Positions 1 through 64,000 of a DNA stretch of 64,000 nt are shown here, one piece after another. The DNA is taken from positions 1 to 64,000 of the forward strand of contig JACQZQ010000092.1 in the NCBI GenBank assembly GCA_016213785.1, given 5' to 3'. The stretch is from Acidobacteriota bacterium (GTDB taxonomy: Bacteria > Acidobacteriota > Blastocatellia > Chloracidobacteriales > JADJPF01). The position numbers and the translations under genes are program-made. Under the pieces are notes generated by a model. The model was not told where the DNA came from and searched no databases. It saw only the letters and a list, made by a program, of their open reading frames with translations. Every line of letters begins with the position of its first letter. The stretch's first letter is position 1.

Positions 1-173
1 GTTGGATCACTTGAGTAAAACGGCTCTGGTGGTGATGGTAGGCTTGGGATTGTATTATTTGACTGACTTAGAAAAACTTCTTTGCTAGGATATTTGCTTA
101 TTGGTGGCGGTGTTGGATCACTTGAATAAAACGGCTCTGGTGGCGATGGTAGGCTTGGGATTGTATTATTTGA
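1..173. repeat. 111-bp (37-residue) coding tandem repeat
   Basis: Bases 1-62 and 112-173 are nearly identical (two differences), giving a period of 111 bp, a multiple of three. Both copies lie in the C-terminal tail of the kinase on the minus strand and encode a Pro/Ser-rich unit containing NNTIPSLPSPPEPFYSSDPT. The array continues beyond the left edge, so the copy number is unknown. Confidence 0.9.
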
Positions 174-1136
174 TGATTGACTAAGTAAAAACTCTTTATA
201 TTTTGCTAATTGGGCTGAAAGCTGTACAGCTAAAGCAATTACCGAGCTATGCCTTTGTGCACTACGTTTATCTAAAGCTTTAATAATTATTGATTCTAGA
301 GTTAAGGGAATTTCTGGTCTTATTTCTCGTAATGAGGGCGGAGTTACACCAATATGTTGCATTTTTAACATTGGATAACTTCCTCCTGTAAATGGAGGAT
401 TACCCACTAGCAAATGATAAAGAATTGCTCCTATAGCATAGACTTCTGAACGCGGATCTATTTGCTCACTAGTAAATTGTTCTGGTGCAGAATAATATGG
501 TTTACCTAGTAAATAATCTCTTTGCATTGGAGAGAGTGCAGAAATCAAACTAGGGGCTTTTAATCTAACCAGCCCAAAATCAACAACTTTAACCATTTGC
601 TGCTTACTTTCAACTCTTTCAACAAAAATATTACTAGGCTTTAAGTCCAAATGAAAAACAGCACTACGATTAGCATTTGCTATAGCTTCACAAACCTTAG
701 ATGTAATATTTAGTGCAAGTTCTAAAGAAAGCCGTTTTTGTTCTTGTAATAAATCCGCTAAAGTAGGTAGAGCTAAAAACTCCATTACAAAATAAAGTAT
801 ATTTGGCTCTACTAGCCCAAAATCAAATATTTTAACAATATTGACATGTTCAAGAGCAGCAAAAGCTTCAATTAAAATAAAAAACTTTTCTACTAAACTT
901 GGATCAGCTTCAACTAAAAGTGGAGAAACTATTTTAATAGCTACTCTTTGGCCTGTTTTTAATATAGTGGCTTGAAAAACTATCCCTATTCTACCAACAC
1001 CTATTTTTCTATCAAGTCTATATTTATCAGCAATAATATGCGAACCTGCGATCAAATCAAGTAGCGGAGATTTGTCATTATTACAAACCTCATTATTATC
1101 GCTAAAGCAAGTATGGCAAATAGGGCATTCTTTCAT
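1..1136 (-). CDS. Hanks-type Ser/Thr protein kinase (C-terminus beyond the window edge)
   Basis: The reading frame opens at an ATG at 1136 and stays open to base 1, so the gene is partial. The N-terminus MKECPICHTCF has a CxxC plus a later Cys, a likely zinc ribbon as in the kinase at 11512. The kinase domain follows, with a glycine loop GVGRIG, the VAIK lysine, a catalytic loop HLDLKPSN, a DFG motif (VVDFGLV) and an APE motif (YSAPEQ). The catalytic loop has HLD rather than HRD, a non-RD loop, so activation-loop phosphorylation may not control it in the usual way. After about residue 320 the protein becomes Pro/Ser-rich and enters the 37-residue tandem repeat. The substrate is unknown. The kinase family call is secure; membrane anchoring cannot be judged because the tail is missing. 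Confidence 0.9.
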   Translation of the reverse strand, partial: MKECPICHTCFSDNNEVCNNDKSPLLDLIAGSHIIADKYRLDRKIGVGRIGIVFQATILKTGQRVAIKIVSPLLVEADPSLVEKFFILIEAFAALEHVNIVKIFDFGLVEPNILYFVMEFLALPTLADLLQEQKRLSLELALNITSKVCEAIANANRSAVFHLDLKPSNIFVERVESKQQMVKVVDFGLVRLKAPSLISALSPMQRDYLLGKPYYSAPEQFTSEQIDPRSEVYAIGAILYHLLVGNPPFTGGSYPMLKMQHIGVTPPSLREIRPEIPLTLESIIIKALDKRSAQRHSSVIALAVQLSAQLAKYKEFLLSQSSNNTIPSLPSPPEPFYSSDPTPPPISKYPSKEVFLSQSNNTIPSLPSPPEPFYSSDP

Positions 1137-1159
1137 TAAATGATCCTTTTATTTAATCT

Positions 1160-2803
1160 CTACTGAAAATGCAATTCGCGTAACTTAAATTTTTGTACTT
1201 TTCCAGAAGCTGTTGTAGGAAATTCTTTAACAAATTTAATGTATTGTGGAATCTTAAATTTTGAAATCTTTCCTTGACAAAATTCTATAACTTCCTCACT
1301 ACTTAACTCTTCTCCTACTTTTACTTTTATTGCTGCTGCGACTTCTTCACCATATTTTTCGCTACTAACGCCATAAATATAAACATCTGAAACCCTTGGA
1401 TGTAATCGAATTAAGTCCTCTATTTCTTTTGGAGAAATATTTTCACCACCTCGAATAATAATATCCTTAATTCTACCTGTAATACGAACATATCCATTAT
1501 TATCAATAGTAGCTTGATCCCCTGTTCTAAGCCAACCATCTAAACCCTCTAAATTAACCATAGCCTCTTTTGTAGCCTGCTCATTATTGTAGTAGCCTTT
1601 CATTACATTGTAACCCTTTACACATAACTCACCTGGGCAATTTGCAGGAAGAATTTCTTTGGTTACAGGGTCAATAATTCTAATCTCTTGCTCAGCCATA
1701 ACTTTTCCTACTGTCTGAGTACGATTAGCAATTGTGTCATCTATTAAAGTATGTGTAATTCCTGGAGATGCTTCTGTTAAACCATAAGCAATTATCATAT
1801 CTGTTAAATGCATATCTTTAATTACACGCCGCATTAAAGGCTCAGGACAAAGCGCACCCGCCATAGTTCCTGTACGTAAAGACCTTAAATCAAACTGGCT
1901 AAATTCTGAGTCTTCTAGTTCAGCAATAAACATTGTAGGCACACCATAAAGCGCCGTACATCGCTCTTTTTCTACATATTCAAGCACTTTATGAGGATCA
2001 AAAATTTCTAGCGGAACTAAAGAACCTGCATGAGTATAAATTCCTAATACACCTATTACACATCCAAAACAATGAAAAAGCGGCACAGGTAAACAAAGTC
2101 TGTCTTTTTCTGTGTACCTCATTGCCTCACCAAGCCAGTAACCATTATTAACAATATTACGATGGGAAAGCATTACCCCTTTTGGAAAACCTGTTGTCCC
2201 AGAGGTGTACTGCATATTAATTACATCGTCTACTTCCAGTGTGCTTTCTCGCCTATCTAAAACTTCATCGCTTATATCTTTTCCTAAATCAAATAGTTCT
2301 TGAAAATTAATAAAGCCTTCTGCTTTTTCCTCTCCAATTAAAATTGCTTTTTGAAAAAATGGTAACTTCTTGGTAGGTAGTGAGTTAGTACCATCTTTTA
2401 GCTCTGGGATAATTTCATAAACTGTATTGATATAATTAAGATCCTTAAATTGAGGAATACAAATTAAAGCAACACTTTCTGATTGACCAAGCAGATATTC
2501 TAGCTCACGAGCACGAAAGCTAACATTAACTGTTACAAGAATTGCACCTATTTTTGCCAGCGCAAATTGTAAAATCACCCACTCAGGAACATTTGTTGCC
2601 CATAAAGCAACACGATCACCTTTATTTATTCCTAGTTTAAGCAAGCCTTTTGCAACCTTGCGGCTAATTTCTTCCATCCCTCTAAATGTATAACGCAAAG
2701 CCAAATCAGGATAAATTAAGCCTTCTTGCTCAGGATAATTCTTAGCTAAACGTGTTAATAATTCTCCCACACAAATATCTTTGTAGAATTGTTTTTGTTG
2801 CAT
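1160..2803 (-). CDS. AMP-dependent acyl-CoA synthetase (fatty-acid-CoA ligase family)
   Basis: This 547-residue adenylate-forming enzyme should activate a carboxylic acid, probably a medium or long fatty acid, to its acyl-CoA through an acyl-AMP. It has the P-loop signature [11 protein letters not shown], the LTEASP stretch around the A5 motif, the GWLRTGDQA motif with the ribose-binding Asp, the hinge [20 protein letters not shown], and a C-terminal catalytic Lys in [13 protein letters not shown]. The length is normal for the family. No signal peptide or membrane segment is seen. The gene lies 23 bases upstream of the kinase gene and downstream of the carboxypeptidase gene on the same strand, so cotranscription is possible. 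The exact substrate cannot be read from sequence. Confidence 0.9.
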
Positions 2804-2822
2804 AAAATCAAATTAATTTTCC

Positions 2823-3752
2823 CTAGATAATTAAGCTAACGGCAGGTTCGTTAAAAGAGAGTATACCACGTTCATTAAGTGAAACTTCAACCCCAAAAGC
2901 CAGAGTAAGATTACTAGTATCGCTATGCCCTGCATGCAAGCCAAAAATTACAGGAATATTAAGATCCTTTGTTAAATCCGTTAATAGTTCTCTTAAATCA
3001 TAACCTGCCGCTAAATCAGGCTCACAAGCAGTCATTTCACCAAAAATAATAGCTTTAACATTCTTAAATTTACCTGCAAGTTTTAACTGGGTAATCATAC
3101 GATCTAACCTATAAGGTTTTTCATTAATATCTTCTAAAAAAAGAATTGCTCCATCTGTGTCTAACTCCCAAGGCGTACCAAGCAAAGAGACGATTAAAGA
3201 CATACACCCTCCCAAAAGCCTTCCACGAGCAACCCCCGGCACCAGCACTTGAGTTGTACGGCTATCAACTGGCCCAGCAGGTAAAGGTTTAGTCAATATT
3301 TTACTAAAAGACCTTGGTTCATAACTCTGACTGCCAAAATCTTTTGATACCATAGGCCCATGAAAAGTAACCCAAGAATACTTTTGATAAAGCCCAATTA
3401 GTAGTGCAGTTATATCACTATAACCCATCACAATTTTTGGCCCTAAAGCTATAGCACTTTCATCAAGTTTATCTAATAACTGCATTGAACCATAGCCACC
3501 ACGAACAGCAAAAATAGCCTTAACCTCTTTATCCAAAAGCATATTATTAAATTCTGCTGCACGTCTTTTAATTGAACCTGCTGTGTAGCGAGTGCTAGTA
3601 AAAATATCTTTTGAGTATTTCACCTTATAGCCTAAGTGTTTTAAGTGAGCCACTCCAGCCATAGATTTTTTTTCATCTATTACCCCTGCTGGAGCAATTA
3701 AGCCTATTGTATCTCCAATTTTTAGCGCAGGTGCAAGCAAAACTTCTTTCAT
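2823..3752 (-). CDS. ldcA: LD-carboxypeptidase, peptidase family S66
   Basis: The 309-residue protein matches muramoyltetrapeptide carboxypeptidases (LdcA/MccF). These cleave the L-Lys or meso-DAP to D-Ala bond of the tetrapeptide stem during peptidoglycan recycling. The nucleophile is the Ser of MGYSDITAL, preceded by the conserved RGGYGSMQLLD. The distal Glu and His are in LFLEDINEKPYRLDRM and FGLHAGH, as expected for the Ser-Glu-His triad. No signal peptide is visible, consistent with cytoplasmic recycling. The stop lies 19 bases from the start of the downstream acyl-CoA synthetase, so the two are likely one transcript. Confidence 0.9.
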   Translation of the reverse strand: MKEVLLAPALKIGDTIGLIAPAGVIDEKKSMAGVAHLKHLGYKVKYSKDIFTSTRYTAGSIKRRAAEFNNMLLDKEVKAIFAVRGGYGSMQLLDKLDESAIALGPKIVMGYSDITALLIGLYQKYSWVTFHGPMVSKDFGSQSYEPRSFSKILTKPLPAGPVDSRTTQVLVPGVARGRLLGGCMSLIVSLLGTPWELDTDGAILFLEDINEKPYRLDRMITQLKLAGKFKNVKAIIFGEMTACEPDLAAGYDLRELLTDLTKDLNIPVIFGLHAGHSDTSNLTLAFGVEVSLNERGILSFNEPAVSLII

Positions 3753-4112
3753 AAATCTACATATCTCCTATAAAATTACGCCTATTATAGAAGCATAAAT
3801 ATTTAAAACCAATATAAAGCAGACTGACCTTAAATCATATTTAAAGTTTTGACAAAGGAATAAGAGTCCATTAAATTACTTAAGCAAGCAAAATCATTAA
3901 CCTCAAAAAGTGTCAAAATGGAAATTACTGACCTAGCCCACTGTGTATTGAAACAATTGTGTTTCACGTGAAACACTAATAATAAAAAAGGAGAATTTAC
4001 TGGTGTGGCTTGCTTTATATTTACATTAAGTAACACTATTAGATAATATTGATTCTAAGCTCATAATTGGACAACTTTTTCACACTCTTTAATTTCACTA
4101 GGAGTATCCTCT
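3753..4112. other. 360-bp intergenic region with parS
   Basis: This AT-rich gap separates the divergent ldcA and CARF genes. Its only clear content is the parS palindrome at 3960-3975. A 68-codon reading frame on the minus strand (3830-4036) runs straight through the palindrome, has no recognisable homology and is rejected as a gene. Confidence 0.7.
3960..3975. promoter_or_regulatory. parS centromere site, ParB-binding
   Basis: The sequence TGTTTCACGTGAAACA is a perfect 16-bp palindrome identical to the bacterial chromosomal parS consensus; the dyad extends one more base pair to 3959-3976. ParB binds such sites and spreads, organising the origin region and loading condensin. The site is about 50 kb from dnaA, a normal distance for an origin-proximal parS. 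No parA or parB gene lies in the window. Confidence 0.93.
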
Positions 4113-5246
4113 ATGTCCAAGCGAAATACTTTGATATGTACTGTAGGAACAAGTCTTTTTGAATCCAACTTACGCAATTTATCAGCTAAAACTCCTAATG
4201 CTCCTTCAAACTGGGAAGAAATTAAATCTGCCTATGATTCAGAAAATTGGAAAAAACTAGCTGTAGAAATTAACAAAGTCCCACCTACTGAACGTGTTTG
4301 TGGTGCAGAGATAAACACGGTTGAAGAAACAAAACGAAAAAATTGGCTTGGACTTGAAAATTTAATTTTTCTTGTATCTGATACTCCTAATGGTAAAAAT
4401 ACAGGAATATTTTTAAAAGAATATTTTAGTAGGCGTAATGACTTAAACCTTAAAAACCTTGACTATGAGGTAATAAATGAACTCCAAGATGAGCGCCCTA
4501 AGGATTTTAAGATTCACGGGCTACGTAATCTTGTTCGTTCTGCTGGATACTACATTAATAGGTTTGGCGGGCCTGATTGCATTGCTATTGATGCAACTGG
4601 TGGATATAAAGCACAAATTGCTATTGCAGTAATCGTTGGTCAAGCATTAAATATTCCTGTCTTCTACAAACATGAAAGGTTTTCAGAAATCATAGACTTT
4701 CCTCCTTTACCTATTTCGTTCGATCATGAAATTTTGGCAAGTAATTCTGATTTGTTAACGGATTTTGAAAGGGGTAAAGTTTTTACTTCTAATGAATTAG
4801 GCAATATTGATGAAAAATTACGAGTGCTTTTGACTGAGGTTGTAGCAGATGGAAAATCGCTGTATGAACTAAGTGCTATAGGGCAAATTTACCTAACAGG
4901 ATTTCGAATTCGTAACCCTAAGCCAATAAATTTACTTCCTGCAAATAACAAAAAACCGCCTACTTTTAGAGACGACCACTACCCTATAAGGTTCAAAGAC
5001 TTTGTAGAAAAGTTATGCAGCACCTATCCTTGGATTGTTACAGCAAACTCGCTACCCTACGATAAACAAAAATCAATTAAAGGAATCGGTTTTTTTGTAA
5101 AAGAAGAAAATGGAGAAAAGAAGTTAGTTGGTACATTTGAAGATAAAAACAACTTTGGAGCAAGGTTTTGGTTACATATCACAGATGAATCTTCTCTTGC
5201 TTTGGCTTGGGCAGCAGACACACTAAATCAGAAATATAGGGAGTAA
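4113..5246 (+). CDS. CARF-domain CRISPR ancillary protein (APE2256/Csx1-Csm6-like)
   Basis: The N-terminal 190 or so residues fit the APE2256-type CARF fold. They start with ICTVGTSLFESNL, the first strand and ligand-binding loop, and contain the second signature IAIDATGGYKAQIAIAVIVGQ followed by IPVFYKHERFSEII. CARF domains bind cyclic oligoadenylates made by Cas10 in type III CRISPR systems and then switch on, or degrade, the signal. A short winged-helix-like stretch (around LYELSAIGQIYLTGF) leads to a 110-residue C-terminal region I cannot assign; no HEPN RxxxxH motif is evident in it. The gene stands alone: the only other type III trace is the Cmr2 remnant at 6331-6660. An attC-like element follows it on the same strand. 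The CARF assignment is fairly secure; the effector activity is unknown. Confidence 0.75.
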   Translation: MSKRNTLICTVGTSLFESNLRNLSAKTPNAPSNWEEIKSAYDSENWKKLAVEINKVPPTERVCGAEINTVEETKRKNWLGLENLIFLVSDTPNGKNTGIFLKEYFSRRNDLNLKNLDYEVINELQDERPKDFKIHGLRNLVRSAGYYINRFGGPDCIAIDATGGYKAQIAIAVIVGQALNIPVFYKHERFSEIIDFPPLPISFDHEILASNSDLLTDFERGKVFTSNELGNIDEKLRVLLTEVVADGKSLYELSAIGQIYLTGFRIRNPKPINLLPANNKKPPTFRDDHYPIRFKDFVEKLCSTYPWIVTANSLPYDKQKSIKGIGFFVKEENGEKKLVGTFEDKNNFGARFWLHITDESSLALAWAADTLNQKYRE

Positions 5247-5254
5247 ATACTCTT

Positions 5255-5277
5255 AAAACCTGTATTAAAACAGTTTT
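5255..5277 (+). terminator. Weak hairpin terminator after the CARF gene
   Basis: CTGT at 5260-5263 pairs with ACAG at 5270-5273, extended by flanking A and T runs with one bulge, and is followed by TTTT. The stem is short, so this is tentative. Confidence 0.35.
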
Positions 5278-5493
5278 AGCCGTTATCAGACACTTACATA
5301 AATTTTGCCTAGTCCAAAAGTAGTCATTGCACTTATGTTAAGAAATTCTGCTGTTATTAATAGTGGAAGAAAGAAAACATAGTAAATGCTCCCCTGATAT
5401 TTCTATGTAACCAAGTAATCCCCTAGTTTTGAGTTTCGCCGCAGAAATAAGTGGGTAAGCATAAGTTTTCTGAGATAATAAAAAAGCTACGAT

Positions 5494-5575
5494 GTTTAAC
5501 CCAAAGTTTAGCGGCGAGGGAAACGGTGAGCGTTAACGAACCGGCTTCCCAAGTCCGCTGCAACATTTGTTATGC
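5494..5575 (+). repeat. attC-like imperfect dyad (integron cassette recombination site?)
   Basis: The order of parts resembles an integron attC site: an outer box GTTTAAC (5494-5500, fits RYYYAAC), 8 bases, an inner box TAGCGG (5509-5514), a variable centre, an inner box CCGCTG (5555-5560), 8 bases, and an outer box GTTATGC (5569-5575, near GTTRRRY). The two spacers are equal in length and the inner boxes pair with one wobble. The site would sit 3' of the CARF gene in the orientation expected of a gene cassette. No integrase and no second attC are visible, so this is suggestive only. Confidence 0.4.
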
Positions 5576-5609
5576 GCCGTTTATAAACAAAAACAACATT
5601 ACACAACAA

Positions 5610-6266
5610 TCATAACCTTCTCCTAAGAATTAGGAAATTTCTCACACTGTAGTAATGTTTGCTTTTTTGCCAATCGAGACTTGGGATTAACTCTTGCAAC
5701 TTAAACCATGGGTCATTATCAAAAAGAGCTTCAGCCATAAACCCTGCATCAACCTGCCCACCATAAAATACTCGTAACCAGTGAACATTTGAAGTAAGCT
5801 CTTTTTCCCTAATAGACTTCTCAACAACGTTAAATAACTCTTCAGGTATAACAATAGGTTCTTTAGCTCTGACACTGTAATTGCCTAAAATAACATCCCA
5901 GTCAACACCATCTATTTCCCAAATTTCTTTAGTTACTTGTTTATCATTAGAATTGATAAAAGCTCCATTGATAACATGAAAGGTATTATACAAAAAGAGT
6001 CCAAGACCACTATTTACTGCTTGCTCGTAAGTATCACCAAATCCTGCAAATGACTCAATTATAAATTCCTTTTGTTTATCAACCAATATATGAAAATCCA
6101 ATTGAGCAACTGTTGTATCAGTGTGTTGATTTATCTCTACTACAAAAGCTCTCCAAGCTGGTAAACCGTTATTTACAAGCAACCAACCATTATATTCAGT
6201 AATACCTATACCATGACCAAGCAATGCTTCTTTTAGATAGTCGTTTACATTTATTGGCAACACCAT
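5610..6266 (-). CDS. DUF6348-like protein of unknown function
   Basis: The 218-residue protein has no signal peptide or membrane segment. It resembles the DUF6348 family: a middle stretch with ESFAGFGDTYEQAV, a following FHVINGAF segment, an EIWEIDGVDWDVILGNY segment, and a C-terminal HWLRVFYGG, ALFDNDPW and YYSVRNFLIL series. The length is normal for that family. Function is unknown. It stands between the CARF gene and the Cmr2 remnant, in a patch that looks acquired. The gene call is good; the family name is from memory and less certain. Confidence 0.6.
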   Translation of the reverse strand: MVLPINVNDYLKEALLGHGIGITEYNGWLLVNNGLPAWRAFVVEINQHTDTTVAQLDFHILVDKQKEFIIESFAGFGDTYEQAVNSGLGLFLYNTFHVINGAFINSNDKQVTKEIWEIDGVDWDVILGNYSVRAKEPIVIPEELFNVVEKSIREKELTSNVHWLRVFYGGQVDAGFMAEALFDNDPWFKLQELIPSLDWQKSKHYYSVRNFLILRRRL

Positions 6267-6330
6267 TTTGTTTTCCTAAAAATTTAGTATTCTCTAATAC
6301 CATACATTTACATTATTTTAGTTAGTATTT

Positions 6331-6660
6331 CTAGGCTAAGGTGCATAACTCACTGTTATATATGGCTATTAAACCTAATTTTTTCCATTGTGTAAGCCAA
6401 AATATCAGTTTATTTATGCTTACCCACTTAACATAGGGTAGATAATTGCTAGCTTCTCCAATAAGCGTCATACCAAAAATTAGATTAGTCGTTTCAGCAA
6501 AATATCGGGTTAAGTTATCTTCTTGATCAACAATAGACCTAGCTGCGGCTTTAGATAATTCACTTAGAAGCCAAGAACCAAACCAAAGATCTCGGCTACG
6601 CCTAGCCGTAGCAATAAAGTCTTGTACAGGCCCAATATGAACAATAATTAGATGTGACAT
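6331..6660 (-). pseudogene. Remnant of type III-B CRISPR Cmr2/Cas10 (N-terminal fragment)
   Basis: The first 45 residues, including HIGPVQDFIATARRSRDLW and FGSWLLSELSKAAA, are the typical Cmr2/Cas10 N-terminus of type III-B systems. The reading frame then ends after 109 residues, whereas a full Cmr2 is roughly 800-1000 residues and carries the GGDD cyclase centre. The last third (from about VKWVSINKL) no longer looks like the family, suggesting an internal deletion or frameshift before the stop. No other cmr gene and no repeat array follow. It is therefore read as debris of a lost type III-B locus, together with the CARF gene at 4113. Confidence 0.75.
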
Positions 6661-6855
6661 AATGTGATAAAAACCTCTTAGCTAAGCTTTTTCAATAAAA
6701 ACCTACTAACATTGATTACGTAAGTCTATAAATATACATTGAAAGTTTGTTAGACTATTCTCTAATAGAAGTGCCTAAAGCGTTTTGTGAATGCGCTATT
6801 CTAAACTAACTTTGATTAAAACTAAATACTTAATATTGAAAATTTTAAAAATAAA

Positions 6856-6891
6856 AAAAGCCTTTTAATCTAAATATATTAAAAGGCTTTT
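6856..6891 (-). terminator. Intrinsic terminator of the S9 peptidase operon
   Basis: A perfect 14-bp stem (AAAAGCCTTTTAAT at 6856-6869 with its complement at 6878-6891) has an 8-base loop and A/T runs on both sides. It lies 25 bases past the stop of the S9 peptidase gene on the minus strand. Confidence 0.85.
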
Positions 6892-6916
6892 ATTTACTAT
6901 TACTAAACTAGAAGTT

Positions 6917-8896
6917 TTATTTTAGCAGATGCTCTTCAAAAAAGACACTTAAGGCACTTAAGTAAAACTCTTGATTAGGTTTTTTGCGAAATCCATGACC
7001 TTCATCTTTTGCCAGTAAATACCAAACTACATTTCCATTATTTTTTACAGTCTCAACCATTTGTTCTGCTTCTCTTAGAGGCACACGAGGATCATTTTTT
7101 CCTTGGACTACAAATAAGGGTTTTGTAATTTTTTTAGCATTATTTGTTGGAGAAATTTTAAGTAAAAACTCTCGCATTTTTGGCTCGCGTTCATCGCCAT
7201 ATTCAGGGCGGCGTAAATCACGACGATATTCTTGAGTGCTTTCTAAGAATGTAACAAAGTTGCTTATGCCTACAATATCTACAGCGCATTTAAGTCGATC
7301 ATTAAAGTTTGTCATACAAGCTAAAGACATATAACCACCATAGGATCCGCCAATTACAGCTACACGATTTGCGTCTAGTTCAGGGCGTGAAGCAATCCAA
7401 TCTAGGAGTTTACCTATATCTTTAACAGAATCTTCTCTTTTAAAACCGTTATCAAGTTCAAGATAAGTTTTTCCATAACCGCTTGAGCCACGAACATTTG
7501 GAACTAAAACAGCGGCCCCAAGTTCATTTACCCAATAAGCAAAAGTGGAGCTAAAGCTAGGACGTGCTTGTCCTTCTGGCCCGCCATGAATATTTATAAT
7601 TACTGGTAATTTTCCTTCAACATTTTTAGGCTTATAGTAAAAAGAAGGGATCATTCTTGATTGACCACCTACGCTATCAAAGCTAGGGAATTCTATTAGC
7701 TCAGGATTAACAAAACTTTCTGTATTAAGACCTCCAACTTCGCTAAAAGTCCAGCGTGTAACTGCACCTGATGCTACATTAACAGAAAAAACATCTCCTG
7801 GGGTTTTAGGTGAACTTAGGCTAATGGCAAGGTTTGAGCTATCTTTATCAAATTTTAGCCCTCCAATAACACCTTTTTCTAAAGTAATATTTTGGCTAGC
7901 ACTTAAATTATTTGTAGGGGCAATATAAAGCTTGCTAATACCTGCTTCGTTAACTGTATAGGCGAGGAGTTGACCATCTTGAGAAAGCTCAATATTTTCT
8001 ACATTCCAGTTTAAGTTAGGGATTAGAATCTGTTTCTTTTGTGTTGCTAGATCGTAGTAGGTAAGGCGTAAAAACTCGCTATCTTCGTCTGAACAATAGT
8101 AGACTCCTTTACCATCAGCAGAAAAAAGAGTGTCGCCATAAGAAATTTTCTTAGTTTTTTGAGTAGGATTAATTTCTGTTAACTGTCCGCTTGCAATGTC
8201 TAAAGCAAATAAATAGCTTTCATTAGCAGAAATAAAATTGCCTAAAATTAGCTTTTTATCATCATTTGACCAATCAACTACACCCCACTGTCCGCTAGTT
8301 TCCTTAAGTAGCTTAGTAGTTTTTAAGCTATCACCTTCCATTAAATAAATGTCAAAGTCTCGGCCATTACGTTTAGTACTAACAAAAGCGGCTCGATCTC
8401 CTTTATTTGACCAAGTAAAAGACTCATAGCGCGATTTTCCATCTGTTAATAAAGTATGTTGTCCTGTATTTTCATCATACCAATAAAACTGGAAAAACTC
8501 TCCTCCGCCTGTATCCATACTAAAAACAAAGCCTTTTTTCTCTTTATCAGGAGAATACCATGCGCCATTAATTGGCTCGCGAAAGAAAGTTAGCTGTTTA
8601 CGATAACTTGCAGGAGCACCTACATAATGAAGTTGTGCGGTTTCAGCAAAACGCGTAGAGATTAAAATACCTTTATTTGAAGGGTGCCAAGCTACAAAGC
8701 CTGCTGAGCGCACGTTTTGATATTGGGCAGTTCTTTCAAAGATACTCTTCTTTATATCTGGAATCCCTTCTAATACAAGATTTCCTACTTCTTTTCTTTC
8801 AGTATTAAGTTTAGGTTTTCCAATAGAATTTTCTTGAGCAAGTAAATTAATATTGAGTAAGGATAAAAATAAGCAACAAATAACAAGTTTTTTCAT
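6917..8896 (-). CDS. Prolyl-oligopeptidase family (S9) peptidase, exported
   Basis: The 659-residue protein starts with a signal peptide (MKKLVICCLFLSLLNINLLA) and so probably works outside the cytoplasmic membrane on short peptides. An N-terminal beta-propeller of WD/TolB-like repeats (about 60-410) precedes an alpha/beta-hydrolase domain. The triad is visible: Ser518 in GGSYGGY, Asp602 in KNDPRVP and His634 in EGHGF. It most resembles acylaminoacyl- or dipeptidyl-peptidase-like members. Its ATG overlaps the stop of the preceding 67-codon gene by four bases, indicating translational coupling within a three-gene operon with fxsA. Confidence 0.92.
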   Translation of the reverse strand: MKKLVICCLFLSLLNINLLAQENSIGKPKLNTERKEVGNLVLEGIPDIKKSIFERTAQYQNVRSAGFVAWHPSNKGILISTRFAETAQLHYVGAPASYRKQLTFFREPINGAWYSPDKEKKGFVFSMDTGGGEFFQFYWYDENTGQHTLLTDGKSRYESFTWSNKGDRAAFVSTKRNGRDFDIYLMEGDSLKTTKLLKETSGQWGVVDWSNDDKKLILGNFISANESYLFALDIASGQLTEINPTQKTKKISYGDTLFSADGKGVYYCSDEDSEFLRLTYYDLATQKKQILIPNLNWNVENIELSQDGQLLAYTVNEAGISKLYIAPTNNLSASQNITLEKGVIGGLKFDKDSSNLAISLSSPKTPGDVFSVNVASGAVTRWTFSEVGGLNTESFVNPELIEFPSFDSVGGQSRMIPSFYYKPKNVEGKLPVIINIHGGPEGQARPSFSSTFAYWVNELGAAVLVPNVRGSSGYGKTYLELDNGFKREDSVKDIGKLLDWIASRPELDANRVAVIGGSYGGYMSLACMTNFNDRLKCAVDIVGISNFVTFLESTQEYRRDLRRPEYGDEREPKMREFLLKISPTNNAKKITKPLFVVQGKNDPRVPLREAEQMVETVKNNGNVVWYLLAKDEGHGFRKKPNQEFYLSALSVFFEEHLLK

Positions 8897-9096
8897 TTTT
8901 TTAAGATCTCCAAAATATCTTCTTTAACTTCTTGTAAAAAAATGGGATCGGTGTCTGGGTCAGAAACTAGTTGTTGTAACTGTTCTGCGGAGTGTACAAA
9001 AGAATATTCGGTCAAAGATTGAAGTACATCTATAAGAATTTGTTCTGCTATTTCATCTAAGTTTTTTTTAGAACTATTACCATTTTGGCTAGACAT
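8893..9096 (-). CDS. Small acidic protein of unknown function
   Basis: This 67-residue, Leu- and acid-rich, probably helical protein has no recognised family. It is supported as a gene by its position: 20 bases after fxsA, with a GGAG ribosome-binding site in front, and a four-base stop/start overlap with the S9 peptidase gene. No signal peptide or membrane segment is present, so a direct role with the exported peptidase is not obvious. Confidence 0.65.
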   Translation of the reverse strand: MSSQNGNSSKKNLDEIAEQILIDVLQSLTEYSFVHSAEQLQQLVSDPDTDPIFLQEVKEDILEILKK

Positions 9097-9116
9097 TTTT
9101 TCTCCTATTAATTGAA

Positions 9117-9608
9117 CTATTTTTCAGGTTTAATATCAATCACATTATCATCTTGGCGTGAAAAAGTACTGTTTCCCATAGTTCCACCCATACTAAAAGG
9201 CATAGAGAAAAATTTTGCTGTTCCTGAGCCTATTTGATTTTCAATTGCTTTTTGAACACGTTTCTTTATATATTCGCGAATTGGACGACGAACAGCAGGA
9301 ATCATAAGTAGTAATGCGGTTATATCAGTTAAAGTTCCTGGAGTAATTAAAAAAGCTGCTGCTACAAGTAAAATAGCTCCATCTAAAACGGCTGAGGTTG
9401 GTTCTTGTTCAAATCTAAGGGCAGCTTTTAATCTAGCAAAAGCTTGGCGACCCTCTCGGCGTGCTAGATAAGCGCCTAACATTCCTGGGAAAACAATCAT
9501 TGCGACTGATACCCAAAAACTAGTGTATTGAGCAATCAAAAACAAAAGATATGTTTCTACAATAGTAACAACTGTAAAAAGCAAAGTAAGTTTTGCAAGT
9601 AGCTTCAT
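9117..9608 (-). CDS. fxsA: FxsA family cytoplasmic membrane protein
   Basis: The 163-residue protein has the FxsA layout: two N-terminal membrane helices (about 5-25 and 29-47), the conserved GAYLARREGRQAF segment, a third hydrophobic segment (DGAILLVAAAFLITPG) and a basic cytoplasmic tail. E. coli FxsA relieves F-exclusion of phage T7 when overproduced; its normal function is unknown. It is the first gene of the operon with the 67-residue protein and the S9 peptidase. Confidence 0.88.
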   Translation of the reverse strand: MKLLAKLTLLFTVVTIVETYLLFLIAQYTSFWVSVAMIVFPGMLGAYLARREGRQAFARLKAALRFEQEPTSAVLDGAILLVAAAFLITPGTLTDITALLLMIPAVRRPIREYIKKRVQKAIENQIGSGTAKFFSMPFSMGGTMGNSTFSRQDDNVIDIKPEK

Positions 9609-9699
9609 AAATTTTTCTCCCTTAAAACTAAATACTAACAGAGCATTAAATATTTGTCTTTGTTTATAGACAATTAACTATGATAACGTTAACTGAAAC

Positions 9700-9738
9700 A
9701 AAGAGTTTATCTGGAAAGCTCTTGTGCTAAAACAAGAG
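9700..9738 (+). promoter_or_regulatory. Possible RBS-occluding leader of fhs
   Basis: CTCTTG (9719-9724) can pair with CAAGAG (9733-9738), which overlaps the ribosome-binding site of the ATG at 9748. The same segment can instead pair with AAGAG at 9701-9705. The pairings are mutually exclusive. Stems of five to six base pairs are weak evidence. Confidence 0.3.
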
Positions 9739-9747
9739 GGTTTATTT

Positions 9748-11385
9748 ATGAAAAATCACAAGCTAATTAAAATACAAGATGTTGCAGCCACATTAAATAT
9801 TTCTGATGATTATTTAGAACTTTATGGTAACTATATTGCAAAACTTAAACTTGAGCTTTTAGATAAACCTTCATCAACTTTAGGTAAGTTAATACTAGTA
9901 ACAGCAATTACTCCAACTAGTTATGGAGAAGGTAAAACTGTTACATCTATTGGATTATCTCAAGCATTAAATAAAATTGGTAAAAAAGCAATAGTAACTC
10001 TTAGACAACCATCACTTGGGCCATTTTTTGGAGTTAAAGGAGGCGCTACAGGTGGAGGAAATTCTCAAGTACTTCCAAGTGAGAAAATTAACTTAGGGCT
10101 TACAGGAGACTTTTTTAATATCTCATCAGCGCATAATTTACTTGCAGCAATGATTGACTCTCATATTCATCATGGTAATGAATTAAAAGTAGACCTACAT
10201 AATATTTTCTGGCCTCGTACAATGGATATGAATGACCGCGCCCTAAGAGAAATAATTATTGGGCTTGGGGGAAAAGCTAATGGGTTGCCTAGAGAAAGCC
10301 AGTTTGTAATTACTGCAACTTCAGAAATAATGGCTATTTTAGCCTTGGCTACTTCCTACATAGATTTACGTGGTAGGCTAGAAAAGATAATTATAGGACT
10401 AGATAAAAATGGTAAAGAACTAAAAGCTAAAGATTTTCAAGCAGTTGGAGCAATGATGCTACTTTTGTCTGAAAGTTTTTTACCTAATCTAGTACAAACA
10501 AGTGAAAATACCCCAGCATTAGTTCATACCGGGCCATTTGCTAATATTGCACATGGAACAGCTAGCGTAATATCTCAAAAAATAGCACTTAATTTAGCTG
10601 ATTATGTAGTTAATGAAACTGGTTTTGGGGCAGATTTAGGGTTAGAAAAATATTTAGATATTGTTATGCCTTCAAGTAATCTTAAACCTGACTTAGCTGT
10701 TTTAGTAGTTAGCGTTAAAGCATTAGCTGAACAAGGAGGTTGGGGAAAAACTACTCAAGATAAAGTTGTTGCCCTTGAAATAGGGCTTAATACAAACCTA
10801 GCACGCCACTTAAAAAACATCACTAAATTTAATTTACCAGTTGTTATAGCAATTAATCGTTTTCCTGACGATACTTTAGCAGAACTTGAACAAATACAAG
10901 TTTTTTGTAAAGCTCAAAACATAGATTCAGCCATTAGCGAAGTGTTTGAACAAGGTGGTGGTGGAGGTAAAGAATTAGCAGAATTAGTAGTTAAAGTTGC
11001 TAGTAAAACAAATAGCACAAAAGCTAGATCGCTTTATTCAAACTCATTTTCCTTACTAGAAAAGATATCTTGTCTTGCCACTGAAATTTATGGAGCAGAA
11101 AGTGTTTCAATAGAAAATCAAGCTAAATATAAATTAGATAAATTTACTCAAATGGGATTTAGTGATTTACCTATTTGTATGGCTAAAACTCCATTGTCTT
11201 TTTCTGATAATCCTAAGCTTTTAGGTGCTCCTAATGGTTGGCGATTAACTATTAATGATGCTAGCCTTTCAGCAGGAGCAGGATTTATTGTTACAATGGC
11301 AGGTAATATTACTTTAATGCCCGGTTTACCTAAAACACCTCAAGCCACTCAACTTGACTTTTATCCTAGGAACAACACTAGATGA
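9748..11385 (+). CDS. fhs: Formate-tetrahydrofolate ligase
   Basis: The enzyme makes 10-formyl-tetrahydrofolate from formate, ATP and tetrahydrofolate, feeding one-carbon units to purine and formyl-Met synthesis. The 545-residue length is normal. The N-terminal ATP-binding motif TPTSYGEGKTVTSIGL (about 55-70) and the downstream RQPSLGPFFGVKGGATGGG are diagnostic, as is the C-terminal GLPKTPQA. I chose the ATG at 9748 because AAGAGGG stands seven bases before it; a GTG at 9724 in the same frame would add eight residues. The neighbours are on other strands or unrelated. Confidence 0.95.
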   Translation: MKNHKLIKIQDVAATLNISDDYLELYGNYIAKLKLELLDKPSSTLGKLILVTAITPTSYGEGKTVTSIGLSQALNKIGKKAIVTLRQPSLGPFFGVKGGATGGGNSQVLPSEKINLGLTGDFFNISSAHNLLAAMIDSHIHHGNELKVDLHNIFWPRTMDMNDRALREIIIGLGGKANGLPRESQFVITATSEIMAILALATSYIDLRGRLEKIIIGLDKNGKELKAKDFQAVGAMMLLLSESFLPNLVQTSENTPALVHTGPFANIAHGTASVISQKIALNLADYVVNETGFGADLGLEKYLDIVMPSSNLKPDLAVLVVSVKALAEQGGWGKTTQDKVVALEIGLNTNLARHLKNITKFNLPVVIAINRFPDDTLAELEQIQVFCKAQNIDSAISEVFEQGGGGGKELAELVVKVASKTNSTKARSLYSNSFSLLEKISCLATEIYGAESVSIENQAKYKLDKFTQMGFSDLPICMAKTPLSFSDNPKLLGAPNGWRLTINDASLSAGAGFIVTMAGNITLMPGLPKTPQATQLDFYPRNNTR

Positions 11386-11511
11386 TAGATTATTCTTTAA
11401 GCTAAATTAAATTAAGCAAATTTCTATACTTATAGTATTTTGTAAAAAGCTTGCAAGCCATTAATATATAGATTAATAATAGCCACAACAACTTATCTAT
11501 GAGGCAAATAA

Positions 11512-13029
11512 ATGTTTTGTACACAGTGCAATAAATCATATGATAAACAAACTGTATTTTGCCCAATACATGGACGTAAATTAATTAAAGATGCTAAAGA
11601 AGCAGTGCTTGGCCGAGTTATTGATAATAAATACTTAATCGAAGTTGAAGTTGGTGAAGGTGGTACTGGTACAGTTTATCGTGCTCGTCATGTCAAATTA
11701 GATATGACAGTAGCAATTAAAGTCCTACATCATAAATTTAACGATGATAATATAGCTGTAGAACGTTTCCGTCGCGAAGCCTATGCATCAATGCAAATTC
11801 GCCATCCTAATGCTATTGCTGTTATGGATTTTGGTATCACAGAAGACTCTTTAGTTTATGTGGTTATGGAATTTCTTATTGGTATTACTTTGCGTGATCG
11901 CATAGAAGAAAAACGTGTTTTTACTCTTGAAGAAACTAATGCATTAATGCAACCCATTTGTGAAGCCGTAAATGTAGCTCATCGTGTTGGAATTGTTCAT
12001 AGAGACTTAAAACCAGAAAATATTTTTTTAGATTGTAGTAAGGGTAATGAAGAAGTTGTTAAAGTGCTAGATTTTGGTATAGCTCGAATGACAGGAATTA
12101 CTGAAGATCAACAAAAACGTTCTATGCGCCTTACTCAAGAAGGTATTTTAATTGGAACTCCTCACTATATGTCACCAGAACAATGCTATGGTAGAGATGT
12201 TGATGCTCGTTCTGATGTTTATTCTTTAGGCATAATGATTTATGAAATGTTAACTGGACAACTCCCTTTTGACGATCGCTCGCTTTCAGTTGTAGCAGTA
12301 AAACAAGCTAGAGAAAAACCTAAGCCAACTTATGAAATAAACCCTACTGTTCCACACATAGTTAATGCTGTGGTAATGAAAGCTATAGAAAAAAAAGCAG
12401 AAAACCGCCCTCAATCGGTTATGGCACTAGCTCAAGAATTACAAACCATAGTTAAAATGGTAACAGAAAAAGAGTTTCAATCTGTTTTTCTTAATGCAAG
12501 TGATGAAGATTTAGAAGCAGCACTTTTACTTACTAATGAACCTATGGCTTCATCTATAATCTCACAAGTATCTGATAGTAGAGATAAATATAGAGAGCGA
12601 ATACTAGAAAGAACACTTAGTCCAGATAGACGACGTAATACTAGACCTCTAGTCCCACCTACAGAAAATGATCATAGTAGCGGCCAGACCACTTATTTTA
12701 ACCAAAGTAGAACAGTTAACACTTATCTTTCCTTAACAAGTAATGAATTAACTGTAGTAAAAAATATAAGAGGGAGTGAAGAAGAATTAACAGAAGAAAG
12801 CCCCACTTTTAGCGCTATAAAAATCGAAGATCCGGCAGTAATAGAAGGACTTTATGAACAACTACTGCATTTAATTAAAGAAACCCCTATTTTGATGCAA
12901 ATTATTTCTGGGGATTTAGAAGCTAAAAAGCCCATTGATATGGTCTTTTTAACAGAGCTTAAATATGCAGTTGACAATATTCGCCATATTATTTTCCGTT
13001 TAGAGAAAGTCTCTAACTTTAATAATTAA
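11512..13029 (+). CDS. Ser/Thr protein kinase with N-terminal zinc ribbon
   Basis: The 505-residue protein begins with a short ribbon (CTQCNKSYDKQTVFCPIHG), then a kinase domain at about 40-310. It has a glycine loop GEGGTGTVYRA, an AIKVL lysine, the catalytic loop HRDLKPENIFLD, VLDFGIARM and the SPEQ form of the APE motif, so it is a canonical RD kinase. The remaining 190 residues are hydrophilic and lack a membrane segment or known sensor domain. It stands alone between fhs and a convergent DUF488 gene. The target is unknown; cytoplasmic location is inferred. Confidence 0.93.
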   Translation: MFCTQCNKSYDKQTVFCPIHGRKLIKDAKEAVLGRVIDNKYLIEVEVGEGGTGTVYRARHVKLDMTVAIKVLHHKFNDDNIAVERFRREAYASMQIRHPNAIAVMDFGITEDSLVYVVMEFLIGITLRDRIEEKRVFTLEETNALMQPICEAVNVAHRVGIVHRDLKPENIFLDCSKGNEEVVKVLDFGIARMTGITEDQQKRSMRLTQEGILIGTPHYMSPEQCYGRDVDARSDVYSLGIMIYEMLTGQLPFDDRSLSVVAVKQAREKPKPTYEINPTVPHIVNAVVMKAIEKKAENRPQSVMALAQELQTIVKMVTEKEFQSVFLNASDEDLEAALLLTNEPMASSIISQVSDSRDKYRERILERTLSPDRRRNTRPLVPPTENDHSSGQTTYFNQSRTVNTYLSLTSNELTVVKNIRGSEEELTEESPTFSAIKIEDPAVIEGLYEQLLHLIKETPILMQIISGDLEAKKPIDMVFLTELKYAVDNIRHIIFRLEKVSNFNN

Positions 13030-13047
13030 AAATAATTAAAGTTTGTG

Positions 13048-13467
13048 TTAACTTAAACTGGTTTTAGTCAGTTTTAGCTCTCCACTAGGGTAAATGTCTA
13101 TTATTTCAATATTTTGCCTAATTAATAAAGGAGTAAGAATAAGTTTTCTATGGCATTTTTCGGGCAAACTTTCAGCACACATTAGGCATATTTTTTGATT
13201 ACTACTTAGTTTAATAATTTCCTCTACTCCTCTATCAAAATCTTCTTTAGTGGCCTGAATTTTCCAGCCCAATTCTGGAAAATGTATATAAAGGATTTTT
13301 GCTCCACCTAGAGCAGTAATTAAAGCCTTTTGATTAAATTGAGGCCAACGTGACCTAGCTACAGCCCTTACATCAGCAAGTATTTCTATATTATTGCTAG
13401 TAAGTAATTCTAGAAATTTTTCTATTGGCTGACGACCATGCCCAATAGTGTAAATTGGATTTTGCAT
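13048..13467 (-). CDS. DUF488 family protein
   Basis: The 139-residue protein begins PIYTIGHGRQPIEKFLELL and contains ADVRAVARSRWPQFN and LMCAESLPEKCHRKLI, the conserved parts of DUF488. The Cys and His of CAExxxxCHR are the family's invariant residues. The function is not established. It is convergent with the kinase at 11512 and its start is divergent from the peroxiredoxin-like gene. Confidence 0.85.
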   Translation of the reverse strand: MQNPIYTIGHGRQPIEKFLELLTSNNIEILADVRAVARSRWPQFNQKALITALGGAKILYIHFPELGWKIQATKEDFDRGVEEIIKLSSNQKICLMCAESLPEKCHRKLILTPLLIRQNIEIIDIYPSGELKLTKTSLS

Positions 13468-13601
13468 TATTTTTCTCTAAAAAAGGTTTAATCAAGGCTA
13501 CTGGATGGAATTTTAAGCTAATGTTTGGGAATAAAAAAGCAGATTTCTCTTTTAGATATAGTTATAAACTACAAAATCTTAGGAGAAATTTTAGGAAAAA
13601 A

Positions 13602-14294
13602 ATGAGAAACCTTAGTAAATATTTATTGATACTTTCTCTGGCTTTTTTACTTATGCCTTCATCAAAGGCGCAAAATAGTAATTCATTAAACAAAACAACA
13701 TCAACCCCTATAAATAGCCTATCTGAACCAGTTGCTAGTAGTGCAGCAAAAGTCACCCCTTTACTAATAGGGGCAAGTATTCCTGATGTAAACTTAAAAA
13801 GTATAGAGGGAAAAGAAGTTAATTTAGTTAATCTAGTAAAAAGTAAACCTACTGTATTTATTTTTTATAGAGGGGGTTGGTGTCCTTACTGTAGTACACA
13901 ACTCTCTCAGTTGCGTTTAATAGAATCCCAATTAGTTGAAATGGGCTACCAGTTAATAGCCATTAGCCCAGAAAAACCAGAGACTTCACAAGAAACTTTA
14001 GAGAAAAATAAACTAAATTATTTACTTTTATCAGATAGTTTAGCTAGTGCAGCAAAAGCATTTGGTATTGCTTTTAATGTTGATGATTCTACTTATGAGC
14101 TTTATAAAAAATATAACCTTGATTTAGAAAAAGTCTCAGGAGAAAAACACCATATTCTTCCAGTTCCTTCAGTATTTATAGCTGGAACAGATGGAGTAAT
14201 AAAATTTCAGTATGTAAACCCTGATTATAAGACTAGATTAAGTTCAGAGGTAATTTTAACCGCAGCTAAATCACTGGGTTCAAAAGGTAAGTAA
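13602..14294 (+). CDS. Exported peroxiredoxin-like (AhpC/TSA, thioredoxin-fold) protein
   Basis: A signal peptide (MRNLSKYLLILSLAFLLMPSSKAQ) leads a thioredoxin-fold domain with FYRGGWCPYCSTQLSQL. This CxxC centre is typical of the AhpC/TSA-like bacterioferritin-comigratory group, and the protein likely reduces peroxides or thiols in the envelope. I chose the ATG at 13602, preceded by AGGAAAAAA, because the signal peptide begins there; an upstream in-frame start at 13455 would bury it and overlap the DUF488 gene. The length is 230 residues. The reductant partner is not seen. Confidence 0.85.
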   Translation: MRNLSKYLLILSLAFLLMPSSKAQNSNSLNKTTSTPINSLSEPVASSAAKVTPLLIGASIPDVNLKSIEGKEVNLVNLVKSKPTVFIFYRGGWCPYCSTQLSQLRLIESQLVEMGYQLIAISPEKPETSQETLEKNKLNYLLLSDSLASAAKAFGIAFNVDDSTYELYKKYNLDLEKVSGEKHHILPVPSVFIAGTDGVIKFQYVNPDYKTRLSSEVILTAAKSLGSKGK

Positions 14295-14312
14295 AAATAA
14301 CATGTCAATTAA

Positions 14313-14340
14313 TAGCCTTAAGACAAAAATCTTAAGGCTA
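14313..14340. terminator. Bidirectional terminator between convergent genes
   Basis: TAGCCTTAAGA (14313-14323) and its exact complement (14330-14340) form an 11-bp stem with a six-base A-rich loop. It separates the peroxiredoxin-like gene from the convergent methyltransferase gene; T-rich sequence follows on the plus side. Confidence 0.8.
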
Positions 14341-14355
14341 AGTTATTTTAACATA

Positions 14356-15309
14356 TTAACCTTTAGCTCTTTTTTTAGCTTTTGATTTATTTTGCTGGTT
14401 TTGTGGTATTTCATTTGTGGTTTCTGGTAAAAAATTACCTTGATAGATTTTATCTTTTTGAGCCATAACTTCAGCATTTAATCGTTTTAATGCTTCTTGA
14501 CAATACTCTAAATTATTATCAATTAAAACACTTTCTTTTGCTAAAGAAAATGCAGCTATTGCTGTAGTACCACTACCAGCAAAAGGATCAATTACTAGTC
14601 CATCTTCAGGGCACAAAAGTTTTATAAAAAATAAGGGTAAATCAAGAGGAAAAACGGCTGGATGTCCTTTATTTTTGCCTACTAAAGCAACACTTATCAC
14701 ATTTGAAGGTAAGACCATTTCTTTTCCAACCCATCTTGATAAATCTCTTCCAAAACCACTGTCATTAGCTGAATTATGCCGTGATAAATCATTTTCTCCT
14801 AATTTTTTTAATCTAGAACTCACCCAATCTCCAATAGGCTTACGTACGCCATCAGGGTTAAAAAAAGGTTTTTTTGATTTAGCTAAATGAAAGCAGTATT
14901 CCCAACCATCACGCAACCTAGTAGGCCAAAATCCTGGCATTGGGTTAGTCTTATGCCAAAGATAATCATCTATGGAAAACCAGCCTTTTTTGCATAATGC
15001 TTCAATTGTATGCCAAACATATCTATGTCTTACACCATCAACGACTTTATCTTTTATATTAATTACTAAACTCCCTGTTGGCTTTAAGGCATTATAAAAA
15101 GCTTCATGAAAGGTTAGAAACCAATCTACAAAATCATCTGGGTGTACACCATCATAATGTTTCTTTCTTGAATCTGCGTAAGGAGGAGAAGTTACTATTA
15201 GATCTGCTTTTCCAACATAATTTTTTAGCTCTATTCTGCTATCTTCACAAACTACAGTACACCCAATGTTAGAGTTTTCTAATTCTACTCTTGTAGATAA
15301 AAGACTCAT
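14356..15309 (-). CDS. Type II DNA methyltransferase (TSPPY class)
   Basis: The 317-residue enzyme has the catalytic TSPPYADSRKKHYDG near residue 40 and the AdoMet-binding DPFAGSGTTAIAA near residue 245. This order (catalytic motif first) is that of beta-class amino methyltransferases, which modify N4 of cytosine or N6 of adenine; TSPPY favours N4-cytosine. The tail is Lys-rich. It starts inside the last bases of the endonuclease gene (four-base overlap), which makes it the modification half of a restriction-modification pair. The recognition sequence cannot be read from the protein. Confidence 0.88.
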   Translation of the reverse strand: MSLLSTRVELENSNIGCTVVCEDSRIELKNYVGKADLIVTSPPYADSRKKHYDGVHPDDFVDWFLTFHEAFYNALKPTGSLVINIKDKVVDGVRHRYVWHTIEALCKKGWFSIDDYLWHKTNPMPGFWPTRLRDGWEYCFHLAKSKKPFFNPDGVRKPIGDWVSSRLKKLGENDLSRHNSANDSGFGRDLSRWVGKEMVLPSNVISVALVGKNKGHPAVFPLDLPLFFIKLLCPEDGLVIDPFAGSGTTAIAAFSLAKESVLIDNNLEYCQEALKRLNAEVMAQKDKIYQGNFLPETTNEIPQNQQNKSKAKKRAKG

Positions 15310-16307
15310 GGTTTTACCTTTCTATTTTTATTTGATTTGCTTTCTGTGGCACAAAAGAACTTAACTAGTTTGTATGGATCATTGAAATTCCCTATTTCAT
15401 CAAGTAAATCAGCCTGCTTACAGCATTCTCCAAAAGAAACTACTAACTTTTCTGGAATATCAATTTCAATACTAGATTTGTTTTTGGCCTGACTAGAAAG
15501 AAGCACTTTTAATACCAAACCCATTATTTCTTCATAATTACTATTTGCAAAAAAAGGCCAAAAATAATCTGATAACCATACTTCTGTATTAACAGAATGA
15601 GCTACATTATCATTAGCTCTTCTCTTAATATGTCTAGTTCCTCTATCCATAGCCATACCAAAAACACAACAGTAAGGGCCTACTTTATTTTTATCATTAG
15701 CAGCTAAAGTTTCCAAAGCTTTAATAGCCTTAGGCCAATCCTGCCCTCCCATAGTGTTACTACGGTTTTTAACTGAAACATACAAGTTTAATGGAGTTTG
15801 TGTTTTATCTATAAAAGGAATTATTGCATTAAAATCGCCTTCTGACGCACCTATATCAGAAATACTCTTAAAACGTTTTGTTTCTCTAGCACAATCAATA
15901 ACTAAATACTGATAACGCCACCCTGAGTTCATTCTTTCTTTCTGTAAAGTTCTGTTACGAAATTGTTCTCTAGCAATGTCAGAGTAGTGTTTTTGGTAAA
16001 CTTGATGCGCTGTTGAGGCTGGGTCTCCGCAGTACTTTTTAAAATACTTAAAAAGCTCTTTTCCTTCTTTTACACAAATTTTTTCTATTTCTTCATTTGT
16101 AGCATTTTGGGGGATAGACAAAATTTCTCTACTAGATTTTTTATTAGCATTTTTTATAGCTAATAAAATAAGCTCTTTAATCTTATCTTCTGGTATTTTG
16201 ATTGTATGAGGAACTAATTTAGCATCATCAAGACAACCATAGTAAGAATCATTAGGATCGCTTATTCTAGGGTAGTTCTGAGGAACAATAGTCTGATTTT
16301 TTGCCAT
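15306..16307 (-). CDS. Putative type II restriction endonuclease
   Basis: The 333-residue protein has no family I can name. It is called an endonuclease mainly by its four-base overlap with the methyltransferase gene. A plausible PD-(D/E)xK-like centre is SDIGASEGDFNAIIPF followed 13 residues on by YVSVKNRSN, giving an acidic residue in GDFN and the lysine of SVK. No helicase motif is present, which fits a simple type II system. Because endonuclease precedes methyltransferase in the transcript, some control of timing would be expected, but no C-protein gene is seen. Confidence 0.65.
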   Translation of the reverse strand: MAKNQTIVPQNYPRISDPNDSYYGCLDDAKLVPHTIKIPEDKIKELILLAIKNANKKSSREILSIPQNATNEEIEKICVKEGKELFKYFKKYCGDPASTAHQVYQKHYSDIAREQFRNRTLQKERMNSGWRYQYLVIDCARETKRFKSISDIGASEGDFNAIIPFIDKTQTPLNLYVSVKNRSNTMGGQDWPKAIKALETLAANDKNKVGPYCCVFGMAMDRGTRHIKRRANDNVAHSVNTEVWLSDYFWPFFANSNYEEIMGLVLKVLLSSQAKNKSSIEIDIPEKLVVSFGECCKQADLLDEIGNFNDPYKLVKFFCATESKSNKNRKVKP

Positions 16308-16359
16308 AGACCATTTAATTACCTATTTTATAACTATCTGCTAAAAAGATTACTACACT

Positions 16360-18879
16360 TTAGCTAGCTTTTTGGATTTGTTTATGGCCTCTAGTTTTAT
16401 CGCTTTGTTCAAGACTATCGCTTTCTGGAGCGCTAATTACTTTGCGGTAGTTACATTCCTTAATAGCACAATAATGCAATTGTCCATCACGTTTATTAAA
16501 TTTCTCAAAAAGCAAAGTAGCACTACAATTAGGACAACTTTCCGCTATAGGTTTATCCCAATAAACATTTTTACAAGTAGGATAACGATTACAACCATAA
16601 AAAACTTTGCCCTTCTTAGATTTTCTTACAACTATCTCACCATTACAACCGTCTGTAGGGCATTTAACGCCTGTTGTATCCTGCTTAATATATTTACACT
16701 CTGGATAATTTGAACAAGCAACAAATTCACCAAAACGACCTTGTTTAAGAGCTAAATGCTTATTACATTGGGGACATAAAGCCTCTAATGGCACATCTGC
16801 TTTTTTCATAGTACTAGCAGCAATTTTACGAGTAGTTTTACAATCAGGATATCCTGTACAAGCATAAAATTGCCCCCAACGACCTTTCTTTAAGGCCATT
16901 GGCTTACCACAGTTTTCGCAAGGCTCATCTGAGGCCCCATTTTCGCCTGATTCATTTGAACTTGCTGGGTTTGTCTTTGAAGCAGGATCACGAGTAGCTT
17001 TACATTCTTGATTTGTACAAGAAAGATATGGGCCAAATCGACCTAATTTAAGCGCCATTGGGCTACTACATTTAGTACAAGTTTCTTCTGTAAGAATGCC
17101 CTCTTTAGCCCTAGTAATATTTTTTTCTGCTGTGGCTAAGTCTACGCTAAATTTTGTATAAAATTTGCTTATAGCATCTTTCCACTTAAGATTGCCTTCT
17201 TCAATCTCATCTAATTGCTGTTCCATTGCCGCAGTATAGCTAACATCAAAGAGTTCTTTAAAGTTTTGTACCAAAACATCATTTACTACTAGTCCTAGTT
17301 CTGTAGGTGTAAATTTACCCTCTTCTTTTTTGACATATTCACGGCTTAAAATAACAAAAATAATTTGCGCATAAGTAGAAGGCCGACCAATTCCTTTTTC
17401 TTCTAAAGCTTTTACCAAAGTCGCTTCAGTAAATTTTGCTGGGGGTTTAGTAAAATTTTGTTCTGGAGTAATTTTATTAAGCTTAAGAACTTGACCCTCT
17501 TTCATTATGGGTAGACGTAGTGCTAATTCTTCATCTTCATCGTCTTTTTCATCTTTTCCTTCAACATAAACAACTAAAAATCCATCAAATCTAAGCACTG
17601 CACCTTTAGCACGAAAGATATATTTTGCTCCTGCATTAACATCTACTATGGTCTCATCAAAAATGGCTGGATTCATTTGTGAAGCAACAAAACGTTGCCA
17701 AATTAATTTATAAAGCCCTAATTCATCTTTACTAAGTACTTTAGCTAGACTATCTGGTGTACGTTGAATTGAAGTAGGACGAATAGCTTCGTGTGCATCT
17801 TGAGAACCTTTTTTATTTCCATAAGAGTTAGCTTTTTTAGGTAAATAATTTACTCCATATTGCTTTCCAATAAAGCTACGTACTTCTTCTAGTGCACTAT
17901 CAGAAACTCTTGTAGAATCTGTACGCATATAAGTAATTAAACCTACGGTTTCACCATTTTCTAGCTCTACACCTTCATAGAGTTTTTGGGCAACCTGCAT
18001 AGTTTTACGTACAGGAAAATGTAATTTTCTAGCAGCTTCTTGTTGCAATTTACTTGTAATAAAGGGGGGAACAGGGTTTCGTTTTCTTTCTTTAGTGGTG
18101 ATTGAGCTAACAACAAAGTTTTCTTTTCCTGCCTCATCAACAATAGCTTTTGCTTCTTGAGCGTTAGTTATATGGACTTCAGTCTTTTTTAATTTATCAA
18201 AATCGCCTGTTTTTACAAGCTTATCGGTTACTTTATAAAGTTTTGAATCAAAATTAGGTTTTTTATCTGCCGATAGGTTTGCAGTTATTGTCCAATACTC
18301 TGTGGGTTTGAAGCTAATTATCTCTCGTTCGCGTTCTGCAACAAGCCTTAAGGCAACAGATTGAACTCTACCAGCAGAAAGTTTTCCTCCTACTTTGCGA
18401 CAAAGTAAAGGGCTAACTTCATAACCTACTAAGCGATCTAGGACTCTGCGAGCTTGTTGAGCATCAACTTTATTAGAATTAATTTGACCTGAATGCTTAA
18501 AAGCATCAATTATTGCGTCTTTAGTAATCTCATTAAATAAAACACGATAAACAGGTTTTTTATTACGTGAGGTTAGTTCCTCTTTTAGGTGTTGACAAAT
18601 TGCTTCACCTTCACGGTCTGGGTCAGCCGCTAAATAAATAGCTTCTGCGTCTTTAGCGGCTGATTTTAATTCAGTAACAATTTTTTTATTGTTCTTCTTT
18701 TTTGAATCAGGAATAACTTGGTAGGTTGGTTCAAAATTATTTTTTACATCAACCCCTAAGCTTTTTTCTGGTAAGTCTTTAATATGACCTATTGAGGCCA
18801 TCACTCTATAGTCTTTACCTAAATATTTATTTATTGTTTTTGCTTTTGAAGGTGATTCAACTACAACTAATTTTGTCAT
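16360..18879 (-). CDS. topA: DNA topoisomerase I
   Basis: This 839-residue type IA topoisomerase relaxes negative supercoils. The Toprim domain opens with KLVVVESPSKAKTINKYLG and contains the acidic LAADPDREGEAI. The nucleophilic Tyr is in GLITYMRTDSTRVS near residue 315. After about 590 come at least four C-terminal Cys4 zinc ribbons (CTKCSSPM, CENCGKPM, CPQCNKHL and CPNCSATL types), which bind single-stranded DNA. It is 36 bases downstream of dprA on the same strand, the common dprA-topA arrangement. Confidence 0.96.
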   Translation of the reverse strand: MTKLVVVESPSKAKTINKYLGKDYRVMASIGHIKDLPEKSLGVDVKNNFEPTYQVIPDSKKKNNKKIVTELKSAAKDAEAIYLAADPDREGEAICQHLKEELTSRNKKPVYRVLFNEITKDAIIDAFKHSGQINSNKVDAQQARRVLDRLVGYEVSPLLCRKVGGKLSAGRVQSVALRLVAEREREIISFKPTEYWTITANLSADKKPNFDSKLYKVTDKLVKTGDFDKLKKTEVHITNAQEAKAIVDEAGKENFVVSSITTKERKRNPVPPFITSKLQQEAARKLHFPVRKTMQVAQKLYEGVELENGETVGLITYMRTDSTRVSDSALEEVRSFIGKQYGVNYLPKKANSYGNKKGSQDAHEAIRPTSIQRTPDSLAKVLSKDELGLYKLIWQRFVASQMNPAIFDETIVDVNAGAKYIFRAKGAVLRFDGFLVVYVEGKDEKDDEDEELALRLPIMKEGQVLKLNKITPEQNFTKPPAKFTEATLVKALEEKGIGRPSTYAQIIFVILSREYVKKEEGKFTPTELGLVVNDVLVQNFKELFDVSYTAAMEQQLDEIEEGNLKWKDAISKFYTKFSVDLATAEKNITRAKEGILTEETCTKCSSPMALKLGRFGPYLSCTNQECKATRDPASKTNPASSNESGENGASDEPCENCGKPMALKKGRWGQFYACTGYPDCKTTRKIAASTMKKADVPLEALCPQCNKHLALKQGRFGEFVACSNYPECKYIKQDTTGVKCPTDGCNGEIVVRKSKKGKVFYGCNRYPTCKNVYWDKPIAESCPNCSATLLFEKFNKRDGQLHYCAIKECNYRKVISAPESDSLEQSDKTRGHKQIQKAS

Positions 18880-18915
18880 ATTCAGTCTTCTTATGGATAG
18901 CGAAAATTTTTTAGT

Positions 18916-20040
18916 TTAAGATAGTTTAATAAAGTTTTTTCCTGGTAATTGTTTGATCTTATCTTTAATCTCTAGCTCAAGCAATGTTGCTAAAAGCTGT
19001 GATGGCATAAGTTTACAAGCAAAAGCCAGTTCGTCTATATGACAAGCCTGATCTAATTTCATCAGATCGTAAACCTTCTGTTCATTTTCAGAAAGCGGCG
19101 TTTGCGGAAATAATTCCGTTTGTACAGAATTTTCAGCATAAGCTTTATCTAAGAGTCTAGCCTTTATACCTAAAGGCAATTCCTCAACAACATCTTGCCA
19201 ATGCTGGACTAATTTTGCCCCATCTTTAATTAAATAGTTGGGGCCAAAAGAATTAGCAGAAGTAATATTGCCTGGAATTGCAAAAACTTCTCGGTTTTGT
19301 TCCATAGCTAGACGTGCTGTAATTAATGAACCAGATTTTTCTGCTGCTTCTACTACTAACACACCTAAACACATTCCTGCAATAATTCGATTACGAAAAG
19401 GAAAATTTTGTGGTAAAGGAGGTGCACCTAAAGGTAGTTCTGAGATTATCCCACCACAGTTTTCAATCTCTTTAGCAAGTAAAGAGTTTTCTTTTGGATA
19501 AACCTGATCAAGACCATTTCCCATTACTGCTATAGTTTGTCCATTTGCTTTAATAGCACTACGATGAGCTACTGTGTCTATTCCTCGTGCTAGTCCTGAT
19601 ATAATGGTTATCCCTCTGCTTGCAAGGTCATTTGAAAGCATTTCAGATGCATATTGTCCATAGGTAGAGCATCTTCTAGCACCAATTACCCCTATAGCAG
19701 GTTGAGTTAGAGCTAAATCTAAATTTCCTTTTGTATATAAAACTATTGGAGGATCAGAAATTTCTCTTAAAAGTTTTGGGTAGTTTTCACTAGCTAAAGT
19801 AATAGCCTTAGCCTTTAATTCTTCTAAACTCTTAAGTTGTGCTTCAGCTTGAGCAAAAGTTTCCCCTGCAAGTATAGTTTCTAGAGTATCATCTTTTAAC
19901 TTAAAGCACGTTAAAACATTCCGGTTTGCTCGAAAAATCTCTCCTGGGTTTTTAAAGTGTTGTAGCATTTGATATGCAGTACGAGCACCTAAGCCAGGAA
20001 TAAGATTTAATGCTATCCAATCTTGGATATCTTTTTGCAT
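18916..20040 (-). CDS. dprA: DNA-processing protein DprA (Smf)
   Basis: The 374-residue protein protects incoming single-stranded DNA and loads RecA during natural transformation. An N-terminal helix-hairpin-helix region (IPGLGARTAYQML) precedes the Rossmann-like core, with GARRCSTYG, SGLARGIDTVAHR, GNGLDQVYPKEN and the conserved FPFRNRIIAGM and EKSGSLITARLA motifs. A C-terminal winged-helix DML1-like domain follows (about 310-374). It precedes topA, and its leader contains alternative hairpins (20048-20106). Confidence 0.95.
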   Translation of the reverse strand: MQKDIQDWIALNLIPGLGARTAYQMLQHFKNPGEIFRANRNVLTCFKLKDDTLETILAGETFAQAEAQLKSLEELKAKAITLASENYPKLLREISDPPIVLYTKGNLDLALTQPAIGVIGARRCSTYGQYASEMLSNDLASRGITIISGLARGIDTVAHRSAIKANGQTIAVMGNGLDQVYPKENSLLAKEIENCGGIISELPLGAPPLPQNFPFRNRIIAGMCLGVLVVEAAEKSGSLITARLAMEQNREVFAIPGNITSANSFGPNYLIKDGAKLVQHWQDVVEELPLGIKARLLDKAYAENSVQTELFPQTPLSENEQKVYDLMKLDQACHIDELAFACKLMPSQLLATLLELEIKDKIKQLPGKNFIKLS

Positions 20041-20047
20041 AAAATCA

Positions 20048-20106
20048 TTTTCCCTTTCTTACAAAAGGGAAAACCAGCGGATGAAGATAACACGCAGTTT
20101 TCCCTT
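20048..20106 (-). promoter_or_regulatory. Alternative hairpins in the dprA leader
   Basis: On the minus strand, segment A (20106-20097, AAGGGAAAAC), segment B (20074-20065, GTTTTCCCTT) and segment C (20057-20048, AAAGGGAAAA) can form two exclusive 10-bp stems, A-B or B-C. Segment C holds the purine-rich ribosome-binding site eight bases before the ATG at 20040. B-C would hide it and A-B would free it. No ligand or trigger can be named. Confidence 0.45.
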
Positions 20107-20139
20107 AGGTCAACCTTGAGTTGTTAATTTTTATGATTT

Positions 20140-20163
20140 GACCCAACACTTTAGCATTGGGTC
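20140..20163 (-). terminator. Hairpin after lipA
   Basis: GACCCAA (20140-20146) pairs with TTGGGTC (20157-20163) around a 10-base loop, 26 bases past the lipA stop. No clear T-run follows on the minus strand, so termination strength is doubtful. Confidence 0.5.
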
Positions 20164-20188
20164 TAGATAAAGTTGCTTAATTAGTTTG

Positions 20189-21145
20189 TTAGTTTGTAGG
20201 TTGATGTTGGTGAGCGTGGTAGGAGCTACGTACTAGTGGCCCAGATTCAACATAGCGAAAGCCTATACTTAAACCAAATTCTTTTAGCTCAGCAAATTCT
20301 TCTGGAGAATAAAAACGTTCTACGGGTAAATGACTTTTGGTTGGTCTTAAATATTGACCTAGAGTTAAAATATCACAGTCTGAATTACGTAAATCTTCTA
20401 TTGCCTCTTTAAGCTCTTCTATAGTTTCACCAAGTCCACACATAATGCCTGATTTGGTTAGTACTGGATAGAAAGAAGATCTATAAGTACCAGCACGGCG
20501 AATTAACTCTAGAGTTTGCTGATAATTAGCATCTGGTCTTACTCTGCGATAAAGTCTAGGAACAGTCTCAGTATTATGATTTAAGACATCTGGGCTAGCT
20601 TGCATAAGTTTATCAAGAGCATTCCATTTGCCTTGAAAATCAGGGATTAACACCTCAACTTTACATTCAGGGTTTAATTTTCGTACCCATTTAATTGTTT
20701 CAACAAAATGTTCTGCACCACCATCATCAAGGTCATCTCGGTTTACTGAAGTAATAACAGCGTGTTGTAGACCAAGTTTTTTTACTGCTTCTGCTACATG
20801 GCGAGGTTCTTCTTTATCTACTAAGCGAGGAGAGCCTTTAGAAACAGCACAAAAACCACAATGGCGAGTACAAATATCACCTAAAATCATAAATGTTGCG
20901 GTGCGATGGCTAAAACATTCAAAAATATTAGGGCATCTGGCTTCTTGACATACAGTATGAAGACTTAAGTCTTCTACCATATGGCGAACAGACTGAAAAT
21001 TTGCATCTCCAGTAATGCGAATCTTTAGCCAAGGGGGTTTTGGGCCGATAGGTGCGCTACGACTTGTAAAACCATTTTTTAATTTGTTAGTGTCTAGGTC
21101 TGATTCTTGAGAAAAAATTGGTAGACTTTTTCTTAGGTTGCTCAT
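20189..21145 (-). CDS. lipA: Lipoyl synthase
   Basis: This radical-SAM enzyme inserts two sulfurs into protein-bound octanoyl groups to make lipoyl cofactors for 2-oxoacid dehydrogenases. The auxiliary cluster motif CxxxxCxxxxxC is in CQEARCPNIFECF and the radical-SAM CxxxCxxC in CTRHCGFC. The C-terminal RSSYHAHQ carries the conserved serine ligand. I start at the ATG at 21145; a TTG at 21154 would add three residues, and neither has a strong ribosome-binding site. No lipB is nearby. Confidence 0.95.
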   Translation of the reverse strand: MSNLRKSLPIFSQESDLDTNKLKNGFTSRSAPIGPKPPWLKIRITGDANFQSVRHMVEDLSLHTVCQEARCPNIFECFSHRTATFMILGDICTRHCGFCAVSKGSPRLVDKEEPRHVAEAVKKLGLQHAVITSVNRDDLDDGGAEHFVETIKWVRKLNPECKVEVLIPDFQGKWNALDKLMQASPDVLNHNTETVPRLYRRVRPDANYQQTLELIRRAGTYRSSFYPVLTKSGIMCGLGETIEELKEAIEDLRNSDCDILTLGQYLRPTKSHLPVERFYSPEEFAELKEFGLSIGFRYVESGPLVRSSYHAHQHQPTN

Positions 21146-21375
21146 AATTTTCAATTATAAGCTTCAAAAACACTAGTGCAACTAAACAAGGCGCTAATTT
21201 GGATTAAAATAAGCTTGTTTTTACAACTCTTAAATCAACATTAACCTATATTTATAAGAGATGTTTTTTTTTTAGCTTTCCGGCAAAAGGAAAATACCAT
21301 AGCTATTTTCCTTAAATTTCTCCTAGACATAACTAGATGAAAATGTTACATTGCCTTTTGGGAGGACTCCACACT

Positions 21376-22014
21376 ATGACCAATCAAAATCTTAGTGAAG
21401 AAATGCTTTCTTTACTTAAACAAATTCTTTCAGAAGTTAAACAACATAGCATTGACCTACAAGAAATCAAAAACCGAATTACAAAACTTGAAGAGCGGAT
21501 GGGTGATCTTGAAGAGCGGATGGATCGTCTTGAAGAGCGGATGGATCGTCTTGAAAAGCGGATGGGTGATCTTGAAGAGCGGATGGGTGGTCTTGAAAAG
21601 CGGGTGGACTCTCTTGAAGAAAGAATAAATCGCCTTGAAGAACGGATAAATAGTCTTGAGCAGCGTTTATCTAATGTAGAGATTCTTGCCCTTGAAAATG
21701 CATCTCGTGTTAGCAATCTAGAAACAACCCTAATAGAAGTACTTACTCATGTTATTAGTTTAGAAAACAAAATTGATGGATTTGAAAAAGAAATCAAAAT
21801 GGTTAAAGAACAAACTCGTAAATTGCAAAAAGAAACCGTTTATTTAGATTTTAAGACTGCAAATATGCAACTTGATAGTGAACTTCTCGGCCATAAATGG
21901 CCAGAGCTTCTGGGTCGGAAAACGCTGTCTCACGACAGTGACGAGCAAGAGAATCAGCAAAAGAAGTATAGAGCAAGAAGTAGAGCGACCTTAGCAGTTC
22001 GCGTTTATTTCTGA
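21376..22014 (+). CDS. Heptad-repeat coiled-coil protein, 3' end replaced by IS sequence
   Basis: The start ATG at 21376 has GGGAGGA nine bases upstream. The protein is nearly all coiled coil: about nine perfect seven-residue units of the LEERMGD type (residues 38-100), then less regular heptads to about 169. From base 21883 the frame runs into the end of an IS605-type element and reads about 43 foreign residues before a stop. Joining 21882 to 23970 restores the original frame, ending VQQLQDSVKTS, so the ancestral protein was about 180 residues. The role is unknown; the shape suggests a scaffold or tether. Confidence 0.75.
   Translation: MTNQNLSEEMLSLLKQILSEVKQHSIDLQEIKNRITKLEERMGDLEERMDRLEERMDRLEKRMGDLEERMGGLEKRVDSLEERINRLEERINSLEQRLSNVEILALENASRVSNLETTLIEVLTHVISLENKIDGFEKEIKMVKEQTRKLQKETVYLDFKTANMQLDSELLGHKWPELLGRKTLSHDSDEQENQQKKYRARSRATLAVRVYF
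21487..21675 (+). repeat. 21-bp tandem repeats encoding heptads
   Basis: Nine consecutive 21-bp units start with CTTGA(A/G)(G/A)A(G/A)CGG or a close variant. The central units are almost identical at the DNA level, indicating recent expansion by slippage or unequal exchange. Each unit is one coiled-coil heptad, so copy number changes would lengthen the rod without breaking the frame. Confidence 0.9.
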
Positions 22015-22140
22015 AAGCACAAGGCTATCAGAGTTTTGGGCAGCCAAAGAAAGTTTAGCTTTCTGAGGTCTTATAATCCCACCACGCGCACTCTTCCGCG
22101 TTCCTGCGGATGAAGACTCAGAACTCGCGCTCTGAGGTTT
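21883..22140 (-). ncRNA. Predicted omega RNA of TnpB
   Basis: In this family the guide RNA spans the 3' part of tnpB and the right end, and the guide is the flank just outside the element. Here that places the scaffold at about 22140-21883 on the minus strand, including the hairpin 21886-21906, and the guide at 21882 downward, beginning TTCACTATCAAGTTGC. The 5' limit is approximate and this is inferred from family knowledge. Confidence 0.45.
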
Positions 22141-23400
22141 GGAAAAATCTAACAAGAATTTAACACCACGTTTAGCAATAACTTTAGCTGCATTTAAGTC
22201 AGCATTCTCAGCATTGTTACAGACAATACAGTTAAACTCAGATTGAGAAAGCCTATTGTCCGGGTGAATGTGGCCGCACTTGGCACATTCCTGAGATGAG
22301 TGATGTGGTGGTACTTTTATAACTAATTTATTTATTTTAATAGCTTTATAAGCCATAAATGTAGCAATAAGTCCCCAACAGCTATTAAGTATTGCCTTAT
22401 TTAGTCCAGCTTTAGCAGAACTTCCATTTGGTAGATAAGTTTTTTCATTAACATCAAGTTTAGCTTTGGGACTAGCTGTCATATTTTTAACTTTTAAGTC
22501 TTCTAATACAAATATTTCACTATCACTATTAACTAGACTGTGAGTAGTTTTATGAGCAAAGTCTTTACGGATGTTTGCCATATGTTGATAGAGGTTTGCT
22601 ATTTTTCTCTTAGTTTGTTCCCTACGTTTTGAGCCTAGCTTTTGACGAGCAAGTTTTTTCTGATAAAACTTAAGTCTAGCTTCACATTTGGCTAAAGCTT
22701 GTTTCTCTAGATCTGTGAAGTCAAAGTGCTGTGAAGTTGATGACATTACTGGTACTATTACGCCTCTGTCTAAACCATTAGCCTTTTCTATTAAACTAAC
22801 CTCATCTAGTTTAGAAAACTCCTCTATTAATTGTTCTTGGCTTTTAAGCACTAGTCCATTTTCGTAGTTAAAGCTTACATAGTAGTTGCCATTTTTCTTT
22901 GAGATACTAATTGAATTTGGCTCTAAGAAGTCTCTATGTGCTACAAAATTTAAGTAACCTATATTGTTGGTTTTTGTACCTATAAATAGTTGATAGTTTT
23001 TTTGTTTTGTTTTTGGGGCAAACACTATTTCTATTTGGAAAAGCTCGCGAGTTAACCAAATACTATCTTTTTTACCTTTCTTTTTCTTTGTTGGTCTTGC
23101 TGCTAAACCTTGGAAATAACGTTGATAAGCTTCATACCATCTAACTGCACTATTGCGTAATATCTGTGATGGACAATCTTTTAACCAAGGTGTTAACTCT
23201 GTCTTAAACTGTGAGTAAGTTTGGTCTATTGGTATTTTTTCACCTGTTAAACTTAAACTATGTCTCAGAAATGTTCTTAAGTATTGGTCTTCGTCGCACT
23301 TTGCATTATAGATAAAACGAGCGCATCCCATCCATTGAGATAATATTAATTTTTGTTCTGAAGTTGGGTTAGCTTTGAACTTGATTCCCTGTTGTGACAT
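21991..23400 (-). CDS. tnpB: TnpB RNA-guided endonuclease
   Basis: The 469-residue protein is a complete TnpB, ancestor type of Cas12. The RuvC residues are present: Asp211 in GLDRG, Glu300 in FVLEDLK and Asp401 in NADLNAA. The zinc finger has CAKC (372-375) and CIVC (391-394). It uses a guide RNA from the element's right end to cut the donor joint and favour retention of the element. The C-terminal tail after 420 is Ser-rich and overlaps the presumed omega RNA. Its start is 57 bases from tnpA on the opposite strand. Confidence 0.94.
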   Translation of the reverse strand: MSQQGIKFKANPTSEQKLILSQWMGCARFIYNAKCDEDQYLRTFLRHSLSLTGEKIPIDQTYSQFKTELTPWLKDCPSQILRNSAVRWYEAYQRYFQGLAARPTKKKKGKKDSIWLTRELFQIEIVFAPKTKQKNYQLFIGTKTNNIGYLNFVAHRDFLEPNSISISKKNGNYYVSFNYENGLVLKSQEQLIEEFSKLDEVSLIEKANGLDRGVIVPVMSSTSQHFDFTDLEKQALAKCEARLKFYQKKLARQKLGSKRREQTKRKIANLYQHMANIRKDFAHKTTHSLVNSDSEIFVLEDLKVKNMTASPKAKLDVNEKTYLPNGSSAKAGLNKAILNSCWGLIATFMAYKAIKINKLVIKVPPHHSSQECAKCGHIHPDNRLSQSEFNCIVCNNAENADLNAAKVIAKRGVKFLLDFSKPQSASSESSSAGTRKSARGGIIRPQKAKLSLAAQNSDSLVLSEINANC

Positions 23401-23457
23401 TCTCTTGCCTTTTATCTATAATTTATTTATTCTCAATATTATACTACAAGAAAGTAA

Positions 23458-23889
23458 ATGCTGTCTATGACAAAGTTATCTTCTAAAGAATGGCGTACTG
23501 GACGCTCTTGTGTTTTCCAAAACCATATTCATCTAGTATTTGTTACTAAGTACCGTCGTGACGTTTTAACTAATGCTATGTTAGTTCGTTTAAGAGAACT
23601 TTTTAGTGAAACTTGCAAACAATTCTCTTCTGAATTACTTGAGTTTAATGGCGAAGATGATCACGTTCACTTGCTTGTTTCCCTTCATCCTAAAATTTCT
23701 TTATCTGTTTTAATTGGTAGACTTAAAGGTAAAACTGCTTATTTCTTACGTAAAGAGTTTTGGCCTGACATTAAAACTAAACTCTGGGGTGAGCATTTTT
23801 GGAGTCCTTCTTATATGGCTCTCTCTTGTGGCGGTGCTCCTTTATCTATTATTAAAGACTATATTGAGCAGCAACGCCGTCCTTCTTAA
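23458..23889 (+). CDS. tnpA: TnpA HUH (Y1) transposase
   Basis: This 143-residue transposase excises and inserts the element as a single-stranded circle. The HUH motif is His69-Val-His71 in DDHVHLLV and the nucleophile is Tyr135 in IKDYIEQQ. The length is normal and all catalytic residues are present. A second ATG nine bases into the gene is an alternative start. It is divergent from tnpB, the IS605 arrangement rather than the collinear one. Confidence 0.94.
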   Translation: MLSMTKLSSKEWRTGRSCVFQNHIHLVFVTKYRRDVLTNAMLVRLRELFSETCKQFSSELLEFNGEDDHVHLLVSLHPKISLSVLIGRLKGKTAYFLRKEFWPDIKTKLWGEHFWSPSYMALSCGGAPLSIIKDYIEQQRRPS

Positions 23890-23930
23890 CCCTTTTATTA
23901 TATAGCCTTATCGGGCTATTGCTCGCTTAA

Positions 23931-23950
23931 CTCGGCCATTAATGGCCGAG
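23931..23950. repeat. Subterminal palindrome at the tnpA end of the IS
   Basis: CTCGGCCATTAATGGCCGAG is a perfect 20-base palindrome. The opposite end carries a related hairpin at 21886-21906. TnpA of this family recognises such hairpins in single-stranded DNA. Confidence 0.8.
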
Positions 23951-23969
23951 ACTGCGCTCGCAGAAGAGC

Positions 23970-24005
23970 GTTCAACAACTACAAGATAGTGTAAAAACTA
24001 GCTAG
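23970..24005 (+). pseudogene. Severed 3' end of the coiled-coil gene
   Basis: These 36 bases read VQQLQDSVKTS and a stop when joined in frame to 21882. They are cut off from their ribosome-binding site by the insertion and are not expressed as protein. Confidence 0.7.
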
Positions 24006-24011
24006 TTTTTA
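23992..24011. terminator. Palindrome with A/T arms between convergent genes
   Basis: TAAAAACTAGCTAGTTTTTA is a perfect 20-base palindrome just past the stop of the coiled-coil gene and five bases before the end of the TPR gene. A/T arms and position suggest a terminator in both directions, though the hairpin would have a very tight loop. Confidence 0.5.
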
Positions 24012-24015
24012 ATAA

Positions 24016-25056
24016 CTAACGGACTAAGGCTTTTGCTTGACGAAAATATTCTGCTGCTTGGGATTCTTGACCCATTTCTTCATAAACCTCTCCTATATGT
24101 CTCATTACCAAAGCCTCTTTAGAATTATCACAAGCTTTTTTACAAACACCTAAAGCTTGTTTTAAGTAACTAAGTGCATCTTGATATTGACTAACTTGGC
24201 AATAAACTAGTGCTAGACTATTAAGAGCAATGATTTCTCCTTGAGAATCTCCAAGTTCCCTATAAGCTTTTAAGGCTTCTCTATAACAGGAAATTGCCAA
24301 AGAACAACGGTTATCTTCTGCATAAATCTCGCCTAGGCTATGTAGTGCGATTGCCTCACCATTACGTTCACGTAAACGCCTATGTAAATCTATTGAAGAG
24401 CGTTGTAGATCTGTTTTTAGGCGTTTTGTTAGAGTAGGACAACCAAGTGCTGCACTACTAGCAGTAGTTTGTGCTTCACCTAAAAAATCTCCTGCTTCTC
24501 TATAAAGGACTGCGGCTTGATCATAAAGATAATAAGCCTCATCCATATCGCGTTGTGTACCATTCTTAAAATGCCAAGCACGGCTATAAAGCTCTTGGGC
24601 TTGAGCACGTTTACTATCATTTGGAGTAGGATTTTGTTTAACAGGAATAGTTAAACTATATTTAGAATCTGCTCCACGAGTTGATAAGACTTCTATTTGC
24701 ACAATATAGCGACCTGATGATGAAGAAATGCCTCTCCAACATTCAGGCCCATAAGCACCACTATAGCTATCTACTACGGCAATCTTTTTTCCTTCTGGGC
24801 TAGAAATAGTCATTTTTATATCTGCACCCATTTGTTGACAGAGGATTTCCATATATTCACCTCTATCTAGTGCTATCTCATAAATATACTTAGGATGGTC
24901 ATTAGGTTCTAAGCAAGAAAGAGAGATATTTATAGGTTGATTTAATGTTAAGATTGTGGGTTGTTGGGCAAATAAATTGATAGTAGTTGTAAATAGGATT
25001 ACTAGCAATAAAATAGCAGTTCGCCAATAGGTAGACAAAGATCTTCGAGATCGCAT
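24016..25056 (-). CDS. Exported TPR-repeat protein
   Basis: The 346-residue protein starts with a basic stretch and a signal sequence (RTAILLLVILFTTTINLFAQ). Residues about 35-140 form a beta-rich domain resembling pre-peptidase C-terminal-like modules (YIEIALDRGEYMEI, GRYIVQIEV types). At least four TPR units follow, such as ALHSLGEIYAEDNRCSLAISC and ALNSLALVYCQVSQYQDALSY. TPRs mediate protein binding; the partner is unknown. Similar proteins are common in Acidobacteriota. It is divergent from the kinase at 25243. Confidence 0.8.
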   Translation of the reverse strand: MRSRRSLSTYWRTAILLLVILFTTTINLFAQQPTILTLNQPINISLSCLEPNDHPKYIYEIALDRGEYMEILCQQMGADIKMTISSPEGKKIAVVDSYSGAYGPECWRGISSSSGRYIVQIEVLSTRGADSKYSLTIPVKQNPTPNDSKRAQAQELYSRAWHFKNGTQRDMDEAYYLYDQAAVLYREAGDFLGEAQTTASSAALGCPTLTKRLKTDLQRSSIDLHRRLRERNGEAIALHSLGEIYAEDNRCSLAISCYREALKAYRELGDSQGEIIALNSLALVYCQVSQYQDALSYLKQALGVCKKACDNSKEALVMRHIGEVYEEMGQESQAAEYFRQAKALVR

Positions 25057-25242
25057 AATCCCCCTTTCACCAGACGAAACATTAACAGCACTAATGGTTA
25101 TTTAATAAATTATGGATTAGTAGTAAATTATCGTGAAAATTTAGCTTATGGACTATATTTTTGGGACAGATTCAATGTTAAGATTTAACAAAAAAAACTG
25201 CAACTATTAATAGAAAATAATTTAAAAATTTTTGGAGTGCTT

Positions 25243-26352
25243 ATGCCCAAAGGCCGTAAAGCTGCCAAATTAGTAGGGCAACTTTTTGCAAAAAAATATT
25301 TTCTTGAGTCTCTGATCGGTGAAGGGGGATTTGGTGCTGTTTTTTCTGCTAAAAATATTGACACTAATGAAAAATACGCAATTAAAGTTCTATTTATAAA
25401 ACCCAATGCAATATTAGATCAAGAAAGAGATTTGCAATATTTTCAACGTGAAGCTACTACACTATCACTTGTTCAGCACCCCAATATCGTAAAAGTCTTT
25501 GAAATAGGCATCTCAGACCAAGACCTACCTTACCTAGCTATGGAGCTTATTGAAGGTAAATTACTTAGTGATGCTCTTAGAAGCGAAGGAGCTTTTTCTT
25601 TACCTAGATTAGTAAAAATCATTTCTCAACTCTCTAAAGCAGTAGAAGCAATTCATAATCAAGGAATTATTCATCGAGACTTAAAACCTGAAAATATAAT
25701 TATTAGTGGTGAAGGAGAAAATGAGATTGTTAAGCTTCTTGATTTTGGTTTGGCTAAGGTGTTTCGAGGCGAAAAAGACGATAAATGGCTTAGAACCTTA
25801 ACAGGTCGTGGTCAAATTCATGGAACAATTTTCTATATGTCTCCAGAACAATGCGAAGGAAAAAAGCTAGATGAACGTACTGATATTTATAGCTTAGGCA
25901 TTTTAGCTTATGAGCTATTAACTGGTCAGCCTCCTTTTCGTGGAGATTTTCCTCTTTCAGTAATGATGCTACATTTAGATGCCCCTCCACCGCCTCTTAG
26001 AGCATCTCGACCTGATATTACACTTGAAATAGAGATTGCAATTCTTAAAGCATTAGAAAAAGATCCAGCTAATCGCTACCCTAAAGCTCTAGATTTTGCT
26101 ATTACTCTAGAAAATGCAGCAAAGCATGTTGAGGTTAAATCTATGGAGCAATTAGCTTTATCTAATCCTAATTCTCCTTCTATAACTAGTACTATTGCTT
26201 TGGGAACTTCTAAAGAGACTAAAAATATGGATATGAATTTATTTCAGCAGGAATTAAAGGAAATACAAGAAACAAAGTATAAAAGCCAAGAAGAAATACC
26301 TAAAAGCCATCTTTCAGAGCTAATTGATATGTTTAATAAAAAAAATAAATAG
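25243..26352 (+). CDS. Ser/Thr protein kinase
   Basis: The kinase domain (about 18-290) has the glycine loop GEGGFGAVFSA, the AIKVL lysine, HRDLKPENIII, LLDFGLAKV and a SPEQ motif. The 75 residues after it are hydrophilic, with no membrane segment. Unlike the kinases at 1 and 11512 it has no zinc ribbon. I start at the ATG at 25243, with TTGGAG six bases before it, rather than the GTG at 25237. It is 369 residues. The target is unknown. Confidence 0.93.
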   Translation: MPKGRKAAKLVGQLFAKKYFLESLIGEGGFGAVFSAKNIDTNEKYAIKVLFIKPNAILDQERDLQYFQREATTLSLVQHPNIVKVFEIGISDQDLPYLAMELIEGKLLSDALRSEGAFSLPRLVKIISQLSKAVEAIHNQGIIHRDLKPENIIISGEGENEIVKLLDFGLAKVFRGEKDDKWLRTLTGRGQIHGTIFYMSPEQCEGKKLDERTDIYSLGILAYELLTGQPPFRGDFPLSVMMLHLDAPPPPLRASRPDITLEIEIAILKALEKDPANRYPKALDFAITLENAAKHVEVKSMEQLALSNPNSPSITSTIALGTSKETKNMDMNLFQQELKEIQETKYKSQEEIPKSHLSELIDMFNKKNK

Positions 26353-26457
26353 CCTTTACTTAGGTTTTTTTATGCTAAAGATAGTTGTAGGCATTAATCC
26401 AAATATGCTACATTGCCTCTAAATTTAGTGAGATTTTTTATACTTACCTTATACTAC

Positions 26458-26481
26458 ATTAGTATAAATTTTTATACTAAT
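26458..26481. promoter_or_regulatory. 24-bp AT-rich palindrome, possible operator
   Basis: ATTAGTATAAA (26458-26468) and its exact complement (26471-26481) flank two bases. The near-zero loop fits a protein-binding dyad better than a hairpin. It lies 43 bases before the leader peptide, where a promoter or operator would be. It could also serve as end signal of the upstream kinase gene. Confidence 0.45.
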
Positions 26482-26523
26482 ATTTAATTTTCTAACCTTA
26501 AAAGGAGTCTCTTAGAAGGACTT

Positions 26524-26583
26524 ATGCGACACACCAAAAAAACTCAAATTTGTATGTGTTGTAGCGCGCTAACAGCGCGCTAG
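26524..26583 (+). CDS. Cys-rich leader peptide of the sulfur operon
   Basis: A 19-codon frame reads MRHTKKTQICMCCSALTAR. It has AAGGA five bases before its ATG and four residues CMCC with three Cys codons, directly in front of a stable hairpin. Short Cys-bearing leader peptides are known upstream of sulfate assimilation genes in Actinobacteria. Slow decoding of the Cys codons when cysteinyl-tRNA is scarce would hold the ribosome at 26551-26562, next to the hairpin. Function is inferred from position and composition. Confidence 0.7.
   Translation: MRHTKKTQICMCCSALTAR
26562..26582 (+). promoter_or_regulatory. GC-rich hairpin abutting the Cys codons
   Basis: TAGCGCGCT (26562-26570) and AGCGCGCTA (26574-26582) form a perfect 9-bp stem with a three-base loop. 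It is unusually GC-rich for this genome and spans the last codons of the leader peptide. No T-run follows, so it is not itself an intrinsic terminator. Confidence 0.75.
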
Positions 26584-26774
26584 CAAAGCCTTTAGTGGAG
26601 ACTTATCTTCATACCTAATAACCAATCAAATAGTAATAAATATTAAGTGAATATTATATTAAGTTAAGTTATAGCTACCTAGTATCTAATGTCTAACAAT
26701 TAACATTTAGTATCTAGTGCTAAAACATAGTATATAATTACTATATTTAGTTACTATATTTAGTTAAGGATCTG

Positions 26775-26813
26775 AAAAAACCACTATGGGCTTTGTGCTC
26801 ACGGTGGTTTTTT
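26775..26813 (+). terminator. Terminator (attenuator) before the siroheme synthase gene
   Basis: AAAAAACCAC (26775-26784) pairs with GTGGTTTTTT (26804-26813), with an inner GGGC/GCTC stem. The T-run ends 18 bases before the ATG of the first enzyme gene and no coding gene ends just before it, so its position fits attenuation of the downstream operon. Confidence 0.75.
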
Positions 26814-26831
26814 ATTTATGGAGCATAAGTT

Positions 26832-27761
26832 ATGGATAAAGAAAAAAAAGGAAAAGTTTATTTAATTGGTGCAGGGCCAGGTGATCCAAAACTCTTAACT
26901 CTTAAAGCAGCAGAGGCTATAGCTCAAAGTGATGTAGTAGTTTATGACTACTTAGTTAATCCACAAATCTTAGCAATAGCTCGTTGTGGAGTAAAACTTA
27001 TTTATGTAGGTAAACAAGCTGGACAGCCTTCTATTTTGCAGGAAGAAATCAACCAGATTTTGATAAAACAAGCCAATTCAGGGCAAATAGTAGCAAGGCT
27101 TAAAGGCGGGGATCCTTTTATTTTTGGTAGAGGTGGTGAAGAAGCAGAAGCACTTGTTGATGCTGGAATTAAATGGGAAGTAATCCCTGGTATTTCATCA
27201 GGATCAGCTTCAGCCACTTATGCTGGAATTCCTCTTACGCATCGTCACTATGCATCTAGTGTAGCTTTTATTACCGGCCACAACGGCAAAAAATCACGAA
27301 AAAAAGTCGATTGGGATTCAATCGCTAATACAGTAGACACCCTTGTGGTTTTTATGTGTGCTGAAACCATTTCTAATATCGCTGATCAAATCATTCTAGG
27401 TGGCCGTTCTGCGCAAACTCCTATTGCCATTATTAGATGGGGAACATATGAATACCAAGAAGTCTACTTAGGTACTCTACAAGATATAGCAAACTCTGAA
27501 ATAAAAGTCCAACAGCCAGTAATAGCAATAATTGGGGATGTAGTAACGTTAAAAAACAAACTACATTGGTTTGGAAATTATGACCTACATTACTCACTTA
27601 AATCTCTAGCTGATTATGCAACAGAAACATTACCCGTTTATCAAACCACTAATACCTCTCTTGAAGAAGAATCAAGCATTTTATCAGATTCACTTCAAAA
27701 TGATTTGTATAGTGATTTATATATGGATAAATCCTTTGTTTTCAATAACCACTGGTTATAA
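26832..27761 (+). CDS. cobA: Uroporphyrinogen-III C-methyltransferase
   Basis: The enzyme methylates uroporphyrinogen III twice to give precorrin-2, the precursor of siroheme needed by the sulfite reductase encoded two genes on. Motifs are VYLIGAGPGDPKLLTLKA, the KGGDPFIFGRGGEEAE loop and IPGISSGSASATYAGIPLTHR. Residues after 250 form an extra tail of about 55 residues with no known domain; the CysG dehydrogenase/chelatase part is absent. It is the first structural gene of the operon, with GGAG nine bases upstream. Confidence 0.94.
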   Translation: MDKEKKGKVYLIGAGPGDPKLLTLKAAEAIAQSDVVVYDYLVNPQILAIARCGVKLIYVGKQAGQPSILQEEINQILIKQANSGQIVARLKGGDPFIFGRGGEEAEALVDAGIKWEVIPGISSGSASATYAGIPLTHRHYASSVAFITGHNGKKSRKKVDWDSIANTVDTLVVFMCAETISNIADQIILGGRSAQTPIAIIRWGTYEYQEVYLGTLQDIANSEIKVQQPVIAIIGDVVTLKNKLHWFGNYDLHYSLKSLADYATETLPVYQTTNTSLEEESSILSDSLQNDLYSDLYMDKSFVFNNHWL

Positions 27762-27790
27762 ACAAATAGACCAGAAAAGGAGCTATTTTT

Positions 27791-28573
27791 ATGTCACAAG
27801 TCTTAATTCAACATTTTGGTAGGAAAAGTCAAGAAACTCCTCAAAAAGTGGAGGCTTATAGTCTTGATTGGATTAGAAATCAAGCTCTTGAACTGCAAGA
27901 GTGCTCTCCACAAACAGTTATTGAATGGGCATCTAAACTGCTAGCTGACAAACTTACTATTGCTACAGGTTTTGGCGTTGAAGGTATGGTTCTTATTGAT
28001 ATGGCAGTAAAGATAAACTCTAAACTAGATATTTTTTTTATTGATACAAGTTTCCTTTTTCCTGAAACTTATGATTTGCGCTACCAAATTGAAGATAAAT
28101 ACCAAATTAAGCTCCGTGCCATTAGCCCAGAATTAACTCCAGAAACCCAACAAAACCTTTATGGAAAAGAATTATGGTTAACAGACCCAGACCTTTGTTG
28201 TTATATAAGAAAAATTGAACCACTAAAAAAAGCACTTAATGGTTATAACGGTTGGATGACAGCTATTAGGAGAAATCAGACAGCAATAAGGTCTAAAGCT
28301 AGTGTTGTGGAATGGGATAATCAGTGGCAGATCTTAAAAATTAACCCTCTGGTAAACTGGAGTAAGGCAAAAGTCTGGAGCTATATAGTAGAAAACAATG
28401 TCCCTTATAACCCGCTTTATGACAAAGGCTATCCAAGTATCGGCTGTACTCATTGCACTCGCCCAGTAAACCTAGGAGAAGATGAAAGGGCAGGCCGTTG
28501 GGCTGGAAAAGAAAAAACTGAATGTGGATTACATGGTGGTAATAAACTTATTAGCTTACGCCATAACCCCTAG
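27791..28573 (+). CDS. cysH: Adenylyl-sulfate (APS) reductase, CysH family
   Basis: The 260-residue enzyme reduces activated sulfate to sulfite. The two Cys pairs CC (in DPDLCCYIRK) and CTHC (in GCTHCTRPV) are the ligands of a 4Fe-4S cluster, which points to APS rather than PAPS as substrate. The C-terminal ECGLHGG carries the catalytic Cys. It lies 29 bases after cobA, with AAAGGAG before its start. No ATP sulfurylase gene is in the window, so APS supply must be encoded elsewhere. Confidence 0.93.
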   Translation: MSQVLIQHFGRKSQETPQKVEAYSLDWIRNQALELQECSPQTVIEWASKLLADKLTIATGFGVEGMVLIDMAVKINSKLDIFFIDTSFLFPETYDLRYQIEDKYQIKLRAISPELTPETQQNLYGKELWLTDPDLCCYIRKIEPLKKALNGYNGWMTAIRRNQTAIRSKASVVEWDNQWQILKINPLVNWSKAKVWSYIVENNVPYNPLYDKGYPSIGCTHCTRPVNLGEDERAGRWAGKEKTECGLHGGNKLISLRHNP

Positions 28574-28623
28574 TAATAACCATAAGATTTCATAGCTTAG
28601 TAAAGCTTAGTAAAGGAGCATTT

Positions 28624-30228
28624 ATGAATATTGAAGAAGTAAAAAAAAGGAAAGACGGGCTTGATGTATTAGCTGATATATATCGCTATGCAACGTTAGG
28701 GGATAAATCAGTAAGCCCAGAAGATGAAGCACTTTTTCGTTGGTATGGTATTTATACACAACGACCAGCAGAAGACGGTTTTTTTATGGTAAGGTTACGA
28801 ATACCTGGAGGAACACTTACTCCAAATCAATTACATACAATAGCTGATCTATCTAATAAATATGCTAGAGGATCTGCCGATATAACAGTTAGACAAAATA
28901 TTCAATTTCATTGGGTAAGAATTGAGAGTTTACCAGAAATTCTCAACACTCTGCAAAGTGTTGGTTTATCGACTACAGAAGCCTGTGGCGACTGTGTACG
29001 TAATATAATTAGCTGTCCTGTATCTGGAGTAGACCAAAATGAACTTTTTGACACTTCAGAAATTATAAATAATGTAAACAAATTTTTTCTTGGCAATAGA
29101 GAATTCTCTAATTTGCCTCGTAAATTTAAGATTGCGATTACGGGTTGTCACCTTCACTGTATTTACCCTGAAATTAATGACATAGGGATTTTTGCTGTAG
29201 GCACAAAAAATAATATTGCTTTTCGTGTGCGTGTAGGTGGTGGGTTATCTACTATGCCAAGATTTTCTAAAGACCTAGGAGTACTACTAGATCCTGATGA
29301 AATAGTTGAGGTCTGTGGTGCAATGGCAGAAGTCTTTCGTGATGAAGGTAATAGAACAAATCGTAAACGAGCTAGGTTAAAGTTTCTTATTGAACAATGG
29401 GAAATCCCACGTTTTCGTCAGGAAGTAGAAAACCGCCTAGGAAGAAAATTTATTTATTCTCCTCAGCCAGAAAACTATGTACCACAAGATCGTAGTCATT
29501 CATTTATAAATAACCAACACAACCCTGATTTAAGCTATGTGCCTATTTCTGTTTTAGGAGGCAGGACTTCTGGTGATGAGCTAAAAAGACTTGCTGAATT
29601 AACTGAGCAATGTGGTAGCAGTCGTATAAGAACAACTAATACACAAAGTATTATTTTGCTTGATATTCCAAACCAAAGGCTTGAATTCCTAAAACAAAAA
29701 CTTGATTCTAAAGGGTTTAACTATGCTCCTAGTTGGTCTAGAAAAAGTATGATTGCGTGTACAGGAACACAATTTTGTAAACTAGCAATTGCTGAAACAA
29801 AAACTCGTGCAGCCATAATTAATGATTATCTAGAACAAAATGTTGAACTTGATACCCCTCTACGTATTAGTGTCACAGGCTGTCCAAACTCCTGTGGACA
29901 GCACCATATTTGTGATGTTGGTTTAGAAGGAGCACTTGTTCATATTGGAGAAACAAAACAAGAGGTATTCCAAGTCTTTCTTGGCGGTGGAGTAGGCAAA
30001 CAGGAAAGCTTTGGTAAAAGAATAGGTGTAAGAATTAAAGCAAACAAAGTAGGCGAGTCCTTAGCTCAACTCTTTAACCATTATAAAGAAAATAGGATCC
30101 AAGATGAAACATTCCAAGAATTTTGTCTACGCCATACTAGCCAGCAATTAAAAGGATTCTTGGGTAATTCCGCAATATCTGCAATATCTGATAACTTTGT
30201 AAATAAAACAAACTTAGCCGCAGACTAG
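28624..30228 (+). CDS. sir: Ferredoxin-type sulfite (or nitrite) reductase
   Basis: The 534-residue siroheme and 4Fe-4S enzyme carries out six-electron reduction. The cluster ligands are in ACTGTQFCKLA and GCPNSCGQHH. Two tandem nitrite/sulfite reductase halves are present, each starting with a ferredoxin-like region (about 55-120 and 305-370). Sequence alone does not separate nitrite from sulfite reductases, but the operon with APS reductase argues for sulfite. It is 50 bases after cysH. Confidence 0.9.
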   Translation: MNIEEVKKRKDGLDVLADIYRYATLGDKSVSPEDEALFRWYGIYTQRPAEDGFFMVRLRIPGGTLTPNQLHTIADLSNKYARGSADITVRQNIQFHWVRIESLPEILNTLQSVGLSTTEACGDCVRNIISCPVSGVDQNELFDTSEIINNVNKFFLGNREFSNLPRKFKIAITGCHLHCIYPEINDIGIFAVGTKNNIAFRVRVGGGLSTMPRFSKDLGVLLDPDEIVEVCGAMAEVFRDEGNRTNRKRARLKFLIEQWEIPRFRQEVENRLGRKFIYSPQPENYVPQDRSHSFINNQHNPDLSYVPISVLGGRTSGDELKRLAELTEQCGSSRIRTTNTQSIILLDIPNQRLEFLKQKLDSKGFNYAPSWSRKSMIACTGTQFCKLAIAETKTRAAIINDYLEQNVELDTPLRISVTGCPNSCGQHHICDVGLEGALVHIGETKQEVFQVFLGGGVGKQESFGKRIGVRIKANKVGESLAQLFNHYKENRIQDETFQEFCLRHTSQQLKGFLGNSAISAISDNFVNKTNLAAD

Positions 30229-30282
30229 ATTAAGAAAACAATCTCTAGTTTTTTATCAATTGGCTTGGAGTGTAAAATCCTT

Positions 30283-31047
30283 ATGACATTAGAAGTAATT
30301 TTAGCAGGATTCATAGTAGGAATAATGATAGGTATTAGTGGAATGGGTGGAGGTAGCTTAATTACTCCTATGATGATTTTTGTTCTTAATGTACCTCCTT
30401 TAACAGCAGTTGGAACAGATTTGCTATTAGGAGCCATTACAAAAACCGTAGGGGCTACTCAACACTACCGCCTAGGAAATGTTGACCTCAAAGTCATTAA
30501 AACCTTGCTTACTGGTAGTATTCCAGGAGCAATATCAGGCTTACTATTTTTAAGAATCTTACCTCATATCAATTTCTATTCTGTTGATAAGCTAATTAAG
30601 CAGTTATTAGGGGTAATCTTATTATTAGTTGCTGTAGGGCTATTGTATCCCTCTATTTGGGAACATATAGAAAAACTAAAAAATTCTAAAAGCGAATCTA
30701 CTCAAAAACGTATTGTCCAAATATTTAGTTATGTAGTTGGTTTTTTTGTTGCAATAACTTCTATTGGTAGTGGAAGTTTGTTTGTCCCTTTTTTATTAAC
30801 TTTTTACCCAACATCTATCACTCAAGTGGTAGGAACTGATGTTTTTCATGGCGCTATTCTTAGTTTAGTTGCTTCTTCGGGGCATATTGTTAATGGTGAT
30901 ATTAATTTTTTACTACTAACAAACTTAATGATAGGTTCGCTGCCAGGAGTAGTTTTAGGAGCTAAACTAAACAACCTTCTTCCAAAAAGGTTAATTCAAT
31001 TGCTACTTGCATTTATGCTCACTGTTTCAGGATTAAAACTACTCTAA
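30283..31047 (+). CDS. TauE/SafE family sulfur-compound permease
   Basis: The 254-residue membrane protein has about seven to eight hydrophobic helices and the two internal repeats of the family, each with a GSLxT/GS-like turn (GMGGGSLITPMM and GSGSLFVPFLL) and later GAxxG segments. TauE/SafE proteins move sulfite, sulfate or organosulfonates. Its place at the end of the sulfur operon suggests sulfate uptake or sulfite export. I start at the ATG at 30283 rather than a TTG at 30265. Confidence 0.85.
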   Translation: MTLEVILAGFIVGIMIGISGMGGGSLITPMMIFVLNVPPLTAVGTDLLLGAITKTVGATQHYRLGNVDLKVIKTLLTGSIPGAISGLLFLRILPHINFYSVDKLIKQLLGVILLLVAVGLLYPSIWEHIEKLKNSKSESTQKRIVQIFSYVVGFFVAITSIGSGSLFVPFLLTFYPTSITQVVGTDVFHGAILSLVASSGHIVNGDINFLLLTNLMIGSLPGVVLGAKLNNLLPKRLIQLLLAFMLTVSGLKLL

Positions 31048-31137
31048 ATTAAACTTTTTTTTGTAGAGCTTGTTAGTTAATAGTAACCGTTAACCTTATG
31101 TAAACAAAAATAATTGAAAATATTATTTATAAAACAA

Positions 31138-31200
31138 AGCCACTACAGCAAAAGAACTTCTTCTAAAATAACAGATTTTTATTCTTTTGCTATAGTGGCT
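31138..31200 (-). terminator. Long inverted repeat after mdh
   Basis: A 19-bp stem with one mismatch (31138-31156 with 31182-31200) encloses a 25-base loop. On the minus strand the stem is followed by TTGTTTTAT, and it lies between the convergent permease and mdh genes, so it probably ends the icd-mdh transcript. Confidence 0.65.
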
Positions 31201-31315
31201 CTGGTAGTCTTACTAAATATTTCCCAGGATTAAAACCCTGTTTTACTATCAATAGTGCCCAGTACTTAAAAACTTATTTCTATTTGGCTTTTTTAGCTTT
31301 GTTATTTTTTGCTAT

Positions 31316-32263
<948 letters not shown>

Positions 32264-32268
32264 CTAAA

Positions 32269-33513
32269 TTACATATTTTCAATAATTGCATCTGCAAATT
32301 CGCTAGTTTTAAGTTTAGTTGCGCCTTGCATTTGACGCTCTAAATCATAGGTTACTCTTTTTTGTTGGATAGTTTTAGTAACCCCATTAATAATTAAACG
32401 GCTAACTTCTTGCCAATCCATATGTTCAAACATCATTACACCAGAAAGAATAACTGAACCAGGATTAATCACATCTTTATCAGCATATTTAGGTGCAGTT
32501 CCATGAGTAGCTTCAAAAATAGCAGCAATATCACCAATATTTGCACCAGGAGCAAGCCCTAAACCTCCAACTTGAGCAGCACAAGCATCTGAAAGATAAT
32601 CACCATTAAGATTTGGGGTAGCAAGTATTTGATATTCATCAGGGCGAATTAGCACTTGTTGAAACATAGAATCAGCAATACGATCATTAATCATTACTTT
32701 GCCTTCGGGAATGCGGCCATCGTGTTTAGTATAAACATCATCTTCAGTAACTACTGTATCAGCAAATTCTTCTTTTGCCAGTTGATAGCCCCAATCACGA
32801 AAAGCTCCTTCGGTAAATTTCATAATATTACCTTTATGAACTAAGGTGACTCGATTTTTACCTTGAGCAATAGCATAGTTAATAGCTCGACGAACCAAAC
32901 GTTTACTTCCAGTAATAGAAATTGGTTTTATGCCTATACCACTATCTTGGCGGACGTTATAGCCCATTTCACTTAGCAAAGATAAGACTTTTTGAACTTT
33001 TTCGCTACCAGCAGAAAATTCTATTCCTGCATAAACGTCTTCAGTATTTTCACGAAAAATTATTACATCTAGTTTTTCTGGATGTTTAACTGGAGCAGGA
33101 ACACCATCAAAATAGCGTACTGGCCTTACACAGGCATAAAGATCTAGGACTTGGCGCAAAGTAACATTAAGACTTCGGATACCTCCACCAACAGGTGTAG
33201 TAAGTGGGCCTTTAATAGCTACACAAAATTCTTTAATAGCTTCAACAGAATCATTAGGGAGCCATTCGCCAAATTTGGTATAAGCTTTTTCACCTGCAAA
33301 AATTTCATACCAAACCACACGACGAGCGCCGTTGTAAGCTTTTTCTACAGCAGCATCAAAAACACGAGAAGATGCTTTCCAAATGTCTGGACCCGTACCA
33401 TCACCTTCAATAAAAGGAATAATTGGATTATTTGGGACATTCAAATTACCATTAGAATCAATTGTTATTTTTGCGCCATCCTCAGGCACAGGCAGGCCAT
33501 TATATGATGTCAT
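32269..33513 (-). CDS. icd: Isocitrate dehydrogenase (NADP type)
   Basis: The 414-residue enzyme converts isocitrate to 2-oxoglutarate. [11 protein letters not shown], the phosphorylatable-Ser loop region [25 protein letters not shown] and the C-terminal [14 protein letters not shown] are as in E. coli-type Icd. The coenzyme motif after HGTAPKYA fits NADP use. GGAG precedes the ATG. It forms an operon with mdh. Confidence 0.95.
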
Positions 33514-33823
33514 AAAATTTTCTCCTTAAAATTTTCGGCCAAAATTACAGTAGGTTAAAGTCGCAGAGTTTAACAATCACTAGGCTTATCTGTCAAGTTC
33601 TCAATCAATTATCTCAGCAATTAAATAACGCCTCTTTATACTAGTCAAATAAATTAAAGATTTATATTTATACATAAAATATATTAATAATATCGTGTAA
33701 AAATTAATCTAGCTAAATTAATCCATAATATTTTGTTAATTTTGATTTATTGCTTTTTCTAAACTATTTATAAGATAATAATACAATTTCGTACATCTAA
33801 ACTTACTCGAAAAGAGACTTAAT
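33514..33823. other. 310-bp AT-rich divergent promoter region
   Basis: The gap separates icd (minus) from the cysteine dioxygenase fusion (plus) and must hold both promoters. I see no clear palindrome, repeat or RNA motif in it. Confidence 0.5.
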
Positions 33824-34816
33824 ATGGGATGTCCTGAATCAGCAAAAAATCTATATTTATCCGAACAAGCAAACTCTGCTCGTAGCATTTTAGAGAGCTT
33901 AAAAAATCATGGTCTAATTAATTGTTCTCCAGAAGTTTTGCAATCAACAAATGCATTTGAAGAAGGGCTTGGACTGCAAGAAACCTGCTCATGTATTGTG
34001 GCTTCGGCTATGGCAGCAAGCCTTGCCAAAGCCAAGCCGGAAAATAATCAACCTCCTTGCCAAACAGCTAAAAAAATCTCCTCAGAAATAGCAAAAGAAT
34101 TCCAAGAAAAATATAAAACTACTAAATGTGCTGAACTTACCTCTCAATTTTCTGATTTTTCCTCTCAAGAAAGAAAAAATCACTGTGCTGAAATTGTTGA
34201 ATTTGTTACTAGCAAAACAGTTGATTTGCTTACTAAACAGGAAATAGAAAGCGGTAATTTTAGCCTTACTAGATTTACAGAATATCTCTCTCAACTCTCA
34301 GAAGAAGAGTTTAATCTAGATAATACTTTTAAGTTAATGCAATTAGTTAATATTGACTCTGAAGAAATAAAAAAATGTATTAATTTTTCTGAAGATAATT
34401 ATACTCGTAATTTATTTTATAAAGATGATCGCTTTGAAGTTTTAATAATGTGTTGGAACAAAAATCAAAAAAGCCCAATCCATGACCATTATCAATCATT
34501 TAGTGTAGAAAAAATTATATCCGGTAAAATCATTAATACCAATTATCACTATACCAATTCAAATACAGATGAAATTCAAGAAACTAGCTCAGAAACTTTA
34601 TCTATTGGAGGAGTAATTTTTAGCCATCCTGGAGAAATCCATAAAATCGAACCCGCAGACAACCTTCCTGCTATATCCATTCATCTCTATTCACCACCTC
34701 TAAAACAGATGAAATGCTTTAATTTAGAGAACAAAACTGTTCAATGGGCAAAACTTCGTTATCTATATATTTATCAATCAGAGGTGTGGCAGTCACTAGA
34801 GTCTTGTTATTTATGA
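33824..34816 (+). CDS. C_GCAxxG_C_C-like domain fused to cysteine dioxygenase
   Basis: Residues about 150-330 are a cupin of the cysteine dioxygenase type, which oxidises cysteine to cysteine sulfinate with Fe(II) and O2. Iron ligands are His220 and His222 (PIHDHYQSF) and His273 (HPGEIHKIE); Tyr289 in SIHLYSPP is the conserved active-site Tyr, and there is no obvious Cys for the thioether crosslink, as in bacterial enzymes. Residues about 10-140 resemble the C_GCAxxG_C_C redox family, with Cys34, Cys55/57, Cys102 (KCAEL) and Cys121 in its spacing, although the GCAxxG core is replaced by CSCIVASA. The fusion is unusual. The sulfur operon upstream suggests a cysteine-handling role. Confidence 0.75.
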   Translation: MGCPESAKNLYLSEQANSARSILESLKNHGLINCSPEVLQSTNAFEEGLGLQETCSCIVASAMAASLAKAKPENNQPPCQTAKKISSEIAKEFQEKYKTTKCAELTSQFSDFSSQERKNHCAEIVEFVTSKTVDLLTKQEIESGNFSLTRFTEYLSQLSEEEFNLDNTFKLMQLVNIDSEEIKKCINFSEDNYTRNLFYKDDRFEVLIMCWNKNQKSPIHDHYQSFSVEKIISGKIINTNYHYTNSNTDEIQETSSETLSIGGVIFSHPGEIHKIEPADNLPAISIHLYSPPLKQMKCFNLENKTVQWAKLRYLYIYQSEVWQSLESCYL

Positions 34817-34926
34817 CTTTTATTTATTGAAATTTACTCTATTGTACTATTAAACTAAATTACTTAATAAATAAAAGTAGCTTTTAGTCTGTAAGGAGTT
34901 TATTTTTATAATAAGGAAGTTAATTT

Positions 34927-37101
34927 ATGTTAAAACTAGTTACATATTTTCTATTGGTATCATTATTTTTTTCAACCCTAAGCTTACCAACCATTGCACA
35001 AGAACCCCAAATAGATGAAGAACCTGCCGTAAGAATAACTACAGAATTAATTCAATTTGATGTTGTAGTTGAAGATGGAAAAGGAAGATTAGTTAAAGAT
35101 CTTAAAGCTGAGGATTTTGAAATCTATGAAGATAAAAAACTTCAAGAAATTTCAAATTTTTCTTTTATTGATCTTGCACCTAATAAAACCAGTCAAACAA
35201 AACCTACTCCTGCAAATCAAATAAATCAAAAAGCTAATCCTGAAGCTAAAACCCTACAAACTACCCCTAGAAATCAAGTAGGCCGTACTATCGCTTTAGT
35301 AATTGATGAATTAGGAATTCCTCTTGATTCCATACAATCAGTTAGAGATTCATTAAAAAGATATGTAGATAATAGAGTTGAGCCTACAGATCTAGTAGCA
35401 ATTATTCGTACTGGGGCTAATATTGGTGTATTACAACAATTTACTAGTAATAAACAGCAGCTTTATGCTGCAATAAACGAAGTAAAGGGAAATCTTACAA
35501 GATTAAATCGTGCTGGGGCTGATTCAATACAAGCAGTAAGTACAGCACCTCTAGATAACCCTGATGATAATGCTAATACATTTTCATCCTCATTTCTTGC
35601 TTCTTTACGTGAACTTAAATTTATTGTACAAGGGTTAAAAACTCTTCCTGGAAGAAAATCAATGGTAGTTTTTTCTGGAGTTTTTCCTGCTTTTGATACT
35701 GCTGGTATAGGTTCATCTCAACTAAGTACTATTAATGATGCTCCTGCTACTCCTGGTTCAAGAAATTCTAGAGTAGGAGCAATTAATTCTACTAATAATG
35801 GTTTAGTAACAGATGCAATTAATACTTTAATAGAAACAGCTAATCGCGCCTCTGTAGTTTGTTACACAGTAGATGCAAGAGGCTTGCAACCTTCTTTATC
35901 TCTTAGTGCAAGAGATGATTTTGGCCCTGATTCAACAGTTGGAACCAATAGCTCTAATGATGTAGAAAGAAAAGTACAAGGTGCAATAGAAGGGCGTGCT
36001 AATTTTCAAATTGAAAGCCAACAAGGAATGCGCTTTTTAGCTGGTGCAACAGGCGGAATTTTTAGTGTAGGCAATGATACAGGAATTAAAACTACTCTAG
36101 ATGATCAAGAAGGCTATTACTTAATAGGCTATACCCCTCAAGAAACAACTTTTAATGCAAAAAATCCTTACCATAAATTATCAGTTAAAGTAAAAAGATC
36201 TGGGCTAACGGTAAGAACCAGAGTAGGTTTTTATGGAGTTGAAGATAAAGAATTTAAAGCGCTTACTCCTGCTGAAGAACTAGTAAATGCAGCAATTTCT
36301 CCATTTAGTGCTAAGGATGTTTATGTTCAGCTAACCCCTTTATTTAGCTATGATAAAAAGGCTGGGAGCCTACTTAAATCTCTTATACATGTAAATTGCA
36401 AAGACCTAACTTTTGTTGATGAAGCTAATGGAGTAAAAAAAGCTAATATTGAGATGTTAGTTTATACTTTTGGTAAAAATGGTAATTTAATTAGTAAAGT
36501 CTCTCAAACTAGCGATGTTAGGGTAAAAGAAGAAAAATACAAAGAAATTCTAGATAAAGGGTTTGCAATTATCCTTAATACTCCTGCAAAACTAGAAGGT
36601 ACATATCAAGTTCGTGCAGTAGTTCGTGACACCACAACTAAAAAACTTGGTTCTGCTGGTCAGCTTGTTACAGTACCTAAAATAAAAAATGATAACTTAG
36701 CTCTATCAGGTGTAACTTTAGCTGAAGAAAGATTAAAAAAAGAAAACCCTGAAAATTCTAGTGAAGTAGAACTTATAACCCTAGCAACTAGACAGTTTAA
36801 GTCAGGTTCACTAATTCAATATAATTATCACATTTATAACCCAAAACTTGATGGAACTAAAAAACCTAAACTTAAACTTCAAACAGTTCTTTATAAAGAA
36901 GGTAAACAAGTTTTTTCTAATGACTCAGCCTTAGATTCTAAAGGACAGCAAAATCTTCAAGATATACAAGCAGGCGGTAAATTTGTTCTAGGAACAGAAC
37001 TTCCAGCCGGTAAATATACTTTTCAAGTTATAGTGACAGATTTAGTTAATAAAAGCCGTTCTCAATCTCAAGAAATTGATTTTGAAATTTTGGGAAAATA
37101 A
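34927..37101 (+). CDS. Exported VWFA-related protein (Acidobacterial type)
   Basis: The 724-residue protein has a signal peptide (YFLLVSLFFSTLSLPTIAQ) and the N-terminal module VRITTELIQFDVVVEDGKGRLVKDL that begins this family, followed by a von Willebrand A-type domain at about 118-400. The metal site is degenerate: the usual DxSxS is IDELGIPLDS here. After QEGYYLIGYTP and a Lys-rich strand region, a long beta-rich C-terminal half (about 440-720) follows. Such proteins are strongly expanded in Acidobacteriota. The role is probably extracytoplasmic protein binding; the partner is unknown. Confidence 0.85.
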   Translation: MLKLVTYFLLVSLFFSTLSLPTIAQEPQIDEEPAVRITTELIQFDVVVEDGKGRLVKDLKAEDFEIYEDKKLQEISNFSFIDLAPNKTSQTKPTPANQINQKANPEAKTLQTTPRNQVGRTIALVIDELGIPLDSIQSVRDSLKRYVDNRVEPTDLVAIIRTGANIGVLQQFTSNKQQLYAAINEVKGNLTRLNRAGADSIQAVSTAPLDNPDDNANTFSSSFLASLRELKFIVQGLKTLPGRKSMVVFSGVFPAFDTAGIGSSQLSTINDAPATPGSRNSRVGAINSTNNGLVTDAINTLIETANRASVVCYTVDARGLQPSLSLSARDDFGPDSTVGTNSSNDVERKVQGAIEGRANFQIESQQGMRFLAGATGGIFSVGNDTGIKTTLDDQEGYYLIGYTPQETTFNAKNPYHKLSVKVKRSGLTVRTRVGFYGVEDKEFKALTPAEELVNAAISPFSAKDVYVQLTPLFSYDKKAGSLLKSLIHVNCKDLTFVDEANGVKKANIEMLVYTFGKNGNLISKVSQTSDVRVKEEKYKEILDKGFAIILNTPAKLEGTYQVRAVVRDTTTKKLGSAGQLVTVPKIKNDNLALSGVTLAEERLKKENPENSSEVELITLATRQFKSGSLIQYNYHIYNPKLDGTKKPKLKLQTVLYKEGKQVFSNDSALDSKGQQNLQDIQAGGKFVLGTELPAGKYTFQVIVTDLVNKSRSQSQEIDFEILGK

Positions 37102-37110
37102 GGCTTAAAA

Positions 37111-37142
37111 AATAGCCCAGTCTTAAATTGGATTGGGCTATT
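37111..37142. terminator. Bidirectional terminator
   Basis: AATAGCCCA (37111-37119) pairs with TGGGCTATT (37134-37142), with further inner pairing, between the convergent VWA and coaX genes. Confidence 0.75.
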
Positions 37143-37268
37143 CTTAAATTCTTAAATTCTTAAATTAGTTAAAATACTTGACTACAAAAAACAAATACTA
37201 CTTAATTTTTTTAACAGGTAGAGTCAATTCTCTAACTACTTTACACTTCAGTTATTTATTAGAATAAA

Positions 37269-38048
37269 TTATTTTTCTTTATTCCTTTCATAAATAAGCT
37301 TTAAGCCTTCTAAGAGCAAATCATCATCTATAATTTGAATAATTTCCGAGCCTTTACCAATTAATGGAGCAAGTCCTCCTGTAGCAATTACTGTTTTTTG
37401 TGGGCCAAGTTCATCAATCATCCGCTTTAATATTCCATCTACTAAGCCTATATAGCCAAAATAAAGCCCTGATTGAATGCTCATAATTGTTGATGTACCT
37501 ACAACTTTTTCAGGATGGCGAATTTGCACCCTAGGTAGGCGAGATGCCCTTAAAAAAAGCGCTTCTGATGAAATTTGAATACCTGGAGTAATTACCCCAC
37601 CTAAGTAATCACCTATAGGTGAAATAGCATCAAAAGTCGTAGCTGTACCAAAATCTACAACAATACAAGGGCCTCCATATTTATGAAAAGCAGCTACTGC
37701 ATTAACAACACGGTCTGCCCCAACGGCTTGAGGAGTATCATAATATATTTTTATACCAGCATTTTTTGCAGGCTCGACAAAAAGAGGCTCAAGCCCAAAA
37801 TAATTAACCGCCATTTTATAAAGAGTAAAATTTAAGGTAGGAACTACAGAAGAAATAGCAATGGCTGTTATTTCTGTAGGGTCAAGTTTTGCTAAAGTAA
37901 AAAGGTTTCTACATAAAATCCCATATTCATCAATTGTTCGATCTCGCTCTGTAGTCAATCTCCAGCGGGCTACTATCTCATCATTTTTATAAACCCCTAA
38001 CACAGTATTGGTGTTGCCAACATCTAGAACTAGTAACATATTTTTCAC
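37269..38048 (-). CDS. coaX: Type III pantothenate kinase
   Basis: The enzyme phosphorylates pantothenate, the first step of coenzyme A synthesis. The ASKHA-fold phosphate motif LDVGNTNTVLGVY, the GADRVVNAVAA motif, DFGTATTFDAI and GGVITPGIQIS are all present; 259 residues is normal. The ATG overlaps the birA stop by four bases, the common birA-coaX pair. Confidence 0.95.
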   Translation of the reverse strand: MKNMLLVLDVGNTNTVLGVYKNDEIVARWRLTTERDRTIDEYGILCRNLFTLAKLDPTEITAIAISSVVPTLNFTLYKMAVNYFGLEPLFVEPAKNAGIKIYYDTPQAVGADRVVNAVAAFHKYGGPCIVVDFGTATTFDAISPIGDYLGGVITPGIQISSEALFLRASRLPRVQIRHPEKVVGTSTIMSIQSGLYFGYIGLVDGILKRMIDELGPQKTVIATGGLAPLIGKGSEIIQIIDDDLLLEGLKLIYERNKEK

Positions 38049-38863
38049 CTTTCGGTATTAATTTCATTCCCATAAAGACTAAATTCTTTTCCATTTTCAT
38101 CTTTTACCCTTAATGAGCCACACCCATCTAAGCCCATAGTCGTAAGAACTAAATCCTGATTATTTATATTTACCCTAATCTCTTTACCGTAAGCAAAACT
38201 AGAAAGTTCTTCCCATCGTGATATTACGTTATCAGACTTAATTTTCAAAATTTTATACCACTGAATTAATTTTTCTAGTAAAACAGGTAAAAAAGTTTCT
38301 TTTTCTATAATCAAATTAGTTTCTAAAAAAAGAGAGCTAGCAGGATGATTAAGATTAGAAGGAAAAGTTTTTTGTTTAAGGTTTATTCCGATACCAACAA
38401 CAACATAATTTAAGCTATTTCCTTCAAAGCTGCTTTCTATAAGGATTCCAGCCACTTTTCTTTTATTTATTAAAATATCATTAGGCCATTTTATATCTAC
38501 TTTTATTTGGCAAAGCTCCATAATTGCTTCTGCTGTAGCAATTGCAGCCATTAAAGAAATTAGAGTTATTTGAGAAGGTTCTATTTTGGGCATTAGTATA
38601 ATAGAAAAATAAAGACCTTCATCTAAAGGTGAATACCAGGTTCGGGCAAGCCTACCACGTCCTGATGTTTGTAAATCAGCTAATGCTCCAATACCTTCTA
38701 GAATGCTAAGCTCTTCTGTTTGTGTAAATTGAGAGCGTTTAGCTTGGAAATATTTTTTTAAAAAAGTATTTGTAGAGTCAATTTGCTCAAAATGAAAAAT
38801 CCGAGCAATAAAGTCTCCTATTTGATAAGAAATAATTTTTGTTTTATTTAAATTTTTGTTCAT
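38045..38863 (-). CDS. birA: Biotin-[acetyl-CoA-carboxylase] ligase
   Basis: The 272-residue ligase attaches biotin to the carboxyl carrier protein. The biotinyl-AMP loop GRGRLARTWYSP, the KWPNDILINKRKVAGIL motif and the GIGINL segment are clear. The N-terminal DNA-binding helix-turn-helix of E. coli BirA is absent, so this is a monofunctional type without repressor activity. It is coupled to coaX by a four-base overlap. Confidence 0.93.
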   Translation of the reverse strand: MNKNLNKTKIISYQIGDFIARIFHFEQIDSTNTFLKKYFQAKRSQFTQTEELSILEGIGALADLQTSGRGRLARTWYSPLDEGLYFSIILMPKIEPSQITLISLMAAIATAEAIMELCQIKVDIKWPNDILINKRKVAGILIESSFEGNSLNYVVVGIGINLKQKTFPSNLNHPASSLFLETNLIIEKETFLPVLLEKLIQWYKILKIKSDNVISRWEELSSFAYGKEIRVNINNQDLVLTTMGLDGCGSLRVKDENGKEFSLYGNEINTER

Positions 38864-39034
38864 ATTAAAAGTACAAGTTATTTTTTGAGGAAAGCAATTA
38901 TCTATCTAACAGCTAAATAGTTCAACCTAAAAGTTTTTCTTAAATTTTATGTTTAGGCAAAATAGCTCAAAAATATTAGCCCCTAATGCTATTCTTAACC
39001 CTTTAATTAAAACCACTTTTTTAAGGATATAACA

Positions 39035-39949
39035 ATGCATATTCATCACTTAAACTGTGCCACAATGTGTCCTTACAGTTCATTTTTAATTAATGGTACT
39101 AAGTATGCTACTAATAATAGCCCTGCTGATCCTAATAAAAAACTTCCCTTTTTTACTGTATTAGGTATAACTTCTGGTACTGAGTATGGCTTTTTTTCCC
39201 CTGGTGAAATGATTTGCCATTGTTTGCTAATTGAAACTAATGAGGGTTTAGTATTAGTTGATACAGGGGTTGGCTTAAAAGACATAAAAGATCCAAAAAC
39301 TAGGTTAGGGGGTCTGTTTACACTTCTTACTAGACCAAAATTAGATGTTGAAGAAACTGCCGCACATCAAGTAGTTAAGCTAGGGTTTAAGGTAGATGAT
39401 GTTAGACACATAGTATTAACACATCTAGATCTAGACCATGCTGGAGGTTTGCCAGATTTCCCCAAAGCTAAAGTGCATGTTTTTGAGCCAGAACATAAAG
39501 CAGCAATGAACCCACCTAGCTTAAAGGAAAAAAACCGCTATCGCCCTTTTCATTGGGAACATAATCCTGCTTGGGTAATACATAAACAACAAGAAGGCGA
39601 GCGTTGGTTTGGTTTTAATAAAGTACAAGCAATTGCTGGCACTGATTCAGAGGTGTTGCTTATTCCTGTAACAGGCCATACTCGGGGACATTGTGCTGTT
39701 GCAGTTAAAACATCTAATGGATGGTTATTACACTGTGGAGATGCTTATTTCTTTCATGGTGAAATGGATCCAGCAGGCTATCATTGCACGCCTGGTTTAT
39801 GGCTATTTCAACATATTGTTGAGATGGAAGCCCAAGAGCGACTTAGTAACCAAGATAGACTTCGCGAGCTTGTAAAAACACACTCAAATGAAGTACAAGT
39901 TTTTTGTGCTCATGATGTTGTCGAGTTTTCTCGCTTTGGAAAACAATAA
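39035..39949 (+). CDS. MBL-fold metallo-hydrolase
   Basis: The 304-residue protein has the metallo-beta-lactamase core: VLVDTGVG, the metal motif THLDLDHAGG (HxDxDH rather than HxHxDH), GHTRGHCAV and a C-terminal AHDVVEF. It resembles lactonase or glyoxalase-like members. The first metal-site residue being Asp instead of His is a real variation in this superfamily. No signal peptide is present. The substrate is not predictable. Confidence 0.85.
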   Translation: MHIHHLNCATMCPYSSFLINGTKYATNNSPADPNKKLPFFTVLGITSGTEYGFFSPGEMICHCLLIETNEGLVLVDTGVGLKDIKDPKTRLGGLFTLLTRPKLDVEETAAHQVVKLGFKVDDVRHIVLTHLDLDHAGGLPDFPKAKVHVFEPEHKAAMNPPSLKEKNRYRPFHWEHNPAWVIHKQQEGERWFGFNKVQAIAGTDSEVLLIPVTGHTRGHCAVAVKTSNGWLLHCGDAYFFHGEMDPAGYHCTPGLWLFQHIVEMEAQERLSNQDRLRELVKTHSNEVQVFCAHDVVEFSRFGKQ

Positions 39950-39969
39950 ATTTATCTATCTCTAAAACT

Positions 39970-40001
39970 ATAAAGCCTTGAAACAAGTCTCAAGGCTTTA
40001 T
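39970..40001. terminator. Bidirectional terminator
   Basis: ATAAAGCCTTGA (39970-39981) and its exact complement (39990-40001) form a 12-bp stem with an eight-base loop between the convergent MBL and nadC genes. Confidence 0.85.
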
Positions 40002-40043
40002 TAATTCATAGTCTTAGGCTAAAAATCGAAATAGAGTTTTGGA

Positions 40044-40904
40044 CTAATGCCCTAGACCTATCTTAAAACTAATATCCATTGCAGATGCAGAATGAGTAAT
40101 CGCCCCTATGGAAATTAGCTCTACTCCTGCTTTTGCATAATCAGCAACATTTTCTAAGGTAATGCCTCCAGAAGCCTCTAAAATAATATTTTTTCCTTTT
40201 TCGCTTTTGCGTACAATTTGGACAGCTTCCATTACCTGAGACGGATGCATATTGTCTAACATAATTACATCAGCCCCTACATTAATAGCTTCTTGGAGTT
40301 GCTCAAAAGAAGCTACTTCAACCTCAATTTTATGCAAGTGTCCTGCTCTATCACGAGCGCGTTTAACGGCGGCTTCAATGCCTCCAGCCAACATAATATG
40401 GTTATCTTTAATTAATATGCCATCATCCAGGCCAAAACGGTGATTATGTCCTCCACCTATTTGCACAGCATATTTATCAATCATTCTTAGCCCAGGCATA
40501 GTTTTACGAGTATCAACAATTCTTGCACTTGTTCCTTCAATGGCTTTTACATATTTACTTGTAAGCGTAGCAATTCCAGACATTCGTTGCATTAAATTTA
40601 AGGCTAATCTTTCGCCAGCTAGTAACACATTAGCTGGCCCATCTAGACGTGCAATTTCTGTATTTGCTTTTACAAACTCACCTTCATAAACAAAAGCTTC
40701 TATTTGAAGTTCTGGATCTAGGCAATTAAAAACTGCTTCTGCAACTTCTAAACCAGCAACAATCATTTCCTGTTTAGCTAAAAACTTTCCTCTACCTTTA
40801 GTAGCATCTAAAACAGTAGATTGAGTTGTTATATCTCCACGACCTAGATCTTCATCCAAAAATTGAGTAATTGAGTTAAAAAGTAAATTTCTATCTATTT
40901 GCAC
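40044..40904 (-). CDS. nadC: Nicotinate-nucleotide pyrophosphorylase (quinolinate phosphoribosyltransferase)
   Basis: The enzyme makes nicotinate mononucleotide from quinolinate and PRPP in de novo NAD synthesis. EDLGRGDITTQST, the RIVDTRKTMPGLRMIDKYAV motif, GGGHNHRFGL and the VDVIMLDN-like strand (GADVIMLDNM) are diagnostic. 286 residues is normal. It lies 40 bases after valS on the same strand. nadA and nadB are not in the window. Confidence 0.95.
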   Translation of the reverse strand: MQIDRNLLFNSITQFLDEDLGRGDITTQSTVLDATKGRGKFLAKQEMIVAGLEVAEAVFNCLDPELQIEAFVYEGEFVKANTEIARLDGPANVLLAGERLALNLMQRMSGIATLTSKYVKAIEGTSARIVDTRKTMPGLRMIDKYAVQIGGGHNHRFGLDDGILIKDNHIMLAGGIEAAVKRARDRAGHLHKIEVEVASFEQLQEAINVGADVIMLDNMHPSQVMEAVQIVRKSEKGKNIILEASGGITLENVADYAKAGVELISIGAITHSASAMDISFKIGLGH

Positions 40905-40944
40905 GTTTTTTCCAACCTTTAATTTAATAAGAAATTAATTTTAA

Positions 40945-43662
40945 TTATAAGTTTTCTAAGTTTGCTTTAGTTGTTTCACGTTGAACACTTAGTTCTGCCA
41001 GCCTTAAGCGAACTTGTTCCACTTTTTCAGGATCAGCTTTACTAACAAAATTAGGATTAGCTAATTGATTAGAAAGCTTTTCTGTTTCTGCTTGCATTTT
41101 TCCTAGCTCTTTTTTAAGTCGTTCACGTTCTTTATCAAGATCAATTAATCCTGCAAGTGGGATCGCGATCTCAACTCCAGTGATCACACTTTGTGCAGAT
41201 TGTTTTTCTCGCCCTAGATCAGATTTGATCTCGATCTCTTTAACTTTAGCTAATCTCTTGATCGCATCTTCGCTTTCAAGGATCACTTTTTGCAAAGCTT
41301 CATCCTTAATCCCAAGTTTAAGTGGCACTAATTCATTTTGAGGAAGATTTATTTCTGATCTTACATTTCTGATCTTTGTGATCAAGCTGATCACTGATCG
41401 CATTTGATCTTCGATTTGATCGTTAATTTGATCAACTTGATCAAGTTGATCGCGATCACGATCTAGATCACGATCACAACCTGATCCAGGAAATGCAACC
41501 ATAGAAATCGAATCACCCTCATGTGGAAGTCTTTGCCAAATTTCTTCAGTAATATAAGGCATTACGGGATGAAGTAGTCTTAAAGATCTATCTAGAATAT
41601 AAATAATTCTTTGACGCGCTCTAGTAACTTCAGGAGTTACTTCTTTAGCAGTCACTAAAGGTTTAGCAAGTTCAATATACCAATCACAAAAATCATTCCA
41701 GAAGAAATGGTAAAGTGTTTGTGTAGCATCATAAAAACGAAATTGCTCTAATGCATTATTAATATCTCTAGAAGCATGGTTTAGACGAGATAAAATCCAT
41801 TTATCATAGAGTGAAGCACTTTCATCAAAAGGATTAGCGCTAAATTCTGTCTCTCCTAAGTTCATTAAAACAAAGCGCGAAGCATTCCATATCTTATTAG
41901 CAAAATTACGAGCTATTTCCATCTTAGGATATTCTTTAATTTCCTGACCATCAACTTTGCGTTTTATTTCTTGTAAATCAACATCTGTGCCACCAGTAAC
42001 AGAACTAGCTAGAGTAAAACGTACTGCATCTGTACCATAGCGATCAAAAACATCTAAGGGATCAACTACATTACCCTTCATTTTAGACATTTTTTCACCA
42101 TCAACACGTACCAGTCCTGTTATATAAACTCTTCTAAATGGAACTTCATCCATAAATTTAAGTCCCATCATCATCATACGGGCTACCCAAAAAAAGATAA
42201 TGTCAAAACCTGTAATCATTTCACTAGTTGGATAAAAAGTTTTTAAGTCATCTGTATTATTAGGCCAACCCAGTGTAGAAAACGGCCAAAGTGCTGAAGA
42301 AAACCAGGTATCAAGCACATCTTCATCTTGTTTAAGATTACTGCTGCTACAGCTAGGACAAGAAGTGGGTGTTTCACGTGCAACAATTATTTTTGGACAA
42401 TCTTGACAATACCAAGCTGGAATCCTATGCCCCCACCAAAGCTGACGAGAAATACACCAATCTTGGATATTTTCTAACCAATCATAAAAAACCTTAGTCC
42501 AGTTCTCAGGAATAAATTGTGTACGTCCATCTTGAACGGCTTTAATGGCGGCTTCTGCCATAGGTTTCATTACAGCAAACCATTGTGTAGAAATTAGCGG
42601 CTCAAGTATTGTTTCACAACGTTGACAATGGCCTACTTTATGGGTGTAGTCTTCAACTTTTACTAAAAGCCCTTCTATTTCAAGTTTTTCTAAAATTATT
42701 TTACGAGCTTCAAAACGATCTAAGCCTGCAAATTCTGCTCCTGCGGCTTCGCTCATATTGCCAAACTTATTAATTACAGTAATTTGCGGCAAATTATGGG
42801 TAAGTCCCATCTTAAAATCATTAGGATCATGTGCAGGAGTAATTTTAACAACACCTGTTCCAAAATCCATTTCTACCATTTCATCACAGACAAAAGGAAT
42901 TTCTCTGCCTACTAATGGTAAAATTGCAGATTTCCCATGAAAACCTTTATATCTTTCATCATTAGGGTGAATTGCAACAGCAGTATCACCAAGCATAGTT
43001 TCTGGTCTAGTTGTGGCTACAACTATCTTTTCATCGCTATCTTTAACAGGATAAGCAATATGATAGAGTTTACTTTTAGTTTCTTTTTTAGGTGCTTCTA
43101 AATCAGATAAAGCTGTTTGATCTTTAGGACACCAATTAACTAAATAAGCGCCTCTATATATTAAACCTTCTTCATAAAGTCGAACAAAAACCTCACGAAC
43201 AGCTTTTGACAGTCCTTCATCTAAAGTAAAACGTTCCCTTGTCCAATCACAGCTTGCGCCTTCCTTACGTATTTGGCGCTGAATAGTACCACCTGCGTGT
43301 TCTTTCCATTGCCATACACGGCGTTCAAATTCTTCACGACCTAAATCTTTAGCATTAACATTTTCTAATTCCTTTAATCGTCTTTCTACTACAATTTGAG
43401 TAGAAATACCTGCATGGTCAGTACCAGGAAGCCATAAAGCATTATAGCCTTGCATACGTCGCCAACGGGTAAGTGTATCCATTAGTGTATGTTGTAGGGC
43501 ATGTCCCATATGTAGATACCCAGTTACATTAGGAGGGGGTATAGAGATACAAAAAGCAGGTTTTTCTGATTTAGATTCAGCAGTAAAATATCCTCGACTT
43601 TCCCAAATTGGATACCATTTACTTTCTATTTCTTTTGGTTCATATGTTTTAGCAATTTCCAT
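40945..43662 (-). CDS. valS: Valine-tRNA ligase
   Basis: The 905-residue class I synthetase charges tRNA-Val. The HIGH motif is in [15 protein letters not shown], the editing domain holds [15 protein letters not shown], and the KMSKS motif is KMSKMKGN. The C-terminal arm (about 840-905) is the ValS coiled coil. An unusual acidic/basic stretch [18 protein letters not shown] at about 725-745 lies before that arm. The DNA of this C-terminal third contains 24 GATC sites in about 350 bp and two parS-like sequences. Enzymatically the gene looks intact. Confidence 0.96.
40972..40987. promoter_or_regulatory. Degenerate parS-like site in valS
   Basis: TGTTTCACGTTGAACA differs from the parS consensus at two of 16 positions. 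It lies in the last codons of valS, so chance or coding constraint cannot be excluded. Confidence 0.25.
41139..41486. repeat. Dense GATC cluster inside valS
   Basis: GATC occurs 24 times in 348 bp, 14 of them within 41371-41486, where about one would be expected from base composition. Relative to the valS codons they fall in all three phases: 11 as Asp codons plus C, 10 as xxG-ATC, 3 as xGA-TCx. Protein sequence alone therefore does not explain them. Confidence 0.9.
42370..42385. promoter_or_regulatory. Near-consensus parS site in valS
   Basis: TGTTTCACGTGCAACA matches the parS consensus at 15 of 16 positions, keeping the central CACGTG. ParB of other species tolerates single mismatches, so this may be a secondary site. 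Confidence 0.5.
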
Positions 43663-43810
43663 AAATTATTATTTTGACCTTATTTATTATTTATTGTGTA
43701 AATTTTACAGAAAGGAAATTTAAGCATAAAAAATAAAAAGCGCACAGAGTAAAAAAGCGGATTTGCTAACTTTAAGTTAGGATTACGTTATTTCTCTTAT
43801 AAAGATTAAT

Positions 43811-45505
43811 TTAATTTTCTGGTGAAAATAGAATGGTTGGCTCTTCTTGAGGAGTTGATTTTTGGTCTAATTCTTCGGCTTCTATTTCAAGTGACTGATT
43901 AGCAGCACGTTCAAAATGTTCTAGAAATTCCATCATAGTTTTAGGCCGCTGTTCACGATTTTTTGCTAATGCCCAAAACACTACAGACTCAATAGCATTA
44001 CTAATATTAGGGTTAACTTCACGCATTGGGATAGGTTTACCTTGTACATGAGCAATTATAAGTTCTGCTAAAGTACTAGTCTTAAAAGGCATTTTTCCTG
44101 TTAAGAGTTGATAAACGACTATACCTAAAGAATATATATCTACACCACTATCAAGCGTCAAATCTAGACACTGTTCTGGTGAGATATACTGTAATGTGCC
44201 TACAGTCATTCCTGTTTTAGTTAGCTCTTGCATTAAAGAATTATCATTACTGCCTCTAACCATTTTAGCAATACCCAAATCTAGTAAAATTGCTCTTTGT
44301 CCATCGCCTACTTTTTCAATCATAATATTTGCAGGTTTTAGATCTCTATGGATTATGTTTTTTAAGTGTATAGAATGAAGTGCAGGACAAAGCTGCTTAA
44401 GTATATTTAGGACTTTATCAACAGACCAAAGGCTATCGATTTTAATCAATTGGTCAAGGGGCATTCCCTCAATATAATTCATTACAAAAAAAGGAGATCC
44501 ATTACTACTAAAACCAGAATCAAGGACTGAAATAATATTTGGGTGCTCAATTTTTGATAATATTTTTATTTCACGTTCAAAAAACTGTTGATTGATACTA
44601 TGTTGAACCATATCCTGAGTTTCAATTAAAAGTTTTAAGGCTACTTTATTTCCACCAACAAGATCTTTTGCTTGATAAACAATGCCAAAACCACCTTTAC
44701 CAAGTTCTCGCTCGATTTTATAACGGTTATTTAAGATTTCTTTAGGATCAATTTTTAATTTTGTCTCTTGGGAATTTAAGGCTTTTTCATTAACTCGTTG
44801 TGTTAGTTCATCATAAAAGTCTTGCCAGCTTTTTCCTATAACCTGTAAATTTAAGCGACGAATCCTATCATTTCCAATAAAACTTCCTCTAACTATTGCA
44901 ATACAAGCGTCTACCTGAGTGGCACGATTAAGACTAACCATTGAACCTATTTTTATATCAAGTAGAGTAAGTATGGATGTACCATTAAGGCTAATATCTT
45001 CGGTTACAGTTTGTTCTTGGAAAAACTGACCTGTTTCCTCATCAACTGTTTTTATAGTAACCTCAATAGCAATATGCAGGCGAGCTTCGCGACGTGTATC
45101 AGTAGATGAAAAAGCCAATGAGATTTTATTAGTTTTATTATTAATTCCTGTAAGAGATTCTATTTCATTAATAAAAGTTTTTATACTTAGAGGCTTAATT
45201 ACAATACTTTGAAAACCCATACTACGAGCATGAAGATAATTAGGCTCGCTTTCACTATCAAGAATAGCCATTGTAGCTTTATAAGGATAGTTTAGTTGCT
45301 TAACAAACTCTTCTAGTTCCAAAATCATAGGATAAACACAAAAACAGAAATTTACCGCAATAATTTCTGGCTGATATCCCATTTGCAAAGCATTCCTAGC
45401 AAGCCCAATATCAAGAGCACCTTGAAATTGATAGCCGTAGTGTTGCATATTATCAGAAAGCAACTTTAGTAAAGTTATTGATGGCTCGAGAGCAAGAATC
45501 TTCAT
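43811..45505 (-). CDS. Pseudo-receiver, PilZ-like and Ser/Thr kinase fusion
   Basis: The 564-residue protein has three parts. Residues 1-120 resemble a receiver domain (MKILALEPSITLLKLL; KPLSIKTFINEI), but the phosphoacceptor position reads IIAVNFCFC, without Asp. Residues about 135-240 resemble PilZ, starting DTRREARLHIAIEV with EDISLNGTSIL (compare RxxxR and DxSxxG), a c-di-GMP-binding pattern. Residues about 272-545 are a kinase with GKGGFGIVYQA, HRDLKPANIMI and DLG in place of DFG. It lies 84 bases after the receiver protein gene. It may join c-di-GMP sensing to phosphorylation; this is inferred. Confidence 0.8.
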   Translation of the reverse strand: MKILALEPSITLLKLLSDNMQHYGYQFQGALDIGLARNALQMGYQPEIIAVNFCFCVYPMILELEEFVKQLNYPYKATMAILDSESEPNYLHARSMGFQSIVIKPLSIKTFINEIESLTGINNKTNKISLAFSSTDTRREARLHIAIEVTIKTVDEETGQFFQEQTVTEDISLNGTSILTLLDIKIGSMVSLNRATQVDACIAIVRGSFIGNDRIRRLNLQVIGKSWQDFYDELTQRVNEKALNSQETKLKIDPKEILNNRYKIERELGKGGFGIVYQAKDLVGGNKVALKLLIETQDMVQHSINQQFFEREIKILSKIEHPNIISVLDSGFSSNGSPFFVMNYIEGMPLDQLIKIDSLWSVDKVLNILKQLCPALHSIHLKNIIHRDLKPANIMIEKVGDGQRAILLDLGIAKMVRGSNDNSLMQELTKTGMTVGTLQYISPEQCLDLTLDSGVDIYSLGIVVYQLLTGKMPFKTSTLAELIIAHVQGKPIPMREVNPNISNAIESVVFWALAKNREQRPKTMMEFLEHFERAANQSLEIEAEELDQKSTPQEEPTILFSPEN

Positions 45506-45589
45506 AATTTACTAATTCCCTCGAGAAATGCCTTAATTAAATTAAATTAATTTAATAAGACAAGCCAAGAAAAACATAAGACTCAAAAT

Positions 45590-48073
45590 CTATTTACCGC
45601 TAGTTTGACTAAGGTGTTTTTTAATCATAATTTGTGCTAAGTCTGGTACAACTTCCCAAGCAATTTCTCTAATTACATTTTCGCTAAGCTGAGCAATAAC
45701 GCGTTTAACAATTTCATCCACAAGATGTTGTGGAATTTGATCAATACTAGTTATTGCAACAGGAACTACAGATGGACTAAGAACAGGAGTTTCAAGTGTT
45801 GGCGGTGCTTGAAGTGCTGGCATTGAAGGTAATGTAGGTAGATCTGATGTTCGAATAGCCCTTAAACTAGGTTGGGCTGGTTCAATAACTGGAGGTGCTT
45901 GTGTATAAAGTTCTGAACTTATAGGTATATATGCTGCTGTTTCTTGATAAGGGTTTGTTTGTGCTGTTTCTGCTACAAAACTACTTGTTAAACTTGGAGG
46001 AGGTATAGATTCTGAAACCTTCTCTAAAACTTCATTTGAAGAAGTCTCTTCACCATAGGTTTCTTGGTAATTTTCTTGGTAATTTTCTTGGTAGTTTTCT
46101 TGATAATTGGTTTGGTAATTTTCTTGATAATTGGTTTGGTAGCTATTTTGTTCTTCAGCTTGGTAATTTTCTTGGTAATTTTCTTGATAGTTTTCTTGAT
46201 AATTGGTTTGATAATTTGCTTGATAATCAGCCTGATAGTTAGTTGAAGTATAGCTAGGTTGATTTTCTAGCTCAGGTGTTGTTACCAAATCAGCAAGAGG
46301 TTCATCAGAGTATGAAGATTCGTTATCTACGTAATATTGTGTTGGTTGTTCTAGTTCCAGTTGTGATTGTGGTTCTATATCTAGTTGAGAAGATTGTTCT
46401 AAATCTAAAGGGCTTTCACTTAAACTAGATGGATAGGAAGATTGTGTAGAGTGAAAATCGTTTTGTAGCGAAGAGTTATCTTGTAAGTCTAGTACATCAG
46501 CAGAATTACTAGAGGTTTGGTCTGAAAAGCTTTCTGGTTCGGGGAGTTGAGCCATAGTTTCTGTTACTCTAGAACCTTCATGTGAGCCGGTAGTACGTCC
46601 CATTTTTAACATATCTTCATTTTGATAATTAGGAGGTTCTGAATAAGATGGCATTGAAGCAGGGGGATAAGCCATAGTAGGTAATGGTGGGGCTTCATCT
46701 TTATAGGCTATAGTACTAGATACTGGAGTTTCATCTAAATTTAACAAAGGGTCTTTCTTTATTTCCGAAGTTCTTGATTCTAAAACATATTCATCACTAA
46801 TAGAGGGTAGTTCTTCTGTTAATACATTTGGTTGGGGATTGGAATAATTTGCTTCTTCTAGTGGTTCTAAATCTAGAGGAGTAAAATCATCATATTGGAT
46901 TTCTGATGAGCTTTCTTGATAATTTGAAGAACTTTGATCAGGCTCAGGTTTACTATAAGCAGCATAAGCTGCTTGTAGTTGTGCACGGGAAGCCGATCCC
47001 ATTATTTGAGTGGATTCATAAGGATCATCTTCTTGAAAATCTAAATTCATCTCTTCAGATTGTGCTGATTCTTTATTGCTTTCTGATTGGCTTAAGTCAA
47101 ATTCTGGGTCTCTTAGCTCAAAGCTTTTTTCAACTATGTCTTGAGACGGTTGGGAAGTTTCTTCTTCAATATTTGTTTCTGCTTTTTGTTCAGAAGTATT
47201 ATAGGAAATATCATTAATATCTAGATCAAAAGAAGGCTCAGGTGTCGGTGGAGAATCTAGATCAAAAACTGGGCCTCGATCAATTTCTAATTCCTCTTTA
47301 TTAGAAGCTACTTCACTACTAGGTGTAGATGGGGTACTAAAATCATTATTATCAAAGCTAAACACTCTATCTACATAGTCTGAAGCAAGAGATGATGGTT
47401 TTGATATTGGTTGAGAAGAGGGTGAAAAAGCTTCTTCAACATTTGTTGAAACTGAAGATTCTTGAAAAAAAACTGGACTTGCCTGAATTGGAGTTACTGG
47501 GCTAGCTTGAATTGGAGTTACTGGACTAGCTCTAAAAGGCTCTGGTTTTCTGTGTTCACTGGCAAAGTTAGGTTGAAATTTTTCTGCTAGTTCAGGAGAA
47601 AGTTTTGTTGTAGTAGAATCTGGGGGAGCAGAAGGCCAACTTTGTGGAACAGGCACAGGAGTAGTCATAGGAGGTGGAGAAGAAAAAGACATTGCAGCAG
47701 GGGGTGCATTAGATAAAAGCCTAGAAACTGTAGCCACTAAAGCACGTGATTCAAAAGGTTTAGTTAAATGCCCATCAGCCTTTACTCTTAGAGCCTCGCT
47801 TGGATCAAACGGCTCAAAGGCTCCAACTAATAAAAGTACTGGGATGTGAGCAAATTGTGGGTTAGTTTTGACAAACTCACAGACTTCATAACCGCTTTTG
47901 CCAGGCATATAAACATCTGCAAGTACAATATCTGGCCTAACTTCATTCATTTTTCTTACTGCTAATTCACCATTGCCTACAGTAATAACTTCTATCCCTT
48001 CATCAGAAAAGGTTAAATTAACAACCTTTTGTATAGTAATACTATCATCAGCAAGTAAGATCTTTCGCCCCAT
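45590..48073 (-). CDS. Response-regulator receiver protein with long low-complexity linker
   Basis: Residues 1-125 are a full receiver domain: acidic pair in LLADDS, phosphoacceptor Asp in IVLADVYMPGKSG, and the Lys in HLTKPFESRAL. Then about 600 residues of Pro/Ser/Glu/Gln-rich disordered sequence follow, with a tract of NYQE/NYQT four-residue repeats near residues 610-680. The last 75 residues are a conserved helical tail (DEIVKRVIAQLSENVIREIAWEVVPDLAQIMIKKHL), a form seen in receiver proteins of Acidobacteriota and deltaproteobacteria. A scaffold or signalling hub is likely; the partner kinase is unknown. Confidence 0.85.
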   Translation of the reverse strand: MGRKILLADDSITIQKVVNLTFSDEGIEVITVGNGELAVRKMNEVRPDIVLADVYMPGKSGYEVCEFVKTNPQFAHIPVLLLVGAFEPFDPSEALRVKADGHLTKPFESRALVATVSRLLSNAPPAAMSFSSPPPMTTPVPVPQSWPSAPPDSTTTKLSPELAEKFQPNFASEHRKPEPFRASPVTPIQASPVTPIQASPVFFQESSVSTNVEEAFSPSSQPISKPSSLASDYVDRVFSFDNNDFSTPSTPSSEVASNKEELEIDRGPVFDLDSPPTPEPSFDLDINDISYNTSEQKAETNIEEETSQPSQDIVEKSFELRDPEFDLSQSESNKESAQSEEMNLDFQEDDPYESTQIMGSASRAQLQAAYAAYSKPEPDQSSSNYQESSSEIQYDDFTPLDLEPLEEANYSNPQPNVLTEELPSISDEYVLESRTSEIKKDPLLNLDETPVSSTIAYKDEAPPLPTMAYPPASMPSYSEPPNYQNEDMLKMGRTTGSHEGSRVTETMAQLPEPESFSDQTSSNSADVLDLQDNSSLQNDFHSTQSSYPSSLSESPLDLEQSSQLDIEPQSQLELEQPTQYYVDNESSYSDEPLADLVTTPELENQPSYTSTNYQADYQANYQTNYQENYQENYQENYQAEEQNSYQTNYQENYQTNYQENYQENYQENYQETYGEETSSNEVLEKVSESIPPPSLTSSFVAETAQTNPYQETAAYIPISSELYTQAPPVIEPAQPSLRAIRTSDLPTLPSMPALQAPPTLETPVLSPSVVPVAITSIDQIPQHLVDEIVKRVIAQLSENVIREIAWEVVPDLAQIMIKKHLSQTSGK
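46035..46245 (-). repeat. 12-bp coding repeats (NYQE/NYQT)
   Basis: About 16 units of a 12-bp repeat encode Asn-Tyr-Gln-Glu or Asn-Tyr-Gln-Thr with a few interruptions. The DNA is nearly identical between units, so length variation by slippage is likely. Long hydrophobic frames on the opposite strand here are artefacts of the repeat. Confidence 0.85.
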
Positions 48074-48143
48074 CCTGTCCTCCTACTAGATATTGAATCT
48101 TAAAGCTTTTCTCCACAATTAATGGAGCATTCTAAATGCAAAT

Positions 48144-48170
48144 CGCTACAGAGAGTTTTCCTCTGTAGCG
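48144..48170 (-). terminator. Hairpin after bamD
   Basis: CGCTACAGAG (48144-48153) and its exact complement (48161-48170) form a 10-bp stem with a seven-base loop between the bamD-like gene and the receiver gene. Only a weak T-rich stretch follows on the minus strand. Confidence 0.6.
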
Positions 48171-48348
48171 GTAAGTTAAGAATCAAAATCTTTTTATTAA
48201 AAGTTGACCAAAAATTTAACATTGAAGAATTAAGCTATCATTCTTACCCCTGTCTGTCAAGATTTCTTATATCTCAACTAATTGAAATAAGACGACTTTT
48301 AGGTAGATTGAAAAATAAACTTCCTACTTTAATAATTAGCTTAATTCC

Positions 48349-49485
48349 CTACTCTTTAGATTTCTTATTCTTTTTCTTTTCTTTTATTTTAGGCTGATTC
48401 CCGTCTCCATTGTTATCAGATGTAGGTGTAGAGGCTTCGCTACTAGAATTTGTAGCAGGTTTATTACCAATACTACTACCTTGACTATCAGGAGAAGTCC
48501 CATTACTGCGAGAAGCATTACTAATCAAATCATAAGTAGATTGATCAATTTTATCTCCTTCTTTAAGAAGGATACCTTCTTTAGAGACAGTAACGGTTGG
48601 GCCAAAAAGGTTTTCCATTACACGTGCCATCATTGAACGGCGTTCTGTAATTTTTTCTTGAATATCTGGATTAGGATCAGGAACAGCCTTACCAAAACGT
48701 TCTAATTTTTCAGCAGCAGCATCACGATATTTACTAGTAGGAAATTCTCTTACGATTCTAGCAAAGTGTTTAGATGCATCTTCAGTATTTTCTTGTTCCT
48801 CTAAGGAGCGTCCTAAGTACCAAAGAGCAATATCTAAGTCTGTGTAATTAGGGTATTTATTAACAATATCTGCACAACGTGATTCCGTAGCCTTCCAAGC
48901 ATCACGTCTTTCAAAATAAAACCTAGCTACACCTAAATCATGAGCAGCAAGTTTTTCTTGTACTAAATCTAGATATTCTTTTACCTTGGCATTATCCTTA
49001 GTTTGAGGAAAACGACGTGTGGTTTCTAACAAGATTTTTTCTGCTTTAAGAGCGTGATCTTGTTCTCTATCAGGAGTTTGCACTTGGCGAAGATGAATTT
49101 CTGCGGTTTTAATCAAAACCTCAGGTGCTAATTCATGATTTGGGAAAAATTGTAGCCAATCACGGTATTCTGCTTCGGCTTGAACTAGGTTGGGTGTGCC
49201 ACCCTCACGATAATAAGAATCTGCAATGGTTAGTTTAGCCATTGGAAGTAGTGGGCTATCACCGTAGGTAGTAACCATAGTGTTAATTAAGAGTCTACCT
49301 TGTTCATAACGTTTCTTTTGCATTTCTTTTAAGGCATCCTCAAAAAGCTCTCTATCACGGCCTTCACGGGGCTGATCAGCATTATCAGACACAGCAAGTT
49401 TGGTAGTTTTTTTACTACTACAAGCACCTACAGAAAAAACAAAAACTAAAATAATAAATAGAGTAAAATATCTTGTTAATTTCAT
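48349..49485 (-). CDS. bamD: Outer membrane assembly lipoprotein BamD-like
   Basis: The 378-residue protein has a lipoprotein signal (FVFSVGAC, lipid-modified Cys22) and TPR-type repeats at about 40-265, such as FEDALKEMQKKRYEQGRLLI, the YGDSPLLPMAKLTIADSYY and EAEYRDWLQFFPNHELAPEV units, the order seen in BamD/YfiO. BamD is part of the machine that inserts beta-barrel proteins. The tail after 300 is Ser/Asn/Lys-rich and extends beyond the usual length. This implies a two-membrane cell envelope. Confidence 0.85.
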   Translation of the reverse strand: MKLTRYFTLFIILVFVFSVGACSSKKTTKLAVSDNADQPREGRDRELFEDALKEMQKKRYEQGRLLINTMVTTYGDSPLLPMAKLTIADSYYREGGTPNLVQAEAEYRDWLQFFPNHELAPEVLIKTAEIHLRQVQTPDREQDHALKAEKILLETTRRFPQTKDNAKVKEYLDLVQEKLAAHDLGVARFYFERRDAWKATESRCADIVNKYPNYTDLDIALWYLGRSLEEQENTEDASKHFARIVREFPTSKYRDAAAEKLERFGKAVPDPNPDIQEKITERRSMMARVMENLFGPTVTVSKEGILLKEGDKIDQSTYDLISNASRSNGTSPDSQGSSIGNKPATNSSSEASTPTSDNNGDGNQPKIKEKKKNKKSKE

Positions 49486-49644
49486 TATTAATTTTGCTCC
49501 AAATGAAATTTTTTAATTTTAGAATATAAAATAGGTTAATTAGTTTTAGCTCAAGGATTTATACCTTGGACTAGTATTTTAAGAGAATTATAAAGTTTAG
49601 ATTAGATTCACATACTATAGTAAGTTAGTATAATCAAACTTTTA

Positions 49645-50316
49645 TTAAACTGAAAAAGGTTGACTAGCAATTTTTTGCATTTCTACTACGGCTTCTCCTG
49701 GAGAAGGAGCACAAAAAATTGCAGAACCGGCAACTAACCATTCTGCACCTGCCTGAGTAACTAGAGGAGCAGTAGTCATATCAATACCACCATCTACTTC
49801 AATATGAACATTTAAGCCTCGGTCTTGAATCATTTTTCTAAGGTTAGCAATTTTTTGAACAGAGCTTTTTATAAATTTTTGTCCGCCAAAACCAGGATTT
49901 ACAGACATAATTAAAACAAAGTCTGTATAAGGTAGGATTTCATCTAATGAAGAAAGTGCTGTACCTGGATTAAGTACTACTCCGGCCTTACAACCAAGGT
50001 TATGAATTAAATCTAGGCTACGATGTAAGTGAGCAACGGCTTCGACATGAACAGATATCATATTGGCACCAGCTTTAGCAAAACGCTCAATATAGCGGTC
50101 TGCTTCAGATATCATTAAATGGGTATCAATAGGCAATTTAGTTTTAGGTCTTAGTGATTCTACTACAGGTATACCAATAGAAATATTAGGAACAAAATGC
50201 CCATCCATCACATCTACGTGTAAAATACCAGCACCAGCAGCTTCTACTTCTTTAACTTGTTCACCTAGACGAGTAAAGTCGGCAGAAAGTATTGAGGGAG
50301 CAATTTGTATATTCAT
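49645..50316 (-). CDS. rpe: Ribulose-phosphate 3-epimerase
   Basis: The TIM-barrel enzyme interconverts ribulose 5-phosphate and xylulose 5-phosphate. IAPSILSADFTRLG, HVDVMDGHFVPNISIG, the MSVNPGFGGQKFI loop and EVDGGID are all conserved, including the metal His and Asp residues. 223 residues is normal. It follows the PASTA protein gene on the same strand by 57 bases. Confidence 0.96.
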   Translation of the reverse strand: MNIQIAPSILSADFTRLGEQVKEVEAAGAGILHVDVMDGHFVPNISIGIPVVESLRPKTKLPIDTHLMISEADRYIERFAKAGANMISVHVEAVAHLHRSLDLIHNLGCKAGVVLNPGTALSSLDEILPYTDFVLIMSVNPGFGGQKFIKSSVQKIANLRKMIQDRGLNVHIEVDGGIDMTTAPLVTQAGAEWLVAGSAIFCAPSPGEAVVEMQKIASQPFSV

Positions 50317-50373
50317 AAAGTAAAAACCTCTAAATCTCTTTAATTAATCAAAAAGTTATGAGTAGAGTAAAAA

Positions 50374-50691
50374 CTAATTTTTTGTATTAGTTAAATAAAC
50401 TTTAACTATATAACCTTGTTTAACAATCATCCCAGGTTTTGGTTCTTGACGAAGAACAATACCAGAAGGTGATGTTTCATCAATTATTTCTATTGTATCA
50501 ACTTGAAGACCTGATGTTTTTGCAATGCTTATAGCGTCGTTTTGTTTTTTACCAATCATTTTTGGCACAACAACTTCTTTGCCGCGAGAAAAATAAAGTG
50601 TAGTTAAAGTACTAGCAACAAAAACCAAGAGTAACATTGCTAGAACTAACAACCGTTTAATGATTGTCCAAAGTGTTCTAGCAAAACTCAA
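50374..50691 (-). CDS. Single-PASTA membrane protein
   Basis: The 105-residue protein has a basic N-terminus, one membrane helix (about 13-32) and a single extracytoplasmic PASTA domain (VVVPKMIGKKQNDAISIAKTSG to the end). PASTA domains bind peptidoglycan fragments and are usually found on kinases or penicillin-binding proteins; here the domain stands alone. A link to the kinases of the window is possible but not shown. Confidence 0.85.
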   Translation of the reverse strand: MSFARTLWTIIKRLLVLAMLLLVFVASTLTTLYFSRGKEVVVPKMIGKKQNDAISIAKTSGLQVDTIEIIDETSPSGIVLRQEPKPGMIVKQGYIVKVYLTNTKN

Positions 50692-50897
50692 AGCTTATTT
50701 CTCCATTTTTCTTAAATGATCAATTTTATTAAGTAAAGGAAGCATTAGTCTAACACTTCCATAAAAAGCTTTCAACTCTAAGCAATAGTCAATAAGAGGA
50801 ACTCTTAAGGGCTTAATTAATAGATTTAGCTAGTAAAAGCTATTTATTGGATTAATATCAAGTATATAGCCCTTGGAGTGATTACTTTAGTTAATTT

Positions 50898-51098
50898 TTA
50901 CTTTAATTGTTTAGAAGCAGTTTCCTCAAGGCGAGTTACTTTTTCTTTACCTGCTTCTTCGTCTTCATTCATTGCTTTTTTGAAATTTCTAATTCCTGAG
51001 CCTAAACCAGATGCAAGTTCAGGGATTTTTTTACCACCAAAAAGTACAACTAAAATAACACCAATAATTATTAGTTCAGTAGGGCCAAGGCCAAACAT
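50898..51098 (-). CDS. tatA: Sec-independent translocase subunit TatA/TatE
   Basis: The 66-residue protein begins with the membrane segment [20 protein letters not shown], then the conserved [22 protein letters not shown] amphipathic helix with the FGxxKxPE-like turn, and a charged tail. TatA oligomers form the pore for folded twin-arginine substrates. tatC is not in the window. Confidence 0.95.
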
Positions 51099-51266
51099 AA
51101 AAATCTCCTTAAAATAAAACGTTTCCTAATTCTAGTCTTGCCTCTTACTAACTGTCAAATAAAATACCTGTTTGCTAAAAGATAGATAAAGTTAGCTAGG
51201 AATTTTTTTTTGATTAGTAAGGTTTTTGTTGCTTCTTAGGATGCTAACTTTACTATATAAGTTTGT

Positions 51267-52412
51267 TTATTTGTTAACTATGTAAATACTATCTTTATAA
51301 ATTACCATAACAGAAGTTCCAATATCAAAATAATCCTTCAGTACTGGGTTGGCTTCAAGTGCCTTTTTATACTCAGGGCTACCCTTTTTAAGTTCTATTT
51401 TCTTTAAGGCCTTTGCCTTAGCATTAGTTAAGTACTCTTTATCAGTCCAAACTCCACTTTTAAGTTGAAAAGTCTTTCCACCAACAGATCTTTTATCTTT
51501 AACATTTTCCGCTACACCCAAACCAAAATCTGGAGTATTTCTAGGAGTTTTAGAAGAACCACTATTAGTAGTAGATTCTTTTTGAGTATTTTTTTCTGTA
51601 TTTTGTGCTATATCTATTGGTGGTGGTGGTACTTGTAAGTTTTCTCCTGTAGGCAAAGAAGGTGTTGATTTATTATTATTAGCTATTTCAGGCAAATTAT
51701 CCTCTTTTCCTATAGAAGGTAATTTTACAGAATTAGACTTATTTTCTTTATTTGCAACTTCAAGTTTTTCTTGGTTATCTAAATTATTTGGTACTAGGGG
51801 TTGTATTAGATTATTTTTATTTCCTCCTTGGTTTTGCCCTGGTGTTTTAACATTAGTAGGTTGTGGAGTTGGATTCACTTCTGGATTATTATTTAGCGCT
51901 GTTTCTGGGTTATTAACAACATCTACAGGGTTATTTGGTTTTGGAGTTTCTACACTATTTTCTACTATTTGATTAGTAGTATTCTTAGTTGAAAATACCC
52001 AAATAGCACCAGAAATAAAAAGTAAAAGAACCGCAGCTAAAGCAAAACGAACCTGAGAACCAAAAAGCCACTCTTTAATAGATATCCAACTTAAGTTATT
52101 TTCTTTAGTTATAGTAGAAGGCTCTATAATCTCTTTTACTGGCTCTAGATTAACTTCTTCAATAGCAGGCAGTTCACTAGCAAACATTAACATATATTCA
52201 GCAGTCATTTGACGACAATTTTTACAAGCAGCAAGATGGCCTTCATAATTTTTTAATGCTACATTACTTAAGATTTTTTCTGCATAGGCCGTCGCTAAAT
52301 CTGGGTCAAACCCCTGACATTTAACAGCTTTTTCTACTTGATTATTTTTCAAATGGTTACGTAGAAGTTTATCTATTTGTAAGTCCATTTGCTCGTTTTT
52401 TGTATCTTTCAT
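51267..52412 (-). CDS. Anti-sigma factor with zf-HC2 domain
   Basis: The N-terminal half contains the zinc motif HLAACKNCRQMTAEYM (HxxxCxxC) near residue 60, typical of anti-sigma factors, followed by one membrane helix at about 113-133 (FALAAVLLLFISGAIWVF). The outer part is low-complexity (Asn/Pro/Thr/Gln-rich) to about 290, then a small folded tail. The sigma factor gene lies 140 bases upstream on the same strand, so this is its likely cognate anti-sigma factor. Confidence 0.8.
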   Translation of the reverse strand: MKDTKNEQMDLQIDKLLRNHLKNNQVEKAVKCQGFDPDLATAYAEKILSNVALKNYEGHLAACKNCRQMTAEYMLMFASELPAIEEVNLEPVKEIIEPSTITKENNLSWISIKEWLFGSQVRFALAAVLLLFISGAIWVFSTKNTTNQIVENSVETPKPNNPVDVVNNPETALNNNPEVNPTPQPTNVKTPGQNQGGNKNNLIQPLVPNNLDNQEKLEVANKENKSNSVKLPSIGKEDNLPEIANNNKSTPSLPTGENLQVPPPPIDIAQNTEKNTQKESTTNSGSSKTPRNTPDFGLGVAENVKDKRSVGGKTFQLKSGVWTDKEYLTNAKAKALKKIELKKGSPEYKKALEANPVLKDYFDIGTSVMVIYKDSIYIVNK

Positions 52413-52552
52413 TTTTTCCTCTTTGTAAAGCTTTTCCTATGTGAAAGTAGCCCATTAATCTTTGATATTGAAGTAGTTAAAATGATATTTACTAGTCGTA
52501 TTGCTTTTAGGAACGTAAATATATTAAAAACTTGCAGAGAAAATAAAAATTT

Positions 52553-53473
52553 TTATGGCCCACGACTAGGAGGTTCTGTTTCAGTTAAAAGGCTTTTTAT
52601 ATCAACACCTTCGCCTTGAGCAGCATATTCTAAGCACTCTTTAATCTGAATATTGTTAAACCCATACTCTTGCTTAAGAAATTTTTCGACTATTTGGCGA
52701 ATATCTTGTTGAATCTTTTGTACCCAACGACTTGCAGTAGCCTCATGAACACCAAAAACTTGACCTATTTGTTTTAAGGTTAAGTTATCGTAATAATAGT
52801 AGTTAATCACTACTTTCATACGAGAATCTAAGGAAGTGATAGCATAGGTTAAAGCTTTATGTGTAGCAATTTGATAGCGGTCTGAAAGTTCAGTTTTTTT
52901 CTCTGAAGAATGTGCTACAGGAGCAGCTAAGCGTTCAAGATCATTTTCTTCTTCAGGTTGAACATATCTATTTTGACGACGGTGCCGATCAACAGAGAGT
53001 TGGAATAGGACGGCTCTTAACCATCCTTTTAGGGAACCTTTTCCCGAGTAAGCAGAAAATTTACTAACACGTTTTCCTTCTACTTCTCTTAGTCCATAAA
53101 GCTCACTCCAAGCAATTTCTACTAATTCATCAGCTAGTGTTTCATTACGAGTTAATTGATGGGCAACTGACTGTAAAAAACCTCGATAATCTCGCATAAA
53201 CTCATCCCAAGCGCTTTCATCTCCTTGAGCACAAGCAATAGCAAAACATAGCTCTTGGCAGTTAAGTTGCATTAGGAAAGTTATTATATCCCTATCTAAA
53301 CAAGCTTCAGAATTTTTTAATAAGTATTTATCTGTAATTGTATAGAGAGAATTAGCAAAAATTTCTTTTGTTAGTGAATAGTGTTTTGTTAGAGAAAAAA
53401 AGATTTCCGTTATCTCTTTATTAAACTTTCGGGCAAACTCTTCTAAAGGTATTGGCACTTTTATCACCATCAA
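52553..53473 (-). CDS. ECF-like RNA polymerase sigma factor
   Basis: The 306-residue protein has sigma region 2 at about 85-165 (WDEFMRDYRGFLQSVA, FSAYSGKGSLKGWLRAVLF with the DNA-binding positions) and region 4 at about 215-275 (LKQIGQVFGVHEATASRWVQ, a helix-turn-helix). Region 3 is absent, as in ECF factors. An extra 80-residue N-terminal part and a 30-residue C-terminal tail make it longer than usual ECFs. The downstream zf-HC2 membrane protein is the likely regulator. The gene faces dnaA across the origin region. Confidence 0.85.
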   Translation of the reverse strand: MMVIKVPIPLEEFARKFNKEITEIFFSLTKHYSLTKEIFANSLYTITDKYLLKNSEACLDRDIITFLMQLNCQELCFAIACAQGDESAWDEFMRDYRGFLQSVAHQLTRNETLADELVEIAWSELYGLREVEGKRVSKFSAYSGKGSLKGWLRAVLFQLSVDRHRRQNRYVQPEEENDLERLAAPVAHSSEKKTELSDRYQIATHKALTYAITSLDSRMKVVINYYYYDNLTLKQIGQVFGVHEATASRWVQKIQQDIRQIVEKFLKQEYGFNNIQIKECLEYAAQGEGVDIKSLLTETEPPSRGP

Positions 53474-54034
53474 AAAGCTTAAGAAAATAGTTTTATAAAT
53501 AAGCTTAGGTTAAATCTAAATCTTGTTAAAATATTAAAATAAAAGTTTTACTCTTATTATTCAATGCTTTCTCACCTCGCTGTTTATATGGTTAAGGGAT
53601 CAGAAAATAAAGAGATCTGCTTATAAAAAGTAAAACTACTATTTATAGGATTTGTTTGTTTATTGCTTCTAAGATCTTGATAAAACGACTTATATTAAAA
53701 AATTCTAATTAATAAAAAATGCTTTTATAGCGACTCTTGTTAAATCCCGTTGCAAACTCTTTGATCTATATGCTAATCTCGAAGCTGTTGATAAAAGATG
53801 TTTTCCACAGCTTAACTATTTGAAAATAGACCTCTTATTTTTTCCACAGTTGAGCAATTTTATATTAAAATAAAGCTGTGGAAATCCTAAAAAGTCGCAT
53901 CTAGTTTGATCTTAAACTAAATCTTTCTCAGTTTATTAAAATTAAAAATTAAACTATAAAACTATAAAACTACCCTAAAATTACCTATATAAGGGTATTA
54001 TTGTAATAAATTAGGATTATTAGGACTATAACTT
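53474..54034. other. Origin region upstream of dnaA
   Basis: The 561-bp AT-rich gap has DnaA-box-like sites TTTTCCACA at 53801-53809 and 53840-53848 and ATTTCCACA on the minus strand at 53877-53885. Five GATC sites lie at 53598-53911. Long A/T stretches follow before the dnaA start and could be an unwinding element. It also holds the dnaA promoter and the sigma factor promoter. Confidence 0.75.
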
Positions 54035-55462
54035 ATGAGCATAAAAAGCAATCCAAACCTTTGGGAATCTATTCTTTCTTTAGTAAAAGAAAAAGTAAAT
54101 ACTCAAAGTTTTGAGACTTGGTTTCAACCACTAGTTTTTTTATCTAATACCAATAATACCATACATTTAACTGCCCCAGATAAAGTTTTTGAGAATTGGA
54201 TAACAGATAATTATTCTGAGCTTTTATCAGAATCTCTAGCAAAACTAGGTCTAAAAGACCATAGAATAATATTTAACTTTAATGAAAAAGGTAAAGCATT
54301 GTATAGCTATGACTTAAATAGAACTTATCCTCAAGAAAGTAGTGAAAAACCTGACCTACCCCTTATTTATAAAAGCGCTGAAGAAACAGAAGATAATCAA
54401 ATAAATGACTTTTCAATAACTAAATATGTTGATATTGAACCTATTGAGTCATCACTTAACCAAAAATACTCCTTTGAGAACTTTGTAGTAGGCACATCTA
54501 ATCAATTTGCTCATGCAGCAGCTCAAGCTGTTGCAGCATCGCCTTCAAAAGCCTATAACCCTCTTTTTATTTATGGAGGTGTGGGGCTTGGAAAAACCCA
54601 TTTAATGCATGCTATAGGGCATACTATTCGCTTAAATAAAAAATACTTAAGACTAGTCTATATTTCCGCAGAAAAATTTATGAATGAGCTAATTAATGCC
54701 ATTCGCTATGATAAAACACTAAATTTTCGTGAGAAATATCGCTCTATAGATGTGTTACTTGTTGATGATATTCAGTTTATTGCTGGTAAAGAAAGAACTC
54801 AAGAAGAATTTTTCCATACTTTTAATGCATTATACGACGCACAAAAACAAATTGTAATTTCTTCCGATTGTCCTCCAAGAGAAATACCAACATTAGAAGA
54901 AAGGCTTCACTCCCGTTTTGAATGGGGATTATTAGCTGATATTCAAGCACCTGACTTAGAAACTAAGGTAGCGATTCTTAAGAGAAAAGCGGAGTTAGAG
55001 AGAATTGAGCTAGATAATGATGTTGCACTTTTTATTGCTAGTAAAATTAAGTCTAATGTAAGGGAACTAGAAGGTTCTTTAGTACGTTTAGTAGCCTATT
55101 CATCGCTAAAAAAACAACCTATCACATTACAATTAGCTCAAGAAGTGTTAAAAAATATTATAGATGAAGATGAACGCGGAACTTCAATAGAAATGATCCA
55201 AAAAATAGTAGCTAATCACTATAAATTAAAAGTTGCTGATCTAAAATCAAAAAATAATGCTCGAAATATTGCAATTCCAAGACAAGTTGCAATGTATTTA
55301 TGTAAAACTCTTACAAAGGCTAGTTTACCTGAAATTGGGAGGGAATTTGGAGGTAAACACCATACAACGGTTTTACACAGCGTTAGTAAAATTGCTTCTT
55401 TGTATCAAAACGATCGGGATTTCCACAGACTTATTAACAGTTTAACTAATTCACTAAAATAG
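54035..55462 (+). CDS. dnaA: Chromosomal replication initiator DnaA
   Basis: The 475-residue initiator has domain I (1-85, [23 protein letters not shown]), a variable linker, the AAA+ core with Walker [16 protein letters not shown] and Walker [15 protein letters not shown], and the C-terminal DNA-binding domain with [15 protein letters not shown]. The DnaA boxes on both sides suggest autoregulation and an origin split around the gene. Confidence 0.98.
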
Positions 55463-55771
55463 ACTTAGTGGATTTTTCCTAAAACGTTCTTTAGGATCCT
55501 GTTTGGAACCTGTGAAAAATTATATACTCAGAAAAGGATCCACAGATCACAAGCTTTTACACAAAAGGATCCACACTAGATATTCACAGACTTTTATTAA
55601 CAAAACTTGTTATTTTACAATTAGTTAGAATAAAATTTTCCACATTTTCACAGCGCCTATTTCTATTACTAGATCTATATAATTTAAATTTTATTAAATT
55701 AAGAATTATGATCAGTAAGATCAGAGTGTGGAAAATTAAAACTTTTTAATTATGGATGAGGAGTAAAAAAG
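55463..55771. other. dnaA-dnaN intergenic region with DnaA boxes (second origin half)
   Basis: DnaA-box-like sites are GGATCCACA at 55536-55544 and 55567-55575, ATATTCACA at 55580-55588, TTTTCCACA at 55636-55644, ATTTTCACA at 55644-55652, and minus-strand TGTGAAAAA (55511-55519) and TGTGGAAAA (55727-55735). Seven GATC sites occur within 55495-55722. Together with the upstream cluster this makes a bipartite oriC likely. Confidence 0.8.
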
Positions 55772-56944
55772 GTGGAGTTCACAGTAAAGAAAAGCAACCT
55801 ACAAAAAGAGCTAGGTTTTGTACAGGGTGTTATAGAGAGAAAAAACACAATACCTGCTCTACAAAATATTGCTATTAAATCTGAGGGTATGGATGCGATA
55901 AAAATTATTGCTACTGATTTAGATGTTTCTATTCGCTGTCAATGTGAAGCGGATGTTAAAAAACCTGGCACTATGCTTATTCATGCTCGTAAGCTTTTTG
56001 ACATAGTACGTAATTTACCAGACGCAGAAATACAAATAAAAAAGGACGAACAATCTTGGGCAGAACTTAAGTGTGAGAGATCAAAATATCGTATTGTTGG
56101 TCAGCCTGAAGAGGCTTTTCCCTCTGTTCCTGAGCCAAAAGCTACTAAACTTTCTTTTCCTGCTGAAGGTTTACGCTACTTAATAGAACACACTATTTAT
56201 GCTATTACCCAAGAAGAAAATCAGCGTTTTGCTCTTAATGGTGCTCAATTTGTTATTGGTAAATCATCTGCAAGAATGATTGCTACTGATGGACATAGGT
56301 TAGCTTATGTTGAGCAAAAGGATTTTGAGCTAGGCCAAACAGAAGATTTTAAGGTTTTAGTACCAAGAAAAACTCTTAATGAACTCTTAAAAATGCTAAC
56401 AGACCTTGGTGAACAATCTGCTAAAGGTAAAGATGATAAAAATAAAGAGGATAAAGAGCAAAAACAGCCAGAATTAGTAATGTTTGATAAGGATGAAAAC
56501 CATTTATTTTTTAATGTTGGAAATAGAGTTTTAATTTCAAGAACCTTATCAGGGCAATTTCCAAACTATGAGCTTGTGATGCCAAAAGAAATTAAACTCT
56601 CAATGGCTTTTAATACTGGAGATTTTTCTTCGGCTATTAAACGTGCTGCTTTAATGGCTGATGAGAAAAGTAAAGGTGTTAAGTTACATATTTCTAATAA
56701 TATAGTAGAAATAACTTCTCAAAGCACTGAAGTAGGTAAAGCCGAAGAGAGTGTTTTGACAAGCTATGATGGGCCAGAAATTAACGTAGGCTTTAATTCT
56801 AATTATCTTCTAGATTTTCTACATTCTGTAGGTACAGAGGAAATGTATCTTGAATTTAAGGATGTTAATAGCCAAGCTCAACTTAGACCAAAACACACTG
56901 CAAATTATGATTATAAATATGTTGTAATGCCTATGAGAATATAA
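55772..56944 (+). CDS. dnaN: DNA polymerase III beta subunit (sliding clamp)
   Basis: The 390-residue clamp has the three repeated beta-clamp domains, with MEFTVKKSNLQKEL at the start, ARMIATDGHRLAY in the middle and the C-terminal YVVMPMRI that closes the peptide-binding pocket. The GTG start is supported by GAGGAG ten bases upstream. A short Lys/Asp/Glu-rich insertion (KGKDDKNKEDKEQKQ) lies at about residues 222-237, in a surface loop of domain 2. Confidence 0.97.
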   Translation: MEFTVKKSNLQKELGFVQGVIERKNTIPALQNIAIKSEGMDAIKIIATDLDVSIRCQCEADVKKPGTMLIHARKLFDIVRNLPDAEIQIKKDEQSWAELKCERSKYRIVGQPEEAFPSVPEPKATKLSFPAEGLRYLIEHTIYAITQEENQRFALNGAQFVIGKSSARMIATDGHRLAYVEQKDFELGQTEDFKVLVPRKTLNELLKMLTDLGEQSAKGKDDKNKEDKEQKQPELVMFDKDENHLFFNVGNRVLISRTLSGQFPNYELVMPKEIKLSMAFNTGDFSSAIKRAALMADEKSKGVKLHISNNIVEITSQSTEVGKAEESVLTSYDGPEINVGFNSNYLLDFLHSVGTEEMYLEFKDVNSQAQLRPKHTANYDYKYVVMPMRI

Positions 56945-57125
56945 GTTAAAGCTATAAGAGTCTTAAGACATTTAGCTTAATAAAATAACCTTCTATTTTT
57001 TTATAAATTATTTTATGCACTTGTATTTATTATTTGGATTATCCAGCATTGGAAGTAGAGAGGTTTTTTGGTAGAATTTTTCCATAAAAATTTTATCAAA
57101 ATGGGTATTCCATAGGCAGGATAGC

Positions 57126-57863
57126 TTGAATCTCCCAAACACATTAACTATCACTCGTATATTTCTAGTTCCAATACTAGTAGTAGTTTTGCTAACAAAT
57201 GTTGCGAGTAAGTTTGGTGTCCCTCAACAAATTTTGGGAGTTTCTCTATTTTTAGCAGCGGCTTTAACCGATCTTTTAGATGGGTTTTTAGCTCGTCGTA
57301 GAGGTGAAGTTACTACACTAGGAACTTTACTAGACCCAATTGCAGATAAATTATTAATCTCAGCAGCTTTTATTTCTTTAGTTGAAACTCATGTTGCTCC
57401 TGCTTGGGCTGTAGTAATTATTATTGCTAGAGAATTTGCTGTATCAGGATTACGTTCAATTGCTGCTGCTGAAGGCTTTGCCATTGCTGCTTCAAAAATG
57501 GGTAAACTAAAAATGGCTACACAAGTAGTAGCTATTACTTTATTAATCTTAGGTACTGTAAATGGAGCACCTCCATCCGATAATGTAAACCTAAGTGATG
57601 TTTTAAGAGAAGTAGCAAAGACAAAAGACTTAAATATTGATCAGTTTCGCTTACTTTGCTATGGAGCAGGACGTGCAATGCTTTGGATAGTGGTATTTTC
57701 TTCTCTCTATTCAATGTATGGCTATTTTCGTAAGTTTTATGGAAAGGTTCGAGATCGCTTTGAAGTTCGTGAAAAAAGACGTTTACGCGAGTTAATGAAA
57801 AGAAAGAAAAAAGAAAAAAACTTAGTTAACGATTCGCTAACTATCGAAGAAAAAAATATTTAG
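57126..57863 (+). CDS. pgsA: CDP-diacylglycerol-glycerol-3-phosphate 3-phosphatidyltransferase
   Basis: The integral membrane enzyme makes phosphatidylglycerol phosphate. The CDP-alcohol phosphotransferase signature is complete: DLLDGFLARRRGE followed by GTLLDPIADK. About five membrane helices are visible, and the C-terminal tail after about 205 is strongly basic and longer than usual. The start is a TTG at 57126 with GGCAGGA in front; no nearby ATG would keep the conserved NLPNTLTITR. Confidence 0.94.
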   Translation: MNLPNTLTITRIFLVPILVVVLLTNVASKFGVPQQILGVSLFLAAALTDLLDGFLARRRGEVTTLGTLLDPIADKLLISAAFISLVETHVAPAWAVVIIIAREFAVSGLRSIAAAEGFAIAASKMGKLKMATQVVAITLLILGTVNGAPPSDNVNLSDVLREVAKTKDLNIDQFRLLCYGAGRAMLWIVVFSSLYSMYGYFRKFYGKVRDRFEVREKRRLRELMKRKKKEKNLVNDSLTIEEKNI

Positions 57864-57956
57864 ACTTAAGAAAATAAACGAATTTATTTTTATCTAGCTA
57901 CAAAAATTTGCCTTATAGAGTAATTAAGAATTAAAAATTATAGGAGATATTTAACT

Positions 57957-58355
57957 TTGAAAATTTTTTTTTGGGGAGTTTTTGCCCTTTTCTTTATCTG
58001 TGCAATTGCTTTTAGTTGGCACGATAAAATGTTTATGCTTAATAACCCGCTATCTTTTGGCAAATATATTGTCTGGACAGTTTTCTTAGCATTTCTTTCT
58101 TACTCTATATATTGTAGTTCTAAGGAAAATCTTTTTAAGAGTATTAGAAAAATGGCTGAATTACATTGGGGTCGTCAAATTGGAATAGATCTTTATATTG
58201 GTCTATCTCTAACACTTTTAATTATTTACCTAAATGAGGGTTCTCTTTTAGTCGTTGCTCTTTGGTTTTTGCCTATTCTTCTATTTGCAAATTTAGCTAC
58301 TCTACTATATTTTGCAATCCATTTTGATTCTATAGTATCTAAGCTTTTATCCTAG
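57957..58355 (+). CDS. Small membrane protein of unknown function
   Basis: The 132-residue protein has about four hydrophobic segments (1-20, 37-55, 78-92, 100-125) and matches no family I recognise. The start is a TTG with AGGAGAT nine bases upstream. It is 24 bases before the glycosyltransferase-like gene, so the two are probably coexpressed. Confidence 0.7.
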   Translation: MKIFFWGVFALFFICAIAFSWHDKMFMLNNPLSFGKYIVWTVFLAFLSYSIYCSSKENLFKSIRKMAELHWGRQIGIDLYIGLSLTLLIIYLNEGSLLVVALWFLPILLFANLATLLYFAIHFDSIVSKLLS

Positions 58356-58379
58356 ATTATCTTATTGCCTTAAAACCAA

Positions 58380-59963
58380 ATGATAACGAAATTAAATCCT
58401 ATAAATAAAATACGGATTTTACTATTTTTCTTTTCAACTCTTCTAAGTCTTTCTAGTTGCTACTATTTTTTTCAGCTAAAAATAATAAATCTTTATGGTG
58501 ATGGAGTTGCACACCTTAATATTGCTCGTAAGTTAATTGACTTAAGCGAAAATAATTTATGGCAGCATTATGTTCAGCTAGGCTCACCTTGGCTACCGCT
58601 ACCTCATTTTCTTGCAATACCTTTTGTATTTAATAACTACTTATGGCAAAAAGGTTTAGCTGGTAGTTTTATATCAATGATTTGTTATGTAATTTCTACA
58701 CAACTACTTTTTGAAATAGGTTATATTTTTGGCAGCCTATATCTAAAAACAGAAAAAAACTTATTATCTGGACTCTTAGCCGCTTTAATATTTTCTCTTA
58801 ACCCTAGTGTTCTTTATTTACAATCTACTCCTATGACTGAACTGACTTTTTTAGCTACTTTCTTAGGAGGGGTATTTTTCTTAGTTAAATATTCGTCTGA
58901 TAACACTAATAAATATTTAGTGTTATCTGCAATTATCGCCTGTTTATCGATGCTTACTCGCTATGAAGCTTGGGCAATACTTCCATCAGGGTTTATTACC
59001 ATATTTTTAGTTACTCAAGGAACTTTTAAGTATAGGCTTAAAAGGGCTATTTTATGGGCTTTAATCAGCTTTTGTGCAGTGCTTTATTGGCTTTGGCATA
59101 ACTGGGCAATCTATGGAAATGCGCTAGAGTTTTATAATGGATTTCATTCAGCTAAAGGGATTTATTTAAGGCAAAAGGAGCGTTTAGGTTGGGCTAGTTT
59201 TACAATTGGGCAACCTCATCTAGCTTTTTTATTAGCTTTTTCTGCCTCAATTGCTTGTTCTGGTTGGGTTTGTTTACTTGGGCTAATTTCTTTTATTAAA
59301 GCTTTATTTGTAATTTATAAAGAAAAAAATAAGGAGCTATTAATAAAGTTATTTCCTATGTTTTTATTAACTATTCCTTTTCTTTTTACTGTTTATAGTT
59401 TATTTACTGGAAATATTCAAATATATAGTTTAAGTGCAATCTCTTTATTAAATGTTCGATATGGCTTAAATATCATATTAGCTATATCTATTTTCCCTAT
59501 TATTTTTTTAAGCCCAGAAAAAAAACTAAAAAACCTAATAGTATTTTTGTTAATTATTTCAAACTATATTTGGTTAGTTTCTGATGGAGTTTTGCAATTA
59601 GCTATAGTCCAAGAACCTTATCGTAATAATTTTAATTCTAGAGAAACAAGAGCTAAGGCTAAATTAGTAAAATATTTGCTAGAACATCCTCCAAAAAAGC
59701 AAATTATGATTTATGCTGGTGATTTAGCTTCAGTAATTCCTGATAGTAAAATGGAGTTTAGAGATCTAGTTTTTGAAGGTCTTAGTAGCTGGCATAGTAA
59801 AGAGATTCCACAAAATGTTAATACTGTTATAGTTAAAGAAGGTGATGAGCTGTGGAAAAAGCTTGAAAAAGTGGATAACTTTTCCACAGCTTTTCAACTG
59901 GTTTATGAAATCTATCCAAATCCAAGGATAATGGTTTGGCAAAGAAAGAATGAAAAGAAATAA
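58380..59963 (+). CDS. GT-C type membrane glycosyltransferase-like protein
   Basis: The 527-residue protein has about eleven membrane helices. An early acidic motif YGDGVAHLNIARKL in the first extracytoplasmic loop and a later MLTRYEAWAILP segment match GT-C transferases that use lipid-linked sugars (protein mannosyltransferase and ArnT relatives). The acceptor and sugar are unknown. Codon use is like the neighbours. Confidence 0.75.
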   Translation: MITKLNPINKIRILLFFFSTLLSLSSCYYFFQLKIINLYGDGVAHLNIARKLIDLSENNLWQHYVQLGSPWLPLPHFLAIPFVFNNYLWQKGLAGSFISMICYVISTQLLFEIGYIFGSLYLKTEKNLLSGLLAALIFSLNPSVLYLQSTPMTELTFLATFLGGVFFLVKYSSDNTNKYLVLSAIIACLSMLTRYEAWAILPSGFITIFLVTQGTFKYRLKRAILWALISFCAVLYWLWHNWAIYGNALEFYNGFHSAKGIYLRQKERLGWASFTIGQPHLAFLLAFSASIACSGWVCLLGLISFIKALFVIYKEKNKELLIKLFPMFLLTIPFLFTVYSLFTGNIQIYSLSAISLLNVRYGLNIILAISIFPIIFLSPEKKLKNLIVFLLIISNYIWLVSDGVLQLAIVQEPYRNNFNSRETRAKAKLVKYLLEHPPKKQIMIYAGDLASVIPDSKMEFRDLVFEGLSSWHSKEIPQNVNTVIVKEGDELWKKLEKVDNFSTAFQLVYEIYPNPRIMVWQRKNEKK

Positions 59964-59972
59964 ACTCAATTT

Positions 59973-60929
59973 TTAGCTAGAACGTAAGTCACGAACCCCT
60001 CGCCCTAGTTTGCGACGTAGCAGTGTGCGTAGTGTTACTCCATCAACATAGCCTACCATAGTTGCAATTTCATCTATACTACTATCGCTTGTCTCTAGTA
60101 AATGTACTGCGCGTTCTACCCTAAGATCTTGGAAATAGGAGAGTGGAGATTTTCCTAAAACTTGTTTAATACGACGGGCAAGAGTTCTTTTGCTTGTTAG
60201 AGTTGCTTGGGCAGCTTGGTCTAGTGAAAAACCTTTAGCAAGTTGGCTTCGTGCCCATCGTTCAAACTTTTCAACTAAAGGATCAGAATTAGCAAGATGA
60301 TCAGATATAACATAAACAGATTGTGAGGGTCTATTATCAACAATTAAATATTTTGCTGTTAAAGATGCAAGTTCAGGGCTAGCTTGTCTAATTAACCATA
60401 AAGCTAGGTCAATATGGCTTAATGCTGCACCAGCAGTAACAAATTGATCAGATTTAATTATCATTCTAGATTCATCTAGCTTTACTTTTGGATAGCGTTG
60501 ACGAAATAGAGGAGATAGCCACCAAGTTGTAGTTGCTATTTGATTATCTAAAAGTGAAGATTCTGCTAGTATAAATGTACCAATACAGGCTGCTGCAATC
60601 ATAACCCCACTATTTGCCCATTTTTTTAGTTCTATGGCTGCATCTTGAATATCTGGGCGTGCTAGTGCTGCTTGTAAGAGATTGGGCATCTTAAAACCAA
60701 TTGCTGGCACCACTACCCAATCAGGTTTGATGGAATCTAGCCTCTTAATAGGCACAGTAAAACCTTGTGATGTAGCTACAGTTTCTCTTACACCAATGAT
60801 GCTTACATCAAAATAAGAAGAAGAAATCTTAAGCATTTCTGCTAGTTCATTAGCTGTTGCAAATGCATCTAGCACTGTTGCTAGACCAGTATCGAAAACT
60901 CCATCAAGTGCAAGTACATAAATTTTCAT
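59973..60929 (-). CDS. GlxA-type AraC family regulator
   Basis: Residues 1-190 are a DJ-1/PfpI-like domain (KIYVLALDGVFDTGLATVLDAF; AAACIGTFILAES with the elbow Cys; TTWWLSPLFRQRYP). The C-terminal 100 residues are an AraC helix-turn-helix pair (QAAQATLTSKRTLARRIKQ and IDEIATMVGYVDGVTLRTLLRRKLG). Such regulators control catabolic genes. I start at the ATG at 60929, where the DJ-1 core begins; a GTG at 60962 would add 11 residues and neither has a clear ribosome-binding site. Confidence 0.88.
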   Translation of the reverse strand: MKIYVLALDGVFDTGLATVLDAFATANELAEMLKISSSYFDVSIIGVRETVATSQGFTVPIKRLDSIKPDWVVVPAIGFKMPNLLQAALARPDIQDAAIELKKWANSGVMIAAACIGTFILAESSLLDNQIATTTWWLSPLFRQRYPKVKLDESRMIIKSDQFVTAGAALSHIDLALWLIRQASPELASLTAKYLIVDNRPSQSVYVISDHLANSDPLVEKFERWARSQLAKGFSLDQAAQATLTSKRTLARRIKQVLGKSPLSYFQDLRVERAVHLLETSDSSIDEIATMVGYVDGVTLRTLLRRKLGRGVRDLRSS

Positions 60930-61073
60930 GGCAAGAATAATATCAAAAATGTCAATACTCACAATAGCGTTTGATTTTGGCTAAACCTATACTTCGCTTA
61001 ACTTAAATATTAAATAGTTTATTACTATTAAATGATTTAATAAATTAATCTAACGATTTTGTCTAGGAGTAAT

Positions 61074-61517
61074 ATGTACGAAAAAACATTGTATGCTGGT
61101 TGGGGTGATATGGATTTTAATTCTCATATGAAAAATACAGCTTTTTTAGATAAATCTGCTGATGTAAGAATGATTTTTTTTAGTGAGAACGGTTTTTCTA
61201 TGAGTGAATTTTCTAGGTTAAATATAGGGCCTGTTATTATGAAAGATGAACTAGAGTACTATAGAGAAGTCAAGCTTTTACAAGAGATTAAAGTAAGGCT
61301 CTTTATTGCAGGACTCTCAGAAGATGGTAGCCGGTTTTTAATGTGCAATGAGTTTTATCGTTTAGATGAAAAGCTATCTGCAAGAATTACAAGTGCTGGA
61401 GGATGGCTTGATTTAAAGGAGAGGCGTTTAGTTACTCCTCCTAGAAAACTATTAGAAATCCTACAATCTTTACCAAAAACAAATAATTTTCAATCTTTGC
61501 CAACAGGTGTAAGGTAA
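61074..61517 (+). CDS. Acyl-CoA thioesterase, 4HBT hot-dog family
   Basis: The 147-residue hot-dog protein begins YAGWGDMDFNSHMKNTAFLDKSADVRM, the 4-hydroxybenzoyl-CoA thioesterase motif with the catalytic Asp. It should hydrolyse acyl-CoA thioesters. I start at the ATG at 61074, with AGGAG five bases before it; a TTG at 61059 is less likely. It is convergent with the nucleoside phosphorylase gene across a strong terminator. Confidence 0.85.
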   Translation: MYEKTLYAGWGDMDFNSHMKNTAFLDKSADVRMIFFSENGFSMSEFSRLNIGPVIMKDELEYYREVKLLQEIKVRLFIAGLSEDGSRFLMCNEFYRLDEKLSARITSAGGWLDLKERRLVTPPRKLLEILQSLPKTNNFQSLPTGVR

Positions 61518-61540
61518 CTTCTTGTAAGTAATGGCGCTAG

Positions 61541-61584
61541 GTGAAAGAGAAAAGACTTATTTACTTAGAACTTTTCTCTTTCGC
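61541..61584. terminator. Bidirectional terminator
   Basis: GAAAGAGAAAAG (61543-61554) and its exact complement (61571-61582) form a 12-bp stem, extended by wobble pairing, with T-rich sequence after it, between convergent genes. Confidence 0.8.
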
Positions 61585-61603
61585 TTAATTTATTTTTGAA
61601 AAA

Positions 61604-62437
61604 TTATTCTATAGTTTCTATTTTAGGGATTAAGTTTTCTAGAAGTTCAATAAACTTTTTACTTACTTGAGCGCTGGTATCTAAAACTTCTTTATGGTCT
61701 AAAGTGCTATCTGTCATACCTGCTGCTAGATTTGCAATACAAGAAATTCCTAAGACTCTTATTCCCATGTGGCGGGCTACAAGAGCTTCTGGGACAGTAG
61801 ACATACCTACAGCGTCAGTCCCTAAAATACGTAACATTCTTACTTCTGCTGGGGTTTCATAGTTTGGGCCTGCTAAAGCTGTATAAACTCCTCGTTGAAT
61901 GGGTAAATTTAATGCTCTACCTTCTTTTTCAGCTAACTCTCTAAATGGCTTAAAATAGACTTCTGTCATATCAGGAAATCTTTCTCCAAAACGGTTATCA
62001 TTATGACCGCGTAAGGGGTTTGCCCCTAATAAGTTTATATGATCATCAATAATCATTAGATCTCCAGCCTTAAAGTCAGGGTTTAATCCTCCAGAAGCAT
62101 TTGTAACTATTAGGTTTTTAATACCTAAGAATTTAGCCATTCTTATAGGAAAAGTTACTTCCTCCATAGAGTAACCTTCATAATAATGAAAACGGCCTGC
62201 CATAACTGCAAGAGGTATTGTTTGACAAAGCCCTAAAACCATTTTTCCAACATGCCCAACTACTGTTGTTTGGGGTAGATAAGGAATTTCACTGTAATTG
62301 ATGGTAATGGATTGGTCTAATTTTTCAGCAAAACTTGCTAGCCCTGAACCAAGAATAACAAGGGTATTTATCTGCCAAGGTGATTTTGATTTTATTATTT
62401 CTGCTGCACTAACAGCTTTATCATAAAGGCTAAGCAT
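61604..62437 (-). CDS. punA: Purine-nucleoside phosphorylase
   Basis: The 277-residue trimeric-type (PNP-I) enzyme splits purine nucleosides with phosphate for salvage. The phosphate loop GSGLASFAEKL, the GRFHYYEGYSMEEV motif, TNASGGLNPDFKAGDLMII and GPNYETPAEVRMLRILGTDAVGMSTVPE are diagnostic. It lies 29 bases after the JAMM peptidase gene on the same strand. Confidence 0.95.
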   Translation of the reverse strand: MLSLYDKAVSAAEIIKSKSPWQINTLVILGSGLASFAEKLDQSITINYSEIPYLPQTTVVGHVGKMVLGLCQTIPLAVMAGRFHYYEGYSMEEVTFPIRMAKFLGIKNLIVTNASGGLNPDFKAGDLMIIDDHINLLGANPLRGHNDNRFGERFPDMTEVYFKPFRELAEKEGRALNLPIQRGVYTALAGPNYETPAEVRMLRILGTDAVGMSTVPEALVARHMGIRVLGISCIANLAAGMTDSTLDHKEVLDTSAQVSKKFIELLENLIPKIETIE

Positions 62438-62466
62438 TTATTTATTTGCTCCTTAAGTAAATATCT

Positions 62467-62862
62467 TTATTCTAGAACACGAAATTCTAAAGGGATAACT
62501 TTATTTTCTAAGATAGAAAAAAGTGCTAAATTTTCTGGTTTTAGTGAGAGGATAAAATAAACTGCTTTTGGATAAAGGGCAAGTTGAATATCTGTTTTAG
62601 AAGGATAAGCTATGGAATTAGGGTGTGAATGATAAATACCTAACAAGTCTTGTCCTAGGTTATTTATTTGTTGTAAGTTTTGAAAAAGTTCTATTGGGGC
62701 AACAAAAAAACTCTTTTTTTTGTCTTGAGCAGAATTTTTTAACGGGTAGTAATGCGTAAAAGTATCTTTTTCACCCCCTAAAAATGCACAACATTCTTCA
62801 GGCGCAGAATTTTTAGCATAAAAAATCATTTTACTCACTAGGCTTTTATATATTTTATACAA
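62467..62862 (-). CDS. JAMM/M67 family metallopeptidase
   Basis: The 131-residue protein is an MPN+ domain with the zinc motif HSHP followed by PSKTD (IYHSHPNSIAYPSKTDIQLA) and the upstream Glu in EECCAFLGG. Bacterial members release small sulfur-carrier proteins from C-terminal extensions, for example in cysteine or cofactor synthesis. No ThiS/MoaD-like partner is adjacent. It probably shares a transcript with punA. Confidence 0.85.
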   Translation of the reverse strand: MYKIYKSLVSKMIFYAKNSAPEECCAFLGGEKDTFTHYYPLKNSAQDKKKSFFVAPIELFQNLQQINNLGQDLLGIYHSHPNSIAYPSKTDIQLALYPKAVYFILSLKPENLALFSILENKVIPLEFRVLE

Positions 62863-63089
62863 GGCAAATTTCTTTAGAAGAAGTTTTATTCTTTTAACAT
62901 ATAAAAGTCTTTATACGCAATTAGTTATAAACATTAATTTATTATTTTAGTAAACCTCAGTACCAAAGAAAGCTAGTTGCTGTTAACTAAGCTAGTCTTA
63001 AGCAGTATAATGTTGGCCGAATGTTTCAAACCTTCTAACACTTATAATTACTAAAATAAAATCAACCAGGAGTGGATAACACCCCAAAT

Positions 63090-64000
63090 ATGCCAGGCAA
63101 AATCTTAATTGCTGACCCTAATTTAGATAGCTACTCTTCTTTAGAAAGTATTTTAAAAAAACAAAATTACGAGGTTTATAAAATTAATGATGGTAATTTA
63201 GTTCTAGCTAAAGTATGTGAAGTCCAACCTCAGGTTTTAATACTTTCTGTAAAAATGCCTGGAATTATGGGCTATGATATTTGTTTGGCAATAAAGAATA
63301 ACCCTGACTTAAAAGATATTTCAGTTATTTTAACCTTTGGCGAAAATGAGGCTTTTGATTACCAAAAAGCTAGACGTGTTGGTGCTACTAGGTTTTTACC
63401 TAAATCTGTAGAGCCTTCTCTCTTTGTTTCTTTAATAGGCTTTATTCATTCAGATAATACAAGATATTCTGAGTCTTTTTCTGGTAGCTTTGCCACATCT
63501 TCTGAGCTTAGCCATTCAAATGAAAGTGATAGTTTTGAATCAGATGATATTGCTGTAGAAATAGAACCTCTTGATTATGCTGATTATGATATGGATGAAG
63601 GAGAAATAGAAACTATTGAGGTAGAAGGAACAGAAGAAGTTATTTATCAATTTGATGAAGAAAACCTTGAAACTATAGAAGATCTTGAAGAAATAGAATC
63701 TATAGATGAAGTTCAAGAAATAGAATCTATAGACGAAGTTCAAGAAATAGAAGTAGTTGAAGTTTTTGATGAAGAAAAAGCAATAAAACAGGTAGAAGAA
63801 AAAAAGGAAACTAAAAAAGTAGAAAGACCTATAGAAGACCTTCCTCTAAAACTTAATATTAATTCTCAGGATAAAGAAATAGAACTACCTGGTCTAGAAT
63901 TACCAAAATCCCCTACTACAGGCAGACTTAAAAACATTATTGTTGCTGATAGCTTTGGACAAGTTTTTGAACCTCCAATTGTTGGCGATCAATTTGAATA
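63090..64000 (+). CDS. Receiver-like protein with acidic linker (3' end beyond the window)
   Basis: The frame from the ATG at 63090 stays open to the right edge. Residues 1-115 have the receiver fold (KILIADPNLDSYSSLESILKKQ, KMPGIMGYDIC, FLPKSVEPSLF), but the phosphoacceptor position reads VLILSVKMPG, with Ser instead of Asp, so it is probably not phosphorylated. A very acidic linker follows, with a 27-bp repeat encoding EIESIDEVQ. The plan (receiver plus long linker) resembles the protein at 45590. A GTG at 63072 is an alternative start. Confidence 0.8.
   Translation, partial: MPGKILIADPNLDSYSSLESILKKQNYEVYKINDGNLVLAKVCEVQPQVLILSVKMPGIMGYDICLAIKNNPDLKDISVILTFGENEAFDYQKARRVGATRFLPKSVEPSLFVSLIGFIHSDNTRYSESFSGSFATSSELSHSNESDSFESDDIAVEIEPLDYADYDMDEGEIETIEVEGTEEVIYQFDEENLETIEDLEEIESIDEVQEIESIDEVQEIEVVEVFDEEKAIKQVEEKKETKKVERPIEDLPLKLNINSQDKEIELPGLELPKSPTTGRLKNIIVADSFGQVFEPPIVGDQFE
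63690..63755 (+). repeat. 27-bp coding tandem repeat
   Basis: Two nearly identical 27-bp units (63690-63716 and 63717-63743, one difference) and a partial third encode EIESIDEVQ in the acidic linker of the receiver-like protein. Confidence 0.85.

Follow-up and report, generated by a model that had tools for sequence, protein, structure and literature searches.

The window, a stretch of 64,000 nucleotides from an Acidobacteriota bacterium whose assembly measures 6.4 Mb, carries a cobA-cysH-sir-tauE operon which we take to yield sulfide for cysteine synthesis. It is preceded by a short leader frame, three RNA segments predicted to form local or long-range pairings, an AT-rich spacer and an intrinsic terminator (Table 1). 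An earlier note on this DNA had named the genes a sulfate assimilation operon; the sulfur genes agree with this, with the correction that gene 1 is of the cobA type and serves siroheme synthesis. The 19-codon CMCC frame with its ribosome-binding site, the 9-bp GC-rich hairpin after the Cys codons and the terminator ahead of the first gene, all reported in the same note, are present in the sequence. NirA-family models also match the reductase, but below their cut-offs. Its nearest named relative is that of Chloracidobacterium sp. UBA7656, together with other Blastocatellia, a match that assigns the host to the Acidobacteriota. The enzyme is absent from three relatives in the host's own family, the reductases of order-mates (44–47% identical) are placed elsewhere in the tree, and the host protein clusters with those of families f9 (61–69% identity) and f8 (58%). 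From this placement and the absence within the family it follows that the operon and its leader were either transferred or lost from the neighbours.

Table 1. Leader elements and operon genes, in window coordinates
Feature	Position	Strand	Description and support
Segment A	26506–26523	+	Holds leader SD GAAGGA (26515–26520); predicted duplex with C (anti-antiterminator/SD sequestration)
Leader peptide ORF	26524–26583	+	MRHTKKTQICMCCSALTAR*; ATG 26524, TAG 26581–26583; 19 codons
Hairpin B	26562–26582	+	TAGCGCGCT-AAC-AGCGCGCTA; 9 bp, loop AAC; arms 26562–26570 with 26574–26582; begins at last base of last Cys codon; fold
Segment C	26585–26604	+	Antiterminator strand AAAGCC-UU-UAGUGG-AGACUU; predicted pairing with A or D
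Spacer	26605–26774	+	AT-rich, ~170 nt, between C and D; fold; single occurrence in genome
Segment D	26775–26813	+	Intrinsic terminator; fold dG −20.6 kcal/mol, z −6.5 vs shuffles; 5' arm partners of C: CCACUA 26781–26786, GGCUUU 26789–26794
cobA	26832–27761	+	Operon gene 1, cobA-type uroporphyrinogen-III C-methyltransferase; TIGR01469, 301 bits, above cut-off
cysH	27791–28573	+	(Phospho)adenylylsulfate reductase; TIGR00434, 258 bits, above cut-off
sir	28624–30228	+	NirA/Sir-type ferredoxin-dependent sulfite (or nitrite) reductase; PF01077 + PF03460
tauE	30265–31047	+	Last operon gene, TauE/SafE-family sulfite exporter; PF01925, E 2e-47

The Cys codons of the leader frame lie at 26551, 26557 and 26560 and code C-M-C-C. 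The SD-like GAAGGA leaves 3 nt to the ATG, a tight but plausible distance, and together with the conservation of the frame it suggests that the leader is translated. When this intergenic region is dinucleotide-shuffled, 0.8% of the shuffles contain a Cys-cluster small ORF. The peptide has no match in NCBIfam, and no second copy of the leader was found in the genome by motif and covariance-model searches or upstream of its best cysE-like gene. No convincing sigma-70 promoter was found (2 matches against 3.9 expected by chance).

The leader RNA is strongly structured: positions 26508–26612 fold with z −4.6 and the whole stretch 26500–26820 with z −5.6, and no shuffle equals either value. Structure of this kind would also suit a metabolite riboswitch or a protein-binding RNA that drives the terminator, the frame being incidental, and two other Blastocatellia carry weak SAM-II-like matches upstream of sir. 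Against this, no Rfam family matches the window at the gathering threshold and relaxing the E-value adds chance-level hits only, no match is found in the 28 relative loci scanned, and among the most divergent relatives nothing is as constant as the Cys codons, the surrounding RNA being changed. The riboswitch candidate, rejected for want of an Rfam match in the window or the scanned relatives, is highly unlikely.

A search of 162 genomes of the class with a model of the leader (R1) matched the window and seven f9 genomes (Blastocatellia), each time ahead of the same operon. More divergent Cys-rich leaders are found ahead of sir or cysH in families f4, f5 and f6 and ahead of cobA in f8; f7 possibly carries one too. 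The sir-bearing relatives L043, L044, L047, L048 and L053 have no leader. In f16, a second and distant Acidobacteriota family with many near-complete genomes (probably Terriglobia), a Cys-cluster small ORF occurs at most 400 nt upstream of 16 of the 22 sir genes, where 0.77 would be expected by chance; the control region from −400 to −1500 gives a single match in 22. Many f16 leaders have a −10 hexamer 6–8 nt upstream of their ATG, so their transcripts are probably leaderless. The search for the peptide ahead of cysH or sir in related genomes, which the earlier note had proposed as a check, finds Cys-rich leader frames in several Blastocatellia families and in f16. The element is not a single case: relatives across the phylum carry such leaders, several families of Blastocatellia having them and the large family f16 having them in a putative leaderless form.

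The divergent relatives keep a Cys-rich run at the equivalent place while the remaining peptide differs. CMCC resembles a metal-binding motif, and the frame could be imagined to code a small functional Cys-rich protein, metal- or redox-binding, followed by an ordinary terminator. The peptides are little alike outside the Cys run, however, their length and stop position vary, the number and order of Cys residues vary among relatives, and the C-terminal residues are dictated by the RNA elements B and C. With conservation limited to the Cys run, a functional Cys-rich protein was rejected and is extremely unlikely.

Of the 31 leaders examined, 29 are separated from the gene by an intrinsic terminator, a count that leaves out an apparent match of L155 located within the gene. 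In the window, C (AAAGCC-UU-UAGUGG) is complementary to the terminator 5' arm (CCACUA-UG-GGCUUU), with a C:D duplex of −18.9 kcal/mol against a mean of −10.2 for shuffled segments (p 0.003). The C:D antiterminator beats shuffles at p<0.05 in 12 of 29 loci, the window among them, and no clear antiterminator is seen in many second-family loci (L143–L155). The A:C duplex amounts to −15.8 kcal/mol in the window. Hairpin B itself was considered as antiterminator and rejected, since in the window its arms mismatch the terminator while C matches it. In L136 and others of the second family the post-Cys hairpin has a 3' arm that matches the terminator, and in this part of the family that hairpin is the predicted protector. 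The spacer between C and D, ~170 nt in the window, is 3–4 times longer than in relatives (about 40–65 nt). This length could weaken C:D; the spacer is also predicted to fold on itself into one long hairpin, which would place C beside D. Its origin as a repeated mobile insertion was rejected, the genome holding only one copy.

The two pairings of C are supported by their joint change among species, measured with swap, shuffle and covariation statistics that ignore kinship. When partners are swapped between species, native A:C duplexes average −17.9 kcal/mol against −13.2 (3 of 20000 permutations as good) and native C:D duplexes −21.6 against −17.6 (42 of 20000 as good). The A, C and D sequences of f9 change together, with C:D pairs such as GAGCC/GGCUC, AAAGCC/GGCUUU and GAAGCC/GGCUUC. 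Four of the six pairs of hairpin B changed on both sides in a compensatory manner. In an alignment that is structure-fitted and leans toward structure, A:C and B together show 8 pairs changed on both sides against 4.0 in shuffles and a covariation score of 0.320 against 0.201, which none of 500 shuffles reaches and which lies well above all slid registers.

The best reading of the element is ribosome-mediated attenuation of transcription in response to charged tRNA-Cys, to which we give a probability of about 0.85. Ribosome-mediated control by cysteinyl-tRNA had been put forward in the earlier note and is favoured by the leaders, terminators and exclusive pairings of the relatives, although the GC-rich hairpin described there is not the switch by itself, and the note misses the strand that would be. 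This strand, C, lies just downstream of the Cys codons and would have two alternative partners, A and the 5' arm of D. When Cys-tRNA is ample, the ribosome would reach the stop codon and mask C, leaving D to terminate transcription and the operon off. When it is scarce, the ribosome would stall on the UGU codons some 20 nt upstream of C, prevent hairpin B and leave C free to capture the emerging 5' arm of D, with read-through into cobA-cysH-sir-tauE. In a transcript without translation A:C would pair first and sequester C, favouring termination, and the leader SD would be hidden as well. We infer that the element is transcribed, that ribosomes stall on it and that it responds to cysteine.

Constrained folding, in which a ribosome was assumed to mask plus or minus 15 nt, predicts 13.7 bp of nascent C:D in the window when the third Cys codon is occupied and 0.0 bp when the ribosome has reached the stop codon. 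In the f9 genomes the leader stop is located past C and, on the fold model, the finished state would probably rely on re-formation of A:C, which spans 10–12 bp in several f9 models. A:C beats C:D in only some of the relatives. In the window folded without a ribosome C:D wins at equilibrium, so that A:C would need to act kinetically. Once the complete terminator is in the fold it wins at equilibrium in all states; the switch must therefore be kinetic, as switching likewise is in classical attenuators.

The E. coli trp, his and leu attenuators share with the element a short leader ORF whose codons include those for the product of the pathway, a terminator before gene 1 and alternative protector, antiterminator and terminator pairings. 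Here the short ORF carries Cys codons and recurs in relatives, the terminator lies between it and the first structural gene, and an exclusive antiterminator overlaps the terminator 5' arm, several second-family loci being ambiguous in this last respect. The Acidobacteriota element differs in its proposed sensing of Cys, in using the ribosome-binding region of the leader as protector strand instead of the region of the regulatory codons, and in the extra hairpin B, which follows the Cys codons and precedes the antiterminator strand. A pairing that hides the leader ribosome-binding site was already proposed for E. coli trpL and provides a precedent. SAM-II/SAM_alpha riboswitches and Cys T-boxes also exert RNA control over sulfur, methionine or cysteine genes; unlike the element, their RNA binds the ligand or tRNA directly and has no leader ORF.

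Cys leader peptides of Actinobacteria were reportedly described by Canestrari et al. in 2020. Like the element, they are short frames that contain runs of Cys codons and lie ahead of sulfur-assimilation or cbs operons, and some of them are leaderless, as those of the second Acidobacteriota family probably are. The difference lies in the terminator and antiterminator of the Acidobacteriota element, and in the 5' UTR with SD of its window version. In Mycobacterium, Propionibacterium and Bifidobacterium, Cys leader peptides come with no conserved terminator hairpin, and no intrinsic terminator is reported for those of Mycobacterium (PMC1262725). Leaderless poly-Cys frames of mycobacteria affect operon expression, and their effect is described as one on translation (PMC9031893). 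The Acidobacteriota leaders could act in the same way, progress through the Cys codons controlling translation of gene 1 and the terminator only ending stray transcripts, a reading to which the absence of terminators in Actinobacteria and the seemingly leaderless frames of the second family lend some weight. It is nonetheless very unlikely, given the terminator that separates leader and gene in nearly all loci, its 5' arm complementary to C, and the start of cobA in the window ~250 nt downstream of the leader stop. The Cys run in a short ORF ahead of a sulfur operon is thus of the actinobacterial type, whereas the strong conserved terminator departs from that type, in which there is none and control is by translation or Rho.

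Comparison among genomes strongly suggests a conserved cysteine attenuator and its mechanism as a classical transcription attenuator, where the published Cys leader peptides were found without terminators. Almost none of the attenuators predicted in Acidobacteria has an assigned function (PMC2965389), and one of them would now gain a proposed function tied to sulfur assimilation. No description of the Acidobacteriota element was found in the literature covered, to which subscription papers mostly do not belong, and it seems previously undescribed in the phylum.

The 31 leaders use 106 UGU and 42 UGC codons for Cys, whereas the cobA, cysH and sir genes that they precede use 88 UGU and 348 UGC (Fisher p 3e-29, odds ratio 10, the loci being non-independent). 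The AT-rich window gives no information on this bias. In L135–L155 and L034–L052 the leaders strongly favour UGU while the genes of these GC-rich genomes favour UGC. A single tRNA-Cys(GCA) normally decodes both codons, UGU by wobble, and slower decoding of UGU may sharpen the response. Codon choice in leaders becomes testable here, since a single amino acid has only two codons and the odds in leaders are shifted tenfold to UGU. A wider scheme is tentative, at slightly less than even odds: Cys attenuators with terminators would exist phylum-wide in a 5'-UTR form, whose leader ribosome-binding site holds the antiterminator so that the operon is gated by initiation as well as elongation, and also in a leaderless form, both tuned through UGU.

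Other features were noted in the window and in related loci. An IS200/IS605-type element at 21991–23889 of the window codes a Y1 transposase, TnpA, and, in divergent orientation, a protein resembling TnpB (OrfB_IS605, with a Cas12f1-like TNB domain). Near the sulfur operon, at 33824–34816, a protein of 330 aa combines a C_GCAxxG_C_C redox-active domain with a cysteine dioxygenase domain of type I. L043 (5855–5926) and L046 (4451–4520, minus strand) have SAM-II/SAM_alpha-like matches upstream of sir that score 22–23 bits (gathering 36), with a conserved stem and a GCUAA core; they may represent a divergent class of SAM-II in Acidobacteriota. At the L046 locus there is, in addition, an upstream small ORF rich in Cys, MLTVPNMSACCCPRKFP.
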